From: Corallococcus sp. EGB | Lineage (GTDB): Bacteria > Myxococcota > Myxococcia > Myxococcales > Myxococcaceae | NCBI RefSeq assembly: GCF_019968905.1 | Contig: NZ_CP079946.1 | Coordinates: 6,483,356 to 6,547,355, forward strand | DNA: 64,000 nt | Reading direction: 5' to 3' | Shown: positions 1-64,000 of the stretch, in pieces | Position numbering within the stretch: position 1 is the stretch's first letter | Layout: each line of letters opens with the position of its first letter | Position numbers and translations under genes: made by a program | The notes under the pieces: model-generated | What the model saw: the letters and a program-made list of their open reading frames with translations, nothing else | Told to the model about the DNA's origin: nothing | Databases searched by the model: none

Positions 1-3000
1 CGCTCCTCCGTCAGGGCCGCGCCAGACGCGGGGACGAGCCACGCCACCGTGGGCGGGCCATCCGGCAGCAACACGCGGGTGAGGGCTTGTTCCGTGGCCT
101 TGCCTGAGGCGTCCACCGCGCGAGCGGAGAAGACCAGGGGCTTGGACCCGGACGCGAGCGTCGGCAGCAGGACGGACACGGACGCGGTGACGAAGCTGCC
201 GGGCGTAATGGTCGGCAGCGTCAGCGGCGTGTCCCCCAGGCGCGCCTCGAGCGACTTCACCTGCCCGTCGTCGCTGGCCTGCAGCACCAGTTCCACGGTG
301 GAGCCCGCGACGCACGTGGCGTCATCCGGGGTGTTCTTCAAGGTCATCGTCAGCCGGGGCGCTTCACGGTCCACCTTCTCCTGCACTTGGAGCGTTACCG
401 CCGTGTCTGCGTGGTTGCCGGCGGGGTCGTAGGCGCGCGCGGCGAGGGCGTGCGAGCTCTTGGGGGCCAGCGAGGAGGGCAGTGTCACGGTGCCCGCATA
501 CGTGCCCACGTACTCACGCCTCAGCAGCACGGTGCCCGGGCCGAGCGGATCCGGGGTCCTCACCTCGTCGAAGCGCTCCTCGACGTTCTGCAGCAGGACC
601 GGCGGTGACAGCGGGCTGCCATCCAGGAGAAGCTCCACGGAGGACACCCTCACGTCATCCCGTGTCTCCACGCGAAGCCCCAGTGAGCCCCCAGCCGCTA
701 CCTCCACGGTGTTGGACGTAGGAGCCACCCGGCTCACGCGGGGCGGCTGGACGTCGCGCGTCACGGCCAGGGTGACCGTACCCGCGTCCGAGTCCTGCTT
801 CGCCGTGTCCCGCGCGATGACCCCCACCGTGGCGGGCTGGCCCAGGTGGATGATGGGCGCGCGCACCACCACCGTCTGTGGCTGAGTGACGTCGCGAGCC
901 GCGCCCGCAGCGGGCAGCGTCCCCTGCGGGATGCCGCCGGAGACGCCCACCCAGCCGATGACGCCGACGTCATCGCTGAGCGACACCGTCACGCGCACGT
1001 CCTCGCCTTCCTTGTAGGGACTCCCCGGCGGAGGGGCGAGCACCGTCACGGACGGGGGCGCATCCTGGACCACGCGAACGGTCAAGCTCCGCTCAGCGGT
1101 GCGGGCCGGAGACCCCAGGTCCGAGGCCACGGCGCGCAAAGTCACGTCCTGGTTCACGTCCGCCGAGGACAGCGGTACCTGGAAGGTGAAGACCTGGTAG
1201 AGCCCCTGCCCGGTGCCCTTGGTGAGATGGCCCACGCGCGTCGAGCCGCGGTACAGGTCCACCGACGAGAGCCCGACGTTGTCGGACGCCATCACCTCCA
1301 CGCTCAACGAGGAGCCGGAGAAGACCCGCGCGCCTTCCGAGGGCGACCGGAAGCCCACGAGCGGGGCTTGGTCGTCCTCGATCAATACCAGGCTCCGGGT
1401 CACCTCGGCCGTCTGGCCGCCGGAGTCCATGGCCACCGCGCGGAGCACCTCCGTGCGAGCGGCGCCCGTCAAGAGCAGTTCGAAGCGGTACGGCGCGGCC
1501 TTCAGGGTCGCGACCGGCGTGCTGCCCGTGCCCAGGAAGAGCTCCACCTGCGTCACGGACACGTCGTCCGCCGCGTTGACGAGCACCTCCAGCCGCGTGC
1601 CCAGCGTCGCGGTGGTCCCGGCGAGCGGACGCACGAACGCGACCGTCGGGCCGCTGTCCGCATTGGACTGGAACCAGACCTCCGGGGCGATGCCTATGTT
1701 GCCGGAGGCGTCCGTCGCATGCACCCGCAGGGAGTGCCTGCCCAGTGACGAGATGGACGTCTTGGGAATGATGAAGTGGGAGATGAACGACCCCACAGCG
1801 GTGCCGTTGCGCGCCGGGGCGGAGTCCGTGAACACAGGCTCGACCTTGGAGTCGAGGAAGAGCTCCACCTTCCGCACGCCGACGTCATCCTGGCCGGCCA
1901 CGGTGACGAGCAGGTCCTGCGTGGCGACCACGGAGGCGTTCATCAGCGGAGTGACGATGGACACCGCCGGCGGCAGCAGGTCCGGAGACACGGTCACGTT
2001 GCGCGTCGCCGTCGTCTCCATGCCGGTCGAGTCGCGCGCCACGGCCTTGATGACCAGGGTCTTGCCGACGGCGCCCTCGGGCACGAGCGCCGCCGCTTCG
2101 TAGGGGGGCGCACTGGCCACGCCCGCGAGCACGTTGTCCACGTACCAGCTCACCCTCATGGGCGGCGGCGAGTCATCCAACACGTCGGCCGTCAGCAACA
2201 GGCGCGATCCCGCGAGGACGGGGTCGGAGGCGCCGGGGCTGACGATATTGACCTGCGGTGGGCGGTCCGCCTTGAGCTTCGCCGTGAAGGCCACCGTGCG
2301 CGTGTTTCCGCCCACGTCGATGGCCTGCACCTCCACCTGTACGGGCTCCTCCAGCGGCGATGCGGGAGGCGTCCATTGGAAGGAGAAGTCCGCGGAGCCC
2401 GACGGGGGACCTTCGAAGGAGTCCTTCACGAGCCGCGTGGTGGCGACGACGGCCCCCCGCACGAGGAGCCGCACGTCCACGCCGAACGCCAGGGCGTCAT
2501 CCGCCACAGCGCCGCTCACGGTGAAGGGCGCCCCCGCGGTGACGTCCACGGGGGACCGGGCAGGCGTCTTCAGGGTGACGAGCGGCGCGGAGTCCGCCGC
2601 GACGCGGACCGGCAAGGCCTGTACCGGCACCGGGGCACCCGCGCCGTCCACTGCTTCCGCACGGAGGATCATGCCTGTTCCCGCCGCTGTCAGAGGGGGA
2701 ATGAAGGTCACCTCCCAGAACGGCACCAGCAGTTGGATCGCACCGCCCTTCTCCGTTGTCGTCGAGCGGACCTCCACGCGGGGCGCGGACGCCTGCCCCA
2801 GGGGCGCACCATCCACGGTGAAGCGGACGGACTGGAAGTCGCTCGCGGTCAGGCCTCCGGCCTTCCAGTCGCCGCTCGTCACGCGGAGTGTCTGGGGCAG
2901 GCCGGCGATCAACACCTGACCCGCCGTGGGAGCGTCGTATACGACGATGCGGCTGCTGGGCGCCGGAGCTGCCGTCACCGGGATGCGCAGCTCGGAGGAG

Positions 3001-4577
3001 GGGGCCTCCTGGTTGGCGGTGTCCACCGCGACTGCGCTCAGCACCAGGATGGAGCCCGCCGTGGGGGGCGCCTTGATCTGGAAGGTGAACGGCGCGGTGG
3101 TGTCCGTCACCGTGGGCACGCCATTGACGCGGAGCTCCACCCGCGCCACGCCCACATCGTCGGTGGCCACGGCCTTCACTTCCACCTCACCGCCGGCCGC
3201 CACGGACGCGGGCGCGATCAGCTTGACTTGCGGTAAGGCGTCCTGGACATCGACCCAGAGGGAGACCTCGGGCTGATCCGGGTACTTCGCGAACACGCGC
3301 GAAGGCTGGGCCTTGAGTCCGGTGACGCGCCCTTCCGCGGACACCTGGAGCCGCGTCGGGTCCTCCACGCGCCACTGGGTCCCCAGCGCTGACGCGGTGA
3401 GATCCACCCATTGCTGATTGGACAGCCGGCCTCGCAGCCGCAGTTGAAGCGTCCCTCCCACTCGATTAATCGCGGCGGAGGTCGCGGGCGGCGCGGGGGT
3501 GACCTCCAGGGCCTCAAGGGTCGCAGTAGAGTCCACGACCACGGGCACGGCCCTTGTAGCGCCCGCGTAGTGCACGCGCACCGTGGTCTCCCCGTTCGCT
3601 CGCGCCACGACCTGGCCATCGCGCGTGACCATGGCCACGCCCGGGTCGTCCGACTCATAGGTGGCGCCATTGCGCGCGCCACTGACATCCACTTCGCCCG
3701 CGATGGCGAAGACCGCCGTCACTTTCAGGGGCACCTGCTGCCCGAAGCCCTCCGCCAGGAGGAGCGGCGAGGGACTGGGGCGCAGGTCCAGGAGCGGATC
3801 AAAGGCCGTCGAATCCGTGAACTCCACGGTGGAGGTGTGCACCGTGCGCCCGAAGGCGTCCATCAGCGACACGTCCGCCACGACCACGCCATCCGGAGGA
3901 ATACGCTCCCCCTGGATCGGCACGGCGAACGCCACATGGCCCGGCGTGGCCAACCTCGGATAGGCAACGAGCCGGCGCCCCACCGCGAACGCGTGCGACT
4001 CGACCTCCGCCAGGTCGCCCTTCACCGTGCGCAGGAGGGCCGAAGATGCCCCCATCACGGTCAATTCCGCGCGTGCCACGCTGCCCTGGAAGGCCACGTC
4101 CACCAGCAACTGGCCGGTGTCCACGGACGCCCGAGCCCTCACCGCATCGGGAGCGAAGGCCGGGGGCGGAAAGGTGGCGCCGAAGGCGACCTGCGCCTGC
4201 GTGACGGTCGTTCCCTCGTCCGCCACCGGCGACGCGGTCACCTCCAGCTGGCCGTCCGCGGGGAACGGCTGTGACAGCGGGACGAGCACGTGAAAGGGAA
4301 CCGCGCCGGCCTGGTCGCGAGGAACCACCACGCGCGAGAGGTCGACGAAGACGCCCTTGGAGGCGGAGGTGCCCTTGAGGCCCACGACCACCTGTGACGC
4401 GGCGCCGTCGACGTCAAAGCCCAGTTCGACCGAGCGTGCCCCCTGCTGGAACGAGCGCAGGGGATGGATGGACGACACCGAGGACGCCGACTGTGCCAGG
4501 GCAAGGCCCGGCAGGGCGCAGCCCAATGCGAGAATCAGCGCCAGCGCCCGCAGGCGCGGTGTGGAGATACGCTCCAT
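1..4577 (-). CDS. Secreted multi-Ig-domain surface protein, 3' end outside window
   Basis: The reading frame opens at an ATG at 4577 behind a GGGGGAAG ribosome site and stays open for 1,525 codons to the window edge, so the C-terminus is missing. Residues 1-29 form a signal peptide ending ALA before QS. Around residues 300-380 there is a BIG2-like segment. From about residue 440 onward at least ten units of 90-130 residues repeat the pattern P-x-V-x-(I/L)-x-x-P, then DDVGV-x-x-VEL, as in bacterial Ig (Big_7-type) domains. It is probably exported and displayed as an adhesin or structural filament, which is inference from architecture only. It lies 28 bp downstream of a PPIase lipoprotein gene on the same strand, so the two are likely co-transcribed and the PPIase may help it fold. 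Confidence 0.85.
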   Translation of the reverse strand, partial: MERISTPRLRALALILALGCALPGLALAQSASSVSSIHPLRSFQQGARSVELGFDVDGAASQVVVGLKGTSASKGVFVDLSRVVVPRDQAGAVPFHVLVPLSQPFPADGQLEVTASPVADEGTTVTQAQVAFGATFPPPAFAPDAVRARASVDTGQLLVDVAFQGSVARAELTVMGASSALLRTVKGDLAEVESHAFAVGRRLVAYPRLATPGHVAFAVPIQGERIPPDGVVVADVSLMDAFGRTVHTSTVEFTDSTAFDPLLDLRPSPSPLLLAEGFGQQVPLKVTAVFAIAGEVDVSGARNGATYESDDPGVAMVTRDGQVVARANGETTVRVHYAGATRAVPVVVDSTATLEALEVTPAPPATSAAINRVGGTLQLRLRGRLSNQQWVDLTASALGTQWRVEDPTRLQVSAEGRVTGLKAQPSRVFAKYPDQPEVSLWVDVQDALPQVKLIAPASVAAGGEVEVKAVATDDVGVARVELRVNGVPTVTDTTAPFTFQIKAPPTAGSILVLSAVAVDTANQEAPSSELRIPVTAAPAPSSRIVVYDAPTAGQVLIAGLPQTLRVTSGDWKAGGLTASDFQSVRFTVDGAPLGQASAPRVEVRSTTTEKGGAIQLLVPFWEVTFIPPLTAAGTGMILRAEAVDGAGAPVPVQALPVRVAADSAPLVTLKTPARSPVDVTAGAPFTVSGAVADDALAFGVDVRLLVRGAVVATTRLVKDSFEGPPSGSADFSFQWTPPASPLEEPVQVEVQAIDVGGNTRTVAFTAKLKADRPPQVNIVSPGASDPVLAGSRLLLTADVLDDSPPPMRVSWYVDNVLAGVASAPPYEAAALVPEGAVGKTLVIKAVARDSTGMETTATRNVTVSPDLLPPAVSIVTPLMNASVVATQDLLVTVAGQDDVGVRKVELFLDSKVEPVFTDSAPARNGTAVGSFISHFIIPKTSISSLGRHSLRVHATDASGNIGIAPEVWFQSNADSGPTVAFVRPLAGTTATLGTRLEVLVNAADDVSVTQVELFLGTGSTPVATLKAAPYRFELLLTGAARTEVLRAVAMDSGGQTAEVTRSLVLIEDDQAPLVGFRSPSEGARVFSGSSLSVEVMASDNVGLSSVDLYRGSTRVGHLTKGTGQGLYQVFTFQVPLSSADVNQDVTLRAVASDLGSPARTAERSLTVRVVQDAPPSVTVLAPPPGSPYKEGEDVRVTVSLSDDVGVIGWVGVSGGIPQGTLPAAGAARDVTQPQTVVVRAPIIHLGQPATVGVIARDTAKQDSDAGTVTLAVTRDVQPPRVSRVAPTSNTVEVAAGGSLGLRVETRDDVRVSSVELLLDGSPLSPPVLLQNVEERFDEVRTPDPLGPGTVLLRREYVGTYAGTVTLPSSLAPKSSHALAARAYDPAGNHADTAVTLQVQEKVDREAPRLTMTLKNTPDDATCVAGSTVELVLQASDDGQVKSLEARLGDTPLTLPTITPGSFVTASVSVLLPTLASGSKPLVFSARAVDASGKATEQALTRVLLPDGPPTVAWLVPASGAALTEE

Positions 4578-4605
4578 GGGTACTTCCCCCTCTCCCGCCG
4601 GCACG

Positions 4606-5514
4606 TCAGGGACGCGCCGTGACCTCGACCTGCACGTCCGAACCACTTCGCAGCCGCGCACGCAGCGCATCGAACACCCTGCGCTGCCGTACCGGCGCCA
4701 CCCGCCCCTCGACCTCCGCCCGCACTTCCTCGAATGGCGGCATCCGCGCGGGACGCCGCTCCAGCAACTGCAGCACCGCGAACCCCTCAGCCGTCTCCAC
4801 CACCGGCGAGACCTGTCCCGGTGCCTGGAGGGCGAACGCAGCCGCCTCCATCTTTCGGTCCGGCAACTCACCGCGGGCGAACAGGCCCAGGTCACCTCCC
4901 CGCGCGCGCTCGGGCCCATCCCCGCTGGACTGCACCTGGGCGAGCGGCTCCTTCGCCTGGAGCCGCCTCGCGAACTGCTCCGCACGGCCGCGTGCCCGGG
5001 CCCGGTCCACCGCATTGCCCGGGTTCTCGAAGCGGGCCAGCACGCGCCCAAGGCGGAGCCGCTCCGGCTGCGCGAATTCGTCCCGATTGGCTTCGTACCA
5101 GGCGCGCAACTCCTGCTCACCTGGAGCGACAGCTGCCTTCGACTCGTCCGCAAGGAGCGCCTGAACGATGAGCCGCTCCTCCAATTCGCGCACCTGCCGG
5201 ACGATGTCCTCCCGGTTGGAGAGCCCGCGGCGCCGCGCCTCCTCCACCAGCAGCCGCTTGTCCACGAGCGACCACGCGAACTCCGTCTGACCGGCCTCGC
5301 TCCCGAACTGCTCACGTAGGGCCGGGGGAAGCCGTCGCGCCTCCCGATCCATCTCCTCCCGGGTGACGACGCCGCCGTCGAAACGCGCCACCACGCCGGG
5401 AGGAAGCGGCAGCCTGGACGCGGTGGGCGCCGGGACGTCGCCGGGTCGCCCCTCGCAGGAGCACAGCGCGAACAACAGGAGCGCGCCACGGAGGGCGCGA
5501 ACAGGCGATTGCAA
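4606..5514 (-). CDS. Parvulin-type peptidylprolyl isomerase lipoprotein (SurA/PrsA-like)
   Basis: The 302-residue product starts with a lipoprotein-like signal whose candidate lipid cysteine lies in LCSCEG; the cysteine at -2 is unusual. The N-terminal half is helical and SurA-like (a REEMDREARRLP segment and an ELEERLIVQALL segment). The C-terminal half has parvulin features: GGDLGLFARGELPD, then AAFALQAPGQVSPVVETAEG and FAVLQLLERRPA. Such proteins accelerate prolyl isomerisation and chaperone exported proteins in the periplasm. The gene is immediately upstream of the giant Ig-repeat gene on the same strand with a 28-bp gap. A related PPIase gene is divergent. The pairing suggests a dedicated foldase for the Ig-repeat protein, but that is inference. 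Confidence 0.85.
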   Translation of the reverse strand: MQSPVRALRGALLLFALCSCEGRPGDVPAPTASRLPLPPGVVARFDGGVVTREEMDREARRLPPALREQFGSEAGQTEFAWSLVDKRLLVEEARRRGLSNREDIVRQVRELEERLIVQALLADESKAAVAPGEQELRAWYEANRDEFAQPERLRLGRVLARFENPGNAVDRARARGRAEQFARRLQAKEPLAQVQSSGDGPERARGGDLGLFARGELPDRKMEAAAFALQAPGQVSPVVETAEGFAVLQLLERRPARMPPFEEVRAEVEGRVAPVRQRRVFDALRARLRSGSDVQVEVTARP

Positions 5515-5596
5515 AGGCTTCCTCTGAGGCGGTGAAGACTGGCGCAGTGTGCACGATCTGGCGTTTGAGCAGCAATACCAGGGGCCCCTGACTCGT

Positions 5597-5626
5597 TTGA
5601 ATTTCGCGCGCGCCCTTTGTTAGGGT
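5597..5626 (+). promoter_or_regulatory. Weak sigma70-like promoter candidate before the second PPIase gene
   Basis: TTGAAT at 5597-5602 is followed after 18 bp by TAGGGT at 5621-5626. The -10 match is poor. The 178-bp gap between the two divergent PPIase genes must hold both promoters; it also contains a 12-bp palindrome (CAGGGGCCCCTG) at 5579-5590. Confidence 0.3.
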
Positions 5627-5692
5627 TCGCGCCGACTCACTGCCGGGCGTTGGGGCCCAGGCTCGAGGAATTCCCGCCAGGATTTGTATTTC

Positions 5693-6649
5693 ATGAATAT
5701 CGCTAAAATCATTGCGACATCCACAACAGCCCTGTTGCTGCTGAATGCATGCAAGGGTTCAGGAACGTCTCAAGAGGGGAGCGCGAATGACCCAGTCGTG
5801 GCCCGGGTCGGTCCGGGCACCATCACGGCTAGTGAATTCCAAGCCAGAATGAACGAGCAGCCGCCCTTGATCCGTTCTCGCTATGGCTCGCTGGAAATGA
5901 AAAAGGAGTTCCTTGACACCCTCGTGCGCTTCGAGGTGCTGGCGCAGGAGGCCCGGCGTCAGGGGTTGGAGAAAGACCCTGAGTTCCAGGCCGCAGTGGA
6001 GAAACTGCTGGTCCAGCGGTGGGTCCAGAAGCAGGCCGCGAGCACAACGCCAACGCCGCCATCCGACGAAGAGGTGCGCAAGTATTATGAGGAACACCTT
6101 ACGGAATTTTCCCGGCCTGAGAAGGTGCGAGTCAGCCAGGTCTTTCTTGCTGCCGCAGAGGGAGACCCGAAGCGCGGGGCGGTGAAGGCGGAAGCCGACA
6201 AGCTGCTGGCGGACGTGCGCAAGCAGGACGCGGGGCCAGTGAAAACCGCCTTTGGGGAGCAGGTCCGGAAGCGTTCGGATGATGCGACATCGCGCGACGC
6301 GGGCGGGGACCTGGGGTTGCTGACCCGGGAGGAACTGGCGGCGAGATGGGGCCAGCCGATGGCGGACACGGCATTCGGCCTTCAGACGCTGGGCGAATTG
6401 GGGCTGGTGGCATCCCCCCGGGGCATGCATCTGCTGAAGCTCGTGGCCCGTCAGCCAGGCTTCTCGCAGACCGTGGAGCAGGTGAAGCCTCGCATCGAAA
6501 GCCGCCTCATGGCGGAAAAGCGCTCGAAGTCCATGGATGAACTGGTGGCCGGGCTGATGAGCAAGACGAAAGTGGAGGTCGACGACAAGGTGCTTGGAAG
6601 CCTTTCCGTTGACAAGGATGGCTTGGGAGTCGCGCAACCCTCGCCCTGA
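5693..6649 (+). CDS. Parvulin-type peptidylprolyl isomerase lipoprotein
   Basis: The 318-residue product begins MNIAKIIATS and has a good lipobox (LLNAC, then KG). I chose the ATG at 5693 rather than the in-frame TTG at 5684 because CCAGGA sits at the right distance upstream and the signal peptide is then of normal length. A SurA-like N-terminal region (FLDTLVRFEVLAQEARRQGL) is followed by a parvulin domain (RVSQVFLAA, GGDLGLLTREELA, AFGLQTLGELG). It is a diverged relative of the PPIase on the opposite strand, sharing order and motifs. It is likely an outer- or inner-membrane-tethered periplasmic foldase. Its closeness to the Ig-repeat operon suggests a shared client. Local base composition is slightly less GC-rich than in its neighbours. 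Confidence 0.85.
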   Translation: MNIAKIIATSTTALLLLNACKGSGTSQEGSANDPVVARVGPGTITASEFQARMNEQPPLIRSRYGSLEMKKEFLDTLVRFEVLAQEARRQGLEKDPEFQAAVEKLLVQRWVQKQAASTTPTPPSDEEVRKYYEEHLTEFSRPEKVRVSQVFLAAAEGDPKRGAVKAEADKLLADVRKQDAGPVKTAFGEQVRKRSDDATSRDAGGDLGLLTREELAARWGQPMADTAFGLQTLGELGLVASPRGMHLLKLVARQPGFSQTVEQVKPRIESRLMAEKRSKSMDELVAGLMSKTKVEVDDKVLGSLSVDKDGLGVAQPSP

Positions 6650-6755
6650 TGGAACTGGGGGCATGGATGGGCGCGATTCATCAAGCCATCACGTGAGCCC
6701 CCGCAGCCCCCGCGAGGCGGTGCCGCTCAGGCGCTGGAATATGCCATTGGTTCAA

Positions 6756-6947
6756 TCAGTCCTGGCCACCCCAACCAGTGCATCTCTCTGCGCAGTTCCA
6801 TTCTCGGAAGACGCCCGGAAATCGGGCCTTCAGGACACGTGCATCGGCAATGGAGAGCTCCAGCTCCGCGCATAGCCACATCAGGGACAGCACGGCCTGA
6901 TTCACGGCTCGGATGAATCCGTCGGTGGTCACGGGGCGAATCCGCAT
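6756..6947 (-). CDS. Possible small hypothetical protein
   Basis: This 63-codon frame encodes a helix-rich peptide (AVNQAVLSLMWLCAELELSI is its core) that reads like real protein rather than a shadow frame. Its start codon overlaps the start of the IS630 transposase remnant on the other strand, and I see no clear ribosome site. It could be a host gene cut by the element or noise. I do not recognise a family. Confidence 0.25.
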   Translation of the reverse strand: MRIRPVTTDGFIRAVNQAVLSLMWLCAELELSIADARVLKARFPGVFREWNCAERCTGWGGQD

Positions 6948-7479
6948 GAGCCGACTGGAGCCGAGGGAGGGACAGAGGAGCCAGCCGGAAGCGTGCTTTC
7001 GAACGACGGATGACCGCCGATTGCGCGACAGGTGCCAGGCAGTGCTGATAACCGCCCGGAGCTGTCCTCAGCAGCAGATTGCCGAGGACCTGGGGACGAC
7101 GACGCGCAATGTGCAGCGCTTCCTGGCTCGCTACCGCGCTGGTGGCCTGGCAGGGCTGAAGATTCAGTGGGCGACAGGCAAGACGCCTGTCATTCCAGAG
7201 CACCTGGCGCCCACCCTGCTGAATTGGATTCGTCAGGGCCGCCTGTCTTGCCTCAAGCGCGCGAACTGGACGCACGTCGCCCTGGCCGACTTTCTCCACC
7301 GGCAGACAGGCATTCGCGTGCGTGAGACGGCCATGGGCGACTTCTTCCGCCGCCATGGCATCCGGCTCCAGCGGCCCACCTACCGCTTTCTGAGCGCAGG
7401 CCCGGCTCGGCAGCAGCAAGGCCTGCGGGAGTTGAGCGGAAAAAACGCCTATCGCAGACGCAGCTATTGCCTTCCCTGA
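6946..7479 (+). pseudogene. Truncated IS630-family transposase (N-terminal HTH part only)
   Basis: The frame gives about 177 residues from the ATG at 6946 (MSRLEP), with an in-frame upstream ATG at 6913. It carries the typical IS630 N-terminus: a helix-turn-helix region (RCQAVLITARSCPQQQIAED, then TRNVQRFLARYRAGGLAGLK) and the second helical domain with LADFLHRQTGIRVRETAM and RRHGIRLQRPTYRF. Complete IS630 transposases are about 340 residues and have a DDE catalytic domain after this point. Here the frame ends at 7479 and no aspartate-rich catalytic motif follows in any frame. It is therefore an inactive remnant. I could not find terminal inverted repeats or the TA target duplication, so the element ends are unknown. 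Confidence 0.75.
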
Positions 7480-7803
7480 GGCAGGACTCGTTTTTTCATC
7501 CGGTTCTTGCGCCCACAAGGCCGAACGAAGCGAGCTCCTGCCCCTTCCCTCCTCCGCCAGTGCCTACTTACTCGCCAAGCCGTTCGAAGAGGCGCACCTG
7601 GCCGTGACACATGGCACAGGTCGCGTACCAGGAGAGAGTCATCCCCGGCTCCCGGTGGCGCCCACGTCCCACGCCAAGAGGTTCCTGTCCTCCCGGTCCA
7701 GGAGCCCCAAAAGCCGACGCCGCACTTTACCTTCTATCGCCACCGCGCCTCCTTTCGGCCGGGCAAGGTCGTCGGATGCGCAGCTTGCCTGACGTTCCGG
7801 CGC
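7480..7803. other. Stretch without a supportable gene next to the transposase remnant
   Basis: No frame shows credible coding sequence. A 24-codon minus-strand peptide at 7568-7642 happens to contain CAMCH. The region looks like debris left by the element insertion and decay. Confidence 0.4.
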
Positions 7804-8001
7804 TCAGGCCCGCGCTGCGTCGTCGTACGACACGCGCAGGCCGTCGTGCGTCACGGTGATGAACGGGCGGCCCATCCAGCCGCAGTGCGTGCAGACCGCG
7901 TTCGGACCGGTCGCGGTGACCCGCACCGGCAGGTCCGACTCGCACACGGGGCACCCGGCGGGCAGGGTGTACTCACGGGTCTGGGAGTGGACTTCGGTCA
8001 T
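7804..8001 (-). CDS. Small zinc-ribbon protein
   Basis: The 65-residue product has two cysteine pairs, CPVCES and CTHCGW, separated by 17 residues, the pattern of a zinc ribbon. The rest is a short N-terminal arm (MTEVHSQTREYTLP) and a beta-strand-rich tail (FITVTHDGLRVSYDD). Such small ribbons may bind nucleic acid or protein; no specific role can be assigned. It is transcribed away from the downstream phosphoesterase gene and sits beside the decayed transposase. Codon use and GC match the genome, so it appears intact and native. Confidence 0.65.
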   Translation of the reverse strand: MTEVHSQTREYTLPAGCPVCESDLPVRVTATGPNAVCTHCGWMGRPFITVTHDGLRVSYDDAARA

Positions 8002-8209
8002 GTCTTCAGGGGTAACGCAGCCGTGGACCTCCGCAAGCCTGGGCCCCTCCCCGCCGTCCCGTGAAACATTCAGCGAATGCCTGTCCGTCTGTCTTTCCGC
8101 TCCAACGGGCGCCCGTTCCCCTGCCTACTCCCGGATGCCTGTTTATCGGATGAACGTTGGACGATGAACGGTTGCGCCTGCGTCCCGAATGTCTCGGGCC
8201 GGAGGATGC

Positions 8210-9850
8210 ATGGACCGGACGAAGTCTCTCTCGCTCGCTGCCCTGGCTGCCCTGATGGTTGGGGGGCTCGCTTCGTGCGAGGCGATCGCTCTGCCGCGTG
8301 ATCCCTATCTGCAGAAGGTGGGCCCCGACACCGCCACCGTCGCGTTCCGGCTGTCGTCCAACTGCTCCAGCGCGCAGGTGCGGTATGGCGTCGGTGATAT
8401 CAGCCAGACGGCCCGGTCCTCGGCCACCGCGAAGATCCACGCCGTGGTCCTCACCGGCCTGACTCCCGCCACCACCTACACGTACGCCGTGGACGCGTGC
8501 GGTGAGGCGTCGCTCCCCAAGACGTTCAGCACCGCTCCCGTGCCCGGCACGCGGCGCGCGCACTTCGCCGCCGTGGGTGACTTCGGCACCGGCGGCAGCG
8601 ACCAGAAGAAGGTCGCGGCCGCCATGCTCGCCGACAAGCCGGAGCTCTTCGTCGCCCTGGGTGACAACGCCTACTCGTCCGGCACCGAGGCCGAGTTCCA
8701 GAACAACCTCTTCACCCCCATGGCCGCCCTGCTCTCGCAGGTGCCCATGTTCGCCGCGCCCGGCAATCACGAGTACGTCACCAACGAGGCCCAGCCGTAC
8801 CTGGACAACCTCTACCTGCCCACCAACAACGCGGAGGGCTCCGAGCGCTACTACTCGTTCGACTGGGGGCATGTGCACTTCGTGTCCCTCGACTCCAACT
8901 GCGCCGTGGGCCTCGCGTCCGCGTCCAAGTGCACGCCCGCCGCGCAGAAGGCCTTCGTGGAGAAGGACCTGGCCGCCACCACGCAGCCGTGGAAGATCGT
9001 CTTCTTCCACCACCCGCCCTGGTCCAGCGGCGAGCACGGCTCCCAGCTCACCATGCGCCGGCAGTTCGGCCCGCTGTTCGAGAAGTACGGCGTGGACCTG
9101 GTCCTCACCGGCCATGATCACGACTACGAACGCAGCAAGCCCATGCTCGGTGACGCCGAGGCCGGCAAGAACGAGAAGGGCATTCCCTACCTCGTGGTCG
9201 GCGGCGGCGGCGCCACCCTGCGGACGTTCGCCAACGCGCGCCCGTCCTGGAGCGTCATCCGCGACGACGTGGCCCATGGCTTCCTCGACGTGAATGTCGT
9301 GGAGGGCACCCTCACCGCGAAGCTCGTGAAGACGGATGGCGGCATCCTGGACACCTTCACCCTCTCCAAGACGCTGCCCCCGCCGCCCGAGCAACCCCAG
9401 GGCACGCTGAACGTCGCCGTCGACAGCGCCAGCGGCACCGCGCCCCACACGGCTTCGTTCACCGCGACGGCCCCCCAGGCCAACGCCACCGTCACCTGGG
9501 ACTTCGGCGACGGCGCCACCGCCCAGGGCACGCAGGCCCAGCGCGTCTTCGCGCAGGCCGGCACCTACACGGTGACGGCCACGGCCACCGTCCAGGGCAC
9601 CGCTCCGCTGACGTCGACCACCGTCGTCACAGTCACGGCCAACGGCACCACCGACCCCGGCACGGGCGAGGACGCCGGCACCACGCCGTCCGACCCCGCC
9701 CCCCGCCCCGAGGTCCCGGCCACGCCCACGACGCCGGGGGATGACTCGAACGGGGGGAGTGGCTGCGCCGCCGGCCCGTCCGCAGCCCTGATTCCCGCCG
9801 CGACGGCCCTCGTGGCCGGACTCGTGCGCCGCCGTCGCCGCGACCGCTGA
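8210..9850 (+). CDS. Exported purple-acid-phosphatase-like metallophosphoesterase with PKD domain and sorting tail
   Basis: I chose the ATG at 8210 because GGAGG lies 4 bp upstream and the signal peptide (MDRTKSLSLAALAAL, then GGLASC) starts there. The 546-residue product has an Fn3/PAP N-domain at about 30-110. A calcineurin-like phosphoesterase domain follows at about 115-385 with all metal motifs: GDFGTGG, GDNAYSSG, GNHEY, HHPPW, GHDHDYER. A PKD domain at about 395-475 contains VTWDFGDG. The tail ends in SGCAAG, a hydrophobic stretch and RRRRRDR, which fits a MYXO-CTERM signal cleaved and anchored by myxosortase. The N-terminal LASC could alternatively be a lipobox. It probably hydrolyses phosphate esters at the cell surface. 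A palindrome array follows the stop codon. Confidence 0.88.
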   Translation: MDRTKSLSLAALAALMVGGLASCEAIALPRDPYLQKVGPDTATVAFRLSSNCSSAQVRYGVGDISQTARSSATAKIHAVVLTGLTPATTYTYAVDACGEASLPKTFSTAPVPGTRRAHFAAVGDFGTGGSDQKKVAAAMLADKPELFVALGDNAYSSGTEAEFQNNLFTPMAALLSQVPMFAAPGNHEYVTNEAQPYLDNLYLPTNNAEGSERYYSFDWGHVHFVSLDSNCAVGLASASKCTPAAQKAFVEKDLAATTQPWKIVFFHHPPWSSGEHGSQLTMRRQFGPLFEKYGVDLVLTGHDHDYERSKPMLGDAEAGKNEKGIPYLVVGGGGATLRTFANARPSWSVIRDDVAHGFLDVNVVEGTLTAKLVKTDGGILDTFTLSKTLPPPPEQPQGTLNVAVDSASGTAPHTASFTATAPQANATVTWDFGDGATAQGTQAQRVFAQAGTYTVTATATVQGTAPLTSTTVVTVTANGTTDPGTGEDAGTTPSDPAPRPEVPATPTTPGDDSNGGSGCAAGPSAALIPAATALVAGLVRRRRRDR

Positions 9851-9871
9851 GCCCCCGGAGGCGGGGCGCGG

Positions 9872-10216
9872 AAACCTGTCCGACTGTCGGACAGGTTTTG
9901 GACCACCGCGGCCCCACCCCGCCCTGGGCCGCTGTCCCGGACAGGTCGCGCGAACGGGTCCGACTGTCGGACAGGTCTTGTGGGCCCCCAGCGCGGGCCC
10001 GTGTCCAGGTGGCTCTCCCAGAGAGGCCTCTCGAACCTGTCCGACAGGGTTGGGTCCCCTACGGGCGGCCCCGTGACCGCGGGTTCCGGCAGGAGCGGGC
10101 CGCGCGAACGGGTCCGACTGTCGGACAGGTTTGGGGACCACTCCCGGCGGCCCCGCGTGGCTGGGGCGTTGGCTCCAGCCAGGCCGCGGAAACCTGTCCG
10201 ACAGTCGGACAGGTTT
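9872..10216. repeat. Array of five palindromic repeats at 76-84 bp spacing
   Basis: Five inverted repeats are centred at 9885, 9965, 10041, 10119 and 10203. The two outer ones (9872-9898 and 10190-10216) are perfect 27-bp palindromes with arm AAACCTGTCCGAC around one central T or A. The third is shortened to a 13-bp core (CCTGTC-C-GACAGG). A degenerate 13-bp copy lies at 9932-9944. The second and fourth share the leading flank CGCGCGAACGGG, giving a higher-order period of 154 bp. The array fills the 513-bp gap between two rightward genes. An isolated copy recurs at 31621. It behaves like a REP/BIME-type element, and it could also end transcription. Confidence 0.85.
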
Positions 10217-10363
10217 GGGCCCCTCGGCCCCGGGGGACGGGCCCCGAGAGCCTCTGACGCGGCTCCCAGACGCCTCCGGCCGGTCCCTCCAGGGCCTTCC
10301 GGGGGCGTCTTTTGCGTTCCCTGCTTGTCAACGCGGCCTGGGGGATGCGAAGGCCCATGCGAC

Positions 10364-11854
10364 ATGGCCACGACTCGCAAGCCTGGACCTTCCCGCAGTG
10401 GCGCCCCGAAGTCCGGCGGGCCCCGCCGCCCGTCCCGCCCTGGCGCTCCGAAGCGCAAGGACGCCGGTGGACGCGCCGACAAACCGAAGCTCAGCCGCGC
10501 CCAGCATGAACGCGCGCGCCCCAACCCGAACCGCCCCCTGCGCGAGGACCTGGTGCTCCAGGCCTGCCTGGAGGCCTACGGCGGCGTGCGCCGCGAGGGG
10601 CGCCTGTCCGACCGCGCCCTGGAGTTCGTGCTGCGCCGCAAGACAGCCCTGTACTCCACCGAGCGTCGCGCCGTGGCCGAGCGCGTCTACGCCCTGCTGC
10701 GCCGACAGCGCACCGTGGACTTCCTCCTGGAGAAGTCCCACCGGAAGTTCGACGCGCTGGACGCCACCCGCCAGGACGTCATGCGGCTCGCCGCGTCCCG
10801 CATCCTCCACGGCGAGGACCCCGCCTACGTCGCGCGCACCAGCGGACTCACCGGCCCGGACGTGTCCGTGCTCGACCGGCTGCCGGACGCCGCCGCGGAG
10901 CTGGATGCCCTGCCGGAGGCGAAGCGCTTCCCCATCGCCGCGTCGCTGCCGGACTTCCTCGCGGACCGCTTCCTCGCCGTCTTCGGCAAGGACGCCGCGC
11001 GCGCCGCCGAGGCCATGAACGAGCGCGCCCCGCTCATCGTCCGCGCCAACACGCTCAAGGGCGACCGCGCCCAGCTCCAGGAGCGGCTGGCGGCGGAGGA
11101 CGTGGAGTCCACCAAGCCCACGGCCCTGTCCCCCTTCGGCCTCGTCATGGAAACGCGGCTCAACCTCTTCTCCCTCCAGGACTTCAAGGACGGGGGGTTC
11201 GAGATCCAGGACGAGGGCAGCCAGTTGCTGGGCATGCTCGTGGACGCGCCGCCCACCCGCGTGGTGGACGCGTGCGCGGGCGCGGGCGGCAAGACGCTGC
11301 AGTTGGCCGCGCAGATGAAGAACCGCGGCGACCTGCACGCGCTGGACGTGGACGAAGGCCGCATGGAGGACCTGCGCAAGCGCGCGCGCCGCGCTGGCGT
11401 GCACAACGTGCGCACGCAGCTCATCCCCCATGAGGGCCCGGAGGCGGACGCCGCGCTCACGCCGCTCAAGGGCCAGGCGGACCGCGTGCTGGTGGACGCG
11501 CCGTGCAGCGGCACCGGCACCTTCCGCCGCAAGCCGGACGCGCGCTACCGCCTCACGCCGGAGGATTTGGAGATGCACGTGGGCCGGCAGAAGGCCCTGC
11601 TCGCGCGCTTCGCCATGCTGGTGAAGCCCGGCGGCCGGCTCATCTACGGCACGTGCAGCGTGCTGCGCGAGGAGAACGAAGAGGTGGTCGAGGACTTCCT
11701 GTCCAAGCACCCCGACTTCAGCGTGCGCCCCGTGGCGGAGGTGCTGGGCGCGGAGCTGGGCGGGAAGCTCGGCCCCGGCCCGTACCTGCGCCTGGCCCCG
11801 CACACCCACGGCACCGATGGCTTCTTCGGCGCCGTGCTCGTCAAGGCGAAGTAA
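10364..11854 (+). CDS. RsmB/NOP-family RNA cytosine-5 methyltransferase
   Basis: The 496-residue product has a basic, disordered N-terminus (residues 1-55, many Lys, Arg, Pro), an NusB-like helical domain (about 65-200), and a class I SAM-dependent methyltransferase domain from about 270. The SAM loop is VDACAGAGGKTLQL. The two cysteines of m5C enzymes are present in DAPCSGTGTFRRKPD and GTCSVLREEN. Family members methylate cytosine in 16S rRNA, so this is probably RsmB or a paralogue. I placed the start at the ATG at 10364; the frame stays open further upstream, but only through the palindrome array, which is unlikely to be coding. Confidence 0.9.
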   Translation: MATTRKPGPSRSGAPKSGGPRRPSRPGAPKRKDAGGRADKPKLSRAQHERARPNPNRPLREDLVLQACLEAYGGVRREGRLSDRALEFVLRRKTALYSTERRAVAERVYALLRRQRTVDFLLEKSHRKFDALDATRQDVMRLAASRILHGEDPAYVARTSGLTGPDVSVLDRLPDAAAELDALPEAKRFPIAASLPDFLADRFLAVFGKDAARAAEAMNERAPLIVRANTLKGDRAQLQERLAAEDVESTKPTALSPFGLVMETRLNLFSLQDFKDGGFEIQDEGSQLLGMLVDAPPTRVVDACAGAGGKTLQLAAQMKNRGDLHALDVDEGRMEDLRKRARRAGVHNVRTQLIPHEGPEADAALTPLKGQADRVLVDAPCSGTGTFRRKPDARYRLTPEDLEMHVGRQKALLARFAMLVKPGGRLIYGTCSVLREENEEVVEDFLSKHPDFSVRPVAEVLGAELGGKLGPGPYLRLAPHTHGTDGFFGAVLVKAK

Positions 11855-11890
11855 CCCCGCGGTCCCCCGACGAAGAAAGGCCTCAAGTCC

Positions 11891-13663
11891 ATGTCGCTCG
11901 CCGTCCACTACCGCGTCGCCATGCCCCGTCCGCATGCGCACCTGTTCGAGGTGGAGGCGACCTTCCCCGCCGGTCCCGACGTGCTGGACGCGGTGATGCC
12001 GGTGTGGACGCCGGGCAGCTACCTGGTGCGCGAGTACGCCCGCCAGGTGCAGGACGTCACCGCGCGGGGGGCGGACGGCCAGCCCCTGCCGGTGCGCCGC
12101 GTGGACAAGCGCACCTGGCGCGTGGACGCGAAGGGGCAGGCCGTCACCCTGCGCTACCGCGTCTACGCGAACGAGCTGTCCGTGCGCACCAGCCACCTGG
12201 ACGGCAGCCACGCCTACTTCAACGGCGCCACGGTGTTCCTCTACACGGAAGCCACGCGCGCCCTGCCCCACCACGTCACCGTGGACGCGCCGCGGGACTG
12301 GCGCACGTTCTGCGCGCTGGACCAGGACGCGGGCACCTTCGTCGCGCCGGACTACGACACGCTCGTGGACAGCCCCTTCGAGGTGGGCCCGCACACGCCG
12401 CTCACCTTCACCGCCGCGGGCGTGCCGCATGAGGTGGTGGTGTGGGGCGACAGCGTGCCGGACGCGGAGCGGCTGTGCGCGGACATGCAGCGCATCTGCG
12501 AGGCCCAGGCGCGCATGTACGAAGGGCTGCCGCTGAAGCGCTACCTGTTCCTCGTCTACCTCACCGACAAGGGCCGGGGCGGGCTGGAGCACCAGGCCTC
12601 CACCGCGCTGCTCTTCCCGCGCACGGGCCTTTCCACGCACCGGGGCTGGGAGGACTTCCTCACGCTGGTGGCGCACGAGTACTTCCACCTGTGGAACATC
12701 AAGCGGGTGAAGCCGCGCGCGCTGGTGCCGTTCGACTACGCGCAGGAGAACTACACCACGCTGCTGTGGGCCTTCGAGGGCGGCACCGCGTACTACGACA
12801 ACCTCTTCGTGCGCCGCGCGGGGCTGATGTCTCCCACGCGCTACCTGGCCCGGCTGGGGGAGACGCTCAGCCTGCTGCACTCCACCCCGGGCCGCCGCGT
12901 GCAGACGCTCACGGAGGCGTCGCTCGTCAGCTGGGTGAAGCACTACCGCCCGGACGAGCACTCCACCAACAGCGCCATCTCCTACTACCTGAAGGGCGAG
13001 GTGGTGTGCGCGCTGCTGGACCTGGAGGTGCGCCGCGCCACCAACGACGCGAAGTGCCTGGATGACGTCATGCGGTTGCTGTGGCAACGCCATGGCGACG
13101 GCTCCGGCGTCCCGGAGGACGGCGTGGAGAAGGCCGCGAGCGAGGTCGCGGGCGTGGACCTGACGCCCTTCTTCGACCGGGCGGTGCGCTCCACGGAGGA
13201 CCTGGACTACAGCGTGTTCGCGCACGTGGGGCTGGAGGTGTCCTTCCGCGTGCGGGAGGCCCCCAACGACAAGGGCGGCACGCCGCCGCGCCTCAAGGGC
13301 GAGCCCAAGCCCAAGGGCTGGCTGGGCGTCACCGTGCGCGGCTCCTCCACGCTCTCCACCGTGCCGGAGGGCACGCCCGCGCTGGAGGCCGGCCTGTACC
13401 CGGAGGACGAGGTGGTGGCGCTGGACGGCTGGCGCGTGGACGGCCCGGGGCTCATCGCCCGCTGCGAGGACAAGCGCCCCGGCGACACCGTGCGGGTGAC
13501 GCTGTTCCGCCGCGACCGCCTGCTGGAGGTGCCGGTGGTGCTGGGCCAGAAGCCCGCGGACGCCGCGTGGCTGCAGCGCGTGGAGCGCCCCACGGACGCG
13601 CAGAAGGCCGCGTTCCAGGCGTGGCTGGGCTCCCCCTGGGATGAGACTCCCGGTCCGGCGTAG
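11891..13663 (+). CDS. M61-family metallopeptidase with C-terminal PDZ domain
   Basis: The 590-residue product has an N-terminal beta domain (MPVWTPGSYLVREYARQVQD is typical of M61), then the gluzincin zinc site HEYFHLWNIKR followed by FEGGTAYYDN, whose glutamate is the third zinc ligand. A PDZ domain occupies about residues 475-560 (KGWLGVTVRG, ALEAGLYPEDEVVALDGWRV). M61 enzymes are glycyl aminopeptidases or related. There is no signal peptide, so it is probably cytoplasmic. It starts 36 bp after the RsmB-like gene and likely shares its transcript. Confidence 0.9.
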   Translation: MSLAVHYRVAMPRPHAHLFEVEATFPAGPDVLDAVMPVWTPGSYLVREYARQVQDVTARGADGQPLPVRRVDKRTWRVDAKGQAVTLRYRVYANELSVRTSHLDGSHAYFNGATVFLYTEATRALPHHVTVDAPRDWRTFCALDQDAGTFVAPDYDTLVDSPFEVGPHTPLTFTAAGVPHEVVVWGDSVPDAERLCADMQRICEAQARMYEGLPLKRYLFLVYLTDKGRGGLEHQASTALLFPRTGLSTHRGWEDFLTLVAHEYFHLWNIKRVKPRALVPFDYAQENYTTLLWAFEGGTAYYDNLFVRRAGLMSPTRYLARLGETLSLLHSTPGRRVQTLTEASLVSWVKHYRPDEHSTNSAISYYLKGEVVCALLDLEVRRATNDAKCLDDVMRLLWQRHGDGSGVPEDGVEKAASEVAGVDLTPFFDRAVRSTEDLDYSVFAHVGLEVSFRVREAPNDKGGTPPRLKGEPKPKGWLGVTVRGSSTLSTVPEGTPALEAGLYPEDEVVALDGWRVDGPGLIARCEDKRPGDTVRVTLFRRDRLLEVPVVLGQKPADAAWLQRVERPTDAQKAAFQAWLGSPWDETPGPA

Positions 13664-13676
13664 GCTTGCCGGCCGC

Positions 13677-15104
13677 ATGGCCGCCCCCGCTCCCGCCGCC
13701 CTCCCCACCTGCGCAGGCCACCCGGACGCCGCCGCCGGCTGGCGCTGCGAGCACTGCGAAGCCCTGCTGTGCCCCGCCTGCGTGCAGACCCGGCGCATGG
13801 GCACGGTGGAGTACTCCGTCTGCGCCCGGTGCCAGGGCACGGCGAACGTGCTCCTGCGCCACCGCAGGCATCGCCCCCTGGGGGCGCGGCTCGTCCAGGC
13901 CCTGCGCTTCCCGTTCACGGGGCCGGGCCTCCAGGCGCTCGTGGCCGTCGCGCTGGTGCTGGCCGTGCTGCGCATGTGCGTGGTGGGCGTCGTGATCATC
14001 GCGGTGCTGCCCCTCACGCTCGCGCTGGGCGTCTTCTGGGCGGCCTTCTTCGCGATCGTGCGCGGCGCGGCGCGGGGAGAGCCAGCGACGGACACCCCCG
14101 GCTTCACCGACCTCGCCCGGGACAACCTCCTGCCCGGCCTCACCGGCCTGGGCGTCACCGTGGGCGTCTTCCTGCCCGCGCTCGTCCGTGTGTGGCGGCT
14201 GCTACCGTCCGCATCCTCCAACGAAGTCCTGGCGCGCATCACGCACCCGCTGGACACGCTGGGAGCTCCGGACGTCTGGGCGGATCCGCTCTTCTGGGGC
14301 CTGACGGTCCTGGGGCTCCTGTGGCTGCCGTGGGCGCTGCTGGTGGCCGCGATGACGCGGTCGGTGCTCACCGCGCTCCATCCCCTGCGCGCGCTCGCCT
14401 GCATCCGCGCGGTGGGGCGCGACGCGCGCGTCGTCACGGGCGTGTTCCTGCTCCTCGGCCTGGCGCATGGGGGGCTGCACGTGGCCGCGCAGGCGGTGCT
14501 CGAACTGCCCATCCTCATCGTGCCCCGGCTGCTCGCGGAGGCGCTCACGTGCCTGGCGCCCTTCGCGGCGGCGAGCCTGCTGGGGCTCGTGCTCTATGTG
14601 CACGGGGACACGCTGGGCTACCTGCCCGAGCGCGACTTCCTGGAGCCCACGCTGGGAGACACCGCGCCCCTGCACGCCCCCGAGTCCCTGCGCGGCTCCA
14701 CCGTCCCCGAAGCCGTGGGACTCGACGAAGCGCAGACCGGGGCGCAGGTGGCGGAGCTCGCCGCGGCGGTGGAGGCGCGCGACGTGGCGAAGGCGCTGGC
14801 GCTGTACCGCGTGCTCCACGTTCTGCCACGCCTGAAGATTTCGCCGTCACACCACCTGTTCATCGGACAGGCCTCGGCAGTGGAAGGAGATTTCCCACTG
14901 TCGGTCAAAGCGTTGGAAGCCGCGGCGGACGCGGCGCCGGATGAACCCACCGCGCCCCGCGCGTTGGTGCTGCTGGCGCGCGTGCAGGGGGAGAAGTTGG
15001 GAAACACGTCGCGCGCGGAGGAAATCTACCGGTACATCCTGCACCGTCATCCGGACACGGAGGCCGCACGTTTTGCCCACGCGCGGCTGTCTCCCGCCGC
15101 CTGA
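13677..15104 (+). CDS. B-box-like zinc finger, multi-pass membrane and TPR protein
   Basis: I chose the ATG at 13677 (MAAPAPAALPTC), 13 bp after the previous stop; an in-frame start at 13641 would overlap it. The 475-residue product begins with a zinc-finger-like module (residues about 10-50: C-x-x-H, then CEHCEALLCPACV and CARC). It continues with about six hydrophobic segments (about 75-330) and ends with TPR-like helices (about 375-475, including EEIYRYILHRHPDTEAARFA). The layout suggests an inner-membrane protein with a cytosolic zinc-binding head and a protein-interaction tail. The function is unknown. It is in line with the RsmB-like and M61 genes and may be co-transcribed. Confidence 0.75.
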   Translation: MAAPAPAALPTCAGHPDAAAGWRCEHCEALLCPACVQTRRMGTVEYSVCARCQGTANVLLRHRRHRPLGARLVQALRFPFTGPGLQALVAVALVLAVLRMCVVGVVIIAVLPLTLALGVFWAAFFAIVRGAARGEPATDTPGFTDLARDNLLPGLTGLGVTVGVFLPALVRVWRLLPSASSNEVLARITHPLDTLGAPDVWADPLFWGLTVLGLLWLPWALLVAAMTRSVLTALHPLRALACIRAVGRDARVVTGVFLLLGLAHGGLHVAAQAVLELPILIVPRLLAEALTCLAPFAAASLLGLVLYVHGDTLGYLPERDFLEPTLGDTAPLHAPESLRGSTVPEAVGLDEAQTGAQVAELAAAVEARDVAKALALYRVLHVLPRLKISPSHHLFIGQASAVEGDFPLSVKALEAAADAAPDEPTAPRALVLLARVQGEKLGNTSRAEEIYRYILHRHPDTEAARFAHARLSPAA

Positions 15105-15171
15105 CACATGCATTGCAGCCCCCGCCCCCCGGTATCAGATTCCATGCATGCAACGGGTTGGGGGCGTGGGG

Positions 15172-15561
15172 ATGGGAAAGCGGCTGAAGCGGTTGGGGTG
15201 TTTGGGGCTCCTCGCGGGCGTGCTGGTGACGGGCTGTGATGAAGCCCCCAGCGCGAACCGGCACGAGGACAGCTGCGCGGAGCCGCTGTCGCTGCGCGTG
15301 GAGGTGATGTCCTCGGACGGCGCGTACGTCCAGGGCGCGTCCGTGACAGCGACCAACATGGAGAGCAACGTCAGCATCACGGGCATGACGGATGACCGGG
15401 GCGTCACCACGGCCATCAACGAAACGCTCGCGCCCAGCCCCATCCGCGTGGTGGCCACCGCGGGCTCGCACGTGACGCACGCCGAGCGCGTGGAGTGGAC
15501 GTGCGACGGCTGTCACTGTACGCCTGTTCCCGGCTCGCTGACGCTCAAGCTCCAGGATTGA
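15172..15561 (+). CDS. Small lipoprotein with Ig-like/carboxypeptidase-regulatory fold
   Basis: The 129-residue product has a clear lipoprotein signal (KRLKRLGCLGLLAGVLVTGC). I chose the ATG at 15172 over 15148 because the signal peptide then starts with its basic stretch. The mature part contains a beta-sandwich pattern, LRVEVMSSDGAYVQGASVTA then DDRGVTTAINETL, typical of carboxypeptidase-regulatory-like domains. A cysteine cluster, CDGCHC, lies near the end and might bind metal or form disulfides. It is probably periplasmic or outer-membrane bound, role unknown. Confidence 0.75.
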   Translation: MGKRLKRLGCLGLLAGVLVTGCDEAPSANRHEDSCAEPLSLRVEVMSSDGAYVQGASVTATNMESNVSITGMTDDRGVTTAINETLAPSPIRVVATAGSHVTHAERVEWTCDGCHCTPVPGSLTLKLQD

Positions 15562-15840
15562 GCCGGAAGACGTGACACTGGGACCGGGGCGCGCGGAAAA
15601 TCCACCGCCCCGGGCCGGCGAACGGTTGTGTGGACCCGCCTGTGCGCGATACCACTTACGCCATGCGTCAAGCCCGCATGCCCACGTTCGCGTCGGTCCG
15701 GCTCTCCCCCAGCCTCGCCGCCCGCCCGTCTGGCCTGACGGCGTGCGTGCGGGCGTGTTGTCGCGGCACTGGTGTTCCTCCGCTCCAGTAAGCCGTGCAA
15801 CCGCGCTACCCGCAGGGTAGGCAATCCCGAAGGTTCCCCC

Positions 15841-16719
15841 ATGTCCGCGGAAATTGTGCAGGCACTGCTCGCATGCTCGGTGACCGAGCTGACCGGGCGG
15901 TTCGTCACCCAGGCGCAGCCCATCCCCCAAGGCCTGCTCGAAGCGCTGGAGGCAGACCCGCGTCAGGGCGCGCAGGCGCTCGCGAAGAGGCTCCGCTCCC
16001 GTCAGGAGAAGAACCGGGCGGAGGGGCAGCGGCTGCGGCACCTGCTGAAGTTCGAAACGGAGTTGTGGGAGCGGGGGCTGCTCAAGGTGGCGGGCGTGGA
16101 CGAGGCGGGCATGGCGCCGCTCGCGGGCCCCGTCGTCGCGGCCGCGGCCATCCTGCCCAAGGGCTACAGGCTCAAGGGCTTGGATGACTCGAAGAAGATC
16201 CTGGACCCGGACAAGCGCGAGGCGCTGGCGGAGGCCCTCAAGCGCGACGTGGTGGCGTGGGCGGTGGGCCGGGCGGAGGTGGAGGAGATTGATCAGCTCA
16301 ACATCTACCACGCGGGCCTGCTGGCCATGCGGCGCGCGGTGGAGGGGCTGGGGCTGACGCCCGACTACGTGCTGGTGGACGCGCGCACGATTCCCCAGTG
16401 CCCGGCTCCGCAGCGGGGCATCATCAAGGGCGACTCGCTGTCGTTGAGCATCGCGGCGGCGTCCGTGTTGGCGAAGACGACGCGCGACCGGCTGATGGCA
16501 GAGTTGGATGCGCAGTATCCCGGCTATGGGCTGGCGGCGCACAAGGGCTACCCCACCGCGCAGCATGTGCAGGCCATCCAGGCCCTGGGCGTGCTGCCCA
16601 TCCACCGCCGGAGCTTCGGTCCGGTGCGCGAGGCGCTCGGGCTGGCGCAGCCCTCCGGGCCCGTCCCGATGCAGTCGGAGCTGTTCGCCGCTACTCCTGC
16701 TCCGATGGCGAAGCGATGA
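15841..16719 (+). CDS. rnhB: Ribonuclease HII with N-terminal extension and altered GRG motif
   Basis: This 292-residue enzyme should cleave RNA in RNA-DNA hybrids, including single ribonucleotides in DNA. The acidic catalytic residues are visible: D and E in VAGVDEAG (about residue 87), D in [10 protein letters not shown] and D in AKTTRDRLM, followed by [13 protein letters not shown]. The substrate-sensing motif after VDEA, normally GRGPLAGP, reads GMAPLAGP here. About 75 helical residues precede the core, longer than in most bacterial RNases HII. I used the ATG at 15841, after a small hairpin (CTACCC-GCA-GGGTAG) at 15806-15820. The stop overlaps the next gene by 4 bp (ATGA). Confidence 0.88.
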
Positions 16720-17351
16720 GCGCGGATCGGGACATCGACGGGTGGCTGGCCGAGCGGGGCGTCACGCTGATGGACGCACGCGCGCGGGCGCGGGGCGTGC
16801 TGGAAGAGGCAGGGCTCACGCGGCCGGGCAAGGCGCGGATGAGCGAGCCCAAGCTGCTGAGAGCCGCCGAGGTGCTGGCCGAGCGCTTCTTCCAGGTGTG
16901 CTCGGATCCCGCCTGCCTCCAGGTGGCGACGGCGAGCGGCCGGGAGCCCCTGCGGGTGGAGCCCCGGAGCCACTGCGCGCGGTGCGGCGGCAGCGCCAAC
17001 CGGCGCGCGGAGGTGGCCTTCGTGGAGATGTGCCACCAGCGCGGCGTGCAGCGCGTGGTGGTGGTGGGCGGCTCGCCCGCGGTGCGTGAGGAGTTGGAGG
17101 AGCGGCTGGGCGGCCACATCTCCCTGCGCATGGTGGACGGCACGGAGCGCCGCACGGCGGACCGCGCGAAGAGCGACCTGGAGTGGGCGGACCTGGTGCT
17201 GGTGTGGGGCGCCACGGAGCTGCACCACAAGGTGTCCAGCCACTACACGCACCTGGCCTCCGCGCACCACCGCAAGGTGGTGCACGTGGTGCGCCGGGGC
17301 GTGGCCGCGCTGCTGGATGAGGCGATGGTCCACCTGCAGCGCGCGCGCTAG
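16716..17351 (+). CDS. DUF2325-like protein with zinc-finger motif, coupled to rnhB
   Basis: The 211-residue product starts within the rnhB stop (ATGA), so the two are translationally coupled. Residues about 65-95 contain CSDPAC and HCARCGG, a likely zinc site. Residues about 110-210 form a small Rossmann-like unit with [23 protein letters not shown] and [16 protein letters not shown], matching the layout of DUF2325. The coupling to RNase HII suggests a nucleic-acid-linked role, which is inference. The last 32 bp of the coding region are one copy of a perfect direct repeat whose second copy lies at 18707. Confidence 0.75.
17315..17346 (+). repeat. 32-bp direct repeat, left copy (inside 3' end of DUF2325-like gene)
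   Basis: It begins GGATGAGGCGATGG and ends CAGCGCGCGC. It is identical over 32 bp to 18707-18738. It encodes the C-terminal [10 protein letters not shown] of the gene. The two copies bound a segment carrying one lipoprotein gene. Confidence 0.9.
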
Positions 17352-17746
17352 GAAGCAAGACGCACCTCGGAAGGAGGCTCCCGCCGCTGGCGCCTCCCCG
17401 AGCCGATTCGCACGTGGCCGGCAGGAGCACGGCGCGGCTGCCATTGGCGTCCATGGGCCCCAGACACGCGCGGCGTTCAGGGCCCGGCGAGTTCCCGTCC
17501 AATGGCAACCGTTACACCGGCCCTGGCAGGCCCGAAACGCACATGCGTCACATTCCGTTGTCCCAGGTCCAGGAGTGATGAGGCGCTGGCCCAACGCGCT
17601 GAACTCCCGGATGTGATTGCGTGCTGGCCCTCAGGGCATTGCCGTCAAGTTCGACGGTCGCAGGGAGTCCTTCAATCAAATATGGCCATGGGAGCGCGGC
17701 AAACGCCATGATGGATGCCAGGAAATGCCAGCCCGAGGAGTCCTGC
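17352..17746. other. 395-bp gap without a supportable gene
   Basis: No convincing coding frame is seen. A 9-bp inverted pair (TGCCATTGG and CCAATGGCA) lies about 50 bp apart near 17438-17505. The gap is inside the segment bounded by the 32-bp direct repeats and may contain the promoter of the lipoprotein gene. Confidence 0.4.
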
Positions 17747-18634
17747 GTGCGAAGCCTCTCATCCTGGAGCACCTGTCTTGTCCCGGCGCTCGTCGTGCTG
17801 GGCGGTTGTGAGCGTCAGGAGGAGCGTCCCGCGCCCACGCGATCCGCGCCTGCTCCGGTCAAGGCCAGCACGCCCGCCCCAATTGCGCCCTCGCAGAGCA
17901 CCACCGAGCAGGAGCTGCGCGAGCGTCTGAGGTGCGAGGCGCTCCTGGGCCTCAGTGGGCTGTTGGCGGGCCAGCAGGAGTACTTCGGGGAGAAGGACGC
18001 CTGGACCGCGGACGTCACACGACTCCCCACTCCAGCGGCATGCACGGATGGCAGCCGCGTGCCCACACCACCGGATGAGGCCTGGCTCGCGGGTTGCCAC
18101 TTCCGCTACGCGGTCTCGGTGGCCGGCTCGACGCCCAACGACAGCACATTCAGCGTGCGCGCGGTGGGCGTGGGCGGACTCGCCGAAGGGCTCACGTACA
18201 CCCTGACGCACGGGTACTCCGACGGGAAGACCGTACGCGTGTGGCCCTCGGAGCTCGTCCTCGAGGACTGCCATGGCGTGCGCAGGCCGGAGGGGACGCC
18301 CCTGCCCGCCCCGCTGTGCGAGGGGGCCAGCAACCTGAAGGCGCTCTTCACGGCCGAGAAGTCGTACTGCGGAGAGAAGGACCGCTACTCGGAGAGCGCC
18401 GCCCAGGTGGGCTTCCTTCCGGAGCCCTGCCTCGACGGCTCCCGTGCGCCGGTGCCCGATGACACGTGGACCGCCGGCTGCCGCTTCATCTACCGCGCGG
18501 AGGTCTCGGGCACGGCGCCGGAGCAGACGTTCCTCCTCACCGCGCTCGGAGTGAGCGGTGCCGTGGTGGACCGGAAGCTGACGCTGGACTCCCAGTACGC
18601 CTGGAGCCCCGCGGATCCCGGCTGCGCGCCCTGA
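17747..18634 (+). CDS. Lipoprotein with two tandem pilin-like globular units
   Basis: I chose a GTG start at 17747 because GAGGAG lies 6 bp upstream; an ATG at 17708 in frame has no such site. The 295-residue product then begins with a short lipoprotein signal ending VVLGGC. Two related units follow a proline-rich linker: GLLAGQQEYFGEKDAWTADV and NLKALFTAEKSYCGEKDRYS, each followed by a C-x-DGSR-x-P-x-P pattern and W-x-AGC. These resemble the start of the globular domain of myxobacterial type IV pilin-like proteins, but the N-terminal pilin helix is absent. It is bounded by 32-bp direct repeats. The role is unknown. Confidence 0.7.
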   Translation: MRSLSSWSTCLVPALVVLGGCERQEERPAPTRSAPAPVKASTPAPIAPSQSTTEQELRERLRCEALLGLSGLLAGQQEYFGEKDAWTADVTRLPTPAACTDGSRVPTPPDEAWLAGCHFRYAVSVAGSTPNDSTFSVRAVGVGGLAEGLTYTLTHGYSDGKTVRVWPSELVLEDCHGVRRPEGTPLPAPLCEGASNLKALFTAEKSYCGEKDRYSESAAQVGFLPEPCLDGSRAPVPDDTWTAGCRFIYRAEVSGTAPEQTFLLTALGVSGAVVDRKLTLDSQYAWSPADPGCAP

Positions 18635-18706
18635 CGCGCGGTTGTCGCAGCGGGCACGGCGCTGGGCATGGTGAACGCCCCGTTTGATGGTGGCGGCGTC
18701 CGCGCC

Positions 18707-18738
18707 GGATGAGGCGATGGTCCACCTGCAGCGCGCGC
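18707..18738 (+). repeat. 32-bp direct repeat, right copy
   Basis: Identical to 17315-17346. Read in the same frame it continues as [10 protein letters not shown] then LRGRGHAATAW and a stop, which may be the older C-terminus of the DUF2325-like gene displaced by insertion or duplication. Confidence 0.9.
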
Positions 18739-18782
18739 TGAGAGGAAGAGGGCACGCGGCGACGGCGTGGTAGCGTCCGCGC

Positions 18783-19874
18783 ATGAGATTGACGGACTGC
18801 GTGGAGCTGCTCCCCCGCTCAGGGCCAACGGCCCCCCGCGCGGCGTCCACGGTCATCGCGAAGGACACCGTCCCCTACGTCGAGTTCCTCGCCTTCGAGC
18901 CACGGGGCTCTCTGTTGGTCATCGAGGCGCCGAATCATGCCCGCGAAACAGGTCGATTGCGGCGCAGGAGTGCCACCCACTTCGAGATTGAAGCCGAGCT
19001 GATGGGCGTGCGAGGCCCCGGCGTGCTCTCGCCCAGCGGGCGCTGGCTCCTCACGGGAGGCGCGTTGCTCGCGGGTGAGGCGGCCTGCTGCCAGGTCATC
19101 GACCTGAACACCTTCCAGGTCGCTCACACCCTGCCCGTCATGCGGCCCTTCGCATGGATGGATGACGAGGATTTCATTGCGCAGTCCCCGAACTGGAAGA
19201 CCGCGCTTCGCGACGGCGGTGTGGCCCAGGCGGAGACGCGCCGGGTGGACCCGGCGATCGCTGCCGCCGCACCCGCTTTGCTCACACCCGAGCCATCCAT
19301 GGTGCGGGTTGCGTTGGCCACCCTTCGCTGCCAGTCATTGCTGCCGACCCGGCTGCTCGATGAGGAACGGTGTGCGGTGCTCTCGCCAGACCGCAGCGTC
19401 CTCTATACAGCCACGTCTTTTGCCCGCATCTCCGCCGTGCGGATCGCCGACGGCACTCTGCTCTGGCAGCGCGCGCCCTCGCGGCTCGTCACCGAAGGCA
19501 CTGTCGTGGCCATGGCCCTCGACCCCACGTCGAACCGCTTGCTGACCGTCGGCGGAGGTGTGAGCCATGACATGCTCGTGCTGGATGCCGCGAGCGGTAC
19601 CGAGCTCTCGCGTCACTCGCTGGGAACGCTCGCACGCGGCATCACCGGCGGCACGTCCACCCGCGGTGACGCGATCCGCTTCCGCCAGGATGGCCTGGGC
19701 ATCATTGGCACCAGCAACGGCCTGATCATCGAACTCGGAAGGGATGGACGCTGGTGCGCGTACAAGGCGGGAGGCCGTTCGCTTCGAGCCATTGCGTTCT
19801 CCGCGGACGGAGCCTCCCTGATTGTTGGCGGCGCGGAGAAGAACCTGCGCGCCATCGCGCTTCCCCAAGTGTGA
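18783..19874 (+). CDS. Beta-propeller (WD40-like) hypothetical protein
   Basis: The 363-residue product has repeated blade-like segments: LAFEPRGSLLVIEAP, GVLSPSGRWLLTGGA, CAVLSPDRSVLYTATS, VAMALDPTSNRLLTVGGG, AIAFSADGASLIVGGAEKNL. This is the WD40/YVTN propeller rhythm of about 40-60 residues per blade. No signal peptide is present, so it is probably cytoplasmic. Such propellers are protein-interaction scaffolds; no partner is evident. It ends 13 bp from the convergent DUF885 gene. Confidence 0.65.
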   Translation: MRLTDCVELLPRSGPTAPRAASTVIAKDTVPYVEFLAFEPRGSLLVIEAPNHARETGRLRRRSATHFEIEAELMGVRGPGVLSPSGRWLLTGGALLAGEAACCQVIDLNTFQVAHTLPVMRPFAWMDDEDFIAQSPNWKTALRDGGVAQAETRRVDPAIAAAAPALLTPEPSMVRVALATLRCQSLLPTRLLDEERCAVLSPDRSVLYTATSFARISAVRIADGTLLWQRAPSRLVTEGTVVAMALDPTSNRLLTVGGGVSHDMLVLDAASGTELSRHSLGTLARGITGGTSTRGDAIRFRQDGLGIIGTSNGLIIELGRDGRWCAYKAGGRSLRAIAFSADGASLIVGGAEKNLRAIALPQV

Positions 19875-19886
19875 TGCGGGCGGCGC

Positions 19887-21674
19887 TCACCGTGACGAGG
19901 AGGCCGCCGCGTCCTCGCCGAGCATCAACTGGCGGACGATGGGCACAGGCGGGTAGCCGTGGGAGACCACGGCGTCATGGAAGCGCTGGAGGGTGAAGTC
20001 CCTGCCCCACTTCACCTTCGCCTCCTCGCGCAGCTCCATCAGCATCTTCTTGCCCAGCGCGTACACCAGATACGTCGGGTCGGACGTGCCACGGCGGGCC
20101 TCGCGCTCCGCGTTGACGTGCGTCATGTACGCCTCCTGTTCGAAGAGGCGCACGGCCTGCTCATACGTCATCCCGCGCGTGTGCAGGGACAGGCCCGCCA
20201 TGTAGCGCGCGAGCCGCTGGAGGTAGAGCGCCAGCTGGTTCATCCGCAGCCGGTCCGCCTGCGGGCCCGTGCCGCCGTAGCCCTCGTCCAACATCATCTG
20301 TTCCGTGTAGAGGCCCCAGCCTTCGCTGAAGGAACCCGAGCCCAACAGCCGGCGCACCTTGGACTGGATGCGGTTGGTCCAGAGGAACTGCACGTAGTGC
20401 CCCGGGTACGCCTCGTGGATGGAGACCAGCGGCAGCGCGTAGCGGTTGTAGAAGCTCATGTGCTGCTCGGTCTGCTCCGCGTTCCACGCCGGGTCCGGCG
20501 GCGTCACGTAGTAGTACGCCTCCGTCGCCTTCGTCTCGAACGGGCCGGGCGTGCTCATGCTCGCGAAGGACAGCGCGCGGCTGAACACCGGCGTCTCCGC
20601 CACCTTCGCGCGCACCTCGCTGGGCACGGTGATGATGCGGTGATCGATGAGGAACTGGCGGATGTCCTCCAGCGTCGCCGTCGTGGTGGGCACCAGCTCC
20701 GCCCCGGCCGGGTGCTCCTTGCCCAGCTCGCGGTACACATCCATGGGCGCCTTGCCCGGAGCAATCCGCGCGGCCACCTCCGCGAACTGCGCCTGCGTGC
20801 GCTTCATCTCCGCGCGCCCCCAGGTCAGCAATGAATCGATGCTGTCGGTGACGCCCTCCTCGTACTGGAGCTTCTGGCGGTACGTCGCCTCGCCAATGGC
20901 GAAGTCCCCATTTGAACGAGGCAGCAGGTCATCCTTCAGGAAGCGGATGTACCCGTCGATGGCCGCGAGGCAGCGCGCCTGCTCCGCCTGGAAGGCGTCT
21001 TGAAGCGCGGCGTCCTTCACCGGCGCGAAGGCCTGCGGCAGCGTCTGCGCGTAGAGCGAGCGCGTGCCCTTCGCCTGCTCCAGGGCGATCTCCGTCCACA
21101 GCTTCGGTGGGTTCTGGAGGTTCGCCGGGGCCGCCGCGAAGACCTCCGGCACCAGCGCCATCCGCCGCAGTGCCGAGCGCATCCGCTCCTCCAGCGGCGC
21201 GAAGTCGCGGTTGATCAGCTGATACACGGCGTTGGACGCGAAGCCCAGGTAGGTGTTCGGGTTGCGCTCCCACCCTCGCACCGTCTCCAGGTCCAGGATG
21301 CGCGCGCGGAGGTGGTTCTCCAGGATGTCGTAGTCGGCCCGGTCGCCCGGGGGCAGCGCGGCGCGGTCCACCGCCCTGGGCAGCGCCGCGAGCCGATCCT
21401 TGAGGAACGCCAGGTGCGACGCGCGCTCCTCGGGCCGGAAGCCGCGCAGCTCGCCGTCATACGTGTGCACGCCCGAGGAGGTGGCGGACATGGGCGAGCG
21501 GTGGAAGTGCTCCGCGAAGTACGCATCCACGAAGCCGCGCAACGCCACCTGCGCGGGTGACTCGGTGGGCGCGGTGGCTTGAGCGTCCGCCCGGGCCGCG
21601 GGGCGTGACGTGGTGCATCCAGGGGACAGCAGCAGCAACGCGGCGAGGACGCTCGGGGTTCGCAGTGCCTTCAT
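19887..21674 (-). CDS. DUF885-family metallopeptidase lipoprotein
   Basis: The frame extends further upstream, but the ATG at 21674 starts a proper lipoprotein signal (MKALRTPSVLAALLLLSPGC). The 595-residue product is full length for DUF885. It carries the zinc-type motif HEAYPGHYVQ and the downstream SEGWGLYTEQMM, whose glutamate and tyrosine are conserved in the family. It probably is a periplasmic or outer-membrane-anchored peptidase. It is divergent from the MarR/VOC pair, with tandem MarR-like operators in the 105-bp gap, so it may share their regulation. Confidence 0.88.
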   Translation of the reverse strand: MKALRTPSVLAALLLLSPGCTTSRPAARADAQATAPTESPAQVALRGFVDAYFAEHFHRSPMSATSSGVHTYDGELRGFRPEERASHLAFLKDRLAALPRAVDRAALPPGDRADYDILENHLRARILDLETVRGWERNPNTYLGFASNAVYQLINRDFAPLEERMRSALRRMALVPEVFAAAPANLQNPPKLWTEIALEQAKGTRSLYAQTLPQAFAPVKDAALQDAFQAEQARCLAAIDGYIRFLKDDLLPRSNGDFAIGEATYRQKLQYEEGVTDSIDSLLTWGRAEMKRTQAQFAEVAARIAPGKAPMDVYRELGKEHPAGAELVPTTTATLEDIRQFLIDHRIITVPSEVRAKVAETPVFSRALSFASMSTPGPFETKATEAYYYVTPPDPAWNAEQTEQHMSFYNRYALPLVSIHEAYPGHYVQFLWTNRIQSKVRRLLGSGSFSEGWGLYTEQMMLDEGYGGTGPQADRLRMNQLALYLQRLARYMAGLSLHTRGMTYEQAVRLFEQEAYMTHVNAEREARRGTSDPTYLVYALGKKMLMELREEAKVKWGRDFTLQRFHDAVVSHGYPPVPIVRQLMLGEDAAASSSR

Positions 21675-21743
21675 GGAGCCTCTGGGGGAAGAAGACGCGC
21701 CAGCGTCGCCGAAGCCTCCCCACTCGACAAGGGGTCCGGAGAA

Positions 21744-21778
21744 TTGACAGGAACCTGCCATGTTGACAGGCTCCTGCC
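21744..21778 (+). promoter_or_regulatory. Tandem operator candidates before marR
   Basis: Two copies of TTGACAGGNNCCTGCC lie at 21744-21759 and 21763-21778. Each contains a perfect CAGG-NN-CCTG inverted repeat, and the copies are 19 bp apart, just under two helix turns. They sit between the DUF885 gene and the marR start codon. A MarR dimer binding here would control itself and possibly the divergent peptidase gene. Confidence 0.6.
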
Positions 21779-21779
21779 G

Positions 21780-22253
21780 ATGCCACCGTTGACCCAGAAA
21801 GCAGAGACCTTCAGCGCCCTGGTCCTGGAGGTGTTCCAGTTGAACGGGCTGCTGCTCCAAGCCGGAGATCGACTGAGCGCTCCGGCGGGATTGACGAGCG
21901 CCCGCTGGCAGGTGCTGGGCGTCATCGACCATGGCCCCGCCACGGTCGCGGCCGTGGCGCGCACGATGGGGCTGGCACGGCAGAGCGTGCAGCAGACCGC
22001 GGACGCGCTCGCAAGCGACGGGTTCGTGGAGTTCGTCGACAACCCACATCACCAGCGGGCGAAGTGCGTCGCCCTCACGGCCTCCGGGCGCCGCGCCTTG
22101 CGCAAGGTCGAGCAGGCACATGCCACGTGGGCGGACCGGATGGGCGCCAGCCTCGCCCCAGCGCTCCTCACCGCGGCGGTCGAGGGCGTCCGCGAAGCGC
22201 GCCTGCGGCTCGAAGAGGACCTGGCCGAAGCGGAGCGCTCCCGTGAAAAGTGA
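21780..22253 (+). CDS. MarR-family transcriptional regulator
   Basis: The 157-residue product begins MPPLTQKAETF at the ATG at 21780, directly after the tandem operators. It has a winged helix: LTSARWQVLGVIDHGPATVA, VARTMGLARQSVQQTADALA, then FVEFVDNPHHQRAKCVALT as the wing, and a long C-terminal helix for dimerisation. The stop overlaps the next gene by 11 bp, giving a MarR-VOC operon. MarR proteins usually repress and are released by small ligands, so the VOC partner may handle the inducer. That last point is inference. Confidence 0.85.
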   Translation: MPPLTQKAETFSALVLEVFQLNGLLLQAGDRLSAPAGLTSARWQVLGVIDHGPATVAAVARTMGLARQSVQQTADALASDGFVEFVDNPHHQRAKCVALTASGRRALRKVEQAHATWADRMGASLAPALLTAAVEGVREARLRLEEDLAEAERSREK

Positions 22254-22851
22254 CACCAGCATCCCCCTGCTCCCCTGTGTGGAGCTCGCATCGACGCTGG
22301 AGTTCTACGCGCTGCTCGGGTTCAAGGTGACGTACCAACAACGGGCACCCAATCCCTACGCGGCGACGCAGCGGGGAGGCGCCCAGCTCCACTTCTTCGG
22401 CCTGAAGGGCCTGGATCCCCAGAAGGCCTTCAGCAGTTGTCTGATCATCGTGGACGAAGTGGAGGAACTGCACGCGCGCTTCCTGGACGCGCTGCGAAAG
22501 GCCTATGGCCGGACTCCCGTCCGGGGGCTCCCACGAATGACTCGCATGCGGAAGGGGCAGACGCGATTCACCCTCGCCGATCCCAACGGAAACTCGGTCA
22601 TGTTCATCCGCCGCGATGAACCTGACGGCTACGGCGACGACGGGGACACGGCGACCTCCGTGCTCGGCAAGGCCCTCAAGACGGCCCGGCGCCTGCGCGA
22701 CTTCAAGGGCGATGACGCGGCCGCCGCCAGGGTCCTGGATGCCGCGCTCAAGAAGCCGGACGCGGGGACGGAGCAAGAGCGGGAACGGGCCCTCGCGGAC
22801 CGCGCCGAGTTGGCCGTGGCCCTGGGGGAAGTCCCCGACGCCGGGTCGTAG
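22243..22851 (+). CDS. VOC-superfamily (glyoxalase/bleomycin-resistance-like) protein
   Basis: I used the GTG at 22243, which overlaps the marR end and has GGAG about 8 bp upstream. Residues about 5-125 form the VOC fold: LPCVELASTLEFYALLGFKV, QLHFFGLKGLDPQKA, SCLIIVDEVEELHARF, and FTLADPNGNSVMFI. A charged helical tail of about 75 residues follows and is not part of the usual fold. Family members bind and sequester or modify small toxic compounds. Being coupled to marR suggests an inducible resistance pair. Confidence 0.82.
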   Translation: MKSDTSIPLLPCVELASTLEFYALLGFKVTYQQRAPNPYAATQRGGAQLHFFGLKGLDPQKAFSSCLIIVDEVEELHARFLDALRKAYGRTPVRGLPRMTRMRKGQTRFTLADPNGNSVMFIRRDEPDGYGDDGDTATSVLGKALKTARRLRDFKGDDAAAARVLDAALKKPDAGTEQERERALADRAELAVALGEVPDAGS

Positions 22852-23017
22852 GCGGTCCCCCTTCCGTTCTCCCCCGCGTCCCCGGAAGACGCCAGCGCTT
22901 CCTGGAGCGACGCGCCCCTCATCCACGCAGAGCCGGCGTGTCAGGTGTTCTGGATGCGGCATGGCCCCTGCAAGTCAAAGGCAAGCACCTCCCGCCTCCG
23001 TTGCTTGATGAGCTCCC

Positions 23018-24739
23018 ATGGCCGCCAATTACAAGAAGTTCTTCGCTGGCTCCCGCAACATCCCGAAGGGCATCTCCCTCGGGTATCCCGTCCCCGGGCC
23101 GCAGGAGGCCAGCGCGGATCAGATCGCCGGACAGGCGTTCTTCGCCACGCCCAACGACTGGAGCACCATCCAATCGTCCGCATATGACTTCATCGTGATT
23201 GGCACCGGGCCCACCGGCGTGGCCTTCATCGAGCAGACCCTGAAGCACAACCCGAACGCGCGCATCCTGGTGCTGGAGCGGGGCGGCTTCTGGTTGCCCA
23301 CGCACTACCAGATGCTGCCGCTCGCCTTCCAGGCGGCGACGGGCTCACCGCCCACCACCTATCCCTGGACCCGCACGACGCGGATGGCGACCACGGAGCT
23401 GGAGTTCTTCCAGGCCGGCTACATCCCCGTGCTGGGCGGCCGCTCCACCTACTGGAGCGCCTGGTGCCCGGCGCCGGGCCCCGACCTGATGCGCGACTGG
23501 CCGCAGGAGCTGATCGACGTCACGCTCCAGCCGGGCTTCTGGGACCGCGCCCGGGCCTTCCTGCACGTCACCACGATGGACAAGATCCACGATGGCGTCT
23601 ACGGCAGCCTCCAGCACCAGCTCGACGTGAACCTCCGGGAGAACTTCCGCCGGCACGTGCCCTCGGCGCAGAACGCGTTCCCCGCGCCCATCGCCGTCGG
23701 CAATCCGCCGTGGAAGGGCGTGAAGTTCTACAAGTACTCCACCGTGGGCACGCTGCTGGACCTGCAGCAATCCCAGAAGGCGCTGGCCGCGCAGGGCAAG
23801 GGGCAGCCCCTCACCCTCGTCGACCGCTGCGTCGTCGACCGGCTGGTGCATGACGGCCATGGAACGGTCACCGCGCTGGAGACCTGTCGCGGTCCGCTGG
23901 CGGTGAGCTCGGCGAAGGTCGTGCTGGCGATGGGCACCATCCCGCCCGCGACGCTGCTGATGAACTCGTTCAAGGACGCCCTGCCGAACATTGGCAAGCG
24001 CTACACCGGGCACTTCATGTCTCACATCACGGCGCGCGTGAAGCGGTCCGCGTTCAAGGACCTGTCCGCGCTGGAGATTGGGGCCATCTATCTGGATGGC
24101 AAGGCGCCCAATGGCTTGCAGTACCACGTGCAGGCCAGCGCCTTCGCCGCCGCGAACCCGGAGGCCGACGAGAGCACCATCGCCCACGAGGCCCCGGACG
24201 CGGCGGCCGTCGCGTCCATGGCCCAGCTGAAGGGCTCCGAGGATTACGTCGTGTTCGTCTGCGCCACCCTGGGCGAGGTGAGCGAGAAGAACCCCGACAA
24301 CTGGATCCGCCTGAACGGCGGCACGGACCCCTCCACCAACATCACCCTCCAGCTCCAACCCGGCGTGCAGGACCATCGCCTCTGGGACGTGCTCGACGAG
24401 GCGACGTATCAGACCATCGACGTGCTGGCGGGGCGCGCGGGGGGCTCGGGCCCGGAGTTGGAGTACTGGGTGGACAACCCGGGCGGCAACGGCGGCCAGT
24501 GGCAGCCGGAGCGGCCGGCGAAGAAGGACATCCGCCTGAACATCATCGTGCACGAGGCTTCGCCGCTCTGGATGGGCAAGGACCCGGCGACGTCGGTGGT
24601 CGGCCTGGACTACCGCCCGCACGGCGTCCACAACGTCTACGTGACGGGCGGCGCGCTCTTCCCCACCTCGGGCTCGTGGAACCCCACGCTGACCATGTGC
24701 GGCCTGGCGCAGGACCTGGCGGACCGGCTGCGCGGCTGA
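23018..24739 (+). CDS. GMC-type FAD-dependent oxidoreductase
   Basis: The 573-residue product has an FAD-binding Rossmann motif at about residues 58-90 (DFIVIGTGPTGVAFIEQ, later RILVLERGGFW). It has the C-terminal GMC features HNVYVTGGALFPTSGSWNPT and TMCGLAQDLADRL. The conserved asparagine of the active site is in WNPT, and a histidine is present in IVHEASPLWMGKDP. No signal peptide is visible. Relatives oxidise alcohols, sugars or sterols; the substrate is not readable from sequence. It is a single gene, convergent with the M4 protease gene, with a hairpin between them. Confidence 0.85.
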   Translation: MAANYKKFFAGSRNIPKGISLGYPVPGPQEASADQIAGQAFFATPNDWSTIQSSAYDFIVIGTGPTGVAFIEQTLKHNPNARILVLERGGFWLPTHYQMLPLAFQAATGSPPTTYPWTRTTRMATTELEFFQAGYIPVLGGRSTYWSAWCPAPGPDLMRDWPQELIDVTLQPGFWDRARAFLHVTTMDKIHDGVYGSLQHQLDVNLRENFRRHVPSAQNAFPAPIAVGNPPWKGVKFYKYSTVGTLLDLQQSQKALAAQGKGQPLTLVDRCVVDRLVHDGHGTVTALETCRGPLAVSSAKVVLAMGTIPPATLLMNSFKDALPNIGKRYTGHFMSHITARVKRSAFKDLSALEIGAIYLDGKAPNGLQYHVQASAFAAANPEADESTIAHEAPDAAAVASMAQLKGSEDYVVFVCATLGEVSEKNPDNWIRLNGGTDPSTNITLQLQPGVQDHRLWDVLDEATYQTIDVLAGRAGGSGPELEYWVDNPGGNGGQWQPERPAKKDIRLNIIVHEASPLWMGKDPATSVVGLDYRPHGVHNVYVTGGALFPTSGSWNPTLTMCGLAQDLADRLRG

Positions 24740-24772
24740 GGCGCCGCCCCCCCCCACGCCAGACGCACGGAA

Positions 24773-24801
24773 AGCCCGGACCGCGTGACACGGCCCGGGC
24801 T
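24773..24801. terminator. Hairpin between convergent genes, candidate bidirectional terminator
   Basis: AGCCCGG at 24773-24779 pairs with CCGGGCT at 24795-24801, and CCG/CGG extends the stem past one mismatch, leaving a 7-nt loop. On the minus strand the stem is followed by TTTCC. It separates the oxidoreductase and protease genes. Confidence 0.45.
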
Positions 24802-24821
24802 CGCCCTTCAACGGCTCCCGG

Positions 24822-27200
<2,379 letters not shown>

Positions 27201-27248
27201 TCACGACCGCTACGGGATGCAGCGCGCGATAGCCGTTCTCCAAGAACA

Positions 27249-27278
27249 ACCATAAAAAACAGAAATACCGACAGTCAA
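27249..27278 (-). promoter_or_regulatory. Sigma70-like promoter for the M4 protease gene
   Basis: On the minus strand TTGACT (27278-27273) is followed after 18 bp by TATGGT (27254-27249), or after 17 bp by TTATGG. The surrounding 80 bp are unusually AT-rich for this window. The predicted start lies about 65 bp before the ATG at 27176. Confidence 0.5.
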
Positions 27279-27439
27279 TATCCAACCAACACCCACAGTG
27301 CGTATCTTCCAGGGTAGCCACCCCCGTGCATGCGGCGTTCGCGTATGACACGTTTGTCACGTCGAGGACGTCTCCATACGGTCCGTGAGCCGCGCTTCCC
27401 CCTGAAGGTGTGTGGCATTGGCCTTGCGCCGGCTCGCCC

Positions 27440-28348
27440 TCAGGGCGCTTCATCCCGCGTCTTGATGAAGTCGATGAACGCCCGCAGCGGGGCGGGCACG
27501 AGGCGCCGCCCGGGGTAGTAGAGGAAGGGCCCCGGGAAGGGTTGCCACCAGGGTTCGAGGACCGGCACCAGGGCGCCGCTGTCAAGAGAGGGGCGCAGCC
27601 AATCCTCGAAGAGGTGCACGATGCCCGTGCCCGCGAGCGCGGCGTCGACGGCGAGGTCCGTCCCCCCACCCGCCCGCACGATGAGCGGTCCCGAGGGCTC
27701 GACCGTCACCACCTCGCCGTCGCGCTCGAACTCCCAGAGCGTCATCGCGCCGCTCGCGAAGCGGCCGCGCAGGCAGGCATGGCGCAGCAGGTCCCGAGGA
27801 TGTTCCGGCCGCCCATGGCGCGCCAGGTATGCCGGGGCCGCGGCCGTGGCGTGGCGCTGGACGCGGGGCCCGATGGGCACCGCGATCATGTCCTGCTCGA
27901 GCCGCTCGTCGTAGCGGATGCCTGCGTCGCATCCGGCCGCGATGATGTCCACGAAGCTGTCCTCGGTGATGACCTCCAGGCGGATGTCGGGATAGGCGGC
28001 GAGGAACGGCGGGACGATGCGCGGCAGCACCAGCCGCGACGCGCTGATGGGCACGTTGAGGCGCAGCACGCCGGCGGGCCGGTTGCGAAAGCCGTTCACC
28101 ACGTCGAGCGCGGCCTCCATCTCCGTCAGCGCGGGCGCCAGGCGCTCCAGCAGGCCCTCCCCGGCTTCGGTGGGGACGACGCTGCGTGTCGTACGGTTGA
28201 GCAGGCGGACGCCCAGCCGCTCCTCCAGCCGGCGGACCGCGTCGCTCAGCGAGGACGCGCTGCTCCCGCTCAGGCGCGCCCCCTCGCGAAAGCTCCGGGC
28301 CCGCGCCACCACCACGAAGGCGTTCAAATCACCCAGGTCGACCTTCAC
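27440..28348 (-). CDS. LysR-family transcriptional regulator
   Basis: The 302-residue product has the LysR winged HTH at residues about 3-62 (LNAFVVVARARSFREGARLS, SLSDAVRRLEERLGVRLLNR, TRSVVPTEAG) and a substrate-binding-like effector domain from about 90 (LRLNVPISASRLVLPRIVPP). It resembles the subgroup that controls divergently transcribed oxidoreductases. The aldo/keto reductase gene starts 93 bp away on the other strand, so it is the probable target. Confidence 0.88.
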   Translation of the reverse strand: MKVDLGDLNAFVVVARARSFREGARLSGSSASSLSDAVRRLEERLGVRLLNRTTRSVVPTEAGEGLLERLAPALTEMEAALDVVNGFRNRPAGVLRLNVPISASRLVLPRIVPPFLAAYPDIRLEVITEDSFVDIIAAGCDAGIRYDERLEQDMIAVPIGPRVQRHATAAAPAYLARHGRPEHPRDLLRHACLRGRFASGAMTLWEFERDGEVVTVEPSGPLIVRAGGGTDLAVDAALAGTGIVHLFEDWLRPSLDSGALVPVLEPWWQPFPGPFLYYPGRRLVPAPLRAFIDFIKTRDEAP

Positions 28349-28441
28349 TGTTCGCCGCTCCGCACAACCTGTACGGGTCGTGCCCCGTTATCCCGAGAGT
28401 CCAAGGTGGCTATTCATGCCCCATCTCAAAAGGAGATGAGC

Positions 28442-29320
28442 ATGCCCGGTATCGATTCCTCCAGCACCTTCCCCCTCGGGGGCCGCCCCGTGAAGCGCCT
28501 TGGCTATGGGGCCATGCAGCTCGCGGGGCCTGGCGTCTTTGGCCCACCGAAGGACCCGGACGCCGCTCGGGCCGTGTTGCGCGAGGTCGTGGCCCGTGGG
28601 GTCAACCACATCGACACGAGTGACTTCTACGGCCCGCACGTCACCAACCAGCTCATTCGCGAGGCGCTCGCGCCGTACCCTGACGGCCTCGTCATCGTCA
28701 CCAAGATTGGCGCACGGCGCGGCAACGACGGTTCGTGGCTCCCGGCCTTCTCGCGGGAGGAGCTGACACAGGCCGTGCACGACAACCTGCGCAACCTGGG
28801 GCTCGACGTTTTGGACGTGGTCAACCTGCGCTTCATGTTCGACACGCACGGTCCCGCCGAAGGCCCCATCGAAGAGGCCCTCACCGTCCTCGCCGACCTC
28901 CAGCGCAAGGGCCTGGTGCGCCACATCGGGCTGAGCAACGTCACCGCGAGGCAGGTCGCGGAGGGGCGGCGCATCGCGGACATCGTCTGCGTGCAGAACC
29001 ACTACAACCTGGCGCACCGCGATGACGACGCGCTCATCGATTCGCTCGCGAAGGATGGGATCGCCTACGTGCCGTTCTTCCCGCTGGGAGGCTTCAGCCC
29101 GTTGCAGTCCTCCACCCTGTCCTCCGTCGCGGCCCGCCTCGGCGCGACGCCCATGCAGACCGCCCTCGCGTGGCTGCTGCACCGCTCGCCCAACGTGCTC
29201 CTCATCCCCGGCACGTCGTCCGTCGGGCACCTGCGGGAGAACCTTGCCGCGGGCGAGCTCAAGCTGCCGGAGGACGCGCTCCAGGAGCTGGACTCGGTGG
29301 CGAGCGCCCGCCCCGCTTGA
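28442..29320 (+). CDS. Aldo/keto reductase
   Basis: The 292-residue product has the AKR TIM-barrel pattern: LGYGAMQL, HIDTSDFYGPHVTNQLI with catalytic Asp and Tyr, and VIVTKIGARRG with the Lys. The position that normally holds the catalytic His reads DVLDVVNLRFMFD, with Arg in its place, as I recall for YdbC-like AKRs. The C-terminus has LLIPGTSSVGHLRENL for NADPH binding. I chose the ATG at 28442 because AAAGGAG lies 6 bp upstream; an ATG at 28436 would be too close. It is divergent from a LysR gene. The substrate is unknown. Confidence 0.87.
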   Translation: MPGIDSSSTFPLGGRPVKRLGYGAMQLAGPGVFGPPKDPDAARAVLREVVARGVNHIDTSDFYGPHVTNQLIREALAPYPDGLVIVTKIGARRGNDGSWLPAFSREELTQAVHDNLRNLGLDVLDVVNLRFMFDTHGPAEGPIEEALTVLADLQRKGLVRHIGLSNVTARQVAEGRRIADIVCVQNHYNLAHRDDDALIDSLAKDGIAYVPFFPLGGFSPLQSSTLSSVAARLGATPMQTALAWLLHRSPNVLLIPGTSSVGHLRENLAAGELKLPEDALQELDSVASARPA

Positions 29321-29365
29321 TTACCTCTCAATCACAAGACAACCCAGACCCGACCCGCTGAGCGC

Positions 29366-30220
29366 TCACCCGCCGTCGCGCAGCCGCTTCAGCAGCTCCG
29401 CGACGACGGGCCGCACGGGCGCCTGGGTGCGCTGCACGGCATGAACCGTGTTGGTGAGCGCGGGCTTGCCCCAGCTCACCACGCCCAGGCCCCGTCCCCT
29501 CGGGATGCAGAAGCCGGGGACGACGGCCACGCCTCGTCCCTGCTCCACCCAGTCCAGCACCTCTTCCAGCTCCTCGAAGTGCGCGGTGCTGTACCAGTGG
29601 GGATGGCGCCGGCCGAAGTGGTGTCCGAGCCACCGGCCCACCACGTAGTCCCCCTCGTCATAGGTCACCATGGGCACATCCTTGAAGTGCTCCTGCACGC
29701 GCAGGCGCCGGGCCCAGGTCCTGCCCGCGACGAGCACGAGCTCCTCTTCATGGACAGGCGTCAGCGTGAGCCGCGGGTGCACCGTGCTCCGGAAGGAGAA
29801 GCCCACGTCCACCTGTCCCTCCAGCACCTGGCGAAAGACCTCCTCCGCCGGTGGATAGCGCAGCGTCAGCGCCCGGTGCAGCGACTCCGACTCCCGCAGC
29901 AGCGGGAAGAGCACATAGCGGCCAAAGCCAGACACCGCGGCGATCTCCAGCGGGCGATCCTCCTCATCCCCCTGCAACACCGCCTGCACGTCCCGGGCGA
30001 AGCCACCGAGAAAGCGGAAGAGCCGGTCCGCCAGGGGCGTGGGCACGAGCCGCGCGGACCGCCGCTCGAACAGGGGCGCGCCGAGCGTCTCCTCCAGCCT
30101 GCGCAGCTGGTAGCTCACCGTGGGCTGGGTGCGATGCAGTCGCGCGGAGGCCTCCGTCACACTCCGGGATTCGTAGACGGTCACGAACGTGCGCAGGAAG
30201 GGGAGGTCGGGGAAGTCCAT
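29366..30220 (-). CDS. LysR-family transcriptional regulator
   Basis: The 284-residue product carries an HTH at residues about 7-66 (FLRTFVTVYESRSVTEASAR, PTVSYQLRRLEETLGAPLFE) and an effector-binding domain with AAVSGFGRYVLFPLL and GQVDVGFSFRSTVHPRLTL. It belongs to a different branch from the LysR at 27440. It is divergent from the NTF2-like lipoprotein gene, with 71 bp between start codons, which is the likely regulated target. A TTGATA/TAGAAA pair with a 17-bp spacer lies just before its start. Confidence 0.87.
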   Translation of the reverse strand: MDFPDLPFLRTFVTVYESRSVTEASARLHRTQPTVSYQLRRLEETLGAPLFERRSARLVPTPLADRLFRFLGGFARDVQAVLQGDEEDRPLEIAAVSGFGRYVLFPLLRESESLHRALTLRYPPAEEVFRQVLEGQVDVGFSFRSTVHPRLTLTPVHEEELVLVAGRTWARRLRVQEHFKDVPMVTYDEGDYVVGRWLGHHFGRRHPHWYSTAHFEELEEVLDWVEQGRGVAVVPGFCIPRGRGLGVVSWGKPALTNTVHAVQRTQAPVRPVVAELLKRLRDGG

Positions 30221-30291
30221 CGAGGCTTTCTATGGACTCGAGGCGCCACTATCAATTGGCGTCCACGCGTCCAAACGCGCACCTTGCCAGC

Positions 30292-31128
30292 ATGCCAAAG
30301 ACACTCCCGCTGGTGACGCTCGCGCTGCTCACGGCCTGTGCGCCGACCCGTCCCGTTCCGGCGCCAGCCCCGATGGCGCGCCTGCATGCATCTCCCGAAG
30401 AGGCCGTGCAGGCGTACTTCCAGGCCTCCGACACCGGCTCCAGCCGGTTGCTGCGGTCCGCGTTCCATCCGGACGTGCGCATGCATTGGGTGGACGGGAC
30501 CGACGGCGTGCTGCGGACGCGGACGCAGCTGGAGTGGTGGCAGCTGTTGGACGCCAGCGCCCGGGCACCCCAGCCCGCGACCGAACGAGGATTGTCGGTG
30601 CTCGACCGCGAGGGCCCCTTCGCGTTGATGGAGGCGGTCTCCCACTGGCCGGACCACACGTTCGACGACCTGCTGCTCGTCGTGGAGACACCGGCGGGCT
30701 GGCGCATCGTGGGCAAGGTGTTCCAGCGGCTCGCGCCGGGCGAGCATGCGGCGGGAGTACCATCCGCGGAGCTGGAGATCCGCGCGGTGCTCGACGCGAA
30801 GATCGAAGCGCACGCGCTCTTCAGCCACGCGTTGCTGGACCAATCGCATACGCCGGACTGCATCTACTACCGCGTCCACGTGGACGGCGTTCCGTTCGCA
30901 TGGGGGACGCTGTCGGAGGCAGCGGCCCGCTACGCTGCGAACGCGGAGGCGGGCATCCAAGACCGGGACAACCCCTGGAACATCGTGAAGGTGGAGGTCC
31001 GGGGGAACGTGGCCGCGGCGAAGCTGGAGGTGCGGGTCGGAGGCGTGCGATTCATCGACCATCTGCTGCTGGTGCGCACCGGAGGGCAGTGGCGCATCTC
31101 CGCCGCGGCCTGGGGCAATCCGACCTGA
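30292..31128 (+). CDS. Lipoprotein with two NTF2-like (SnoaL/lumazine-binding-type) domains
   Basis: The 278-residue product begins with a short lipoprotein signal (MPKTLPLVTLALLTACAP). Two cone-shaped NTF2-like units follow. The first, about 30-150, has EEAVQAYFQASDTGSSRLLR, then FDDLLLVVETPAGWRIVGKV. The second, about 155-278, ends FIDHLLLVRTGGQWRISAAA. The parallel endings show an internal duplication. The fold often binds small hydrophobic ligands or acts as an inactive scaffold. No catalytic residues can be assigned. It is divergent from a LysR gene. Confidence 0.75.
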   Translation: MPKTLPLVTLALLTACAPTRPVPAPAPMARLHASPEEAVQAYFQASDTGSSRLLRSAFHPDVRMHWVDGTDGVLRTRTQLEWWQLLDASARAPQPATERGLSVLDREGPFALMEAVSHWPDHTFDDLLLVVETPAGWRIVGKVFQRLAPGEHAAGVPSAELEIRAVLDAKIEAHALFSHALLDQSHTPDCIYYRVHVDGVPFAWGTLSEAAARYAANAEAGIQDRDNPWNIVKVEVRGNVAAAKLEVRVGGVRFIDHLLLVRTGGQWRISAAAWGNPT

Positions 31129-31133
31129 GTCGC

Positions 31134-31580
31134 TTCAGGCCACGGCCTCCAACGCGGCGATGGCTTGGGCGAGAGCGCGGGTGAACGGCCCATCGTCCTG
31201 ACGCTGTCCCACCGATGACGGACAGCGGATCCGCCCCCGGCGACTTCAAGAGGCTCATCAACACCGCGCCCCTGATCCCAGCGGAGGAATGGCCCCGGAA
31301 GGAAGAGAGCGCCTCGGGCACGCGCGTGTCGGTCAAGTGCCCCAATCCCAGGATGAGCGATTCCAGGACCTGCGGGTCCTGTTCCTCCAGGGCAGCGGCA
31401 GCAGCTGGTCCACAGCGCGAGACCGCACGTCGGCGGACGATTCAAGCTGCCCGAGGATGTCGGCGCCCCGCATGCGCTCGTGAGGAACGCGCGAGCGCAG
31501 CAGCAGGCTGGCGGCGGCGAACACGGTCTCCGGTCCCCTGCGGTGCAGGGCTCGGATGGCCCCTCCCAGAGATGAGAAAA
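31134..31580 (-). pseudogene. Decayed HEAT-repeat protein gene
   Basis: Minus-strand frames preserve HEAT-like pieces in order: AIRALHRRGPETVFAAASLL and RMRGADILGQLESSADVRSR in one frame, then LEEQDPQVLESLILGLGHLT and DTRVPEALSSFRGHSSAGIR in another, then FTRALAQAIAALEAVA before a stop in a third. A frameshift lies near 31385-31410 and another, or a deletion, near 31200-31215. No start codon is left in frame at the 5' end. Intact relatives in myxobacteria have more repeats in the missing middle. It is therefore a pseudogene next to a palindromic repeat and the MazF gene. Confidence 0.65.
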
Positions 31581-31620
31581 CGAGAAACCAGCCAGGTCCC
31601 CTGGCGGAGGCGCACGGAAA

Positions 31621-31647
31621 AAACCTGTCCGACAGTCGGACAGGTTT
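31621..31647. repeat. Isolated copy of the 27-bp palindromic repeat
   Basis: It has the same 13-bp arm (AAACCTGTCCGAC) around a central A as in the array at 9.9 kb. The flank TTTTGGACGACCGCGGCC closely matches TTTTGGACCACCGCGGCC after the first array copy, so the mobile or conserved unit is longer than the palindrome. It lies 45 bp downstream of the mazF stop. Confidence 0.85.
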
Positions 31648-31691
31648 TGGACGACCGCGGCCGCCAGGGGGACCTCGTGCGGTCCGTGGGC

Positions 31692-32063
31692 TCAGTCGCG
31701 GAAGAACGAGGCCTGCTGGAAGCGCAGGCCCGCGAGGACCTGTTCAACCCTCGCGTCAGAGAGCGCCCCGATGCGCTCACCGAGCCTCGACTTCTCCACC
31801 GAGGACACCTGGGACACGACCACGACGCTCTGCTTCACCAGGTTGCCCTCCCCCACTTCGAGCAACACGTTGCCGGGCTCGCTTGCCTTTCTCAGATTGG
31901 AGGTCAGGGCGCAGACGATGACCGTGTGGATGCGGGAGCGGTTGAAGACGTCGTCCTGGATGACGAGGTAGGGGTGCGCGATGGGCGGGATGGAGCCTCG
32001 GGCCTCGTCCGGCTCACACCAGAACAGGTCGCCTCGGCGGATCAGCTTCGGGGCCGCGCTCAT
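31692..32063 (-). CDS. Solitary MazF/PemK-family endoribonuclease toxin
   Basis: The 123-residue product shows the MazF fold: LIRRGDLFWCEPDEARG, HPYLVIQDDVFN, TVIVCALTSNLRKASEPGNV and KQSVVVVSQVSSVEKSRLGE. MazF enzymes cleave mRNA at short sequences. I chose the ATG at 32063 (MSAAPKL) at the usual family length; the longer frame adds non-homologous residues. No mazE-like antitoxin is found upstream (the 100 bp to the divergent CPBP gene has no frame) or downstream (pseudogene and palindrome). A solitary MazF is known from Myxococcus xanthus, where it is linked to developmental cell death. Orthology is not proven here. Confidence 0.85.
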   Translation of the reverse strand: MSAAPKLIRRGDLFWCEPDEARGSIPPIAHPYLVIQDDVFNRSRIHTVIVCALTSNLRKASEPGNVLLEVGEGNLVKQSVVVVSQVSSVEKSRLGERIGALSDARVEQVLAGLRFQQASFFRD

Positions 32064-32163
32064 GCGCCGGGTTCTCCCATGCTGAATGAGGGGGAGCAAT
32101 CCTTCCCCGGGTCGCGCGTTGGTTGTAGGCAGGGTGCACAATCACGCAGCGAGGTCGAACACC

Positions 32164-33054
32164 ATGAAGGCTGTTTTCCGGGATGGCGAAGGGCGCTTGC
32201 GCAACGGCTGGAAGGGCCTGGGCTTCGTCGTGGTGTCCTCCGTGCTGGCCGGCATCCTGATGTGGCTCCAGACGTTGCTGCCCGCCGCCGTGAGGTCGTT
32301 CGTGCCGAATCCGTTCTTCGGCTTCCTTGGCGTGCTGCTTGTGAGCCTCGACTTCCTGTACCTCGAAAAGCAGCCCCTGACGTCGCTCGGCATGTCACTG
32401 GGCCGGAGGGCCGGCCGTGAGCTGGGCATGGGAGTACTGGCGGGCGTGGGGCTCGTGAGCCTGGTGGCACTCGGCGCCTGGGCGGCCGGTGGCTACCATC
32501 TGGAGCGCGCCGCGAATGCCCAGCTGACCGCGGTCGTGAAGGCGGCCTGGTTGATGCTGGGCGTCGGCCTCTTCGAGGAGGCGCTGTTCCACGGCTACCT
32601 CTTCCAGCGCGCCATCCGGGGTCTGGGCGAGCGTTGGGCGCAGGTGGTCATCTCCCTCCTCTTCTGCCTCGCGCACCCGTTCAACACGGAGATGGAGGTC
32701 CCCACGCGCATCGTGGCGATGGTCACCACCTTCCTCGCGGGCTGGATGCTGGGCCTGTGCTACCTGCGCACGCGGCACCTCGCGCTGTCGGTCGGCGTGC
32801 ACATGGGCTGGAACTGGTTCCTGGGCATGATGGGCTTCGGCGTCAGCGGCAAGGAGTCCCACGGCTGGTGGATGCCCGTCTTCCAGGGTCGCCCGGAGTG
32901 GGTCACGGGCGGCGCCTACGGCCTGGAGGCGTCTGTCTTCGGCGTCGTTGTGCTGGGTCTGGCAATCATTGCCCTGACGCGCTGGAAGGGTTCCGCCGCG
33001 CAGGAACCGAGGGCGATGGCCCGCCCTGTAGAGGCTCCCGCACCCCAAGGGTAG
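32164..33054 (+). CDS. CPBP-family intramembrane metalloprotease
   Basis: The 296-residue product has about seven hydrophobic segments. It has the CPBP (Abi/CAAX protease) signature GLFEEALFHGYLFQRAIRGL, with the paired glutamates and a following histidine, then FCLAHPFN and HMGWNW with the other metal-ligand histidines. I used the ATG at 32164 (MKAVFRDGEGRL). Members process prenylated proteins or peptides or act in bacteriocin immunity; the substrate is unknown. It is divergent from the solitary mazF gene. Confidence 0.87.
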   Translation: MKAVFRDGEGRLRNGWKGLGFVVVSSVLAGILMWLQTLLPAAVRSFVPNPFFGFLGVLLVSLDFLYLEKQPLTSLGMSLGRRAGRELGMGVLAGVGLVSLVALGAWAAGGYHLERAANAQLTAVVKAAWLMLGVGLFEEALFHGYLFQRAIRGLGERWAQVVISLLFCLAHPFNTEMEVPTRIVAMVTTFLAGWMLGLCYLRTRHLALSVGVHMGWNWFLGMMGFGVSGKESHGWWMPVFQGRPEWVTGGAYGLEASVFGVVVLGLAIIALTRWKGSAAQEPRAMARPVEAPAPQG

Positions 33055-33077
33055 CCCAGCGACACCGCGTGCCCTCG

Positions 33078-34022
33078 CTACCGCCTCCGGGCACGCGGCG
33101 CCCTCGGGCGCGACGTGGCCTCCGCTTCAGACTGCGCGGCCAGGTACTCCGCGAACACCGCCTCGAAGGTCTTCGCGAACTTACGGATGCGCGGCACCTT
33201 GCGCAGGTCCTTGTGCATCGTGAGATAGAAGCGAAGCGACGGCAGCGGGGTCTCCAGTCCCACCCGGAGCAATTCCGGGTGCTCCCGCTCCGCCCCGACC
33301 CCGAGCATGACCAACCCCATGCCTCCCTTCGCCGCGTGCAGCCGCGCCTCCATCGAATTGGAGCGAAAGGGGAACCGGGAAGCGCCCCGTTGGATCAACC
33401 ACTGCGCGGGGCCCTGTCCGCGGGGCGTCTCGTCCTCCACGATGAAGTCCTGCCCTGCGTAGTCGTCCGCTCCCAGCAAGCGCTTGGGAACGAAGCGCTT
33501 GAGGTAGTCCTCGCTCGCGTAGAGGCCGCTCATGACCTCGCCCAATGGCTTGTCGATGAGCACCGGCGAGGACGACCGGCCGCCCCGCACGCCGATGTCC
33601 GCCTCCCGCGAGGCCAGGTCCACGAACCGCAGCTCCGAAATCACCTCAATCAATGTCTCCGGATGCCGCCGACGGAACCGCGTCGCCGCTTCCGCCGCCC
33701 CCACCAGGAAGCCATCCGGCAGCGAGATGCGAATCCGGCCCGCGTAGGGAGAGCCACCGCCCCCATCACGCCGGTGCGCGCGCAAGGACTGCTCGAATTG
33801 CTCCGCCAGCACGATGAGCTCCAGGGCCTCCTTCTCCAGCCATGCGCCCTGCGAGGTGCGGTGGACCAGCGCGCGCCCCAGGTCCTTCTCCAGCGCCCCA
33901 ATGCGGCGAGCCACCGTGGACGTGGACAGGCCCAGCTGGAGCCCCGCCGCGAGGAAGCTGCCGCCGCGATGCACTTCGAGCAGGACGCGGAGGTCATCCC
34001 AGGCGGGCAGTTTGTTTTCCAT
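33078..34022 (-). CDS. LysR-family regulator co-transcribed with an SDR gene
   Basis: The 314-residue product has the LysR HTH at about residues 8-67 (LRVLLEVHRGGSFLAAGLQL, TSTVARRIGALEKDLGRALV) and an effector domain from about 95 (RIRISLPDGFLVGAAEA). It starts 14 bp after the SDR gene stop on the same strand, so the two form an operon. A perfect 8+4+8 inverted repeat overlaps its start codon and a sister site lies upstream of the SDR gene, which fits autoregulation. The C-terminus is arginine-rich. Confidence 0.87.
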   Translation of the reverse strand: MENKLPAWDDLRVLLEVHRGGSFLAAGLQLGLSTSTVARRIGALEKDLGRALVHRTSQGAWLEKEALELIVLAEQFEQSLRAHRRDGGGGSPYAGRIRISLPDGFLVGAAEAATRFRRRHPETLIEVISELRFVDLASREADIGVRGGRSSSPVLIDKPLGEVMSGLYASEDYLKRFVPKRLLGADDYAGQDFIVEDETPRGQGPAQWLIQRGASRFPFRSNSMEARLHAAKGGMGLVMLGVGAEREHPELLRVGLETPLPSLRFYLTMHKDLRKVPRIRKFAKTFEAVFAEYLAAQSEAEATSRPRAPRARRR

Positions 34023-34033
34023 GGATGGAAAAC
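34014..34033. promoter_or_regulatory. Operator candidate at the LysR start codon
   Basis: GTTTTCCA-N4-TGGAAAAC is a perfect inverted repeat spanning the start codon of the LysR gene and the gap after the SDR stop. It shares the core TTTCCA-N4-TGGAAA with the site at 34880-34899. Confidence 0.55.
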
Positions 34034-34036
34034 ACT

Positions 34037-34825
34037 CTAGGACGCCGGAAGCACGGGCGTCTTCGGCCGGGTCATCCCGGCGATGATCTTCGCGCTGAAC
34101 TCCCGGGAGAAGAACCGGTTGGCGAAGGCAGCCAGCCGGTTTCCCAGGCCATGCACCACCGATGAGCGCCCCGCGATGAACGCGTCCAGCCCCACCTCCA
34201 CCACATCCTCCGGCCGCGCCTTCCTCCCGGGCGAGGCGCCCTCCCCCGAACGCTCGAAGAACGGAGTGTCCGTCGCGCCAGGCGACAGGGCCAGCACCCG
34301 GACGCCGCGCTCGCGGTACTCCGCCCAGAGCGCTTCGCTGAAGGACAGGACGAACGCCTTCGTCGCCCCATAGACCGCCATGTACGGCGTCGGCTGGTAC
34401 GCCGCCATCGAAGCGACGTGGATGACGCCTCCCTGGCGCCGCTCCAGCATGGGCATGAAGACATGCGTCAGTTCCACCAGCGCGTGGACGTTGAGGTCGA
34501 TCTGCTCCAGCTGGTCCTTCAAGGGCAGCACGTCGAAGCCACCATGCAGCCCGAACCCGGCGTTGCTCACCAGGACATCTACCTCCAGGCCCTTCGCGCG
34601 CACCGCGTCGAGCAGCCGCTGGGGCGCCCCCGGTGCGGTCAGGTCCGCGGGAAGCACGTGCGCGCGGCCCAGCTCCGACGCGAGCGCCTCCAGCTTCGCC
34701 TCGCTCCGGGCCACCAGTACCAGCGTGGCACCCCGCCGGGACAACCGCCGCGCGAAACAGGCGCCAATGCCCATGGAGGCCCCTGTCACCAGCACCGTCT
34801 TGCCCGCGAAATCAAATCGTTTCAT
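34037..34825 (-). CDS. Short-chain dehydrogenase/reductase
   Basis: The 262-residue product is a classical SDR: cofactor loop GKTVLVTGASMGIG at the N-terminus, VLVSNAGFG, catalytic serine in VASMAAYQPTPYM and YGATK with the Tyr-Lys pair. The arginine after the second strand (VARSEAKLEAL) suggests NADP use. The substrate cannot be read. It is the first gene of an SDR-LysR operon preceded by an inverted-repeat operator candidate. Confidence 0.88.
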   Translation of the reverse strand: MKRFDFAGKTVLVTGASMGIGACFARRLSRRGATLVLVARSEAKLEALASELGRAHVLPADLTAPGAPQRLLDAVRAKGLEVDVLVSNAGFGLHGGFDVLPLKDQLEQIDLNVHALVELTHVFMPMLERRQGGVIHVASMAAYQPTPYMAVYGATKAFVLSFSEALWAEYRERGVRVLALSPGATDTPFFERSGEGASPGRKARPEDVVEVGLDAFIAGRSSVVHGLGNRLAAFANRFFSREFSAKIIAGMTRPKTPVLPAS

Positions 34826-34879
34826 GGGACAAGGATGGGCGCGGGCCGTCCTCGCAACAACAGACAGCGCCGGGCACCT

Positions 34880-34899
34880 GCTTTCCAGAAATGGAAAGC
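34880..34899. promoter_or_regulatory. Operator candidate upstream of the SDR-LysR operon
   Basis: GCTTTCCA-N4-TGGAAAGC is a perfect inverted repeat 55 bp before the SDR start codon. It has the same core and geometry as the site at 34014-34033. As it also lies just after the cheR stop, a terminator hairpin is an alternative, but no T-run follows. Confidence 0.55.
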
Positions 34900-34910
34900 G
34901 GCGCGGGCCG

Positions 34911-35804
34911 CTATTCGCGTGACGGGAGCGGAGGCCCCGGGCGCGGCGTGTACACGTTGGCGCTCACGGAGCGCGCCGCCGCGGTGATGCCAATCAGGCT
35001 CTCCGCGTGCCCCAGGAAGAGGTAGCCCGTCTCTGGCAGCCTCGACAGCAGCCCCTGGATGACGCGCGCCCGCGCCTCCGCGCCGAAGTAGATGAGGACG
35101 TTGCGGCAGAAGATGATGTCGAACGCCCCCATCGGCCAGGTGGCCGGCGCGTGCAGGTTCGCCCGGGCGAAGCGCATGAAGGGCCGCAGCTCCGGGCCCG
35201 CCATCATCTGCCCCTCCTGGCTGCGCACGCCCCGCAGCATGTACTTGCGCAGCAGCGCCTGCGGAATGGTCCGGGCCCGCTCCATGCTCCAGACGCCCTC
35301 CTCCGCGCGCTTCACCGCCCAGGTGGACAGGTCCGTGGCGACGACCTCCAGGTTCCAGCCGGAGCCCCTGGGGAACGCCTCCAGCAGCTCCATGGCCAGC
35401 GAGTACGGCTCCTCACCCGTGGAGCACCCGGCGCTCCAGACGCGGATGTCGTGGGGCCGCCGCCCCTGCGCCGCCTGGGCCGCCCACTGCGGGAAGATGT
35501 GCTCGCGCAGCAGGTCGAAGTGCCGGGGCTCGCGGAAGAAGGACGTCTCGTGCGTGCAGAGGCTGTCGAGCATCCGCACCTTCTCCGCCTCGTTCCCTCG
35601 CGCGGTGACGTACGCATGGTACGCGGCGAAGGACGGCAGCCCCAGCTCCCGCAGCCGCCGCGCCAGCCGGTTCGCCACCAGCGCGTTCTTCGCGGATGAC
35701 AGGTGGATGCCGGCCTCCGCCTCCACCAGGGCCTGGAACAACGCCAGCTCCGAGCGCGACAACGCCGGAGGCAGCGCGGACGGCCAGAGCGGGTCCCCGC
35801 TCAT
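34911..35804 (-). CDS. cheR: CheR-type chemoreceptor glutamate methyltransferase
   Basis: The 297-residue product has the CheR N-terminal helical domain (LFQALVEAEAGIHLSSAKNA) and the SAM-dependent domain: THETSFFREPRHFDLL, RVWSAGCSTGEEPYSLAMEL, VVATDLSTWAVKRAEEGVW, FDIIFCRNVLIYF and GYLFLGHAESL. It should methylate glutamates on the receptor encoded two genes upstream, for adaptation. No TPR tail is present. It is the last gene of the chemosensory operon, 4 bp after cheW. No cheB demethylase gene is in the window. Confidence 0.92.
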   Translation of the reverse strand: MSGDPLWPSALPPALSRSELALFQALVEAEAGIHLSSAKNALVANRLARRLRELGLPSFAAYHAYVTARGNEAEKVRMLDSLCTHETSFFREPRHFDLLREHIFPQWAAQAAQGRRPHDIRVWSAGCSTGEEPYSLAMELLEAFPRGSGWNLEVVATDLSTWAVKRAEEGVWSMERARTIPQALLRKYMLRGVRSQEGQMMAGPELRPFMRFARANLHAPATWPMGAFDIIFCRNVLIYFGAEARARVIQGLLSRLPETGYLFLGHAESLIGITAAARSVSANVYTPRPGPPLPSRE

Positions 35805-35808
35805 CCCC

Positions 35809-36363
35809 TCACCCGCTGCCCGACGCTTCCGGAGCCGGCGACACCGCGGGCGGCGGCTCGGGAGACGTGGGCTCTTCCGTGGCGGCCGTCAGCCGGAGCA
35901 GCTCCTCCAGCGACAGGAGCCGGTCCAGGTCCAACAGCAGGATGAACGCGTCGTTGTGGCGGCCCATCCCCCGGAGGAACTCCAGCCGCACGCGCGTGCC
36001 GAAGGCGGGGGGCGGTTCGATGTCCCCGGGGCCCAGCTCCAGCACCTCGCGCACGGTGTCCGTGAGCAGCCCCAGCACCGTCTGCTGCCCGTCGAGCGCC
36101 ACCTCCACGATGACGAAGCAGGACCAGCGGGTGATGGGCCGGGGCGGCTGCCCGAACTTCACCGCCAGGTCCACGACGGGCACCACGCTGCCGCGCAGGT
36201 TGATGACACCCTGCACGGCCGCGGGCATCCCCGGCACGCGCGTGACGGGGCGGTATTCGATGATCTCCCGCACGCGCAGGAGGCCCACGGCGTACTCCTC
36301 GTCCGCGAGCATGAAGCTCAGGTAGCTGGACGTGCCGCCGCCCGGTTCAGTGGAATCACTCAT
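35809..36363 (-). CDS. cheW: CheW-type coupling protein
   Basis: The 184-residue product has one CheW domain: SYLSFMLADEEYAVGLLRVR at the start, then PVTRVPGMPAAVQGVINLRG and VVPVVDLAVKFG, typical of CheW. It links the receptor to CheA in the signalling array. The proline-rich C-terminal tail of about 20 residues is disordered. It lies 17 bp after the receptor gene and 4 bp before cheR. Confidence 0.92.
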   Translation of the reverse strand: MSDSTEPGGGTSSYLSFMLADEEYAVGLLRVREIIEYRPVTRVPGMPAAVQGVINLRGSVVPVVDLAVKFGQPPRPITRWSCFVIVEVALDGQQTVLGLLTDTVREVLELGPGDIEPPPAFGTRVRLEFLRGMGRHNDAFILLLDLDRLLSLEELLRLTAATEEPTSPEPPPAVSPAPEASGSG

Positions 36364-36380
36364 GGTTCGCGTGCCTCCCC

Positions 36381-38069
36381 CTAGAACCGCTGGAAGTCAT
36401 GGGGAGCCGGCGGCTCCGCGCCGTTCTGGAGCCGGGCCAGCGCCCCGTTCGAGGACGTGGGGAGCGGTCCCTGCGCCGCCGCCTGGAGGCCCCGGACGGG
36501 CGAGGCCGGGAGCCGGGAGGCCGGAGCGCGCGGCGCGGTGGGGTTGTTGAAGCCGTGGCCCTCCACCAGCCGGAAGAAGTTCATCATCTGCAGGAGCGAC
36601 TCGGCCTGGGTGGCCATCTCCTCCGCGGTGGAGGACAGCTCCTCGGCGGCGGAAGCGTTGCGCTGGGTGACCCCATCCACCTGCGTCATGGCGCGGGTCA
36701 TCTGCGAGACGCCGATGGACTGCTCGCGCGAGGCGTTGGCCACCTGCTGCACCAGCTCCGACGTGCGGCGGATGGAGGGCACCAGCTCCGTCAGGAGCTG
36801 TCCGCTGCGCTCGGCGACCTTCACGCTGGAGGTGGCCAGGCTGCCGATCTCCTTCGCGGCCTTCTGGCTGCGCTCCGCCAGCTTGCGCACCTCCGTGGCG
36901 ACGACGGAGAAGCCCCGGCCGTGCTCGCCCGCGCGCGCGGCCTCCACTGCGGCGTTCAGCGCGAGCAGGTTCGTCTGGTAGGCGATCTCCTCCACGATGG
37001 AGATGCGCTCCGCGATGGCGTTCATCGCCTCCACCGTCTCCTTCACCGCGCTCCCGCTCTCCTCCGCGTCCCGGGCGCCCTTGAGCGCCATCTGCTCCAT
37101 CTCCCGGCTGTTCTCCGAGTTCTGGCGGATGCTGACGTTGAGCTGCTCCAGGCTGGCGGTGGTCTCCTCCACGGAGGCGGCCTGCGAGCTGGTGCCCTGC
37201 GACAGGCTCTGCGCGGCGGACGCCACCTGGAGCGACGCGGAGGACAGCGAGCCCGAGGCGCCGCGCACCTCGCTGATGACGCCCGACAGCCGGTGGATCA
37301 TGTCCCGCATGCTGCCCATCATCCGGCCCGTCTCATCCGTGCCCCGGACGGTGATGTGGGCCGTGAGGTCGCCCGCCGTCACCTGCGACGTCACCTGCAC
37401 GGCCTCGGTGAGCGGCTGCACGATGCTGCGGGTGAGGAAGACGGACATCAGCGCCGCGAGCACCACGCTCAGGACACCGCCGCTGACGAGCAGCTTGTAG
37501 AGGTCCTCCGTCATGGCCGCGGTGCGGGCGGTGCGCTCATTCAGGAGGGCCTCCTCGTCGTTTCCCAGCCGGGTGAGCAGCGAACGGATGCGGTCCGCGG
37601 TCTGCTTGCCGCTCGCGGACTGCTCCACCGCGATGAGCGCGGACAGCTCGCTCCGGCCCGCGGTGACCTCACGGCGCTGGGCGATGAGCGGCTCCAGGTG
37701 CTGGGTGATCCACTGCTGCATCAGGTCGCGGATCTCCTGCTGGCGCTCCTGCTGGCGGTGGTCGCGCTGGGTGAGCTGGCGGACGGTGTCCATGTTCTGC
37801 GACACGCTCAGCCGGGCGACGTTGTAGGGCTCCAGGAACTTGTCATCGCCGGTGATGATGAAGCCGCGCTGTCCCGTCTCCAGGTCGGCCATGTCTCCCT
37901 CCAGGGAGCGCAAGGCGATCATCACCTTGTGGCTCTCGGTGTCGCCCTCGGCGGACGCGGAGACCTTGGTGAGGGTCGAATACACCACCACCACCAGGCT
38001 GATGATGATGGCGACCATCGCGCTGAAGGCGAGCGCCAGCTTCGCGGTGATGCTCAGGTTGTTGAACAT
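36381..38069 (-). CDS. CHASE3-HAMP methyl-accepting chemotaxis protein
   Basis: The 562-residue product has a membrane segment at about 9-30 and a helical periplasmic sensor at about 35-185. The sensor carries the CHASE3 hallmark ([20 protein letters not shown]). A second membrane segment (about 190-212), a HAMP domain and the long MCP coiled coil follow. The coil tip [19 protein letters not shown] is the conserved interaction region for CheA and CheW. Glutamine/glutamate-rich positions along the helices suit CheR. A proline-rich tail of about 55 residues follows the coil and lacks an obvious CheR-tethering pentapeptide. The ligand is unknown. Confidence 0.92.
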
Positions 38070-38096
38070 GGTGACTCCGATGCTGCGACGGATGAT

Positions 38097-39806
38097 TCAG
38101 GGCGCCCGGGGGGCGGAAGAGGGGACTTCCTGCGGAGCGGTGGGAGCGGGCGCGGCGGCAGAGGCCTGGAGGATGGCCCTGCGCACCAGCGCGGGCGTGT
38201 CCAGGAGGAGCGCCACCCGGCCGTCGCCCAGGATGGTGGAGCCGGAGATGCCGGGGACGCCCTGGAAGAGGCGCCCCAGGGGCCGGATGACCCGCTGACC
38301 ATCGCCCTGGAGTTCGTCCACCGCCAGCCCGATGACGCCGTCCGGATGCTTGAGGACGACGACGTTCTCCCGGGCCGGCGAGTCCCCGCCCAGGGAGAAC
38401 ACCTGGCGCAGCCGCAGGTACGGCAGGGGCTGACCTCGCAGGGACAGGACGCCGGAGGCCTCTGCCGTGCGCTCGCCGCCGGGGACCTCCATGCACTCCT
38501 GCACGCTTTCAATGGGGACGACGTACACCTGGTCCCCCACGCCCATGGCGAAGCCCTGGATGACCGCGAGCGTGAGCGGCAGCCGCAGGGTCAGCGTGGT
38601 GCCCTGCCCCTCCTGGCTCTGGATGGCCACGGTGCCGCGCAGGGCCTCGATGTCCCGGCGCACCACGTCCATGCCCACGCCGCGGCCGGACAGCTCCGTG
38701 ACCTCGGTGGCGGTGGTGAAGCCGGGCTCGAAGATGAGGCGCAAGAGCTCGTCGTCGCGCAGCCGCTCGGGCGCCGCGACCAGCCCCTTCTGCCGCGCGC
38801 GCTCGCGCACCCGCTCGCGCTGGATGCCCCGGCCGTCGTCGGACAGCTCCACCACGACGCTGCCTGCGTCATGGTAGGCCCGGAGCCGCAGGCGGCCCCG
38901 GGGATCCTTGCCCGCGGCGCGACGCTCGTCCGGCGACTCGATGCCGTGGTCCAGCGCGTTGCGCAGGAGGTGGAGCAGCGGGTCGCGCAGCGCGTCCAGC
39001 ACCGCGGTGTCCAGCGTGGCGTCCTCGCCCTCCAGCTCCAGTTGGGCCAGCTTCTGCTGGGAGCGGGCCAGCTCGCGCACGGTGCGCAGGTGCTGACGGA
39101 ACAGCGGCCCCACCGGGACCATCCGCGCCCGCATCACCTCTTCCTGGAGCGACTCGAAGAGCGAATCCATCTCCCGCTGCTGGGTGAGGGCGTCCTCCCA
39201 GCGCGCGCCGGACTCCTCCGCGCGCGCCAGGAACTGCGCCATCCGCCCGCGCGCCACGGACAGCTCCGCGGTGAGGGTGACGATGCGGTCCAGGCGCTCC
39301 AGGTCCATGCGCGCGCGGGACCGCGCGGTGCTCCGGGACTCCGGCGCGCGCGGCAGGCCGGTGGGAGAGGCCAGCGCCTTCGTGGGGGCCCCCGCGACGA
39401 TGCCCTCCCGCAGCCGGGAGAGGTGGGCCTGATGCACCAAGCCCAGCGAGTCCACGCCCGAAAGCGACGCCCGGCACAGCTCCCGGAGGTGATCCACCGC
39501 CCCGAGCAGCAGCGACACCCGCTTCTCATCCAGGACGAGGTCCCCGTGGAGCAGGGCCTGGAGGAGGTCCTCCACGCCGTGCGTGTAGTCCGTCACGGCC
39601 TGGAAGCCGAGCGACGCCGCCGCTCCCTTCAGCGTGTGGGCCCCGCGAAGGACGTCCGGGAGCAGCGCTTCCGAGGGAGACACCTCGAGCGCGAGGAGGT
39701 GCTCCTCCATGGCGGAGACCAACCCCTCCGCCTCGTCCGCGAAGACGGCCAGCACCTTCTGCCATTCCGCTGCGGTCTCCGACGGCATGTCACCTGGGAT
39801 CGTCAT
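38097..39806 (-). CDS. cheA: CheA-type histidine kinase
   Basis: The roughly 569-residue product has an Hpt domain with the phospho-accepting histidine at about residue 57 (RGAHTLKGAAASLG), a dimerisation domain (about 165-235), an HATPase domain (LLRNALDHGIE, LSDDGRGIQ, SGRGVGMDVVRRDIE) and a C-terminal CheW-like domain (VYVVPIESVQECMEVPGGER). There is no clear P2 domain and no receiver. I used the ATG at 39806; a GTG directly before it is also in frame. A 37-codon frame ends TGATG across this start. It heads the operon cheA-mcp-cheW-cheR. Output must go to an unlinked response regulator. Confidence 0.92.
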   Translation of the reverse strand: MTIPGDMPSETAAEWQKVLAVFADEAEGLVSAMEEHLLALEVSPSEALLPDVLRGAHTLKGAAASLGFQAVTDYTHGVEDLLQALLHGDLVLDEKRVSLLLGAVDHLRELCRASLSGVDSLGLVHQAHLSRLREGIVAGAPTKALASPTGLPRAPESRSTARSRARMDLERLDRIVTLTAELSVARGRMAQFLARAEESGARWEDALTQQREMDSLFESLQEEVMRARMVPVGPLFRQHLRTVRELARSQQKLAQLELEGEDATLDTAVLDALRDPLLHLLRNALDHGIESPDERRAAGKDPRGRLRLRAYHDAGSVVVELSDDGRGIQRERVRERARQKGLVAAPERLRDDELLRLIFEPGFTTATEVTELSGRGVGMDVVRRDIEALRGTVAIQSQEGQGTTLTLRLPLTLAVIQGFAMGVGDQVYVVPIESVQECMEVPGGERTAEASGVLSLRGQPLPYLRLRQVFSLGGDSPARENVVVLKHPDGVIGLAVDELQGDGQRVIRPLGRLFQGVPGISGSTILGDGRVALLLDTPALVRRAILQASAAAPAPTAPQEVPSSAPRAP

Positions 39807-39963
39807 CACGTGCCGCCCCGGGGGCGCAGCGACATCGGCGGACGTAGGGACACGGAGGGAGGCGCTCTCGAGGGCACGTGCTCGCGCGCCATGCCCTGCT
39901 TGTTGTCAGGTGTTGCCATGAAGGTGGGCCGACCCCCACGACGAGAAATATTTCAACCATTCA

Positions 39964-39992
39964 ACAATAACAAACCCAGCCACACTCAACAA
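39964..39992 (-). promoter_or_regulatory. Promoter candidate for the chemosensory operon
   Basis: On the minus strand TTGTTG (39992-39987) is followed after 17 bp by TATTGT (39969-39964), within an AT-rich stretch. This leaves a leader of about 150 nt before cheA that contains a possible 37-codon frame (39919-39806) coupled to the cheA start. Confidence 0.4.
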
Positions 39993-40589
39993 GGTTACGG
40001 ATGATTTCACGCAGCCTGTTTCAAGACGGGGCAAAATGCCCCGCATTGAGCCACGGCGTCACAGGTCAGGCGACACCCGTTCCCTCTGAAACGTGTCTCG
40101 CCTGTCTCGATTTACATGTTTCAATCCCATCCACATCCAACACAGTGCGTCTCGTACGTTCGTACAAGTCATTTCACTCGCACACTGGGGTGATGCGGAC
40201 TCCCTGGCACGTGCGCGACGCCGCCTCGAGCGGAGGGCGGATAGACAGAGGGGCCACATCCCCGGCGTCCTCGCGGTGGGAGGCGGCATCGCAGGGCGGA
40301 CGGCGCGACCTGCCGGGCGAGCACGGAGAGCGCCATCGCGCTCATCGACGCGGACACCTGGCACCGCTTCCTACCTCCCGCAGCCGGACAGGCCCTGCGT
40401 CCGCCTGGGGGCGCCGGAGCTGTTCTCCCAGAAGCTGGACCTCGACGAGGCCGACGCGAGCCTCCAATTCCTCTCATCCCGTGAAGACCGGCGGTCTGGC
40501 CAGTGCGACCGCGCCGGAGCTCCAGCGGCGGCCGCGGGCCATGCCGCGCACCTCTGGGCATCCGCTGATCCGCGCGCCCCGCCTCAGGG
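39993..40589. other. Stretch of about 600 bp without an intact gene
   Basis: The left half is AT-rich and contains a hairpin (CGGGGC-N5-GCCCCG, 40027-40043) and a 12-bp palindrome (GTACGTTCGTAC, 40154-40165). The right half has short protein-like fragments in different plus frames (ALIDADTWHRFLP, then PELFSQKLDLDEADASLQFL), which suggests a decayed gene of unknown family. No frame is complete. Confidence 0.4.
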
Positions 40590-40988
40590 CTACTGGAGCG
40601 GCGGCTGCTCCGGCTCCCCCCTGCCCATCACGGTCCGGGCGTAGTCCTCCGCGCCCGTGAAGTCGACGACGCGGCAGGGCTCATCCCCCACGACCCAGGC
40701 GTCATGCCCCGACGGAATGAAGGCGATGTCGCCGGGCTCCAGGTCCAGCTCCTGGCCGTCGCGCATCTGGATGTGCATCCGCCCGGACAGGACGTTGAGG
40801 GTGTGGACCACCTCGCAGCTCTCCGTGCCGGCGAGGGGCTTCACGTGCTTCGACCACTGCCAGCCCGGCTCGAAGTAGCCCCTGCCGATGCTGAGCGCTC
40901 CCAGGTTCAGGATTGAAGCCTCTCCGTGCGACACGAAGGGCCGGCGCTCGTCCGCCTCGTTGGCCTTCTTGATGATGGCGCGTGCCAT
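40590..40988 (-). CDS. Cupin-domain protein
   Basis: The 132-residue product starts at the ATG at 40988, with GGAGGG about 8 bp upstream; the longer frame adds unrelated residues. It has a single cupin barrel: HVKPLAGTESCEVVHTLNVL, SGRMHIQMRDGQELDLEPGD and IAFIPSGHDAWVVGDEP. Metal-ligand histidines are visible in the first and last motif. The N-terminus (ARAIIKKANEADE) is polar. Such small cupins bind small molecules or act as isomerases; no substrate is evident. It is divergent from the RNase T2 gene. Confidence 0.82.
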   Translation of the reverse strand: MARAIIKKANEADERRPFVSHGEASILNLGALSIGRGYFEPGWQWSKHVKPLAGTESCEVVHTLNVLSGRMHIQMRDGQELDLEPGDIAFIPSGHDAWVVGDEPCRVVDFTGAEDYARTVMGRGEPEQPPLQ

Positions 40989-41160
40989 GGTGCCGTCCCT
41001 CCCGGCGGATGGGTTCCACGGGCAATCTGGGCGTCCCCCCCGCTGGAGGAAAGGGTTCAGCCCGGACGCGGGAGGTGGACCGGAGCACGGGCTGTAGCGC
41101 CCGTCCCCACCTCCGTACCTTCGTGCCGCCGAAGCGACCCGGTCCCGAGGGAATCGAGCC

Positions 41161-42228
41161 ATGCGCCTACCGTCGCGCCCTGCCCTGTGGGCATGTCTGG
41201 TCATCGCGCAGGGCTGCCGTACGCATCACGAGCCGCCTCCCGCGCCTCCGCCCGCGCCCCCCACCGTCACCGCCCGGCCGAGCCACCTGGCGAACTCCAA
41301 CGCCATCGAGTTCGAGTTCGGCCGGCCCGAGGCCACCGCCTGCAACTGTTTCGCCGGCGGCTGCGACACGCCGCAAGCGGGCGCATGCGCCACGCCACGC
41401 TTTGACACGTACGTGCTGGCGCTGACGTGGGCCCCCACCTTCTGCCGCAGCCATCCGGACAAGGAGGAGTGCGAGCACCTGGAAGGCACCTTCGGCGCGA
41501 CGCACCTCACCCTCCACGGCCTGTGGCCGCAGTTCAACGACGAGCAGGCGCGGCAGCTGCACTGCACCTATCCGGCGTACTGCGGCGGGCTCTGTGAGTG
41601 CCAGGACAGCGACGCCCCCCCGGGGTGCTTCCCCGACCCCGCCGCGATTCCGCACGCCATGGGCACCTACGGCCCGGGCTTCGTCACGGACAACTTCTTC
41701 CTCGCGAACCATGAGTGGCCCAAGCACGGCAGCTGCACGGGGATGGATGCGCGGAACTATTTCCAGAGCACCCTCGACGCGCTGCTGTCATTGCCGGGCG
41801 AGCGGGGGACGCCCGCCGCGATTGGAGGCAACGTCGGCGGGAGCGTGGCGCTGGAGGAGCTTCGGGCCTCGTTCGGCCGGGACGACGGCGTGGTCTTCAG
41901 CTGCGACCCGGACTGCAACCTGACGGCGGTGGGCGTCTGCCTTTCGGTGGATGACCAGCTGCGCCCCGCGGCGCTCATGGCGTGTCCGCGCAACGTCATC
42001 ACGACCAACGCCAACGACTGCGCGAGCAATGCCGCCCACCCCCGCTGCCCCACCGTGAACATCCAGGCCGCGATGCCCTTCGACAGCGGCGGGGGCGGAG
42101 GCGGTCCGTCCTCCCTCTGCGGGCAGCCGGGCCATGGGCCCGCGTGCACGAATGATCAGCTCTGCCAGGACCAGGGCTGGGTGCGCTGCGCACGCACCGG
42201 GTGCTGCACCACCGTGCCCAAGCGCTGA
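41161..42228 (+). CDS. Secreted RNase T2-family lipoprotein with Cys-rich tail
   Basis: The 355-residue product has a lipoprotein-type signal ending IAQGC and a proline-rich linker. Both RNase T2 active-site motifs are present: CAS-1 in HLTLHGLWPQFN and CAS-2 in NHEWPKHGSCTG, each with its catalytic histidine. After a Gly-rich spacer (about 310-318) comes a tail of about 36 residues with six cysteines (SSLCGQPGHGPAC, QLCQDQGWVRC, TGCC), like a small disulfide module. T2 enzymes degrade RNA without base specificity. Surface or periplasmic RNA scavenging is the likely role. Confidence 0.88.
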   Translation: MRLPSRPALWACLVIAQGCRTHHEPPPAPPPAPPTVTARPSHLANSNAIEFEFGRPEATACNCFAGGCDTPQAGACATPRFDTYVLALTWAPTFCRSHPDKEECEHLEGTFGATHLTLHGLWPQFNDEQARQLHCTYPAYCGGLCECQDSDAPPGCFPDPAAIPHAMGTYGPGFVTDNFFLANHEWPKHGSCTGMDARNYFQSTLDALLSLPGERGTPAAIGGNVGGSVALEELRASFGRDDGVVFSCDPDCNLTAVGVCLSVDDQLRPAALMACPRNVITTNANDCASNAAHPRCPTVNIQAAMPFDSGGGGGGPSSLCGQPGHGPACTNDQLCQDQGWVRCARTGCCTTVPKR

Positions 42229-42230
42229 AG

Positions 42231-43244
42231 TCAGGCCACGGCCTGGAGGTCCGCGTCGCGCGGCACCTTCGCGGCGGCAACGCGCACCACCTCCGGGCTC
42301 GCGCCGTCCTTGTGCGCGTTCTCGCTCAGGTGCCGGCGCCAGGCGCGCGCGCCGGGCAGCCCCTGGAAGAGGCCCAGCATGTGCCGGGTGATGGCGCCCA
42401 GCGGCGCCCCCTGGCTCATCTGCGCTTCGATGTACGGCAGCATCGCGTCCACCACCTCGTGGCGCGTGAGGGGCGGCTGCGTGCTCCCGAAGAAGCGCCG
42501 GTCCGCGTCCGCCAGGAGGTAGGGGGATTCATAGGGCGCGCGGCCCATCATCACGCCGTCCACGCGGCCCAGGTGCTCGGCCGCCGCGTCCAGCGTCTTG
42601 ATGCCGCCGTTGAGGGTGATGTCCAGGTGCGGGAACTCGGCCTTGAGCCGGTGCACCAGCTCGTAGCGCAGGGGCGGCACGTCCCGGTTCTCCTTGGGGG
42701 ACAGGCCCTGCAGCCACGCCTTGCGCGCGTGCACGATGAAGCGCGTGCAGCCCGCCGCGGAGACGCGCTTCACGAAGTCCTCCAGCGTGGGCCACTCCTC
42801 CATGTCGTCGATGGCGATGCGCGACTTCACCGTCACCGGGATGCGCACCGCCTCCCGCATGGCGGCCACGCCGCGCGCCACCAGGTCCGGCTCCGCCATC
42901 AGGCACGCGCCGAAGCGGCCGGACTGCACGCGGTCGCTGGGGCAGCCCACGTTGAGGTTGATCTCGTCGTAGCCCCACTCCTCGCCAATGCGCGCGGAGG
43001 CGGCCAGGTCCGCGGGCTCCGAGCCGCCCAGCTGGAGGGCCACCGGGTGCTCGGCGGGTGAGAAGCCCAGCAGGCGGTCGCGCTTGCCGTGCAGCACCGC
43101 GCCCGTGGTCACCATCTCCGTGTAGAGCAGCGTGTGGCGGGAGATGAGGCGGAAGAAGTACCGGCAGTGCCGGTCCGTCCAGTCCATCATCGGCGCGATA
43201 CACAGCGGCATGGGGTAGGCCAGGGCAGTCATCGCCCTACCCAT
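42231..43244 (-). CDS. dusA: tRNA-dihydrouridine synthase A
   Basis: The 337-residue product has the DusA pattern. The FMN-barrel start is CIAPMMDWTDRHCRYF. NVGCPSDRVQSGRFGACLM contains the catalytic cysteine region, and RIAIDDMEEWPTLEDF and GRAPYESPYLLADADRRFFG follow. DusA reduces uridines in the tRNA D-loop using FMN and NADPH. The start is the ATG at 43244; a second ATG at 43232 is possible. It converges with the RNase T2 gene with a 2-bp gap. Confidence 0.92.
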   Translation of the reverse strand: MGRAMTALAYPMPLCIAPMMDWTDRHCRYFFRLISRHTLLYTEMVTTGAVLHGKRDRLLGFSPAEHPVALQLGGSEPADLAASARIGEEWGYDEINLNVGCPSDRVQSGRFGACLMAEPDLVARGVAAMREAVRIPVTVKSRIAIDDMEEWPTLEDFVKRVSAAGCTRFIVHARKAWLQGLSPKENRDVPPLRYELVHRLKAEFPHLDITLNGGIKTLDAAAEHLGRVDGVMMGRAPYESPYLLADADRRFFGSTQPPLTRHEVVDAMLPYIEAQMSQGAPLGAITRHMLGLFQGLPGARAWRRHLSENAHKDGASPEVVRVAAAKVPRDADLQAVA

Positions 43245-43346
43245 ATCCGGACTCCCGCCGTCCGCCCAGGGTCTCCCGAGGCCCCCTCTGGAGGCAGGCG
43301 GGTGGCCGAGCCCCGGCAGGCAACGCCGGCCCTATGCTCTTGGGCC

Positions 43347-43874
43347 ATGGCCCCTGCCCCACCCTGGCTTCCCGCTGTCCAGAACAACGCGGAGTGGTGC
43401 GACACCGTCTGCCGCGCCCATGGCCATCCGGGCCGGTTCGAGCAGGGCCTGTGGCTCAACCCCGCGCCGGAGTCCTCTTCGGAGGTGGCGTGGCGCACGG
43501 TGGGGACTCCGGAGGAGCTGGAGGCTTGGGAGGCGGCCTGGAGCGGCCAGCCCGAGGGAGCCCGACCCTCGCGCGTCTTCCCCCCTGCGCTCCTCCAGGA
43601 CGAGGGCGTCGTCTTCCTCGCCGCGGGAGATGGGAAGCGGCTCGTGGCCGGTGGCATCGCGTTCTTCGGCGCGGACGTCATCGGCCTGTCGAATACGTTC
43701 CGCGTCGAAGGCGCGCCCGCGTGCCTGGACGCGGAGTTGCTCGCGCGGCTCCGGGCGCACTTCCCGGGGCGGCCCGTCGTCGGCTACGAGCGCGGCGAGG
43801 CGCTCGACACCTGGCGGGCGCTGGGCTTCGAGGCGGGAGGACCGCTGCGGGTGTGGCTCAGAAGGGAGGGCTGA
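43347..43874 (+). CDS. Putative GNAT-like protein
   Basis: The 175-residue product resembles the later half of a GNAT acetyltransferase: a strand pair around VVFLAAGDGKRLVAGGIAFF, then DVIGLSNTFRVEG, and a final VVGYERGEALDTWRALGFEA with the typical end L-G-F. The acetyl-CoA loop (Q/R-x-x-G-x-A/G) is not clear, so activity is uncertain. An N-terminal segment with NNAEWCDTVCRAHG is common in uncharacterised relatives. Its end overlaps the convergent gene by 17 bp. Confidence 0.6.
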   Translation: MAPAPPWLPAVQNNAEWCDTVCRAHGHPGRFEQGLWLNPAPESSSEVAWRTVGTPEELEAWEAAWSGQPEGARPSRVFPPALLQDEGVVFLAAGDGKRLVAGGIAFFGADVIGLSNTFRVEGAPACLDAELLARLRAHFPGRPVVGYERGEALDTWRALGFEAGGPLRVWLRREG

Positions 43875-44394
43875 GCACCACGCCCTGCTCCTCCAGCCAC
43901 GCGTCCACCAGCCGCTGGCCTGCGTCCGTCAGCGTGAAGCCCAGCCCGGCCCACTGCTGGCCGTTGAGCATCACCACCTGCCCCAGCGCGCGGGCGAAGG
44001 CCACCTCTGGCGCGGCGCGCTTGAGCAGCGCGCCCGCGTAGTGGTGCAGGAACAGGTCGAAGTTCTTCGCGAAGTCCGGGTGCCCGGGCAGCGAGTCGCT
44101 GCGCGTGTCCCCCGTCATGTCGTACGCCTGGATGAGCGCGCCGAAGCCCAGCACGTCCAGGAGGAACGCCTGCATCCGGTCCTTGCCCCGCACCCGGCCG
44201 GGCAACCACCGCTCAGGCCCCGCGGGCGTCTGGAATGTCCACAGCCCGCGCTGACGCGTCGCAGCGAACGGCGGCCCCCCCGCGACGCCCTTCCGCTCCT
44301 GCTGGAGCGCCCGGCGCTGCACCCGCAGGGGCGAGGACTCCGAACGCGCGGGGAAATAGACGATGACCGCCGGGGCCGAGCGGGCGCAGTTCAT
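43858..44394 (-). CDS. Hypothetical cytoplasmic protein
   Basis: The 178-residue product starts at the ATG at 44394 with GGAG 8 bp upstream. A longer form from 44424 has a GATAAT element too close to it, which argues against that start. The sequence has a mixed alpha/beta N-terminus (APAVIVYFPARSES), a helical centre (MQAFLLDVLGFGALIQAYDM) and a repeat-free C-terminus (WAGLGFTLTDAGQRLVDAWL). I do not recognise a family. No signal peptide or membrane segment is visible. Confidence 0.55.
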   Translation of the reverse strand: MNCARSAPAVIVYFPARSESSPLRVQRRALQQERKGVAGGPPFAATRQRGLWTFQTPAGPERWLPGRVRGKDRMQAFLLDVLGFGALIQAYDMTGDTRSDSLPGHPDFAKNFDLFLHHYAGALLKRAAPEVAFARALGQVVMLNGQQWAGLGFTLTDAGQRLVDAWLEEQGVVLSPPF

Positions 44395-44474
44395 GGAGTC
44401 GACTCCAGGGGGGAACACCTTCATGGGAATTATCCCGCCCCGCCGCCGTGGAGTTGCTTCCCGGACAACGCTTT

Positions 44475-45446
44475 TCAGGGGCCGCCCGGCATGGGCCCCG
44501 CGAGCGCCTCCACCGACTCCGGGAGTGTGCCCCGCTCGAGCGCGGCGTGAAGGGTGGTGAGCTGGGCCGCCACCACCGCGCGCGACACCTTGGCGCCCGC
44601 GCCGTCGCGCACCAGCAGCTCCAGGGTTGCCTGCGCCAGCATCAGCGGCAGCGCGGTGAAGGCGAGCATGTCCCGGGGCGCCCCCGCCAGGAACAGCGCG
44701 CGCACATAGCGCGCGGCGGCGATGAGGTCCTGGCCCGCGAGCTGCTCCACGTCCTGGAGCTGCACGCCGTCCGGGAGCCACACGCGCCCCTCCTTCCGGT
44801 CCTGCCGCGCGTCCTTGAGGATGTTGACCAGCTGGAGCGCCTCGCCGAACAGCGGCGCCAGCGAGCGCAGGTTCGGCGAGTACGGCGCGAGGCGCGCGTC
44901 CAGGACGAACAGCTCCGTGAGCAGCTCGCCCACCAGTCCCGCCACGATGTAGCAATAGTCACGCAGGGACTGGAGCGACCCGAGCTTCACCAGGCCGGTG
45001 TCCGACGCGCCCGCCAGCACCTGCCCCATGCCCTGCACCGTCTTGAGCACGAAGTGGCGCAGGATGGCGCCGGCCTCCGGGCGCAGCGCGTCCAGGCTCG
45101 CCAGCAGCTCGGGGGTGCGCGCGAGCAGATCCAGATAGCCCGCGTTCTCGCTGGGACGGCGCGAAAGCCACTCGCGGGACAGCGCCCCGGCGTCCACGCC
45201 CGGCGTCTCCTGGAGCAGCGCCGCGAAGCCGGCCAGCGCGTCGCGGCGTTCGTCGCGCGTCCAGGGGGCGGCGTCCTCCAGCGTGTCCGCGACGCGCAGG
45301 AGCAGGTAGCCCAGCCCCACCTCGCGGCGCAGCGGCTCGTCGAGCAGCGGGATGGCCAGCGCGAACGTGCGGCTGGTCCGCTCGAGGAAGTCCGCCAGTT
45401 CGTCATCCCGGAACGGCAGCGCCATTTCGGTGGGGGCGTCACTCAA
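44475..45446 (-). CDS. Squalene/phytoene synthase family protein
   Basis: I used a TTG start at 45446 because GGAGG lies 8 bp upstream, whereas the ATG at 45425 has no ribosome site. The 323-residue product has the two aspartate-rich motifs of head-to-head prenyl synthases: RVADTLEDA and LVNILKDARQD. It also has CYIVAGLVGELLTELF between them. Such enzymes join two farnesyl or geranylgeranyl diphosphates through Mg-bound diphosphates, giving squalene or phytoene. Which product is made cannot be decided here; no desaturase or cyclase gene is nearby. Confidence 0.85.
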   Translation of the reverse strand: MSDAPTEMALPFRDDELADFLERTSRTFALAIPLLDEPLRREVGLGYLLLRVADTLEDAAPWTRDERRDALAGFAALLQETPGVDAGALSREWLSRRPSENAGYLDLLARTPELLASLDALRPEAGAILRHFVLKTVQGMGQVLAGASDTGLVKLGSLQSLRDYCYIVAGLVGELLTELFVLDARLAPYSPNLRSLAPLFGEALQLVNILKDARQDRKEGRVWLPDGVQLQDVEQLAGQDLIAAARYVRALFLAGAPRDMLAFTALPLMLAQATLELLVRDGAGAKVSRAVVAAQLTTLHAALERGTLPESVEALAGPMPGGP

Positions 45447-45590
45447 GGAACCGTCCTCCGGGAACGGGCGCGCACTCTCCCGCCCGGGGCTCTCACTGCC
45501 ACAAGCCATCCACCGACACACGCGAGAACGTGCGGGCCCGGCGCACGGAGTCCCACCAGCGGACACCGCGCGCCGGGAATTCCCGAGGCT

Positions 45591-47321
45591 TCAGGGCGCC
45601 GGAGCGACCGTGGGCTTCGGGGCCAGCTGCGCGGGGGCGGCGGGCTGGGCCGGCGCGGCGGGGACCGGGGCCGCCGCGGGGGCCGCGGGCTTCGGCTCCG
45701 GCGGCTCACGCGACTCCAGCATCTTGCCGTTGTCCGCGGCGATGCGGCGGTACCAGGAGTCCGGGTAGCGCGGGTGGCCCACCTTGCCCGTGGCGTCGCG
45801 CACGTTGCCGTCGATGTACTTCACGAGCAGCTGCTCCCCCAGCTTGCGCCAGCGCGAGTGCACCTTGTCGCCCTGCTGCATGGAGTACTCGGTGAGGTAC
45901 TGGCGGGCCTGCTCCGGCGTCCGCTTGTAGAGCACCTGCGCGATGCTCTCCACGTTGGACTGATCCGCGAGGAACTGGCCCTCCAGGTCGCCCTGGGCCT
46001 TCTGAACGTCCACGATCATGTCGCTCCAGCGCCCGTAGGCCTGGTTCGACACCCAGTTGAAGACCCAGAAGGACGAATCCCAGGAGAACTCGCCGCGGCT
46101 GGCCACCCCTTGCGCGAAGTTCTTCGGCACCTGCCGGATGCCCGCGTACATGGGCGTGTAGACGGTGGTGAAGGTGTCATCCACGCCGAACCAGAGCACG
46201 CCGCCAATGGCGTCCGGCAGCGTCGAGCGCATCTGCGCGACGAAGGAGAAGCCCGTCTGCTGCGTGGAGATGGCGCGCTCGTGGACGTAGCTCTTGCCGT
46301 CCACGTCCCACGTCATGGGGCGCCAGCGGTAGGGCACCGCGTAGGGCCCCGCGCCCACGTCCTTGGACATGTCCAGCGGCGTGCCCTCGAAGTGGTCGCG
46401 CATGAGGGCCATGGCGTCCTGCACGGACACCTTCTTGTCCGGCTTGACCCACAGCGGCAGCCGCTTGGTGAGGTCCGCGCCGTCCGCGTACTCCACGCCC
46501 AGCTTCAGGGACGGGGCTGCGCGGCGGAAGATGCTCCACACGCGCGCCTCGCTGAAGCGCTGCCCGCCGAAGTCCAGCGGGTGGTACGTGTCCGCGAAGC
46601 TGAAGTCCTTGTCCGCGCCCGAGTACCAGCCCTTCGCGCGCGCGAAGGAGATGACGTCCGGCGAGTACAGCGTGGTGGCGCTGTCGTTGAGCGGGAACTG
46701 GCGGATGCGCGACTGGTTGGCGTGCGCGGAGATGTAGCCGTCCGGCAGCTTGCGGGCCACCCACACCGCGCCCTTCTGCCCCTCGCCCTTGCCGATCATC
46801 TCCAGGATCCACGCCTCCTTCGGGTCGGCGATGGAGAACGTCTCACCGGTGGACGCGTAGCCGTACTGGGCGACCAGGTCCGTCATCACCTGGATGGCCT
46901 CGCGCGCCGTCTTCGCGCGCTCCAGCGCGATGTAGATGAGCGAGCCGTAATCGATGATGCCCGCGGGGCCCTCCAGCTCCTTGCGGCCCGTGAAGGTGGA
47001 CTCGCTGATGGACAGCTGGTGCTCGTTCATGTTGCCCACCACCGAATAGGTGGAGGCCGGCTGCGGGATGCGGCCCAGGAACTTGCCCGAGTCCCACTCC
47101 ACGACGTCGCGCATGGCGCCCGCCGCGTGGCGGCGCGCGGGCGTGTAATACAGCTCACCGTACAGCTCGTGCGCGTCCGCCGCGTAGGTGATGAACGTGG
47201 AGCCATCCGTCGTGGCGCCCTTGGTCACCAGCATGCTGGTGCAGGCGTCCGCGACGACGGGGGCCACGAGCACCGCCGTCAGCGGCAGCGCGGTGAGGAG
47301 GGTCGAGGGGAGTCGGTTCAT
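45591..47321 (-). CDS. Exported C69-family dipeptidase
   Basis: The 576-residue precursor has a signal peptide (PSTLLTALPLTAVLVAPVVA) ending just before the nucleophile: the mature chain would begin at or near Cys27 in ADACTSMLVTKGATTDG. This N-terminal cysteine is the Ntn-hydrolase nucleophile of C69 dipeptidases. Other family landmarks are GNMNEHQLSISESTF and HANQSRIRQFPLND. A Pro/Ala-rich tail of about 45 residues ends the protein. It likely hydrolyses dipeptides in the periplasm. The ribosome site is weak. Confidence 0.87.
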   Translation of the reverse strand: MNRLPSTLLTALPLTAVLVAPVVADACTSMLVTKGATTDGSTFITYAADAHELYGELYYTPARRHAAGAMRDVVEWDSGKFLGRIPQPASTYSVVGNMNEHQLSISESTFTGRKELEGPAGIIDYGSLIYIALERAKTAREAIQVMTDLVAQYGYASTGETFSIADPKEAWILEMIGKGEGQKGAVWVARKLPDGYISAHANQSRIRQFPLNDSATTLYSPDVISFARAKGWYSGADKDFSFADTYHPLDFGGQRFSEARVWSIFRRAAPSLKLGVEYADGADLTKRLPLWVKPDKKVSVQDAMALMRDHFEGTPLDMSKDVGAGPYAVPYRWRPMTWDVDGKSYVHERAISTQQTGFSFVAQMRSTLPDAIGGVLWFGVDDTFTTVYTPMYAGIRQVPKNFAQGVASRGEFSWDSSFWVFNWVSNQAYGRWSDMIVDVQKAQGDLEGQFLADQSNVESIAQVLYKRTPEQARQYLTEYSMQQGDKVHSRWRKLGEQLLVKYIDGNVRDATGKVGHPRYPDSWYRRIAADNGKMLESREPPEPKPAAPAAAPVPAAPAQPAAPAQLAPKPTVAPAP

Positions 47322-47512
47322 GGCGGCGCAATCTAGCAGGACCGTCGCCCGCTGCCCGCCCGGGCAGGTTGCCCGGCCGTCCGGTCCCCGGGCCCGAAGC
47401 CCTGCCACAGGCACCATGCGTGAAGCCGATGGCCCGCGAACGCCGCGCTACTTCCCGGCCCCCCCGCGCGATGGCCCCCGCCGCGCGGGGACGCTAGGGT
47501 TGCGCTTTGCCT

Positions 47513-47537
47513 GCCCGGGGCCTTCCGACCCCCGGGC
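47513..47537 (+). promoter_or_regulatory. Hairpin in the leader of a small membrane protein gene
   Basis: GCCCGGGG (47513-47520) and CCCCGGGC (47530-47537) can form a perfect 8-bp stem with a 9-nt loop. It ends 7 bp before the GGGAGG ribosome site at 47545-47550. It could modulate translation or end upstream transcription. Confidence 0.4.
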
Positions 47538-47555
47538 GTCCCTTGGGAGGTAGAC

Positions 47556-47711
47556 GTGACGGAGATCGTGGTGGGCCTGGTGGTGTTCTTCGTCCTCACG
47601 GTCGTGCTGGGCCCCGCCCTCTGGAGCTCCCGCATCTGGTGGAGCAAGGCGGACCGCGCGCAGATGAAGGACAAGTACGGCCGCCCCACCAAGGACCCGA
47701 AGGACGCTTGA
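47556..47711 (+). CDS. Small single-pass membrane protein (51 residues)
   Basis: A GTG start 5 bp after GGGAGG opens a 51-codon frame. Residues about 4-25 form a membrane segment (IVVGLVVFFVLTVVLGPALW), followed by a basic, polar tail (ADRAQMKDKYGRPTKDPKDA). The strong ribosome site and clean membrane topology support it as real. Its function is unknown. It converges with the acetyl-CoA synthetase gene 27 bp away. Confidence 0.7.
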   Translation: MTEIVVGLVVFFVLTVVLGPALWSSRIWWSKADRAQMKDKYGRPTKDPKDA

Positions 47712-47738
47712 GGGAGCGGCCGCTGGAGTACCCGGAGG

Positions 47739-49691
<1,953 letters not shown>

Positions 49692-49754
49692 GGGCGTCCC
49701 TCCAGATGGTGCGTGGGAACAGCCCTCCTGTTGTAGGAAGCCCCTCTGGCTATC

Positions 49755-50249
49755 TCAAGGGTTCCCTTCGCAGCGGGTGTTCCCCTGAACGCCGTCGAAG
49801 CGGAACCACAGCTCGCAGGTGCAGCCGGGGTTGTTCCTGGCGTCATACGCGAGCCGCAGTTGTCCACTGAACTCCGTGGAGCACAGCGTCGTCGCGTCCA
49901 GGTGCACGCGGACCTGGTCGAGCAGGCACTCGTTCGTCCCGTCGACGGTGGTGCTGACGTTGGCCACGCTGCCGTCGGCGGTGAAGGCCTCATCGTCCTC
50001 CAGGAAGTAGCCGATGAGCTGCATGTTCTCCACGCCGAAGTCCGCGCGTACCACGCGTCCGGAGATCTGGAGGTTCAGCTGCAGGTTGCCCTCGAACTGT
50101 TCCAGGAGGCCGCAGTCGTCGCGCAGCGTCTCCGTGGGACGCAGCTCGTACTCGCCCTGGTTCTGGCTGTAGGGCAGGCAGCCTGTCAGGACGGAGGCCA
50201 GGACGACGGGGAGGCAGAGGCGTCGCAGGGTAGACACGGCACGCACCAT
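49755..50249 (-). CDS. Hypothetical lipoprotein
   Basis: The 164-residue product starts at the ATG at 50249, giving a lipoprotein signal ([19 protein letters not shown]). The mature part is beta-rich ([33 protein letters not shown]) and has several cysteines, including a [11 protein letters not shown] segment, that may pair. I do not recognise a family. It is divergent from the Nudix gene with 61 bp between start codons. Confidence 0.65.
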
Positions 50250-50310
50250 CGCCCCTGGGAGGCATCCGGAACGGGCGCTCGCCCGGGGGCTTTGGGTAGA
50301 GTGCGACGCC

Positions 50311-50733
50311 ATGCCTGAATACCGCAACCCCAAACCCACCGTGGACTGCATCATCGAGTTGTCCGGAGAGCGCATCGTGCTCATCCGCCGCGCGAACCCG
50401 CCCGTGGGCTGGGCGCTGCCGGGCGGCTTCGTGGACGAGGGCGAGCCCCTGGACAAGGCGGCCATCCGCGAGGCCAAGGAGGAGACGGGGCTGGACGTCG
50501 AGCTGACGGAGCAGTTCTTCACCTACTCGGATCCGAAGCGGGATCCGCGCCAGCACACCCTGTCGACGGTGTTCATCGCGAAGGCGACGGGCGAGCCGGT
50601 CGGCGCGGACGACGCGGCGGAGGCGAAGACGTTCTCCGTGGACGCGCTGCCCAAGGACCTGTGCTTCGACCACGGGACCATCCTGTCCGACTACCTGACG
50701 TACAAGCGCACGGGGAAGCGCCGCAAGCTGTAG
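50311..50733 (+). CDS. Nudix hydrolase
   Basis: The 140-residue product has a complete Nudix box: [17 protein letters not shown] then [14 protein letters not shown], matching G-x5-E-x7-REUxEExGU, with the metal-binding glutamates intact. It hydrolyses a nucleoside diphosphate linked to another group; the substrate cannot be told from sequence. Translation of the next gene starts 20 bp after its stop, so the two are probably co-transcribed. Confidence 0.9.
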
Positions 50734-50753
50734 GCGCACGCGGACGACCACGG

Positions 50754-52178
50754 ATGCACTACCTCTTCGTCCTGCTGGCGCTCGGAGCGCTGCTCATCGT
50801 CCACGAGCTGGGGCACCTGGTGGCCGCGCGCCTGTTGGGCGTGCGGGTGCCGCGCTTCACCGTGGGCATCGGGCCGCCGCTCCTGTCGTTCCGGCTGGGC
50901 GGGACGCAGTTCGTGCTGGGCGCGGTGCCGCTGGGCGCGTCCGCGAACCTGCAGGGGATGAACCCGCACCGCTCCGCGGAGGAGGACACGTCCGGGTTCG
51001 GCACGCTGGGGCCGCTCAAGCGGATGGCCATCATCCTGGCGGGGCCGCTGGCGAACTACGCCGTCGCGCTGGGGCTGCTCTTCGCGCTGTATTCGTCGGG
51101 GACGCACGTGGTGGTGCCGCTGACGGTGGGCACGGTGGTGCCGGGTTCGGAGGCGGCGCGCGCGCAGCTGCTCCCCGGCGACAAGCTGGTGGCGGTGGAC
51201 GGCAAGCCGCTGGCGAGCTGGTCGGACTTCGTCGCGCGGGTGGCGGACGGCGTGGGCGGGCAGCTGGAGCTGTCCGTGGACCGCTACGGCGAGCCGCGCA
51301 AGGTGACGGTGCGGCCCCGGGCGGACGAGCGCGGCGCGGGGCGCATCGGCGTGAGCCAGCAGTACGTCTTCCGCACGCATGAGCCCGGCGAGGCCCTCAC
51401 CCAGTCGCTGGTGCACACCCGGCGCGTGGCGACCGAGGCGCTGACCACGCTGCTGGCGATGGTGCGCGGGCCGGAGGTCGCGGGCAAGGCCGGGCCGGGC
51501 GCGCTGATGCGCCAGGAGTCCTCCGACGTCGCGTCGTCCACGGCGTCCGGGCTGGATGCGCTGGTGCGCGCGCTGGTCGCGGCCTCCGTGGCGCTGGCGA
51601 TGCTGACGCTGGTGCCGGTGCCAGGGCTGGATGGGGGCCGGGTGCTGCTGCTCGCCATCGAGGCGGTGAGCGGACGGCGCATCCCGCCGCGCGTGGAGAC
51701 GGTGGCGCAGACGGCCGGGTTCCTCTTCCTGTCCATTGGCATCGTGGCCACCGCGGGCGCGGAGATCGTCCGTGCGCTGCCGTCGTCCGCGACACCGCAG
51801 GCCCCGATGGCCGCCCCCGTCGCCACGTCGGCACCGGCGGCTCCGGACGCGGGCGTGCTCCGCTCGGCGGGCGTCGCGCAGGGAGCTCCGAAGCCGACGG
51901 CAGCCGCCGTGCCGCCGGTCCCGGATGCGGGAGTGCGCGTGGGCGTCGCTCCGGCGGTCGCGGCTCCGGATGCGGGCACGGACGCGACGGCCCGCGTCCC
52001 TCCCAGGCAGGACGCGGGCACGGCTGCCGCCGCACCGCCTCCGCATGCCGAGGACGCGGGCACTTCCATGGCTGCCAGCGTTCCCCAGGGACAGGATGCG
52101 GGCGCGCCCATGACCGCTGCCGCGCCCCCCGCACCCGATGCGGGCCTGCCCCGCGTCGTGACGCCCGCGCCTCCCTGA
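50754..52178 (+). CDS. M50 site-2-type protease with Asp-Ala-Gly-rich tail
   Basis: The 474-residue product begins with a membrane segment carrying the zinc motif HELGH at residues 17-21 (ALLIVHELGHLVAARLLGVR). It has a PDZ domain at about 120-195 (VVPGSEAARAQLLPGDKLVA) and the third-ligand region VPVPGLDGGRVLLL. The last 125 residues are low-complexity with seven PDAG/QDAG/EDAG-type units, an unusual extension for RseP-like proteases. It should cut membrane proteins inside the bilayer. A second M50 protease lies at the right window edge. Confidence 0.87.
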   Translation: MHYLFVLLALGALLIVHELGHLVAARLLGVRVPRFTVGIGPPLLSFRLGGTQFVLGAVPLGASANLQGMNPHRSAEEDTSGFGTLGPLKRMAIILAGPLANYAVALGLLFALYSSGTHVVVPLTVGTVVPGSEAARAQLLPGDKLVAVDGKPLASWSDFVARVADGVGGQLELSVDRYGEPRKVTVRPRADERGAGRIGVSQQYVFRTHEPGEALTQSLVHTRRVATEALTTLLAMVRGPEVAGKAGPGALMRQESSDVASSTASGLDALVRALVAASVALAMLTLVPVPGLDGGRVLLLAIEAVSGRRIPPRVETVAQTAGFLFLSIGIVATAGAEIVRALPSSATPQAPMAAPVATSAPAAPDAGVLRSAGVAQGAPKPTAAAVPPVPDAGVRVGVAPAVAAPDAGTDATARVPPRQDAGTAAAAPPPHAEDAGTSMAASVPQGQDAGAPMTAAAPPAPDAGLPRVVTPAPP

Positions 52179-52251
52179 GGCATCCGCACGCCTGCCCCGC
52201 TGTCTTCCGTCCTGGAGGCGGAGCCCCACGCAATGGCGGATGCTGCACGGT

Positions 52252-52274
52252 TGCAATCAACCCCGTTGATTGCA
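52252..52274. promoter_or_regulatory. Perfect 10-bp inverted repeat before the hybrid kinase gene
   Basis: TGCAATCAAC and GTTGATTGCA flank a 3-bp CCC centre. It lies 68 bp before the kinase start codon and 74 bp after the M50 protease stop. The AT-rich arms suggest an operator; a hairpin without a T-run is less likely to be a terminator. Confidence 0.5.
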
Positions 52275-52341
52275 CGGCCATACGTGCGCCAATACAACCC
52301 AGGGTCACCTCCCATCGCGCACACCCTCCCCCGAGCCCCGA

Positions 52342-55300
52342 ATGTCCCAGTCCCCCTCGCCGTCCATCCCCTCTTCCGAGGAGCGCCACTTCGCGGGAGG
52401 TGGCGAGATGGGCGAGCTGGTCCGCTCAATGGACTGGTCCCGCACGCCGCTGGGCCCGTCGCGCGACTGGCCCGTGAGCCTGAAGACGATGGTGGGCGTC
52501 GTCCTCCACAACCGGTTCCCCATGCTCATGTGGTGGGGCCCGGAGATGATCCAGGTCTACAACGACGCGTACCGGCCGGTGCTCGGCCACAAGCACCCCG
52601 GCTCCCTGGGCGCGCCGGGGGAGCAGGTCTGGTCGGAGATCTGGGACGTCGTCGGCCCCATGGCGCGCAGCGTGCTGGGCGGCGGCCCCGCCACCTGGAG
52701 CGAGAACCTGGAGCTGTTCCTCAACAGCCGCGGGTTCATCGAAGAGACGTTCCACACGTTCTCGTACAGCCCCATCCCGGACGAGCAGGGCGACGTGGGA
52801 GGCGTGCTCGTCACCGTGCGCGAGACGACGCAGCAGGTGCAGCACGAGCGGCAGCTGCGCATGCTGCGCGACCTGGCGGCCCGCTCCGCCGACGCGAAGT
52901 CCCCGGAGCAGGCGTGTCAGGCCAGCCTGGCCGTGCTCGCGGAGAACGACCTGGACCTGCCGTTCTCCCTGCTCTACCTGCTGGACGCGGACGGCGACAC
53001 CGTCCACCTGGCGGGCGGCAGCCGGCTGCCCGACGCGGTCCTGGCCGCGCTGCCCGTGCGCCAGTCGCTGTCCGCCGGGGCCGGCACCGACTGGCCCTTC
53101 GCCGAGGCCGCGCTCACCGGCGACGCCGTCGTGGTGAAGGACGTGGGCGCGCGCCTCTCCGCCCTGCCCGGCGGCCGCTGGGGCACGCCGCCGTCGCTCG
53201 CCGTGGTGCGCGCGCTGACGCGGCCGGGACAGTCGCGGCCCGCCGGCTTCCTCGTGGGTGGCGTCAGCCCCCGGCGGCTCCTGGACGCCCCCTACCACGC
53301 CTTCTTCCAGGCCACCGCCGAGCACGTCGCGGCCACCGTCGCCAACGCGCGCGCCTATCAGGACGAGCGCCTGCGCGCGGAGGCGCTCGCCGCGCTCGAC
53401 CGCGCGAAGACGGCCTTCTTCAGCAACATCAGCCACGAGTTGCGCACGCCGCTCACGCTCCTGCTGGGCCCCACCGAGGACGCCCTCGCCAGCCCCGAGC
53501 GCGCGCTCCAGGGCGACGCGCTGGAGACGGTGCACCGCAACGCCGTGCGCCTGCGCAAGCTGGTCAACACGCTGCTGGACTTCGCGCGCATCGAGGCCGG
53601 GCGCGTGCGCGCCGCCTACGAGCCCACCGACCTGGCCGCGCTCACCACCGGGCTCGCCAGCGCCTTCCGCTCCGCCATCGAGCGCGCGGGGCTGGTGCTC
53701 GAGGTGGACTGCCCGCCCCTGCCGGAGCCGGCGTGGGTGGACCACGAGATGTGGGAGAAGATCGTCCTCAACCTCGTCTCCAACGCGCTGAAGTTCACCT
53801 TCACCGGCACCATCACCGTGGCGCAGGCCGTGCGGGACGGGCACATCGAGCTGCGGGTCAGCGACACCGGCACCGGCATCCCCGCGCACGAGCTGCCCCG
53901 CCTCTTCGAGCGCTTCCACCGCGTCCACGGCGTCCGCGCGCGCTCGCACGAAGGGTCCGGCATCGGCCTGGCGCTGGTGCACGAGCTGGTGCGGCTGCAC
54001 GGGGGAGCGCTCACCGTCGAGAGCGAGCTGGACCGCGGCACCACCTTCACCGTGCGCATCCCCACGGGCTTCGCGCACCTGCCGCCAGAGCACGTGACGG
54101 CCACGAAGAGCCAGCGTTCGCTGCCCGCGAGCGCGGACCCCTACGTGCGCGACGCCCTGGGCTGGCTGGCGAACGCCTCGCCCCGGCCGGGCGAGGGGGA
54201 TGAAGCGTCGTCGCTCGACGCGGCCTCGCCGGGCATGGAGGAGCGCGCCCGCGTGCTGCTCGCGGACGACAACGCGGACATGCGCGAGTACGTGTGCCGG
54301 CTGCTGGGCGCCCACTGGACGGTGGAGGCGGTGGCGGATGGCGAGGCCGCGCTCCAGGCGGCGCGGGCCCGCCCCCCGGACCTCATCCTGTCCGACGTGA
54401 TGATGCCCCGGCTGGACGGCTTCGCGCTGCTCCAGGCCCTGCGCGCCGACGAGCGCACCCGGACGGTGCCCGTCATCCTGCTGTCCGCCCGCGCGGGCGA
54501 GGAGGCCCAGGAGGAGGGGCTCGCCGCGGGCGCGGACGACTACCTGGTGAAGCCCTTCTCCACGCGCGACCTGCTCTCGCGCGTCACCGCGCAGCTCACC
54601 CGTTCCCGCCTGCGCAAGCTGGAGGCCGCGCACGGCGAGCGGATGGCGCGCATCTTCCAGCACGCGCCCGTGGGCATCGCCATCCTGCGGGGCCCGGACC
54701 ACGTCTACGAGTTCGCCAACGAGAACTACCTCAAGCTCGTCGCGCACCGCGACCTGGCGGGCAAGCCCATCCGCGACGCCCTGCCGGACCTGGCCCACCA
54801 GGGCATCTACGAGCTGCTGGACGGCGTCTTCACGACGGGAGAGCCGTACATCGGGCGCTCCCTGCGCGTCGTCTTCAACGACGGCCCCGACCAGTCCGCG
54901 CGCGAGGTGTTCTTCGACTTCGTCTACCAGCCCATGAGCGACGCGAAGGGCCAGGTGGACAGCATCATCGTGGTCGTCTTCGACGTGACGGAGCTGGCCA
55001 CCGCGCGGCGCGAGGCGGAGTCCGCAAACCGCGCCAAGGACGAGTTCCTCGCGATGCTCGGCCACGAGCTGCGCAACCCCCTGGCCCCCATCCTCACCGC
55101 GCTCCAGCTCATGCGCCTGCGCGGCGAGACGGCCGCGGAGCGCGAGCGCACGCTCATCGAGCGGCAGGTGACGCACCTGGTGCGCATGGTGGACGACCTG
55201 CTGGACGTCAGCCGCGTCACCCGGGGCAAGGTCACCCTCAAGCGCGAGCGAATCACGCTCGCCGACGTGCTGGCCAAGGCCATTGAGCAGGTCAGCCCGC

Positions 55301-56139
55301 TCATCGAGCAGCGCCAGCACACGCTGGAGGTGGACCTGCCCGAGCGCGGCACGGACCTGAACGGCGACCCCACGCGGCTGGCCCAGGTGTTCGCCAACCT
55401 GCTCACCAACGCCGCCAAGTACACGGAGCCGGGCGGCTTCCTCGCGGTGACGGGCACGCGCGAGGGCCGGGAGCTGGTCATCAGCGTGCGCGACACCGGC
55501 GTGGGCGTCGCGCCGGAGATATTGCCGCGCGTGTTCGACCTCTTCGTGCAGGAGCACCAGGCCCTGGACCGCTCCCAGGGCGGCCTGGGGCTGGGGCTCG
55601 CCATCGCGCGCAGCCTGGTGACGCTGCACGAAGGCACCATCAGCGCGCACAGCGCCGGCCGGGGCCGCGGCAGCACCTTCACGGTGCGGCTGCCCGCGCT
55701 GGAGGCGGAGGTCCCCGCCGCGCTGCCCCCACCGCAGCCCGGCGCGCACGTCCCCCAGGAGCCCGCCTCCGTGAGCGCGCGCGTGCTCATCGTGGACGAC
55801 AACCGGGACGCCGCGGACGTGCTCTCCGAGTCGTTGGAGTTCCTGGGCTGCACGACGCATGTCGCCTACGACGGCCCCAGCGGCCTCGAGGCGGCGAAGG
55901 CCTTCCGCCCGGAGATCGCGCTCCTGGACATCGGCCTGCCGGTGATGGATGGCTACGAGCTGGCCCGGCTGCTGCGCCAGCAGGAGGATCCCCGCTCGCT
56001 CAAGCTGGTGGCGGTGACGGGGTATGGCCAGGAGTCGGACCGGCAGCGCTCCAGGGCCGCGGGCTTCGACGCGCACCTGGTGAAGCCGCTGCACTTCGAG
56101 ACGCTGGAGACGCTGCTCAAGGAGCTGACGGGCGCCTGA
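52342..56139 (+). CDS. Double hybrid sensor histidine kinase (two kinase modules, two receivers)
   Basis: The 1,265-residue product has no clear membrane segment. Order: PAS-like (about 30-150), GAF-like (about 190-345), HisKA with FSNISHELRTPLTLLLG (about 363), HATPase with FERFHRVHG and SHEGSGIGLAL (about 470-575), receiver with VLLADDN and LSDVMMPRLDG (about 637-750), PAS (about 767-883), second HisKA with LAMLGHELRNPLAPIL (about 907), second HATPase with GGLGLGLAIARSLV (about 1005-1117), and a terminal receiver with VLIVDDNRDAADVL and ALLDIGLPVMDGYE (about 1148-1263). Both phospho-histidines and both receiver aspartates are present. The ATG at 52342 has a weak ribosome site. Confidence 0.92.
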   Translation: MSQSPSPSIPSSEERHFAGGGEMGELVRSMDWSRTPLGPSRDWPVSLKTMVGVVLHNRFPMLMWWGPEMIQVYNDAYRPVLGHKHPGSLGAPGEQVWSEIWDVVGPMARSVLGGGPATWSENLELFLNSRGFIEETFHTFSYSPIPDEQGDVGGVLVTVRETTQQVQHERQLRMLRDLAARSADAKSPEQACQASLAVLAENDLDLPFSLLYLLDADGDTVHLAGGSRLPDAVLAALPVRQSLSAGAGTDWPFAEAALTGDAVVVKDVGARLSALPGGRWGTPPSLAVVRALTRPGQSRPAGFLVGGVSPRRLLDAPYHAFFQATAEHVAATVANARAYQDERLRAEALAALDRAKTAFFSNISHELRTPLTLLLGPTEDALASPERALQGDALETVHRNAVRLRKLVNTLLDFARIEAGRVRAAYEPTDLAALTTGLASAFRSAIERAGLVLEVDCPPLPEPAWVDHEMWEKIVLNLVSNALKFTFTGTITVAQAVRDGHIELRVSDTGTGIPAHELPRLFERFHRVHGVRARSHEGSGIGLALVHELVRLHGGALTVESELDRGTTFTVRIPTGFAHLPPEHVTATKSQRSLPASADPYVRDALGWLANASPRPGEGDEASSLDAASPGMEERARVLLADDNADMREYVCRLLGAHWTVEAVADGEAALQAARARPPDLILSDVMMPRLDGFALLQALRADERTRTVPVILLSARAGEEAQEEGLAAGADDYLVKPFSTRDLLSRVTAQLTRSRLRKLEAAHGERMARIFQHAPVGIAILRGPDHVYEFANENYLKLVAHRDLAGKPIRDALPDLAHQGIYELLDGVFTTGEPYIGRSLRVVFNDGPDQSAREVFFDFVYQPMSDAKGQVDSIIVVVFDVTELATARREAESANRAKDEFLAMLGHELRNPLAPILTALQLMRLRGETAAERERTLIERQVTHLVRMVDDLLDVSRVTRGKVTLKRERITLADVLAKAIEQVSPLIEQRQHTLEVDLPERGTDLNGDPTRLAQVFANLLTNAAKYTEPGGFLAVTGTREGRELVISVRDTGVGVAPEILPRVFDLFVQEHQALDRSQGGLGLGLAIARSLVTLHEGTISAHSAGRGRGSTFTVRLPALEAEVPAALPPPQPGAHVPQEPASVSARVLIVDDNRDAADVLSESLEFLGCTTHVAYDGPSGLEAAKAFRPEIALLDIGLPVMDGYELARLLRQQEDPRSLKLVAVTGYGQESDRQRSRAAGFDAHLVKPLHFETLETLLKELTGA

Positions 56140-56224
56140 AGAGCAGGCCGCCCGTCATCCAGGGGACGTCGCGTCCCACGAAGCCGGGCCGGGCGGCCGC
56201 GAAGGCCTTATGCTCCGGCCCGCC

Positions 56225-56905
56225 ATGTCCACGCCTTCCACGCGCTCCGCCCCGGTGGCGGACGGCGGACTCTTCTGCGAGCTGTACTGGGGCACCTCCC
56301 TGGCGGAGGCCTGGAGCTACGGCCCTGAGCGGGGCCAGGTCCACGCCGCGCCGGACGAGGCAGCCCCCCTGCCCCTCTACGGCTTCACGCTGCCGGAGGA
56401 GCCATTCCTCCTGGCCGAGCGCACCCCGAAGGGCTGGCGCATCCACGTGCCGCCGTCCGCGCGCGTGGAGAAGAGCATCCAGGGCGCGGACTTCCACCCG
56501 GTGGGCCCGGAGGAGCTGACGGGCGCGCCGGGCCGCGCGGCGGTGGAGCTGCACGAGGGCACCACGCTGCGCCTCATGGAGGGCGAGCTGCGGCTGCTCG
56601 TGCAGCCGTCGGTGGTGAAGGAGCGCGCGGGCCGCTTCCGCGCGCGGGACGTGGCCTGGCTCATCACCGTGGCCATCCTCTTCCTGAGCGCGCCCATCGC
56701 CTTCCTCGCCATGGGGCCGAACCCGGCGCGCATCGCCGCGAACAACGCGCGAGCGCTGCAGGTGGCCCACGACAAGGAAGAGGCGCGGCGCAAGGCCCTG
56801 GGGTTGGATCAGCCGCTCAAGCCGCTGACGGAGGCCGAGCGCGCCGCGCAGCAGCAGGACGGCGGCGCACGCGTCACCGTCCCGGCGAGCTTCGGCGTGC
56901 GCTAG
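56225..56905 (+). CDS. Single-pass membrane protein, possibly AgmX-like
   Basis: The 226-residue product has an N-terminal beta-rich region of about 140 residues (LFCELYWGTSLAEAWSYGPE, GWRIHVPPSARVEK, AVELHEGTTLRLMEGELRLL). One membrane segment follows at about 145-165 (VAWLITVAILFLSAPIAFLA), then a charged helical tail. The layout recalls the first half of myxobacterial AgmX/PglI-type gliding proteins, but I see no decisive motif. It converges with the MoaD-MoaE gene almost end to end. Confidence 0.6.
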   Translation: MSTPSTRSAPVADGGLFCELYWGTSLAEAWSYGPERGQVHAAPDEAAPLPLYGFTLPEEPFLLAERTPKGWRIHVPPSARVEKSIQGADFHPVGPEELTGAPGRAAVELHEGTTLRLMEGELRLLVQPSVVKERAGRFRARDVAWLITVAILFLSAPIAFLAMGPNPARIAANNARALQVAHDKEEARRKALGLDQPLKPLTEAERAAQQQDGGARVTVPASFGVR

Positions 56906-56906
56906 C

Positions 56907-57569
56907 TCAGGGCCCCAGGCCCACCCAGACCTCGCCGTCCTCGAAGAACTCCTTCTTCCAGATGGGCACGTCCTGCTTGAGCCGCTCGATGGCGTACTCG
57001 CAGCCCAGGAAGGCCTCCTTGCGGTGCGCGGAGGCCGCGGCGATGACGACGGCCAGCTCGCCCGGTACCAGGGTGCCCACGCGGTGCACGATGGCCAGCC
57101 GCGTCCCCGGCCACGTGCGGGCCACCTCGTCGCCAATCTCCGCGAGCTTCGCCTCCGCCATGGGCGCGTAGGCCTCGTACTCCAGGCGCAGCACGCGCCG
57201 GCCCTTCGTCTGGTCTCGCACGGCGCCGGAGAACGTCACCAGCCCGCCCGCGCCCACCGAGGCCACCGCGTCCACCACCTCCGACAGCTGGAGCGGCCGG
57301 CCCACCACCGCGAAGCGCGCCGGCGCCCCGCCCGCCACCGGCGGAATCAGCGCCAGCTCCGCGTCCGGCGACACCGGCGAGTCCAGCTTCACGAACTGCT
57401 GCTGCACCGCCACGCGCAGGTGCGGCAACAGCGGCGCCAGCGGCGGGTGCTTCGCCGCGAGCAGCGAGAGCACATCCGAGACGCGCGCCCCGGGCGGCAC
57501 GTCCAGCGACTCACGGGACAGGCCCGCGAGCTCGCGGGCCGCGGCGAAGTACAGCACCGTCACGGGCAT
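56907..57569 (-). CDS. Fused MoaD-MoaE molybdopterin synthase
   Basis: The 220-residue product joins both subunits of molybdopterin synthase. Residues 1-81 are MoaD (ubiquitin-like; VLYFAAARELAGLSRESLDV, ending IPPVAGG). Residues about 85-220 are MoaE (VGAGGLVTFSGAVRDQTKGR, LAIVHRVGTLVPGELAVVIA, DVPIWKKEFFEDGEVWVG). MoaD works through a free C-terminal Gly-Gly thiocarboxylate, so cleavage after Gly81 would be needed, as known for the fused MoaX of mycobacteria. It is the last gene of a leftward group after the PKD lipoprotein, 25 bp away. Confidence 0.9.
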   Translation of the reverse strand: MPVTVLYFAAARELAGLSRESLDVPPGARVSDVLSLLAAKHPPLAPLLPHLRVAVQQQFVKLDSPVSPDAELALIPPVAGGAPARFAVVGRPLQLSEVVDAVASVGAGGLVTFSGAVRDQTKGRRVLRLEYEAYAPMAEAKLAEIGDEVARTWPGTRLAIVHRVGTLVPGELAVVIAAASAHRKEAFLGCEYAIERLKQDVPIWKKEFFEDGEVWVGLGP

Positions 57570-57594
57570 GGCCTGATGCCTCCTGGCGTGAATC

Positions 57595-59403
57595 CTAGCG
57601 CTCGCGCAGCACGATGCGGCCCTGGAGCCGGCCGCCCCCCTCCACGGGGGCGAAGTCGAGGAACCCGTATTCGAACGGCGTGAGCCGCTCCAGCAGCGCC
57701 GACACGAAGACCTGGCTCGCCAGGAGCTTCGCCCCGTTCACGCCCGGCACCGAGCGCACCCCGGCGAGGTCCGCCCGAAGCCGCCCCATGTCCACCATCA
57801 GCGACAGGTGGCCCGGGCCGAACGCCTCCGCGCCGAAGCGCGTGCGCAGCGTCGTGCCCACGTCCCCCAGCTCGCGCCCGGTGAGCACCTCACCGGCCTC
57901 CAGCGTGGCGCGCTCCGGGCTGAGGGTGAGCGACACCGGCTGCTCCAGGAGCCGCGTGCGGAAGCGCGTGGTGCTGTCCTGCGCCTCCTTCTGGAAGACG
58001 AGCCCGTTGTCCTGCAGCTGCTTCTGGATGAGCTGCTGCACCGGCTGCACCGAGTTGAGGCCCGCCTCCATCACCACCGTGCCCTTGGGCGCCGGGTGCT
58101 GATCCCGGATGAAGCTCTGGAAGAAGGCCGCCGCGTTGAAGTAGACGAGCATGGCCACGTCGCCGCGCAGCGCCTTCAGGAGCGGCTCCGCGTCCAGCCC
58201 CTGCGTGCGCCAGCGCTCCAGCGTCCGCTGCCGCCGGGGCGACCCCGGCGAGCCGAACACCAGCCGCGCCAGCTCCTCCGGAGGCACCGACAGCTGCGCC
58301 GCCGCCACCGGCCCCACCGCCGCGCGCCCCAGCAGCCCCGAGGCCGGCCCCTTCGTGCCGCCCAGCAGCGGCCGGGACGAGGACAGGAAGCCGTCCAGCT
58401 CCGCCTGGTCCGCCTGCACCGCGACCGCGCCGAAGAAGCCGCGCACCGGCATGTCCTCCTTCTCCGCCTCCGGCACCGGCGGCGAGGAGAAGAGGAACAC
58501 GCTGCCGTCGCGCACCTTGCCGCGCAGCTCGCCCAGGAGCGCGTTCTCGGAGATGCCCGGCCCGGACAGCGTCTCCACCCGGCGGCGCACATGCTCCACG
58601 TCCGGCGCCTCCTCCACCGCGAGCGCCTTCACCGTCTCCCCGGGCGCCGGCGGCTCCGGCGAGTCCGGCACCGCGAGGTACACGTAGCCCCGGTCCGCGA
58701 ACAGCAGCATGGACCGGCCGCCGTCCGCCGGGTCCACGCGCGCGCTGCCGTCCTCGCGGGGCAGCACGTGATGTCCGGCCTCGCGCAGCTCGCGCGCCAC
58801 GGCCGCGAGCGCCGCCCTCGAATCCGTCACGCCCAGCAGCGCCACCACGCCGTCGAAGTCCGGCAGGATGAAGAAGCCGAAGCCCTCCTCGGGATCCACC
58901 TCCGAGGGGCCGGCCGAGAGGCCGCGCAGGAGCAGCGGCACGAGCGGCGTGTCCTCCAGCGTGCGGCTCGCGTTGGCTTCGCCCACCAGCCGCCCGTAGA
59001 AGCCCACCAGCCCCTCCACGTTGCCGCGCAGGCGGGGCACCCACAGCACCGTCTGCGCGTCCTCGGGCACCGCGCGCAAGACCGGGCGCGGCACCACGGT
59101 GAGCACCACCCGGGCCAGCTCCTTGTCCCCGTCCAGCGCCCGCACCGTGTAGCGGCCGGCGGTGGCCCACGCGTGCTTCACGCCCGGCGCCGTCTGGGGC
59201 GGCGTGCCGTCCCCGAAGTCCCAGGTGACGGAGGGCGCCTTCGCAGCGGAGGAGCCGAAGGCCTCCGGCACTCCCGCCTCCAGCGTGCGCTCCGGCCCCA
59301 GGTCCGGCCTCACGCTCCGGCAGCCGGCGGCCGCGAGCCCGACGGCGGCCAGCAGGAGGAGACGGCGAAGCGGGGACGGGAGCGGGCGGGGTCGGGAGGC
59401 CAT
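57595..59403 (-). CDS. PKD-domain lipoprotein of unknown function
   Basis: The 602-residue product starts at the ATG at 59403 with a lipoprotein signal (RRLLLLAAVGLAAAGC). A PKD-like domain at about 50-110 contains VTWDFGDGTPPQ. The rest is a large alpha/beta region with repeated statements of AVPEDAQTVLWVPRLRGNVE and GDVAMLVYFNAAAFFQSFIR type, without a family I can name. It lies 11 bp downstream of the beta-barrel gene, in the same operon as the sorting-tail protein, so it probably acts at the outer membrane. Confidence 0.7.
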   Translation of the reverse strand: MASRPRPLPSPLRRLLLLAAVGLAAAGCRSVRPDLGPERTLEAGVPEAFGSSAAKAPSVTWDFGDGTPPQTAPGVKHAWATAGRYTVRALDGDKELARVVLTVVPRPVLRAVPEDAQTVLWVPRLRGNVEGLVGFYGRLVGEANASRTLEDTPLVPLLLRGLSAGPSEVDPEEGFGFFILPDFDGVVALLGVTDSRAALAAVARELREAGHHVLPREDGSARVDPADGGRSMLLFADRGYVYLAVPDSPEPPAPGETVKALAVEEAPDVEHVRRRVETLSGPGISENALLGELRGKVRDGSVFLFSSPPVPEAEKEDMPVRGFFGAVAVQADQAELDGFLSSSRPLLGGTKGPASGLLGRAAVGPVAAAQLSVPPEELARLVFGSPGSPRRQRTLERWRTQGLDAEPLLKALRGDVAMLVYFNAAAFFQSFIRDQHPAPKGTVVMEAGLNSVQPVQQLIQKQLQDNGLVFQKEAQDSTTRFRTRLLEQPVSLTLSPERATLEAGEVLTGRELGDVGTTLRTRFGAEAFGPGHLSLMVDMGRLRADLAGVRSVPGVNGAKLLASQVFVSALLERLTPFEYGFLDFAPVEGGGRLQGRIVLRER

Positions 59404-59414
59404 GGGCCGTTCGG

Positions 59415-60134
59415 TTAGTAGTCCAACGCCAGACCGAACATCCAGCGCCGGCTGCCCAGGTCCAGGCCCTTGCCGCCGAAGTTGTTCACATCCGCGTGCG
59501 TGTACTCGGCGAAGAGGTACGAGTGGTTCACGCCCAGGTCCGAGTCGAAGTCGCGCGCGAAGCGCGGCTCCAGCACGTCCAGGAGGAACGACACGCCCGC
59601 GGTCCCCGCCCAGCCCCACTTGCCGCCACTGCCCTTGCTGTCACCCACCACCTCCGTGGCGCTGCCCGCCGTCATCCACCACGGGGTGTAGACGAGCCCC
59701 AGCTTGGCGTACGGCACCAGCGGGATGCCCCAGCGGAAGGCCGCGTAGTCGAACTTGTAGAAGGCGTTGACCTGGATGGGCAGCACCTTCAGCGCCGCCT
59801 TGTCCGCCGCCGCCGAGCCGTTATCCAGCTTCGCGTCCGCGTACTTCTCCCCGTAGCCCAGGCTCAGTCCCAGGCCCGCCGTGCCGACGCCCTGGTAGAA
59901 GAAGCGCTGGATCTCCGCCTCGATGAGCAGGAGCGACGCGTCACCGAAGGTGTCCTTGTACGGCGTCTTGCCGCCCAGGGCCTTCTCGCTGTCGATGCGC
60001 GGCTTGTAGGCGCCGCCACGGAAGATGACCGCGCCGGTGCGCGGCGAGCGCGTCGGGGCCGTCACCTCCTGCGCCACCGCCGGTACCGCCAAGAGAAGCG
60101 CCGCGACTCCCAGGCCCACAGCCCTGCTGCTCAT
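59415..60134 (-). CDS. Outer-membrane beta-barrel protein (MXAN_2562-like)
   Basis: The 239-residue precursor has a signal peptide (VGLGVAALLLAVPAVAQ). Repeated amphipathic strands with aromatic ends follow, ending in WMFGLALDY, a typical beta-signal terminus. A segment FRGGAYKPRIDSEKALGGKT near the start is characteristic of the myxobacterial family I recall as MXAN_2562. Its start codon overlaps the stop of the sorting-tail protein gene (ATGA), so the two are translationally coupled and likely work together. Confidence 0.75.
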   Translation of the reverse strand: MSSRAVGLGVAALLLAVPAVAQEVTAPTRSPRTGAVIFRGGAYKPRIDSEKALGGKTPYKDTFGDASLLLIEAEIQRFFYQGVGTAGLGLSLGYGEKYADAKLDNGSAAADKAALKVLPIQVNAFYKFDYAAFRWGIPLVPYAKLGLVYTPWWMTAGSATEVVGDSKGSGGKWGWAGTAGVSFLLDVLEPRFARDFDSDLGVNHSYLFAEYTHADVNNFGGKGLDLGSRRWMFGLALDY

Positions 60135-61201
60135 GACACCTTCCTCCGAGACGACCACCAGATGCCCAGCGCGGCCAGCACCGCGCCACCCGCGATGCCG
60201 CCACCGGTCGCGGCACACCCGCCGCTCTCCTCGCCGCCAGCATCTTTGTACGCGTCGAACAAGCCATTGCTCTTCACGGGCGTCGCGTCCACCTGGGCGG
60301 ACCCGTCGCTCACGTTGCCCGCGGCGTCGATGATGGTCGCCTGGAGCCGGTACGTCACGCCATTCGTGAGGCCGCTGATGACGACGTTGCCCTCGCCGGC
60401 CGCCTTGGTGACGCGCGTCACCGGCCCCGTGGTGCCCTGCAGCGCCATTGCGCCCACCAGCCCCGCCCCAGCGTCGTCCATGCCCGCGTCCACGTCCGTG
60501 CCCGCATCCACGTCCGTGCCCGCGTCCGTCCCAGCATCCGCGTCCGTCCCAGCATCCTCCTCCGTGCCGGCATCCCCCTCCGTGCCCGCGTCGGTGCCCG
60601 CCGTGGCCACCATCGCGGCCTCCACCGCGATGGTGGAGCCAGTCTCCGCGCCATCCACCTGCACCGACAGCGCCGAGTCCCGGACGATGACCTTGGCGAT
60701 GGTGGGGGGGTTGGGCTCAACCGGGTCGTACTTCACCACGAAGGCCGGCGTCCCCACGCTCGAGAAAGTCGTCTGACAGTTGAATCCGCCGGTGTCGGTC
60801 CTCCGGGCCGACGCGCAGAGGTTGAAGGTCTTCTCGAGCTTGGTGTCGCAGGTCAACGGGGTGCCCGCGTCCGCGGCATTGTGCGCCGCGAGCAGGTCCG
60901 CCACGGTGAAGGACACGGTCCCGGTTTGCGTCGTGTCCGACGCGCTGAAGGTCGCCAGCGTCAAATCCCCGGGCTGCGGCTTCGTGCCGCAACTGTTGGT
61001 GGTCACGTAGATATAGAGCGACTCCTCACAGGGCTTCCCGGAGCGCGTGAAGTTGAAGCGCCGCGGCGTCGCACAGTCCGACTGGGGGATCAGGAGGACC
61101 AGGGACGTTCCACTGGTGGACGCACTCGTGAACTGCACCGCGGGCACCTGGGCCACGGCCGTGGAGGCGAAGAGCAGGAGGCCAATGAAAGGGAGGCGCA
61201 T
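60131..61201 (-). CDS. MYXO-CTERM-anchored exported protein (MXAN_2561-like)
   Basis: The 356-residue precursor has a signal peptide (LPFIGLLLFASTAVAQ). A cysteine-containing N-domain follows (CATPRRFNFTRSGKPC), then an Fn3-like strand set (VVISGLTNGVTYRLQATIID) interrupted by an Asp-Ala-Gly-Thr repeat (about 200-245). The C-terminus is GGCAATGG, a hydrophobic stretch and SSRRKVS, the sorting tail recognised by myxosortase. This agrees with the family I recall as MXAN_2561, which sits next to an MXAN_2562-type barrel, as here. Confidence 0.8.
   Translation of the reverse strand: MRLPFIGLLLFASTAVAQVPAVQFTSASTSGTSLVLLIPQSDCATPRRFNFTRSGKPCEESLYIYVTTNSCGTKPQPGDLTLATFSASDTTQTGTVSFTVADLLAAHNAADAGTPLTCDTKLEKTFNLCASARRTDTGGFNCQTTFSSVGTPAFVVKYDPVEPNPPTIAKVIVRDSALSVQVDGAETGSTIAVEAAMVATAGTDAGTEGDAGTEEDAGTDADAGTDAGTDVDAGTDVDAGMDDAGAGLVGAMALQGTTGPVTRVTKAAGEGNVVISGLTNGVTYRLQATIIDAAGNVSDGSAQVDATPVKSNGLFDAYKDAGGEESGGCAATGGGIAGGAVLAALGIWWSSRRKVS
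60477..60602. repeat. In-gene minisatellite encoding Asp-Ala-Gly-Thr units
   Basis: About ten imperfect copies of a 12- to 18-bp unit (core CCGTGCCCGCGTC or variants) encode TDAG, EDAG and DVDAG steps in the sorting-tail protein. Copy number is likely to vary between strains. Confidence 0.75.
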
Positions 61202-61305
61202 GGATGGGCCAGAGGCTAGCAAGGGCGGGGCCACCCTCAACCCCCATCCAGACGCCCTGTTCCCCAAGAAAACCCCCCGGTTCTGACGCCTTCGCGCGCC
61301 AAACA

Positions 61306-61331
61306 GGCAAGGCGTCCCCGGGGGCTTTGCC
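61306..61331 (-). terminator. Hairpin terminator after the Asd-like gene
   Basis: On the minus strand GGCAAAGC and GCCTTGCC form a stem with one mismatch around a CCCCGGGGAC loop that can itself fold, followed by TGTTTGG. It lies 6 bp after the stop codon of the Asd-like gene and would end the leftward operon. Confidence 0.5.
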
Positions 61332-61337
61332 AAATTG

Positions 61338-62369
61338 TCAGGCGGGGCGTTCCGCCAGCTTGAGGCCCGCGTCCACCAGGTGGGCGGCGGCCCGCCCGGC
61401 GTTGTCCACGGACGCGAAGAGCGTCACCCACTCCGGGGCCTGGGGGAAGGCGCGCACCCGGCCCACGTGGACGGCCGGGTCGCTCATCACCAGCATGGGC
61501 ATGGGGTAGACGCGCTCGCCGGGGGCATCCAGCACCTTCAGCGAGGGCGACGTCTTCAGCGCGGCTCGCACCTGCTCCACCGGGCCGGCCTTCTTCAACT
61601 GCACGTTCACGACGAGGCCGTGGCCGTGGAAGGTGGGCACCTGCACGGCGGTGCCGGCCAGCACGGGCGTCTCCCCCAGGGCGGCGAAGAGGCGCGCGGC
61701 CTCCAGCGTCCAGCCGCCCTCCTCCTCCGTCCACGGGCTGTTCACCATGAAGCCGCCCACCTGGGGCACCAGGTTGAAGCCCACGCGGTGCGGGAAGGCC
61801 TGCGGCTCCGGCTCGCGGCCGGACAGGAGGTCCGCGGTCTGCTTCTCCAGCTCCGCGATGCCGCGCACGCCCGCGCTGGACACGCCCATCATCGCCGTCA
61901 CCTGCGCGCGCACCACGCCGAACGCGCGGCGCAGCGGCTCCACCAGGTGTACGGCGGCGCTGGTGACGATGCCCGGCAGGCTCACCACGCGGCCCTTGAA
62001 GCTGAAGCCCGGCCCCAGGGCCTCCGTGTTGAAGCCCGGGAGGATCAGCGGCACGTTGCCGTCACCGCGGAAGGCGGAGCTCGCGTCCACCACCCACGCG
62101 CCCGCGGCCTGCGCGGCCGGGGCCAGCGTGCGGGAGGCCTCCGCCGGCGTGGCCAGCAGCACGACGTGGAGGCCCCGGAAGGCGTCCGCCGAGGCGCGCT
62201 CCACCTCCAGCGTGTCCTCGCCGTACTCCACCTCCAGGCCCTTGGAGCGCTCCGAACCGAAGGCCTGCACCTGCTCCACCGGCACGTCGCGCGCGTACAG
62301 GTTCGCCAGCACCTCGCGGCCCACCACGCCCGTGGCGCCCACCACGCCAATCCGAAGGTTCTCTCTCAT
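61338..62369 (-). CDS. Asd/ArgC-fold protein lacking the catalytic cysteine (USG-1-like)
   Basis: The 343-residue product clearly has the aspartate-semialdehyde dehydrogenase fold: NADP loop IGVVGATGVVGREVLANLY, VVDASSAFRGDGNVPLILPG and FHGHGLVVNVQ with the conserved histidine. At the nucleophile position, normally NPNC-(S/T), it reads VVSLPGIVTSAAVHL. There is no cysteine anywhere in the protein. It cannot act as a normal Asd, and resembles E. coli USG-1, a non-catalytic paralogue. It follows tsaB by 67 bp and ends the operon. An authentic asd must be elsewhere if the organism makes lysine and threonine. Confidence 0.82.
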   Translation of the reverse strand: MRENLRIGVVGATGVVGREVLANLYARDVPVEQVQAFGSERSKGLEVEYGEDTLEVERASADAFRGLHVVLLATPAEASRTLAPAAQAAGAWVVDASSAFRGDGNVPLILPGFNTEALGPGFSFKGRVVSLPGIVTSAAVHLVEPLRRAFGVVRAQVTAMMGVSSAGVRGIAELEKQTADLLSGREPEPQAFPHRVGFNLVPQVGGFMVNSPWTEEEGGWTLEAARLFAALGETPVLAGTAVQVPTFHGHGLVVNVQLKKAGPVEQVRAALKTSPSLKVLDAPGERVYPMPMLVMSDPAVHVGRVRAFPQAPEWVTLFASVDNAGRAAAHLVDAGLKLAERPA

Positions 62370-62436
62370 GCGGGGCTCCTTTACGTCAGCGCCCCCGCCC
62401 GTGCGAGCACGACGAAGCGCCCTTGGGGCGGAGGCT

Positions 62437-63180
62437 TCAGTCTTCCTTCAGCCGCGCCGTGGGCGCCGGGCCCGGCAGCGGCGGGAACTTCGGATTGCGC
62501 TCCGGCTCGGACGCGCGGACGTAGTGCGGCTCCAGGGCGAAGAGCGCCTCCTGCGAGTACGCCTCCGGCAGCCTCGCCAGCCGCCCCACCTCCACCGCGG
62601 ACGGGAAGGCCGGGCCGGACAACAGCCGGTGCGGCGCGACGCCGTGCTTCTCCAGCGCGGGGCGGTAGTCCGCGAGCGCCGGGCCCAGCGCCACGGCCCG
62701 CGGTTCGGCGGCCATGCGCTCGGCCACCTCCTCCGGCGGCATGGCCGTCTCCGGCGCCAGCGCCTCCACGACGTGGCCCACGCGGCGGTAGGCGCCCAGG
62801 TAGAGGTCGTCCTTGCGCGCCACGGCGAGGCAGAACAGCGGCACGCCCTCCGGGCCCTCCAGCGCCACCGCCGCCAGGGACGACGCGCCAGCCACCTTGA
62901 GGCCCGTGGCGTACGCCAGCGCCTTCACCGTGGCCAGGCCGATGCGCAGGCCGGTGAAGGAGCCCGGCCCCAGGCCCACGGCCAGCCCCTCCAGGTCCTG
63001 GAGCTTCAGCCCGTGGCGCTGGAGCAGCTCCCCGACGATGCCGGGGAGGACCTCGCTCTGCTTGTCCGGCGGAGGCACCACCACGTGCTCCACGGCGCGC
63101 ACGGCGTCCCCGTGGCGTTCCACCAGGGCAAGCGACAGCGTCAGCGTGGAGGTGTCCAGCGCGAGCAACACAGGCGACAT
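62437..63180 (-). CDS. tsaB: tRNA threonylcarbamoyladenosine biosynthesis protein TsaB
   Basis: The 247-residue product has the TsaB signature: LLALDTSTLTLSLALVERHG at the start and LAVGLGPGSFTGLRIGLATV with KALAYATGL. TsaB partners TsaD and TsaE to make t6A at position 37 of tRNAs reading ANN codons. The C-terminal part (VALGPALADYRPAL) is present and length is normal. It lies 22 bp after rlpA in a leftward operon. Confidence 0.92.
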   Translation of the reverse strand: MSPVLLALDTSTLTLSLALVERHGDAVRAVEHVVVPPPDKQSEVLPGIVGELLQRHGLKLQDLEGLAVGLGPGSFTGLRIGLATVKALAYATGLKVAGASSLAAVALEGPEGVPLFCLAVARKDDLYLGAYRRVGHVVEALAPETAMPPEEVAERMAAEPRAVALGPALADYRPALEKHGVAPHRLLSGPAFPSAVEVGRLARLPEAYSQEALFALEPHYVRASEPERNPKFPPLPGPAPTARLKED

Positions 63181-63202
63181 CCCTTCTTTCGTTTCAAGGC
63201 AC

Positions 63203-63688
63203 TCAGGCCACGGCGGCCCAGAACTCCACCGGCACCTGCGACACGCGGTCGCTCCCGCACCGGTACAGCCGCACGCGCGCCAGGCCCTTGTCCAGCATGC
63301 CCAGCGCCTTCGCGGCGGCCTTCGACACGTCGATGATGCGGCCGTCCACGAAGGGGCCGCGGTCGTTGACGCGCACCTCCACCTGGCGGCCGTTCTCCAT
63401 GTTCATCACCTTCACGCACGATCCGAAGCGCTCCGTGCGGTGCGCGGCGGTGAAGGCGTTCTGGTTGAACTTCTCCCCGCTGGCGGTGCGCTGGCCGTGG
63501 AGGCCGGGGCCGTAGAAGGACGCGAGCCCCTCGCCCAGGTAGTTGCGCGGCATGTTCTTCCGGCGGGTGACCGGGGTGCCCTCGTCGCCGCCGGAGGCGG
63601 GCTCCGGCGGCTGGGGCTTCGCCGCGCGCGTCGCGCAGCCAGCGCACAATCCCATCCCCAGGAGCAGGAGCGCGGTCCGTCCTCGCAT
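63203..63688 (-). CDS. rlpA: RlpA-family septal ring lipoprotein
   Basis: The 161-residue product starts at the ATG at 63688, as GAGG is 5 bp upstream; an ATG at 63691 is too close to it. The signal ends GMGLCAGC. A double-psi beta-barrel domain follows: GEGLASFYGPGLHGQRTASG, EKFNQNAFTAAHRTERFGSC and VRVNDRGPFVDGRIIDVSKA. RlpA proteins cut peptidoglycan glycan strands without stem peptides, helping cell separation. No SPOR domain is present, so the protein is short. It is between an M50 protease gene and tsaB. Confidence 0.9.
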   Translation of the reverse strand: MRGRTALLLLGMGLCAGCATRAAKPQPPEPASGGDEGTPVTRRKNMPRNYLGEGLASFYGPGLHGQRTASGEKFNQNAFTAAHRTERFGSCVKVMNMENGRQVEVRVNDRGPFVDGRIIDVSKAAAKALGMLDKGLARVRLYRCGSDRVSQVPVEFWAAVA

Positions 63689-63699
63689 CATCACCTCGG

Positions 63700-64000
63700 C
63701 TAGCGGGTCACGTCGTTGGTCACGGCCAGCAGCATGAGCAGGATGAGCAGCGCCAGGCCCACCATGTTCGCCACCTCGCGCACGCGCACGGGGATGGGGC
63801 GGCGGCGGATGCCCTCCCACGCCGCGGACAGGAGGTGGAAGCCGTCCAGCACCGGGATGGGCAGCAGGTTCATCACGCCCAGGTTGATGGAGATGATGGC
63901 CATCAGGTTGAGGAAGCTGTCCAGGCCCTGCTCGGCGCTCTTGGCGGCCAGCTGGTACATCATGATGGGGCCGCCAATCGTGCTGGGCGACACCTTGCCC
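63700..64000 (-). CDS. RseP-like M50 site-2 protease, C-terminal part (5' end outside window)
   Basis: The frame is open across the right edge. The visible 99 residues include GKVSPSTIGGPIMM, then membrane segments around LMAIISINLGVMNLLPIPVL and DGFHLLSAAWEG, the third zinc-ligand motif of RseP. The final hydrophobic stretch ends VTNDVTR. The N-terminal HExxH and the PDZ domains would lie beyond position 64000. It ends 11 bp before rlpA and probably heads this operon. The known role of RseP is regulated cleavage of anti-sigma factors. Confidence 0.82.
   Translation of the reverse strand, partial: GKVSPSTIGGPIMMYQLAAKSAEQGLDSFLNLMAIISINLGVMNLLPIPVLDGFHLLSAAWEGIRRRPIPVRVREVANMVGLALLILLMLLAVTNDVTR

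Follow-up and report, generated by a model that had tools for sequence, protein, structure and literature searches.

Palindromes dispersed between the genes of Corallococcus look like docking sites of a multi-copy FadR-type regulator

The window, that is the whole stretch of 64,000 nucleotides that was analysed, covers positions 6,483,356–6,547,355 of the genome of Corallococcus sp. EGB (G000 in what follows). It contains an array of five palindromes between two genes on the same strand and a solitary copy of the same palindrome further downstream. The features are as follows.

8210–9850, + strand: left flanking gene, metallophosphoesterase with a PKD domain, ending 21 bp 5' of the array start
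9872–9898, no strand assigned: perfect palindrome, copy 1 (13+1+13, centre T), T-type
9952–9978, no strand assigned: palindrome copy 2, two core mismatches (GAACGGGTCCGAC left arm)
10033–10059, no strand assigned: copy 3, degenerate, with a good left arm only
10106–10132, no strand assigned: palindrome copy 4, two core mismatches (GAACGGGTCCGAC left arm), flank in common with copy 2
10190–10216, no strand assigned: perfect palindrome, copy 5 (centre A)
10268–10313, + strand: terminator-like hairpin with a T run
10364–11854, + strand: right flanking gene, RsmB/F-type rRNA methyltransferase, used as the anchor of the orthologous locus
31621–31647, no strand assigned: solitary perfect palindrome (centre A), 44 bp beyond the 3' end of the PemK/MazF-like gene
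31692–32063, − strand: PemK/MazF-like gene adjoining the solitary copy

The five palindromes that the initial annotation had placed at 9872–10216 are present: two of them are perfect, another two carry two mismatches each, and the fifth is degenerate. Their starts are 80, 81, 73 and 84 bp apart, and the proposed period of 76–84 bp is therefore nearly right, with one shorter step. The longer flank shared by two copies and its 154 bp period are found at 9952 and 10106, and the two perfect array copies do have opposite centres (T at 9872 and A at 10190). The solitary copy is the same 27-mer with an A at its centre, and its downstream flank TGGACGACCGCGGCC matches TGGACCACCGCGGCC at 9899, again in agreement with that description. 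The presence of the 27-mer AAACCTGTCCGACnGTCGGACAGGTTT in the window is far beyond chance: with two mismatches allowed, the arm AAACCTGTCCGAC is matched 12 times, compared with a mean of 1.03 and a largest value of four in 100 dinucleotide shuffles.

The array lies between a stop codon and the terminator-like hairpin. We rejected the array itself as the terminator because this separate hairpin is found both in three aligned relatives that have the array and in three that do not. A known RNA family was likewise rejected, as Rfam gave no matches at E values up to 1 over window positions 7500–33000. As RNA, the perfect 27-mer forms a hairpin of −17.8 kcal/mol.

The pattern CTGTCCGACNGTCGGACAG with at most two mismatches occurs 244 times in the one-contig 9.43 Mb genome, while the reversed control gives no matches. 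The arm is thus not restricted to the window, and the interpretation as a repeat family stands. We read the window and a further 60 stretches, each of 20 kb, of which 48 are at listed palindrome places; together they cover 223 of the 244 copies, at 50 loci. Genes in these stretches were called with our own codon-score finder, and the same stretches provided 499 background intergenic regions. Predicted coding sequence makes up 87% of what was read, yet just 14 of the 223 copies fall inside predicted genes (ten of these at one place) and 209 fall outside. Genome-wide, mostly intergenic and arrayed, the family is REP/BIME-like, as the initial annotation suspected. Convergent intergenic regions are preferred (14 of 49 loci versus 55 of 499 regions of at least 60 bp; odds ratio 3.2, p = 0.0013) and divergent ones are under-used (10 of 49 loci versus 175 of 499 regions; p = 0.04).

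Spacings between copies cluster at 67–73, 57, 49–51 and 36–40 bp, and as many as 20 units stand at a single place; the window array, at 73–84 bp, is looser than these clusters. Around the palindrome there is an oriented, looser and G+C-rich flank from about −40 to +37 (182 oriented copies of 333, relatives included). In the arrays that were read the spacers look related between units, which favours tandem duplication over unrelated spacers of the CRISPR type; tandem duplication of palindrome units is evident. Read on the + strand, the centre base differs between the chromosome arms: 23 loci have A and five have T before 4.9 Mb, versus five A and 13 T after it (p = 0.0005; 50 loci, of which four without a majority were left out).

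A few copies lie within genes. At L203 (G000 positions 4,360,741–4,361,445), 13 in-frame palindromes with a period of 57 bp (one of 60 bp) are located in a nonribosomal peptide synthetase gene. Its open reading frame, which is cut by the end of the stretch, encodes at least 4659 amino acids with Pfam Condensation, AMP-binding, PP-binding and Thioesterase domains. By eye, the array is inside an adenylation domain immediately ahead of its LAYVIYTSGSTG motif and adds about 250 residues of a 19-residue repeat. At L199 (around 2,696,699), two palindromes in a predicted ORF of 2254 amino acids encode NLSDSRTG twice. In L196 (at 2,019,292–2,020,452) and L202 (at 3,521,056–3,522,216), a DDE_Tnp_1 insertion sequence of 386 amino acids is found between or beside palindrome arrays, and at L238 another transposase remnant may split the array, as judged by eye. 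As owner of the palindromes this insertion sequence was rejected, being seen at two of nine array stretches whose genes were examined.

Four loci with 49–51 bp arrays led to a GntR regulator of the FadR type. G000 has nine copies of it, 82–100% identical to the query, none of them in the window; a tenth match is remote. Across the genus we found 114 regulators in 15 of 16 genomes, with 0 to 15 copies each and none found in G066. Another 12 genomes outside the genus contain relatives of the regulator. These counts derive from at most 19 candidates scored per genome, such that the value for G078 is at least 19. The sequence around 79 of the 114 genus regulators was read: all of them in G000, G057, G059, G062, G063, G064, G065, G067 and G069, and part of them in G058 (eight of nine), G060 (six of 13), G061 (two of 11), G068 (one of six), G070 (one of 11) and G071 (one of four). 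Excluding L396 and L401, which end at contig edges, every one of the 77 genus regulators with upstream sequence has a palindrome (at least 19 of 24 letters) 109–148 bp upstream of its start codon. In three one-contig genomes, 11 of 29 regulators contain a further palindrome in their own 3' coding tail, and these genes are therefore bracketed by their own sites. Over the 16 genomes, the numbers of palindromes and regulators correlate with a Spearman coefficient, uncorrected for relatedness, of 0.76 for the T-type and 0.85 for both types. No palindrome was found upstream of 16 aligned G078 regulators and two aligned G080 regulators, nor of the single copies in G082 and G083. G078 and G080 belong to genus g7, and paralogues of this regulator number at least 19 in G078 and 16 in G080; those of G078 share a promoter-like upstream block, CTGTCAGCCCCAGGTG.

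Pfam GntR scores above its cut-off in three of three regulators and matches all 15 members of A1. It is the sole Pfam domain, and hence no catalytic one is present, above cut-off in the regulators scanned; Pfam FCD is weak and appears in three of 15 members. An AlphaFold2 model based on a 15-row alignment (mean pLDDT 71, pTM 0.52) consists of a winged HTH, an all-helical domain (helices 78–231) and, after a disordered tail, a final helix. Foldseek places E. coli FadR at rank 2 (2.2e-06). In the structure alignment FadR is again second, after a FadR chimera, with a Z-score of 15.8 over 216 residues and an rmsd of 13.4, the latter probably reflecting the angle between the domains. The C-terminal domain of PdhR matches with an rmsd of 2.6 over 134 residues (Z-score 13.4). 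As modelled, the regulator is a FadR-fold protein, with a GntR winged HTH followed by an all-helical C-terminal domain of the FadR/FCD type. The long C-terminal tail is predicted to be disordered and varies between paralogues; in L110 it terminates in a predicted helix, and a WxxRLWR-like C-terminal end is common to some other regulators.

The operator consensus of E. coli FadR is TKGT-N3-ACMA. The palindrome contains GT-N3-AC cores of this kind, with outer boxes that fit TKGT; the inner boxes match the rule incompletely, the inner box not being ACMA. Two dimers may thus be accommodated on one palindrome.

Two types of site are found upstream of the regulators, AACCTGTCCGAC (T-type) and AACTGGTCCGAC (G-type). 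According to the study by Suvorova and co-workers (PMC4494728), Arg35 of E. coli FadR contacts a guanine, and where this residue is an arginine G/C is preferred in the TKGT box. From the spacing of the conserved arginines, residue 33 of the regulator corresponds to this Arg35. Of the 91 rows of the type table 82 were usable, seven rows from outside the genus (L263–L267, L272 and L273) being dropped as they have no usable site. CTGGTCCGAC occurs with an arginine at this position in 22 of 22 cases and CCTGTCCGAC with a different residue, such as Ala, Glu or Gln, in 59 of 59, with one tie in the g3 genome G043. The match also holds inside single genomes: G057 has six G-type and six T-type regulators, G058 three and three, G063 eight and seven, G059 one and 11, and G060 one and five. 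In a tree calculated without the HTH part the residue changes five times and the base six times, with agreement in 81 of 82 rows; the site of regulator L248 is a half-changed hybrid. Two independent pairs are well supported and both agree, which is too few for significance, and the residue/type match rests on few independent evolutionary events.

The dispersed palindromes show a similar pattern. G057 and G063, in which all regulators were read, contain 76 and 81 G-type palindromes together with six and eight G-type regulators. G059 has one G-type regulator and a single G-type palindrome, which is therefore that regulator's own site. The fully read genomes without a G-type regulator (G000, G062, G064, G065, G067 and G069) have 0–2 G-type palindromes, and G066, where no regulator was found, has none. 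In the partly read genomes the counts are 30 for G060, 18 for G058, nine for G068, one for G070 and zero for G061 and G071. The prediction that G-type palindromes are common only beside G-type regulators held, with gaps. In genus g3, five of six genomes have 14–42 G-type palindromes. In G044 (Archangium lansinium) and G046, 13 of 14 and 11 of 14 of the copies listed share the variant centre of the site upstream of their own regulator, while G043 is a counter-case, with a TTGTCCAAC-like site at its own regulator yet 42 G-type copies, and so is G045, with 14 copies and no detected regulator. Palindrome type across genomes thus appears largely to track the regulators.

With at most one mismatch, 23 of the order's 145 genomes contain the palindrome. 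All 16 Corallococcus genomes have it, with 6 to 224 copies, and seven genomes outside the genus have 1 to 13 copies each. Exact matches, among the named genome records listed, are mostly from Corallococcus, with a few from Hyalangium and Archangium and one from a Myxococcaceae MAG. Palindromes are also seen where no regulator was detected (11 copies in G066, eight in G047, 14 in G045 and four in G089).

At the window locus, identified through the RsmB-like anchor, clear copies number four in G000 (plus the degenerate one), seven in G059, five in G070, two in G057, one each in G063, G069 and G061, and at least one in G058, where the contig is cut; five genomes in this comparison are cut by contig ends. 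G066, G068 and G071 keep both flanking genes and have no palindrome there. The array is T-type in G000, G059 (one tie), G070, G069 and G061, and G-type in G057, G063 and G058 (the G058 copy being hybrid-like); a weak chance match of 13 of 24 letters in the methyltransferase gene was ignored in this typing. A second locus has 20 copies in G000 (17 T-type and three tied) and three G-type copies each in G060 and G058 with a relaxed pattern (three and two in a separate count). Of the 14 genomes that have its anchor gene, ten show no copy, and in G063 the copies are found only at a greater distance; among the ten, G069, G070, G064 and G071 keep both flanking genes. The place of the solitary copy holds a degenerate copy in G059 and none in the other 14 of the 16 genomes, where the far flank is mostly not found alongside. 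Orthologous loci thus range from 0 to about 20 copies, and these comparisons show that copies turn over at fixed places, with their type following the genome. The flanks of empty sites have diverged too far between genomes to show clean target duplications.

Relative to G059, four G000 regulator genes are syntenic on both sides and a fifth on one side; with G059 or G069 as reference, five of the nine G000 positions have a syntenic partner, and the genes therefore do not hop often. The four syntenic G000/G059 pairs are 76.8–80.3% identical, like non-syntenic pairs (means of 75.4–80.6%), and paralogues within one genome are 80–95% identical (the G-type L287 left out); the nine G000 regulators form one clade. 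In G000, 20 of 25 intervals between upstream sites measure 48–51 bp; in G059, 14 of 16 measure 45 or 128–149 bp. Together, the homogenised paralogues and the genome-specific site spacing point to ongoing copying within genomes, with gene conversion as the putative agent of homogenisation.

The palindromes are probably the sites of these multi-copy FadR-subfamily GntR regulators, autoregulatory at the regulator genes and near-neutral satellites elsewhere. Each palindrome would be a double FadR-type operator, its two facing GT-N3-AC cores bound by the regulator family, and upstream of the regulator genes it would act as an autoregulatory operator. The remaining copies, whether solitary or in tandem arrays, favour gene 3' ends, as the window array does, and would have arisen from this sequence through copying and tandem duplication. 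They turn over fast and would most likely form a near-neutral reservoir of additional sites by which the regulator is titrated, and would not serve as promoter operators. Physical binding and autorepression are what we infer from the sequences, and titration by the dispersed sites is our guess. The initial annotation had offered a repeated binding site as one of two guesses, and this appears to be the better one in view of the upstream palindrome in 77 of 77 regulators and the residue/type match. The comparisons suggest that the roughly 240 palindromes are docking sites of a repressor-type family and that protein and sites have multiplied together.

Were each palindrome a functional operator of the neighbouring promoter, as in a classical regulon, one could point to the identity between the dispersed sequence and the site upstream of the regulator, and to FadR-subfamily proteins being transcription factors, as stated in passages of PMC4494728. 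This is nevertheless improbable: a simple promoter regulon was rejected on the orientation bias towards convergent and away from divergent intergenic regions and on the variation from 0 to about 20 copies at orthologous loci, and the window array follows a stop codon and precedes a terminator-like hairpin. The other guess of the initial annotation was a REP/BIME family mobilised by a transposase of the RAYT type (Y1, IS200/IS605-like), an origin that the intergenic location, 3'-end bias, hairpin potential, clustering and presence/absence differences between species would suit. Pfam Y1_Tnp (PF01797), however, has no matches in any of the 16 genus genomes, G000 included, while the control is positive in five of 14 named genomes; neither the GTAG end tag (two of 223 copies versus 8.6 expected) nor the CGTC end tag (15 of 223 versus 18.2 expected) is enriched; and the gene that accompanies the repeats encodes a DNA-binding regulator. 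The implied mobilising enzyme did not materialize, and RAYT-driven REPs within the genus, which we rejected on the Y1_Tnp and tag results, appear largely refuted, leaving this origin very improbable.

Regulator and sites could also be one parasitic family in which the protein promotes copying of its sites, for example through guided recombination or fork repair. The 11 of 29 regulators bracketed by their own sites would fit this, as would the homogenised within-genome paralogues, with syntenic pairs no closer than non-syntenic ones, and the in-frame arrays inside other genes. We consider it unlikely, given that the scanned regulators have no catalytic Pfam domain above cut-off, that five of nine G000 positions are syntenic and the genes seldom hop, and that the G078 paralogues have no palindrome. 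Systems such as matS/MatP and the SlmA sites rely on dispersed sites for nucleoid organization. That the present protein structures the nucleoid in a similar way deserves hardly any credence, as the copy number varies from 6 to 224 between species of one genus, the sites are strongly clustered and G066 has no regulator that we could find, even if the sites are dispersed and their centre base follows the chromosome arm.

Beyond the reading as regulator sites, we can entertain, as a speculation with a rather small chance of being right, a selfish partnership of transcription factor and operator. A repressor-type protein without nuclease or transposase would drive or shelter the spread of its operator, gene conversion would homogenize both, and a change in a base-reading residue would re-specify all sites. 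Interspersed palindromes of bacteria are usually credited to a transposase or left ownerless. Here a repeat family can be linked to a DNA-binding regulator through its position, its copy number and the residue-to-base match. This is a natural example, open to testing, of a transcription factor and numerous sites whose specificity changes jointly, and it may help to account for palindromic repeats without a known enzyme. At the level of search results, the literature on Corallococcus or GntR with repeats gave no description of such a pairing.

As far as the relevant passages of PMC3733652 describe REP/BIME elements with RAYTs, the family resembles them in being short, many-copy, extragenic palindromes with a 3'-end bias, present as singletons and arrays and with a dedicated protein gene alongside. 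It differs from them (PMC3733652, same passages) in having no Y1 transposase and no GTAG or CGTC tag, and in that its protein, a regulator with the FadR fold, occurs in several copies. With the CGTC-tagged repeats, including the Rickettsia palindromic elements, it shares the lack of a known dedicated transposase and the occurrence of palindromes inside coding sequence as well. Rickettsia palindromic elements are inserted in frame in genes. The Corallococcus family, unlike the CGTC-tagged repeats, does not have the CGTC tag, is tied to a regulator gene and has most of the copies read outside genes. Its closest parallel in fold, GT-N3-AC core and Arg35/G rule is E. coli FadR with its operators. 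What sets it apart from these is that the site is doubled around one shared centre, that its copies run to hundreds and mostly lie away from promoters, that a genome holds several paralogues, and that the disordered C-terminal tail has a last helix.
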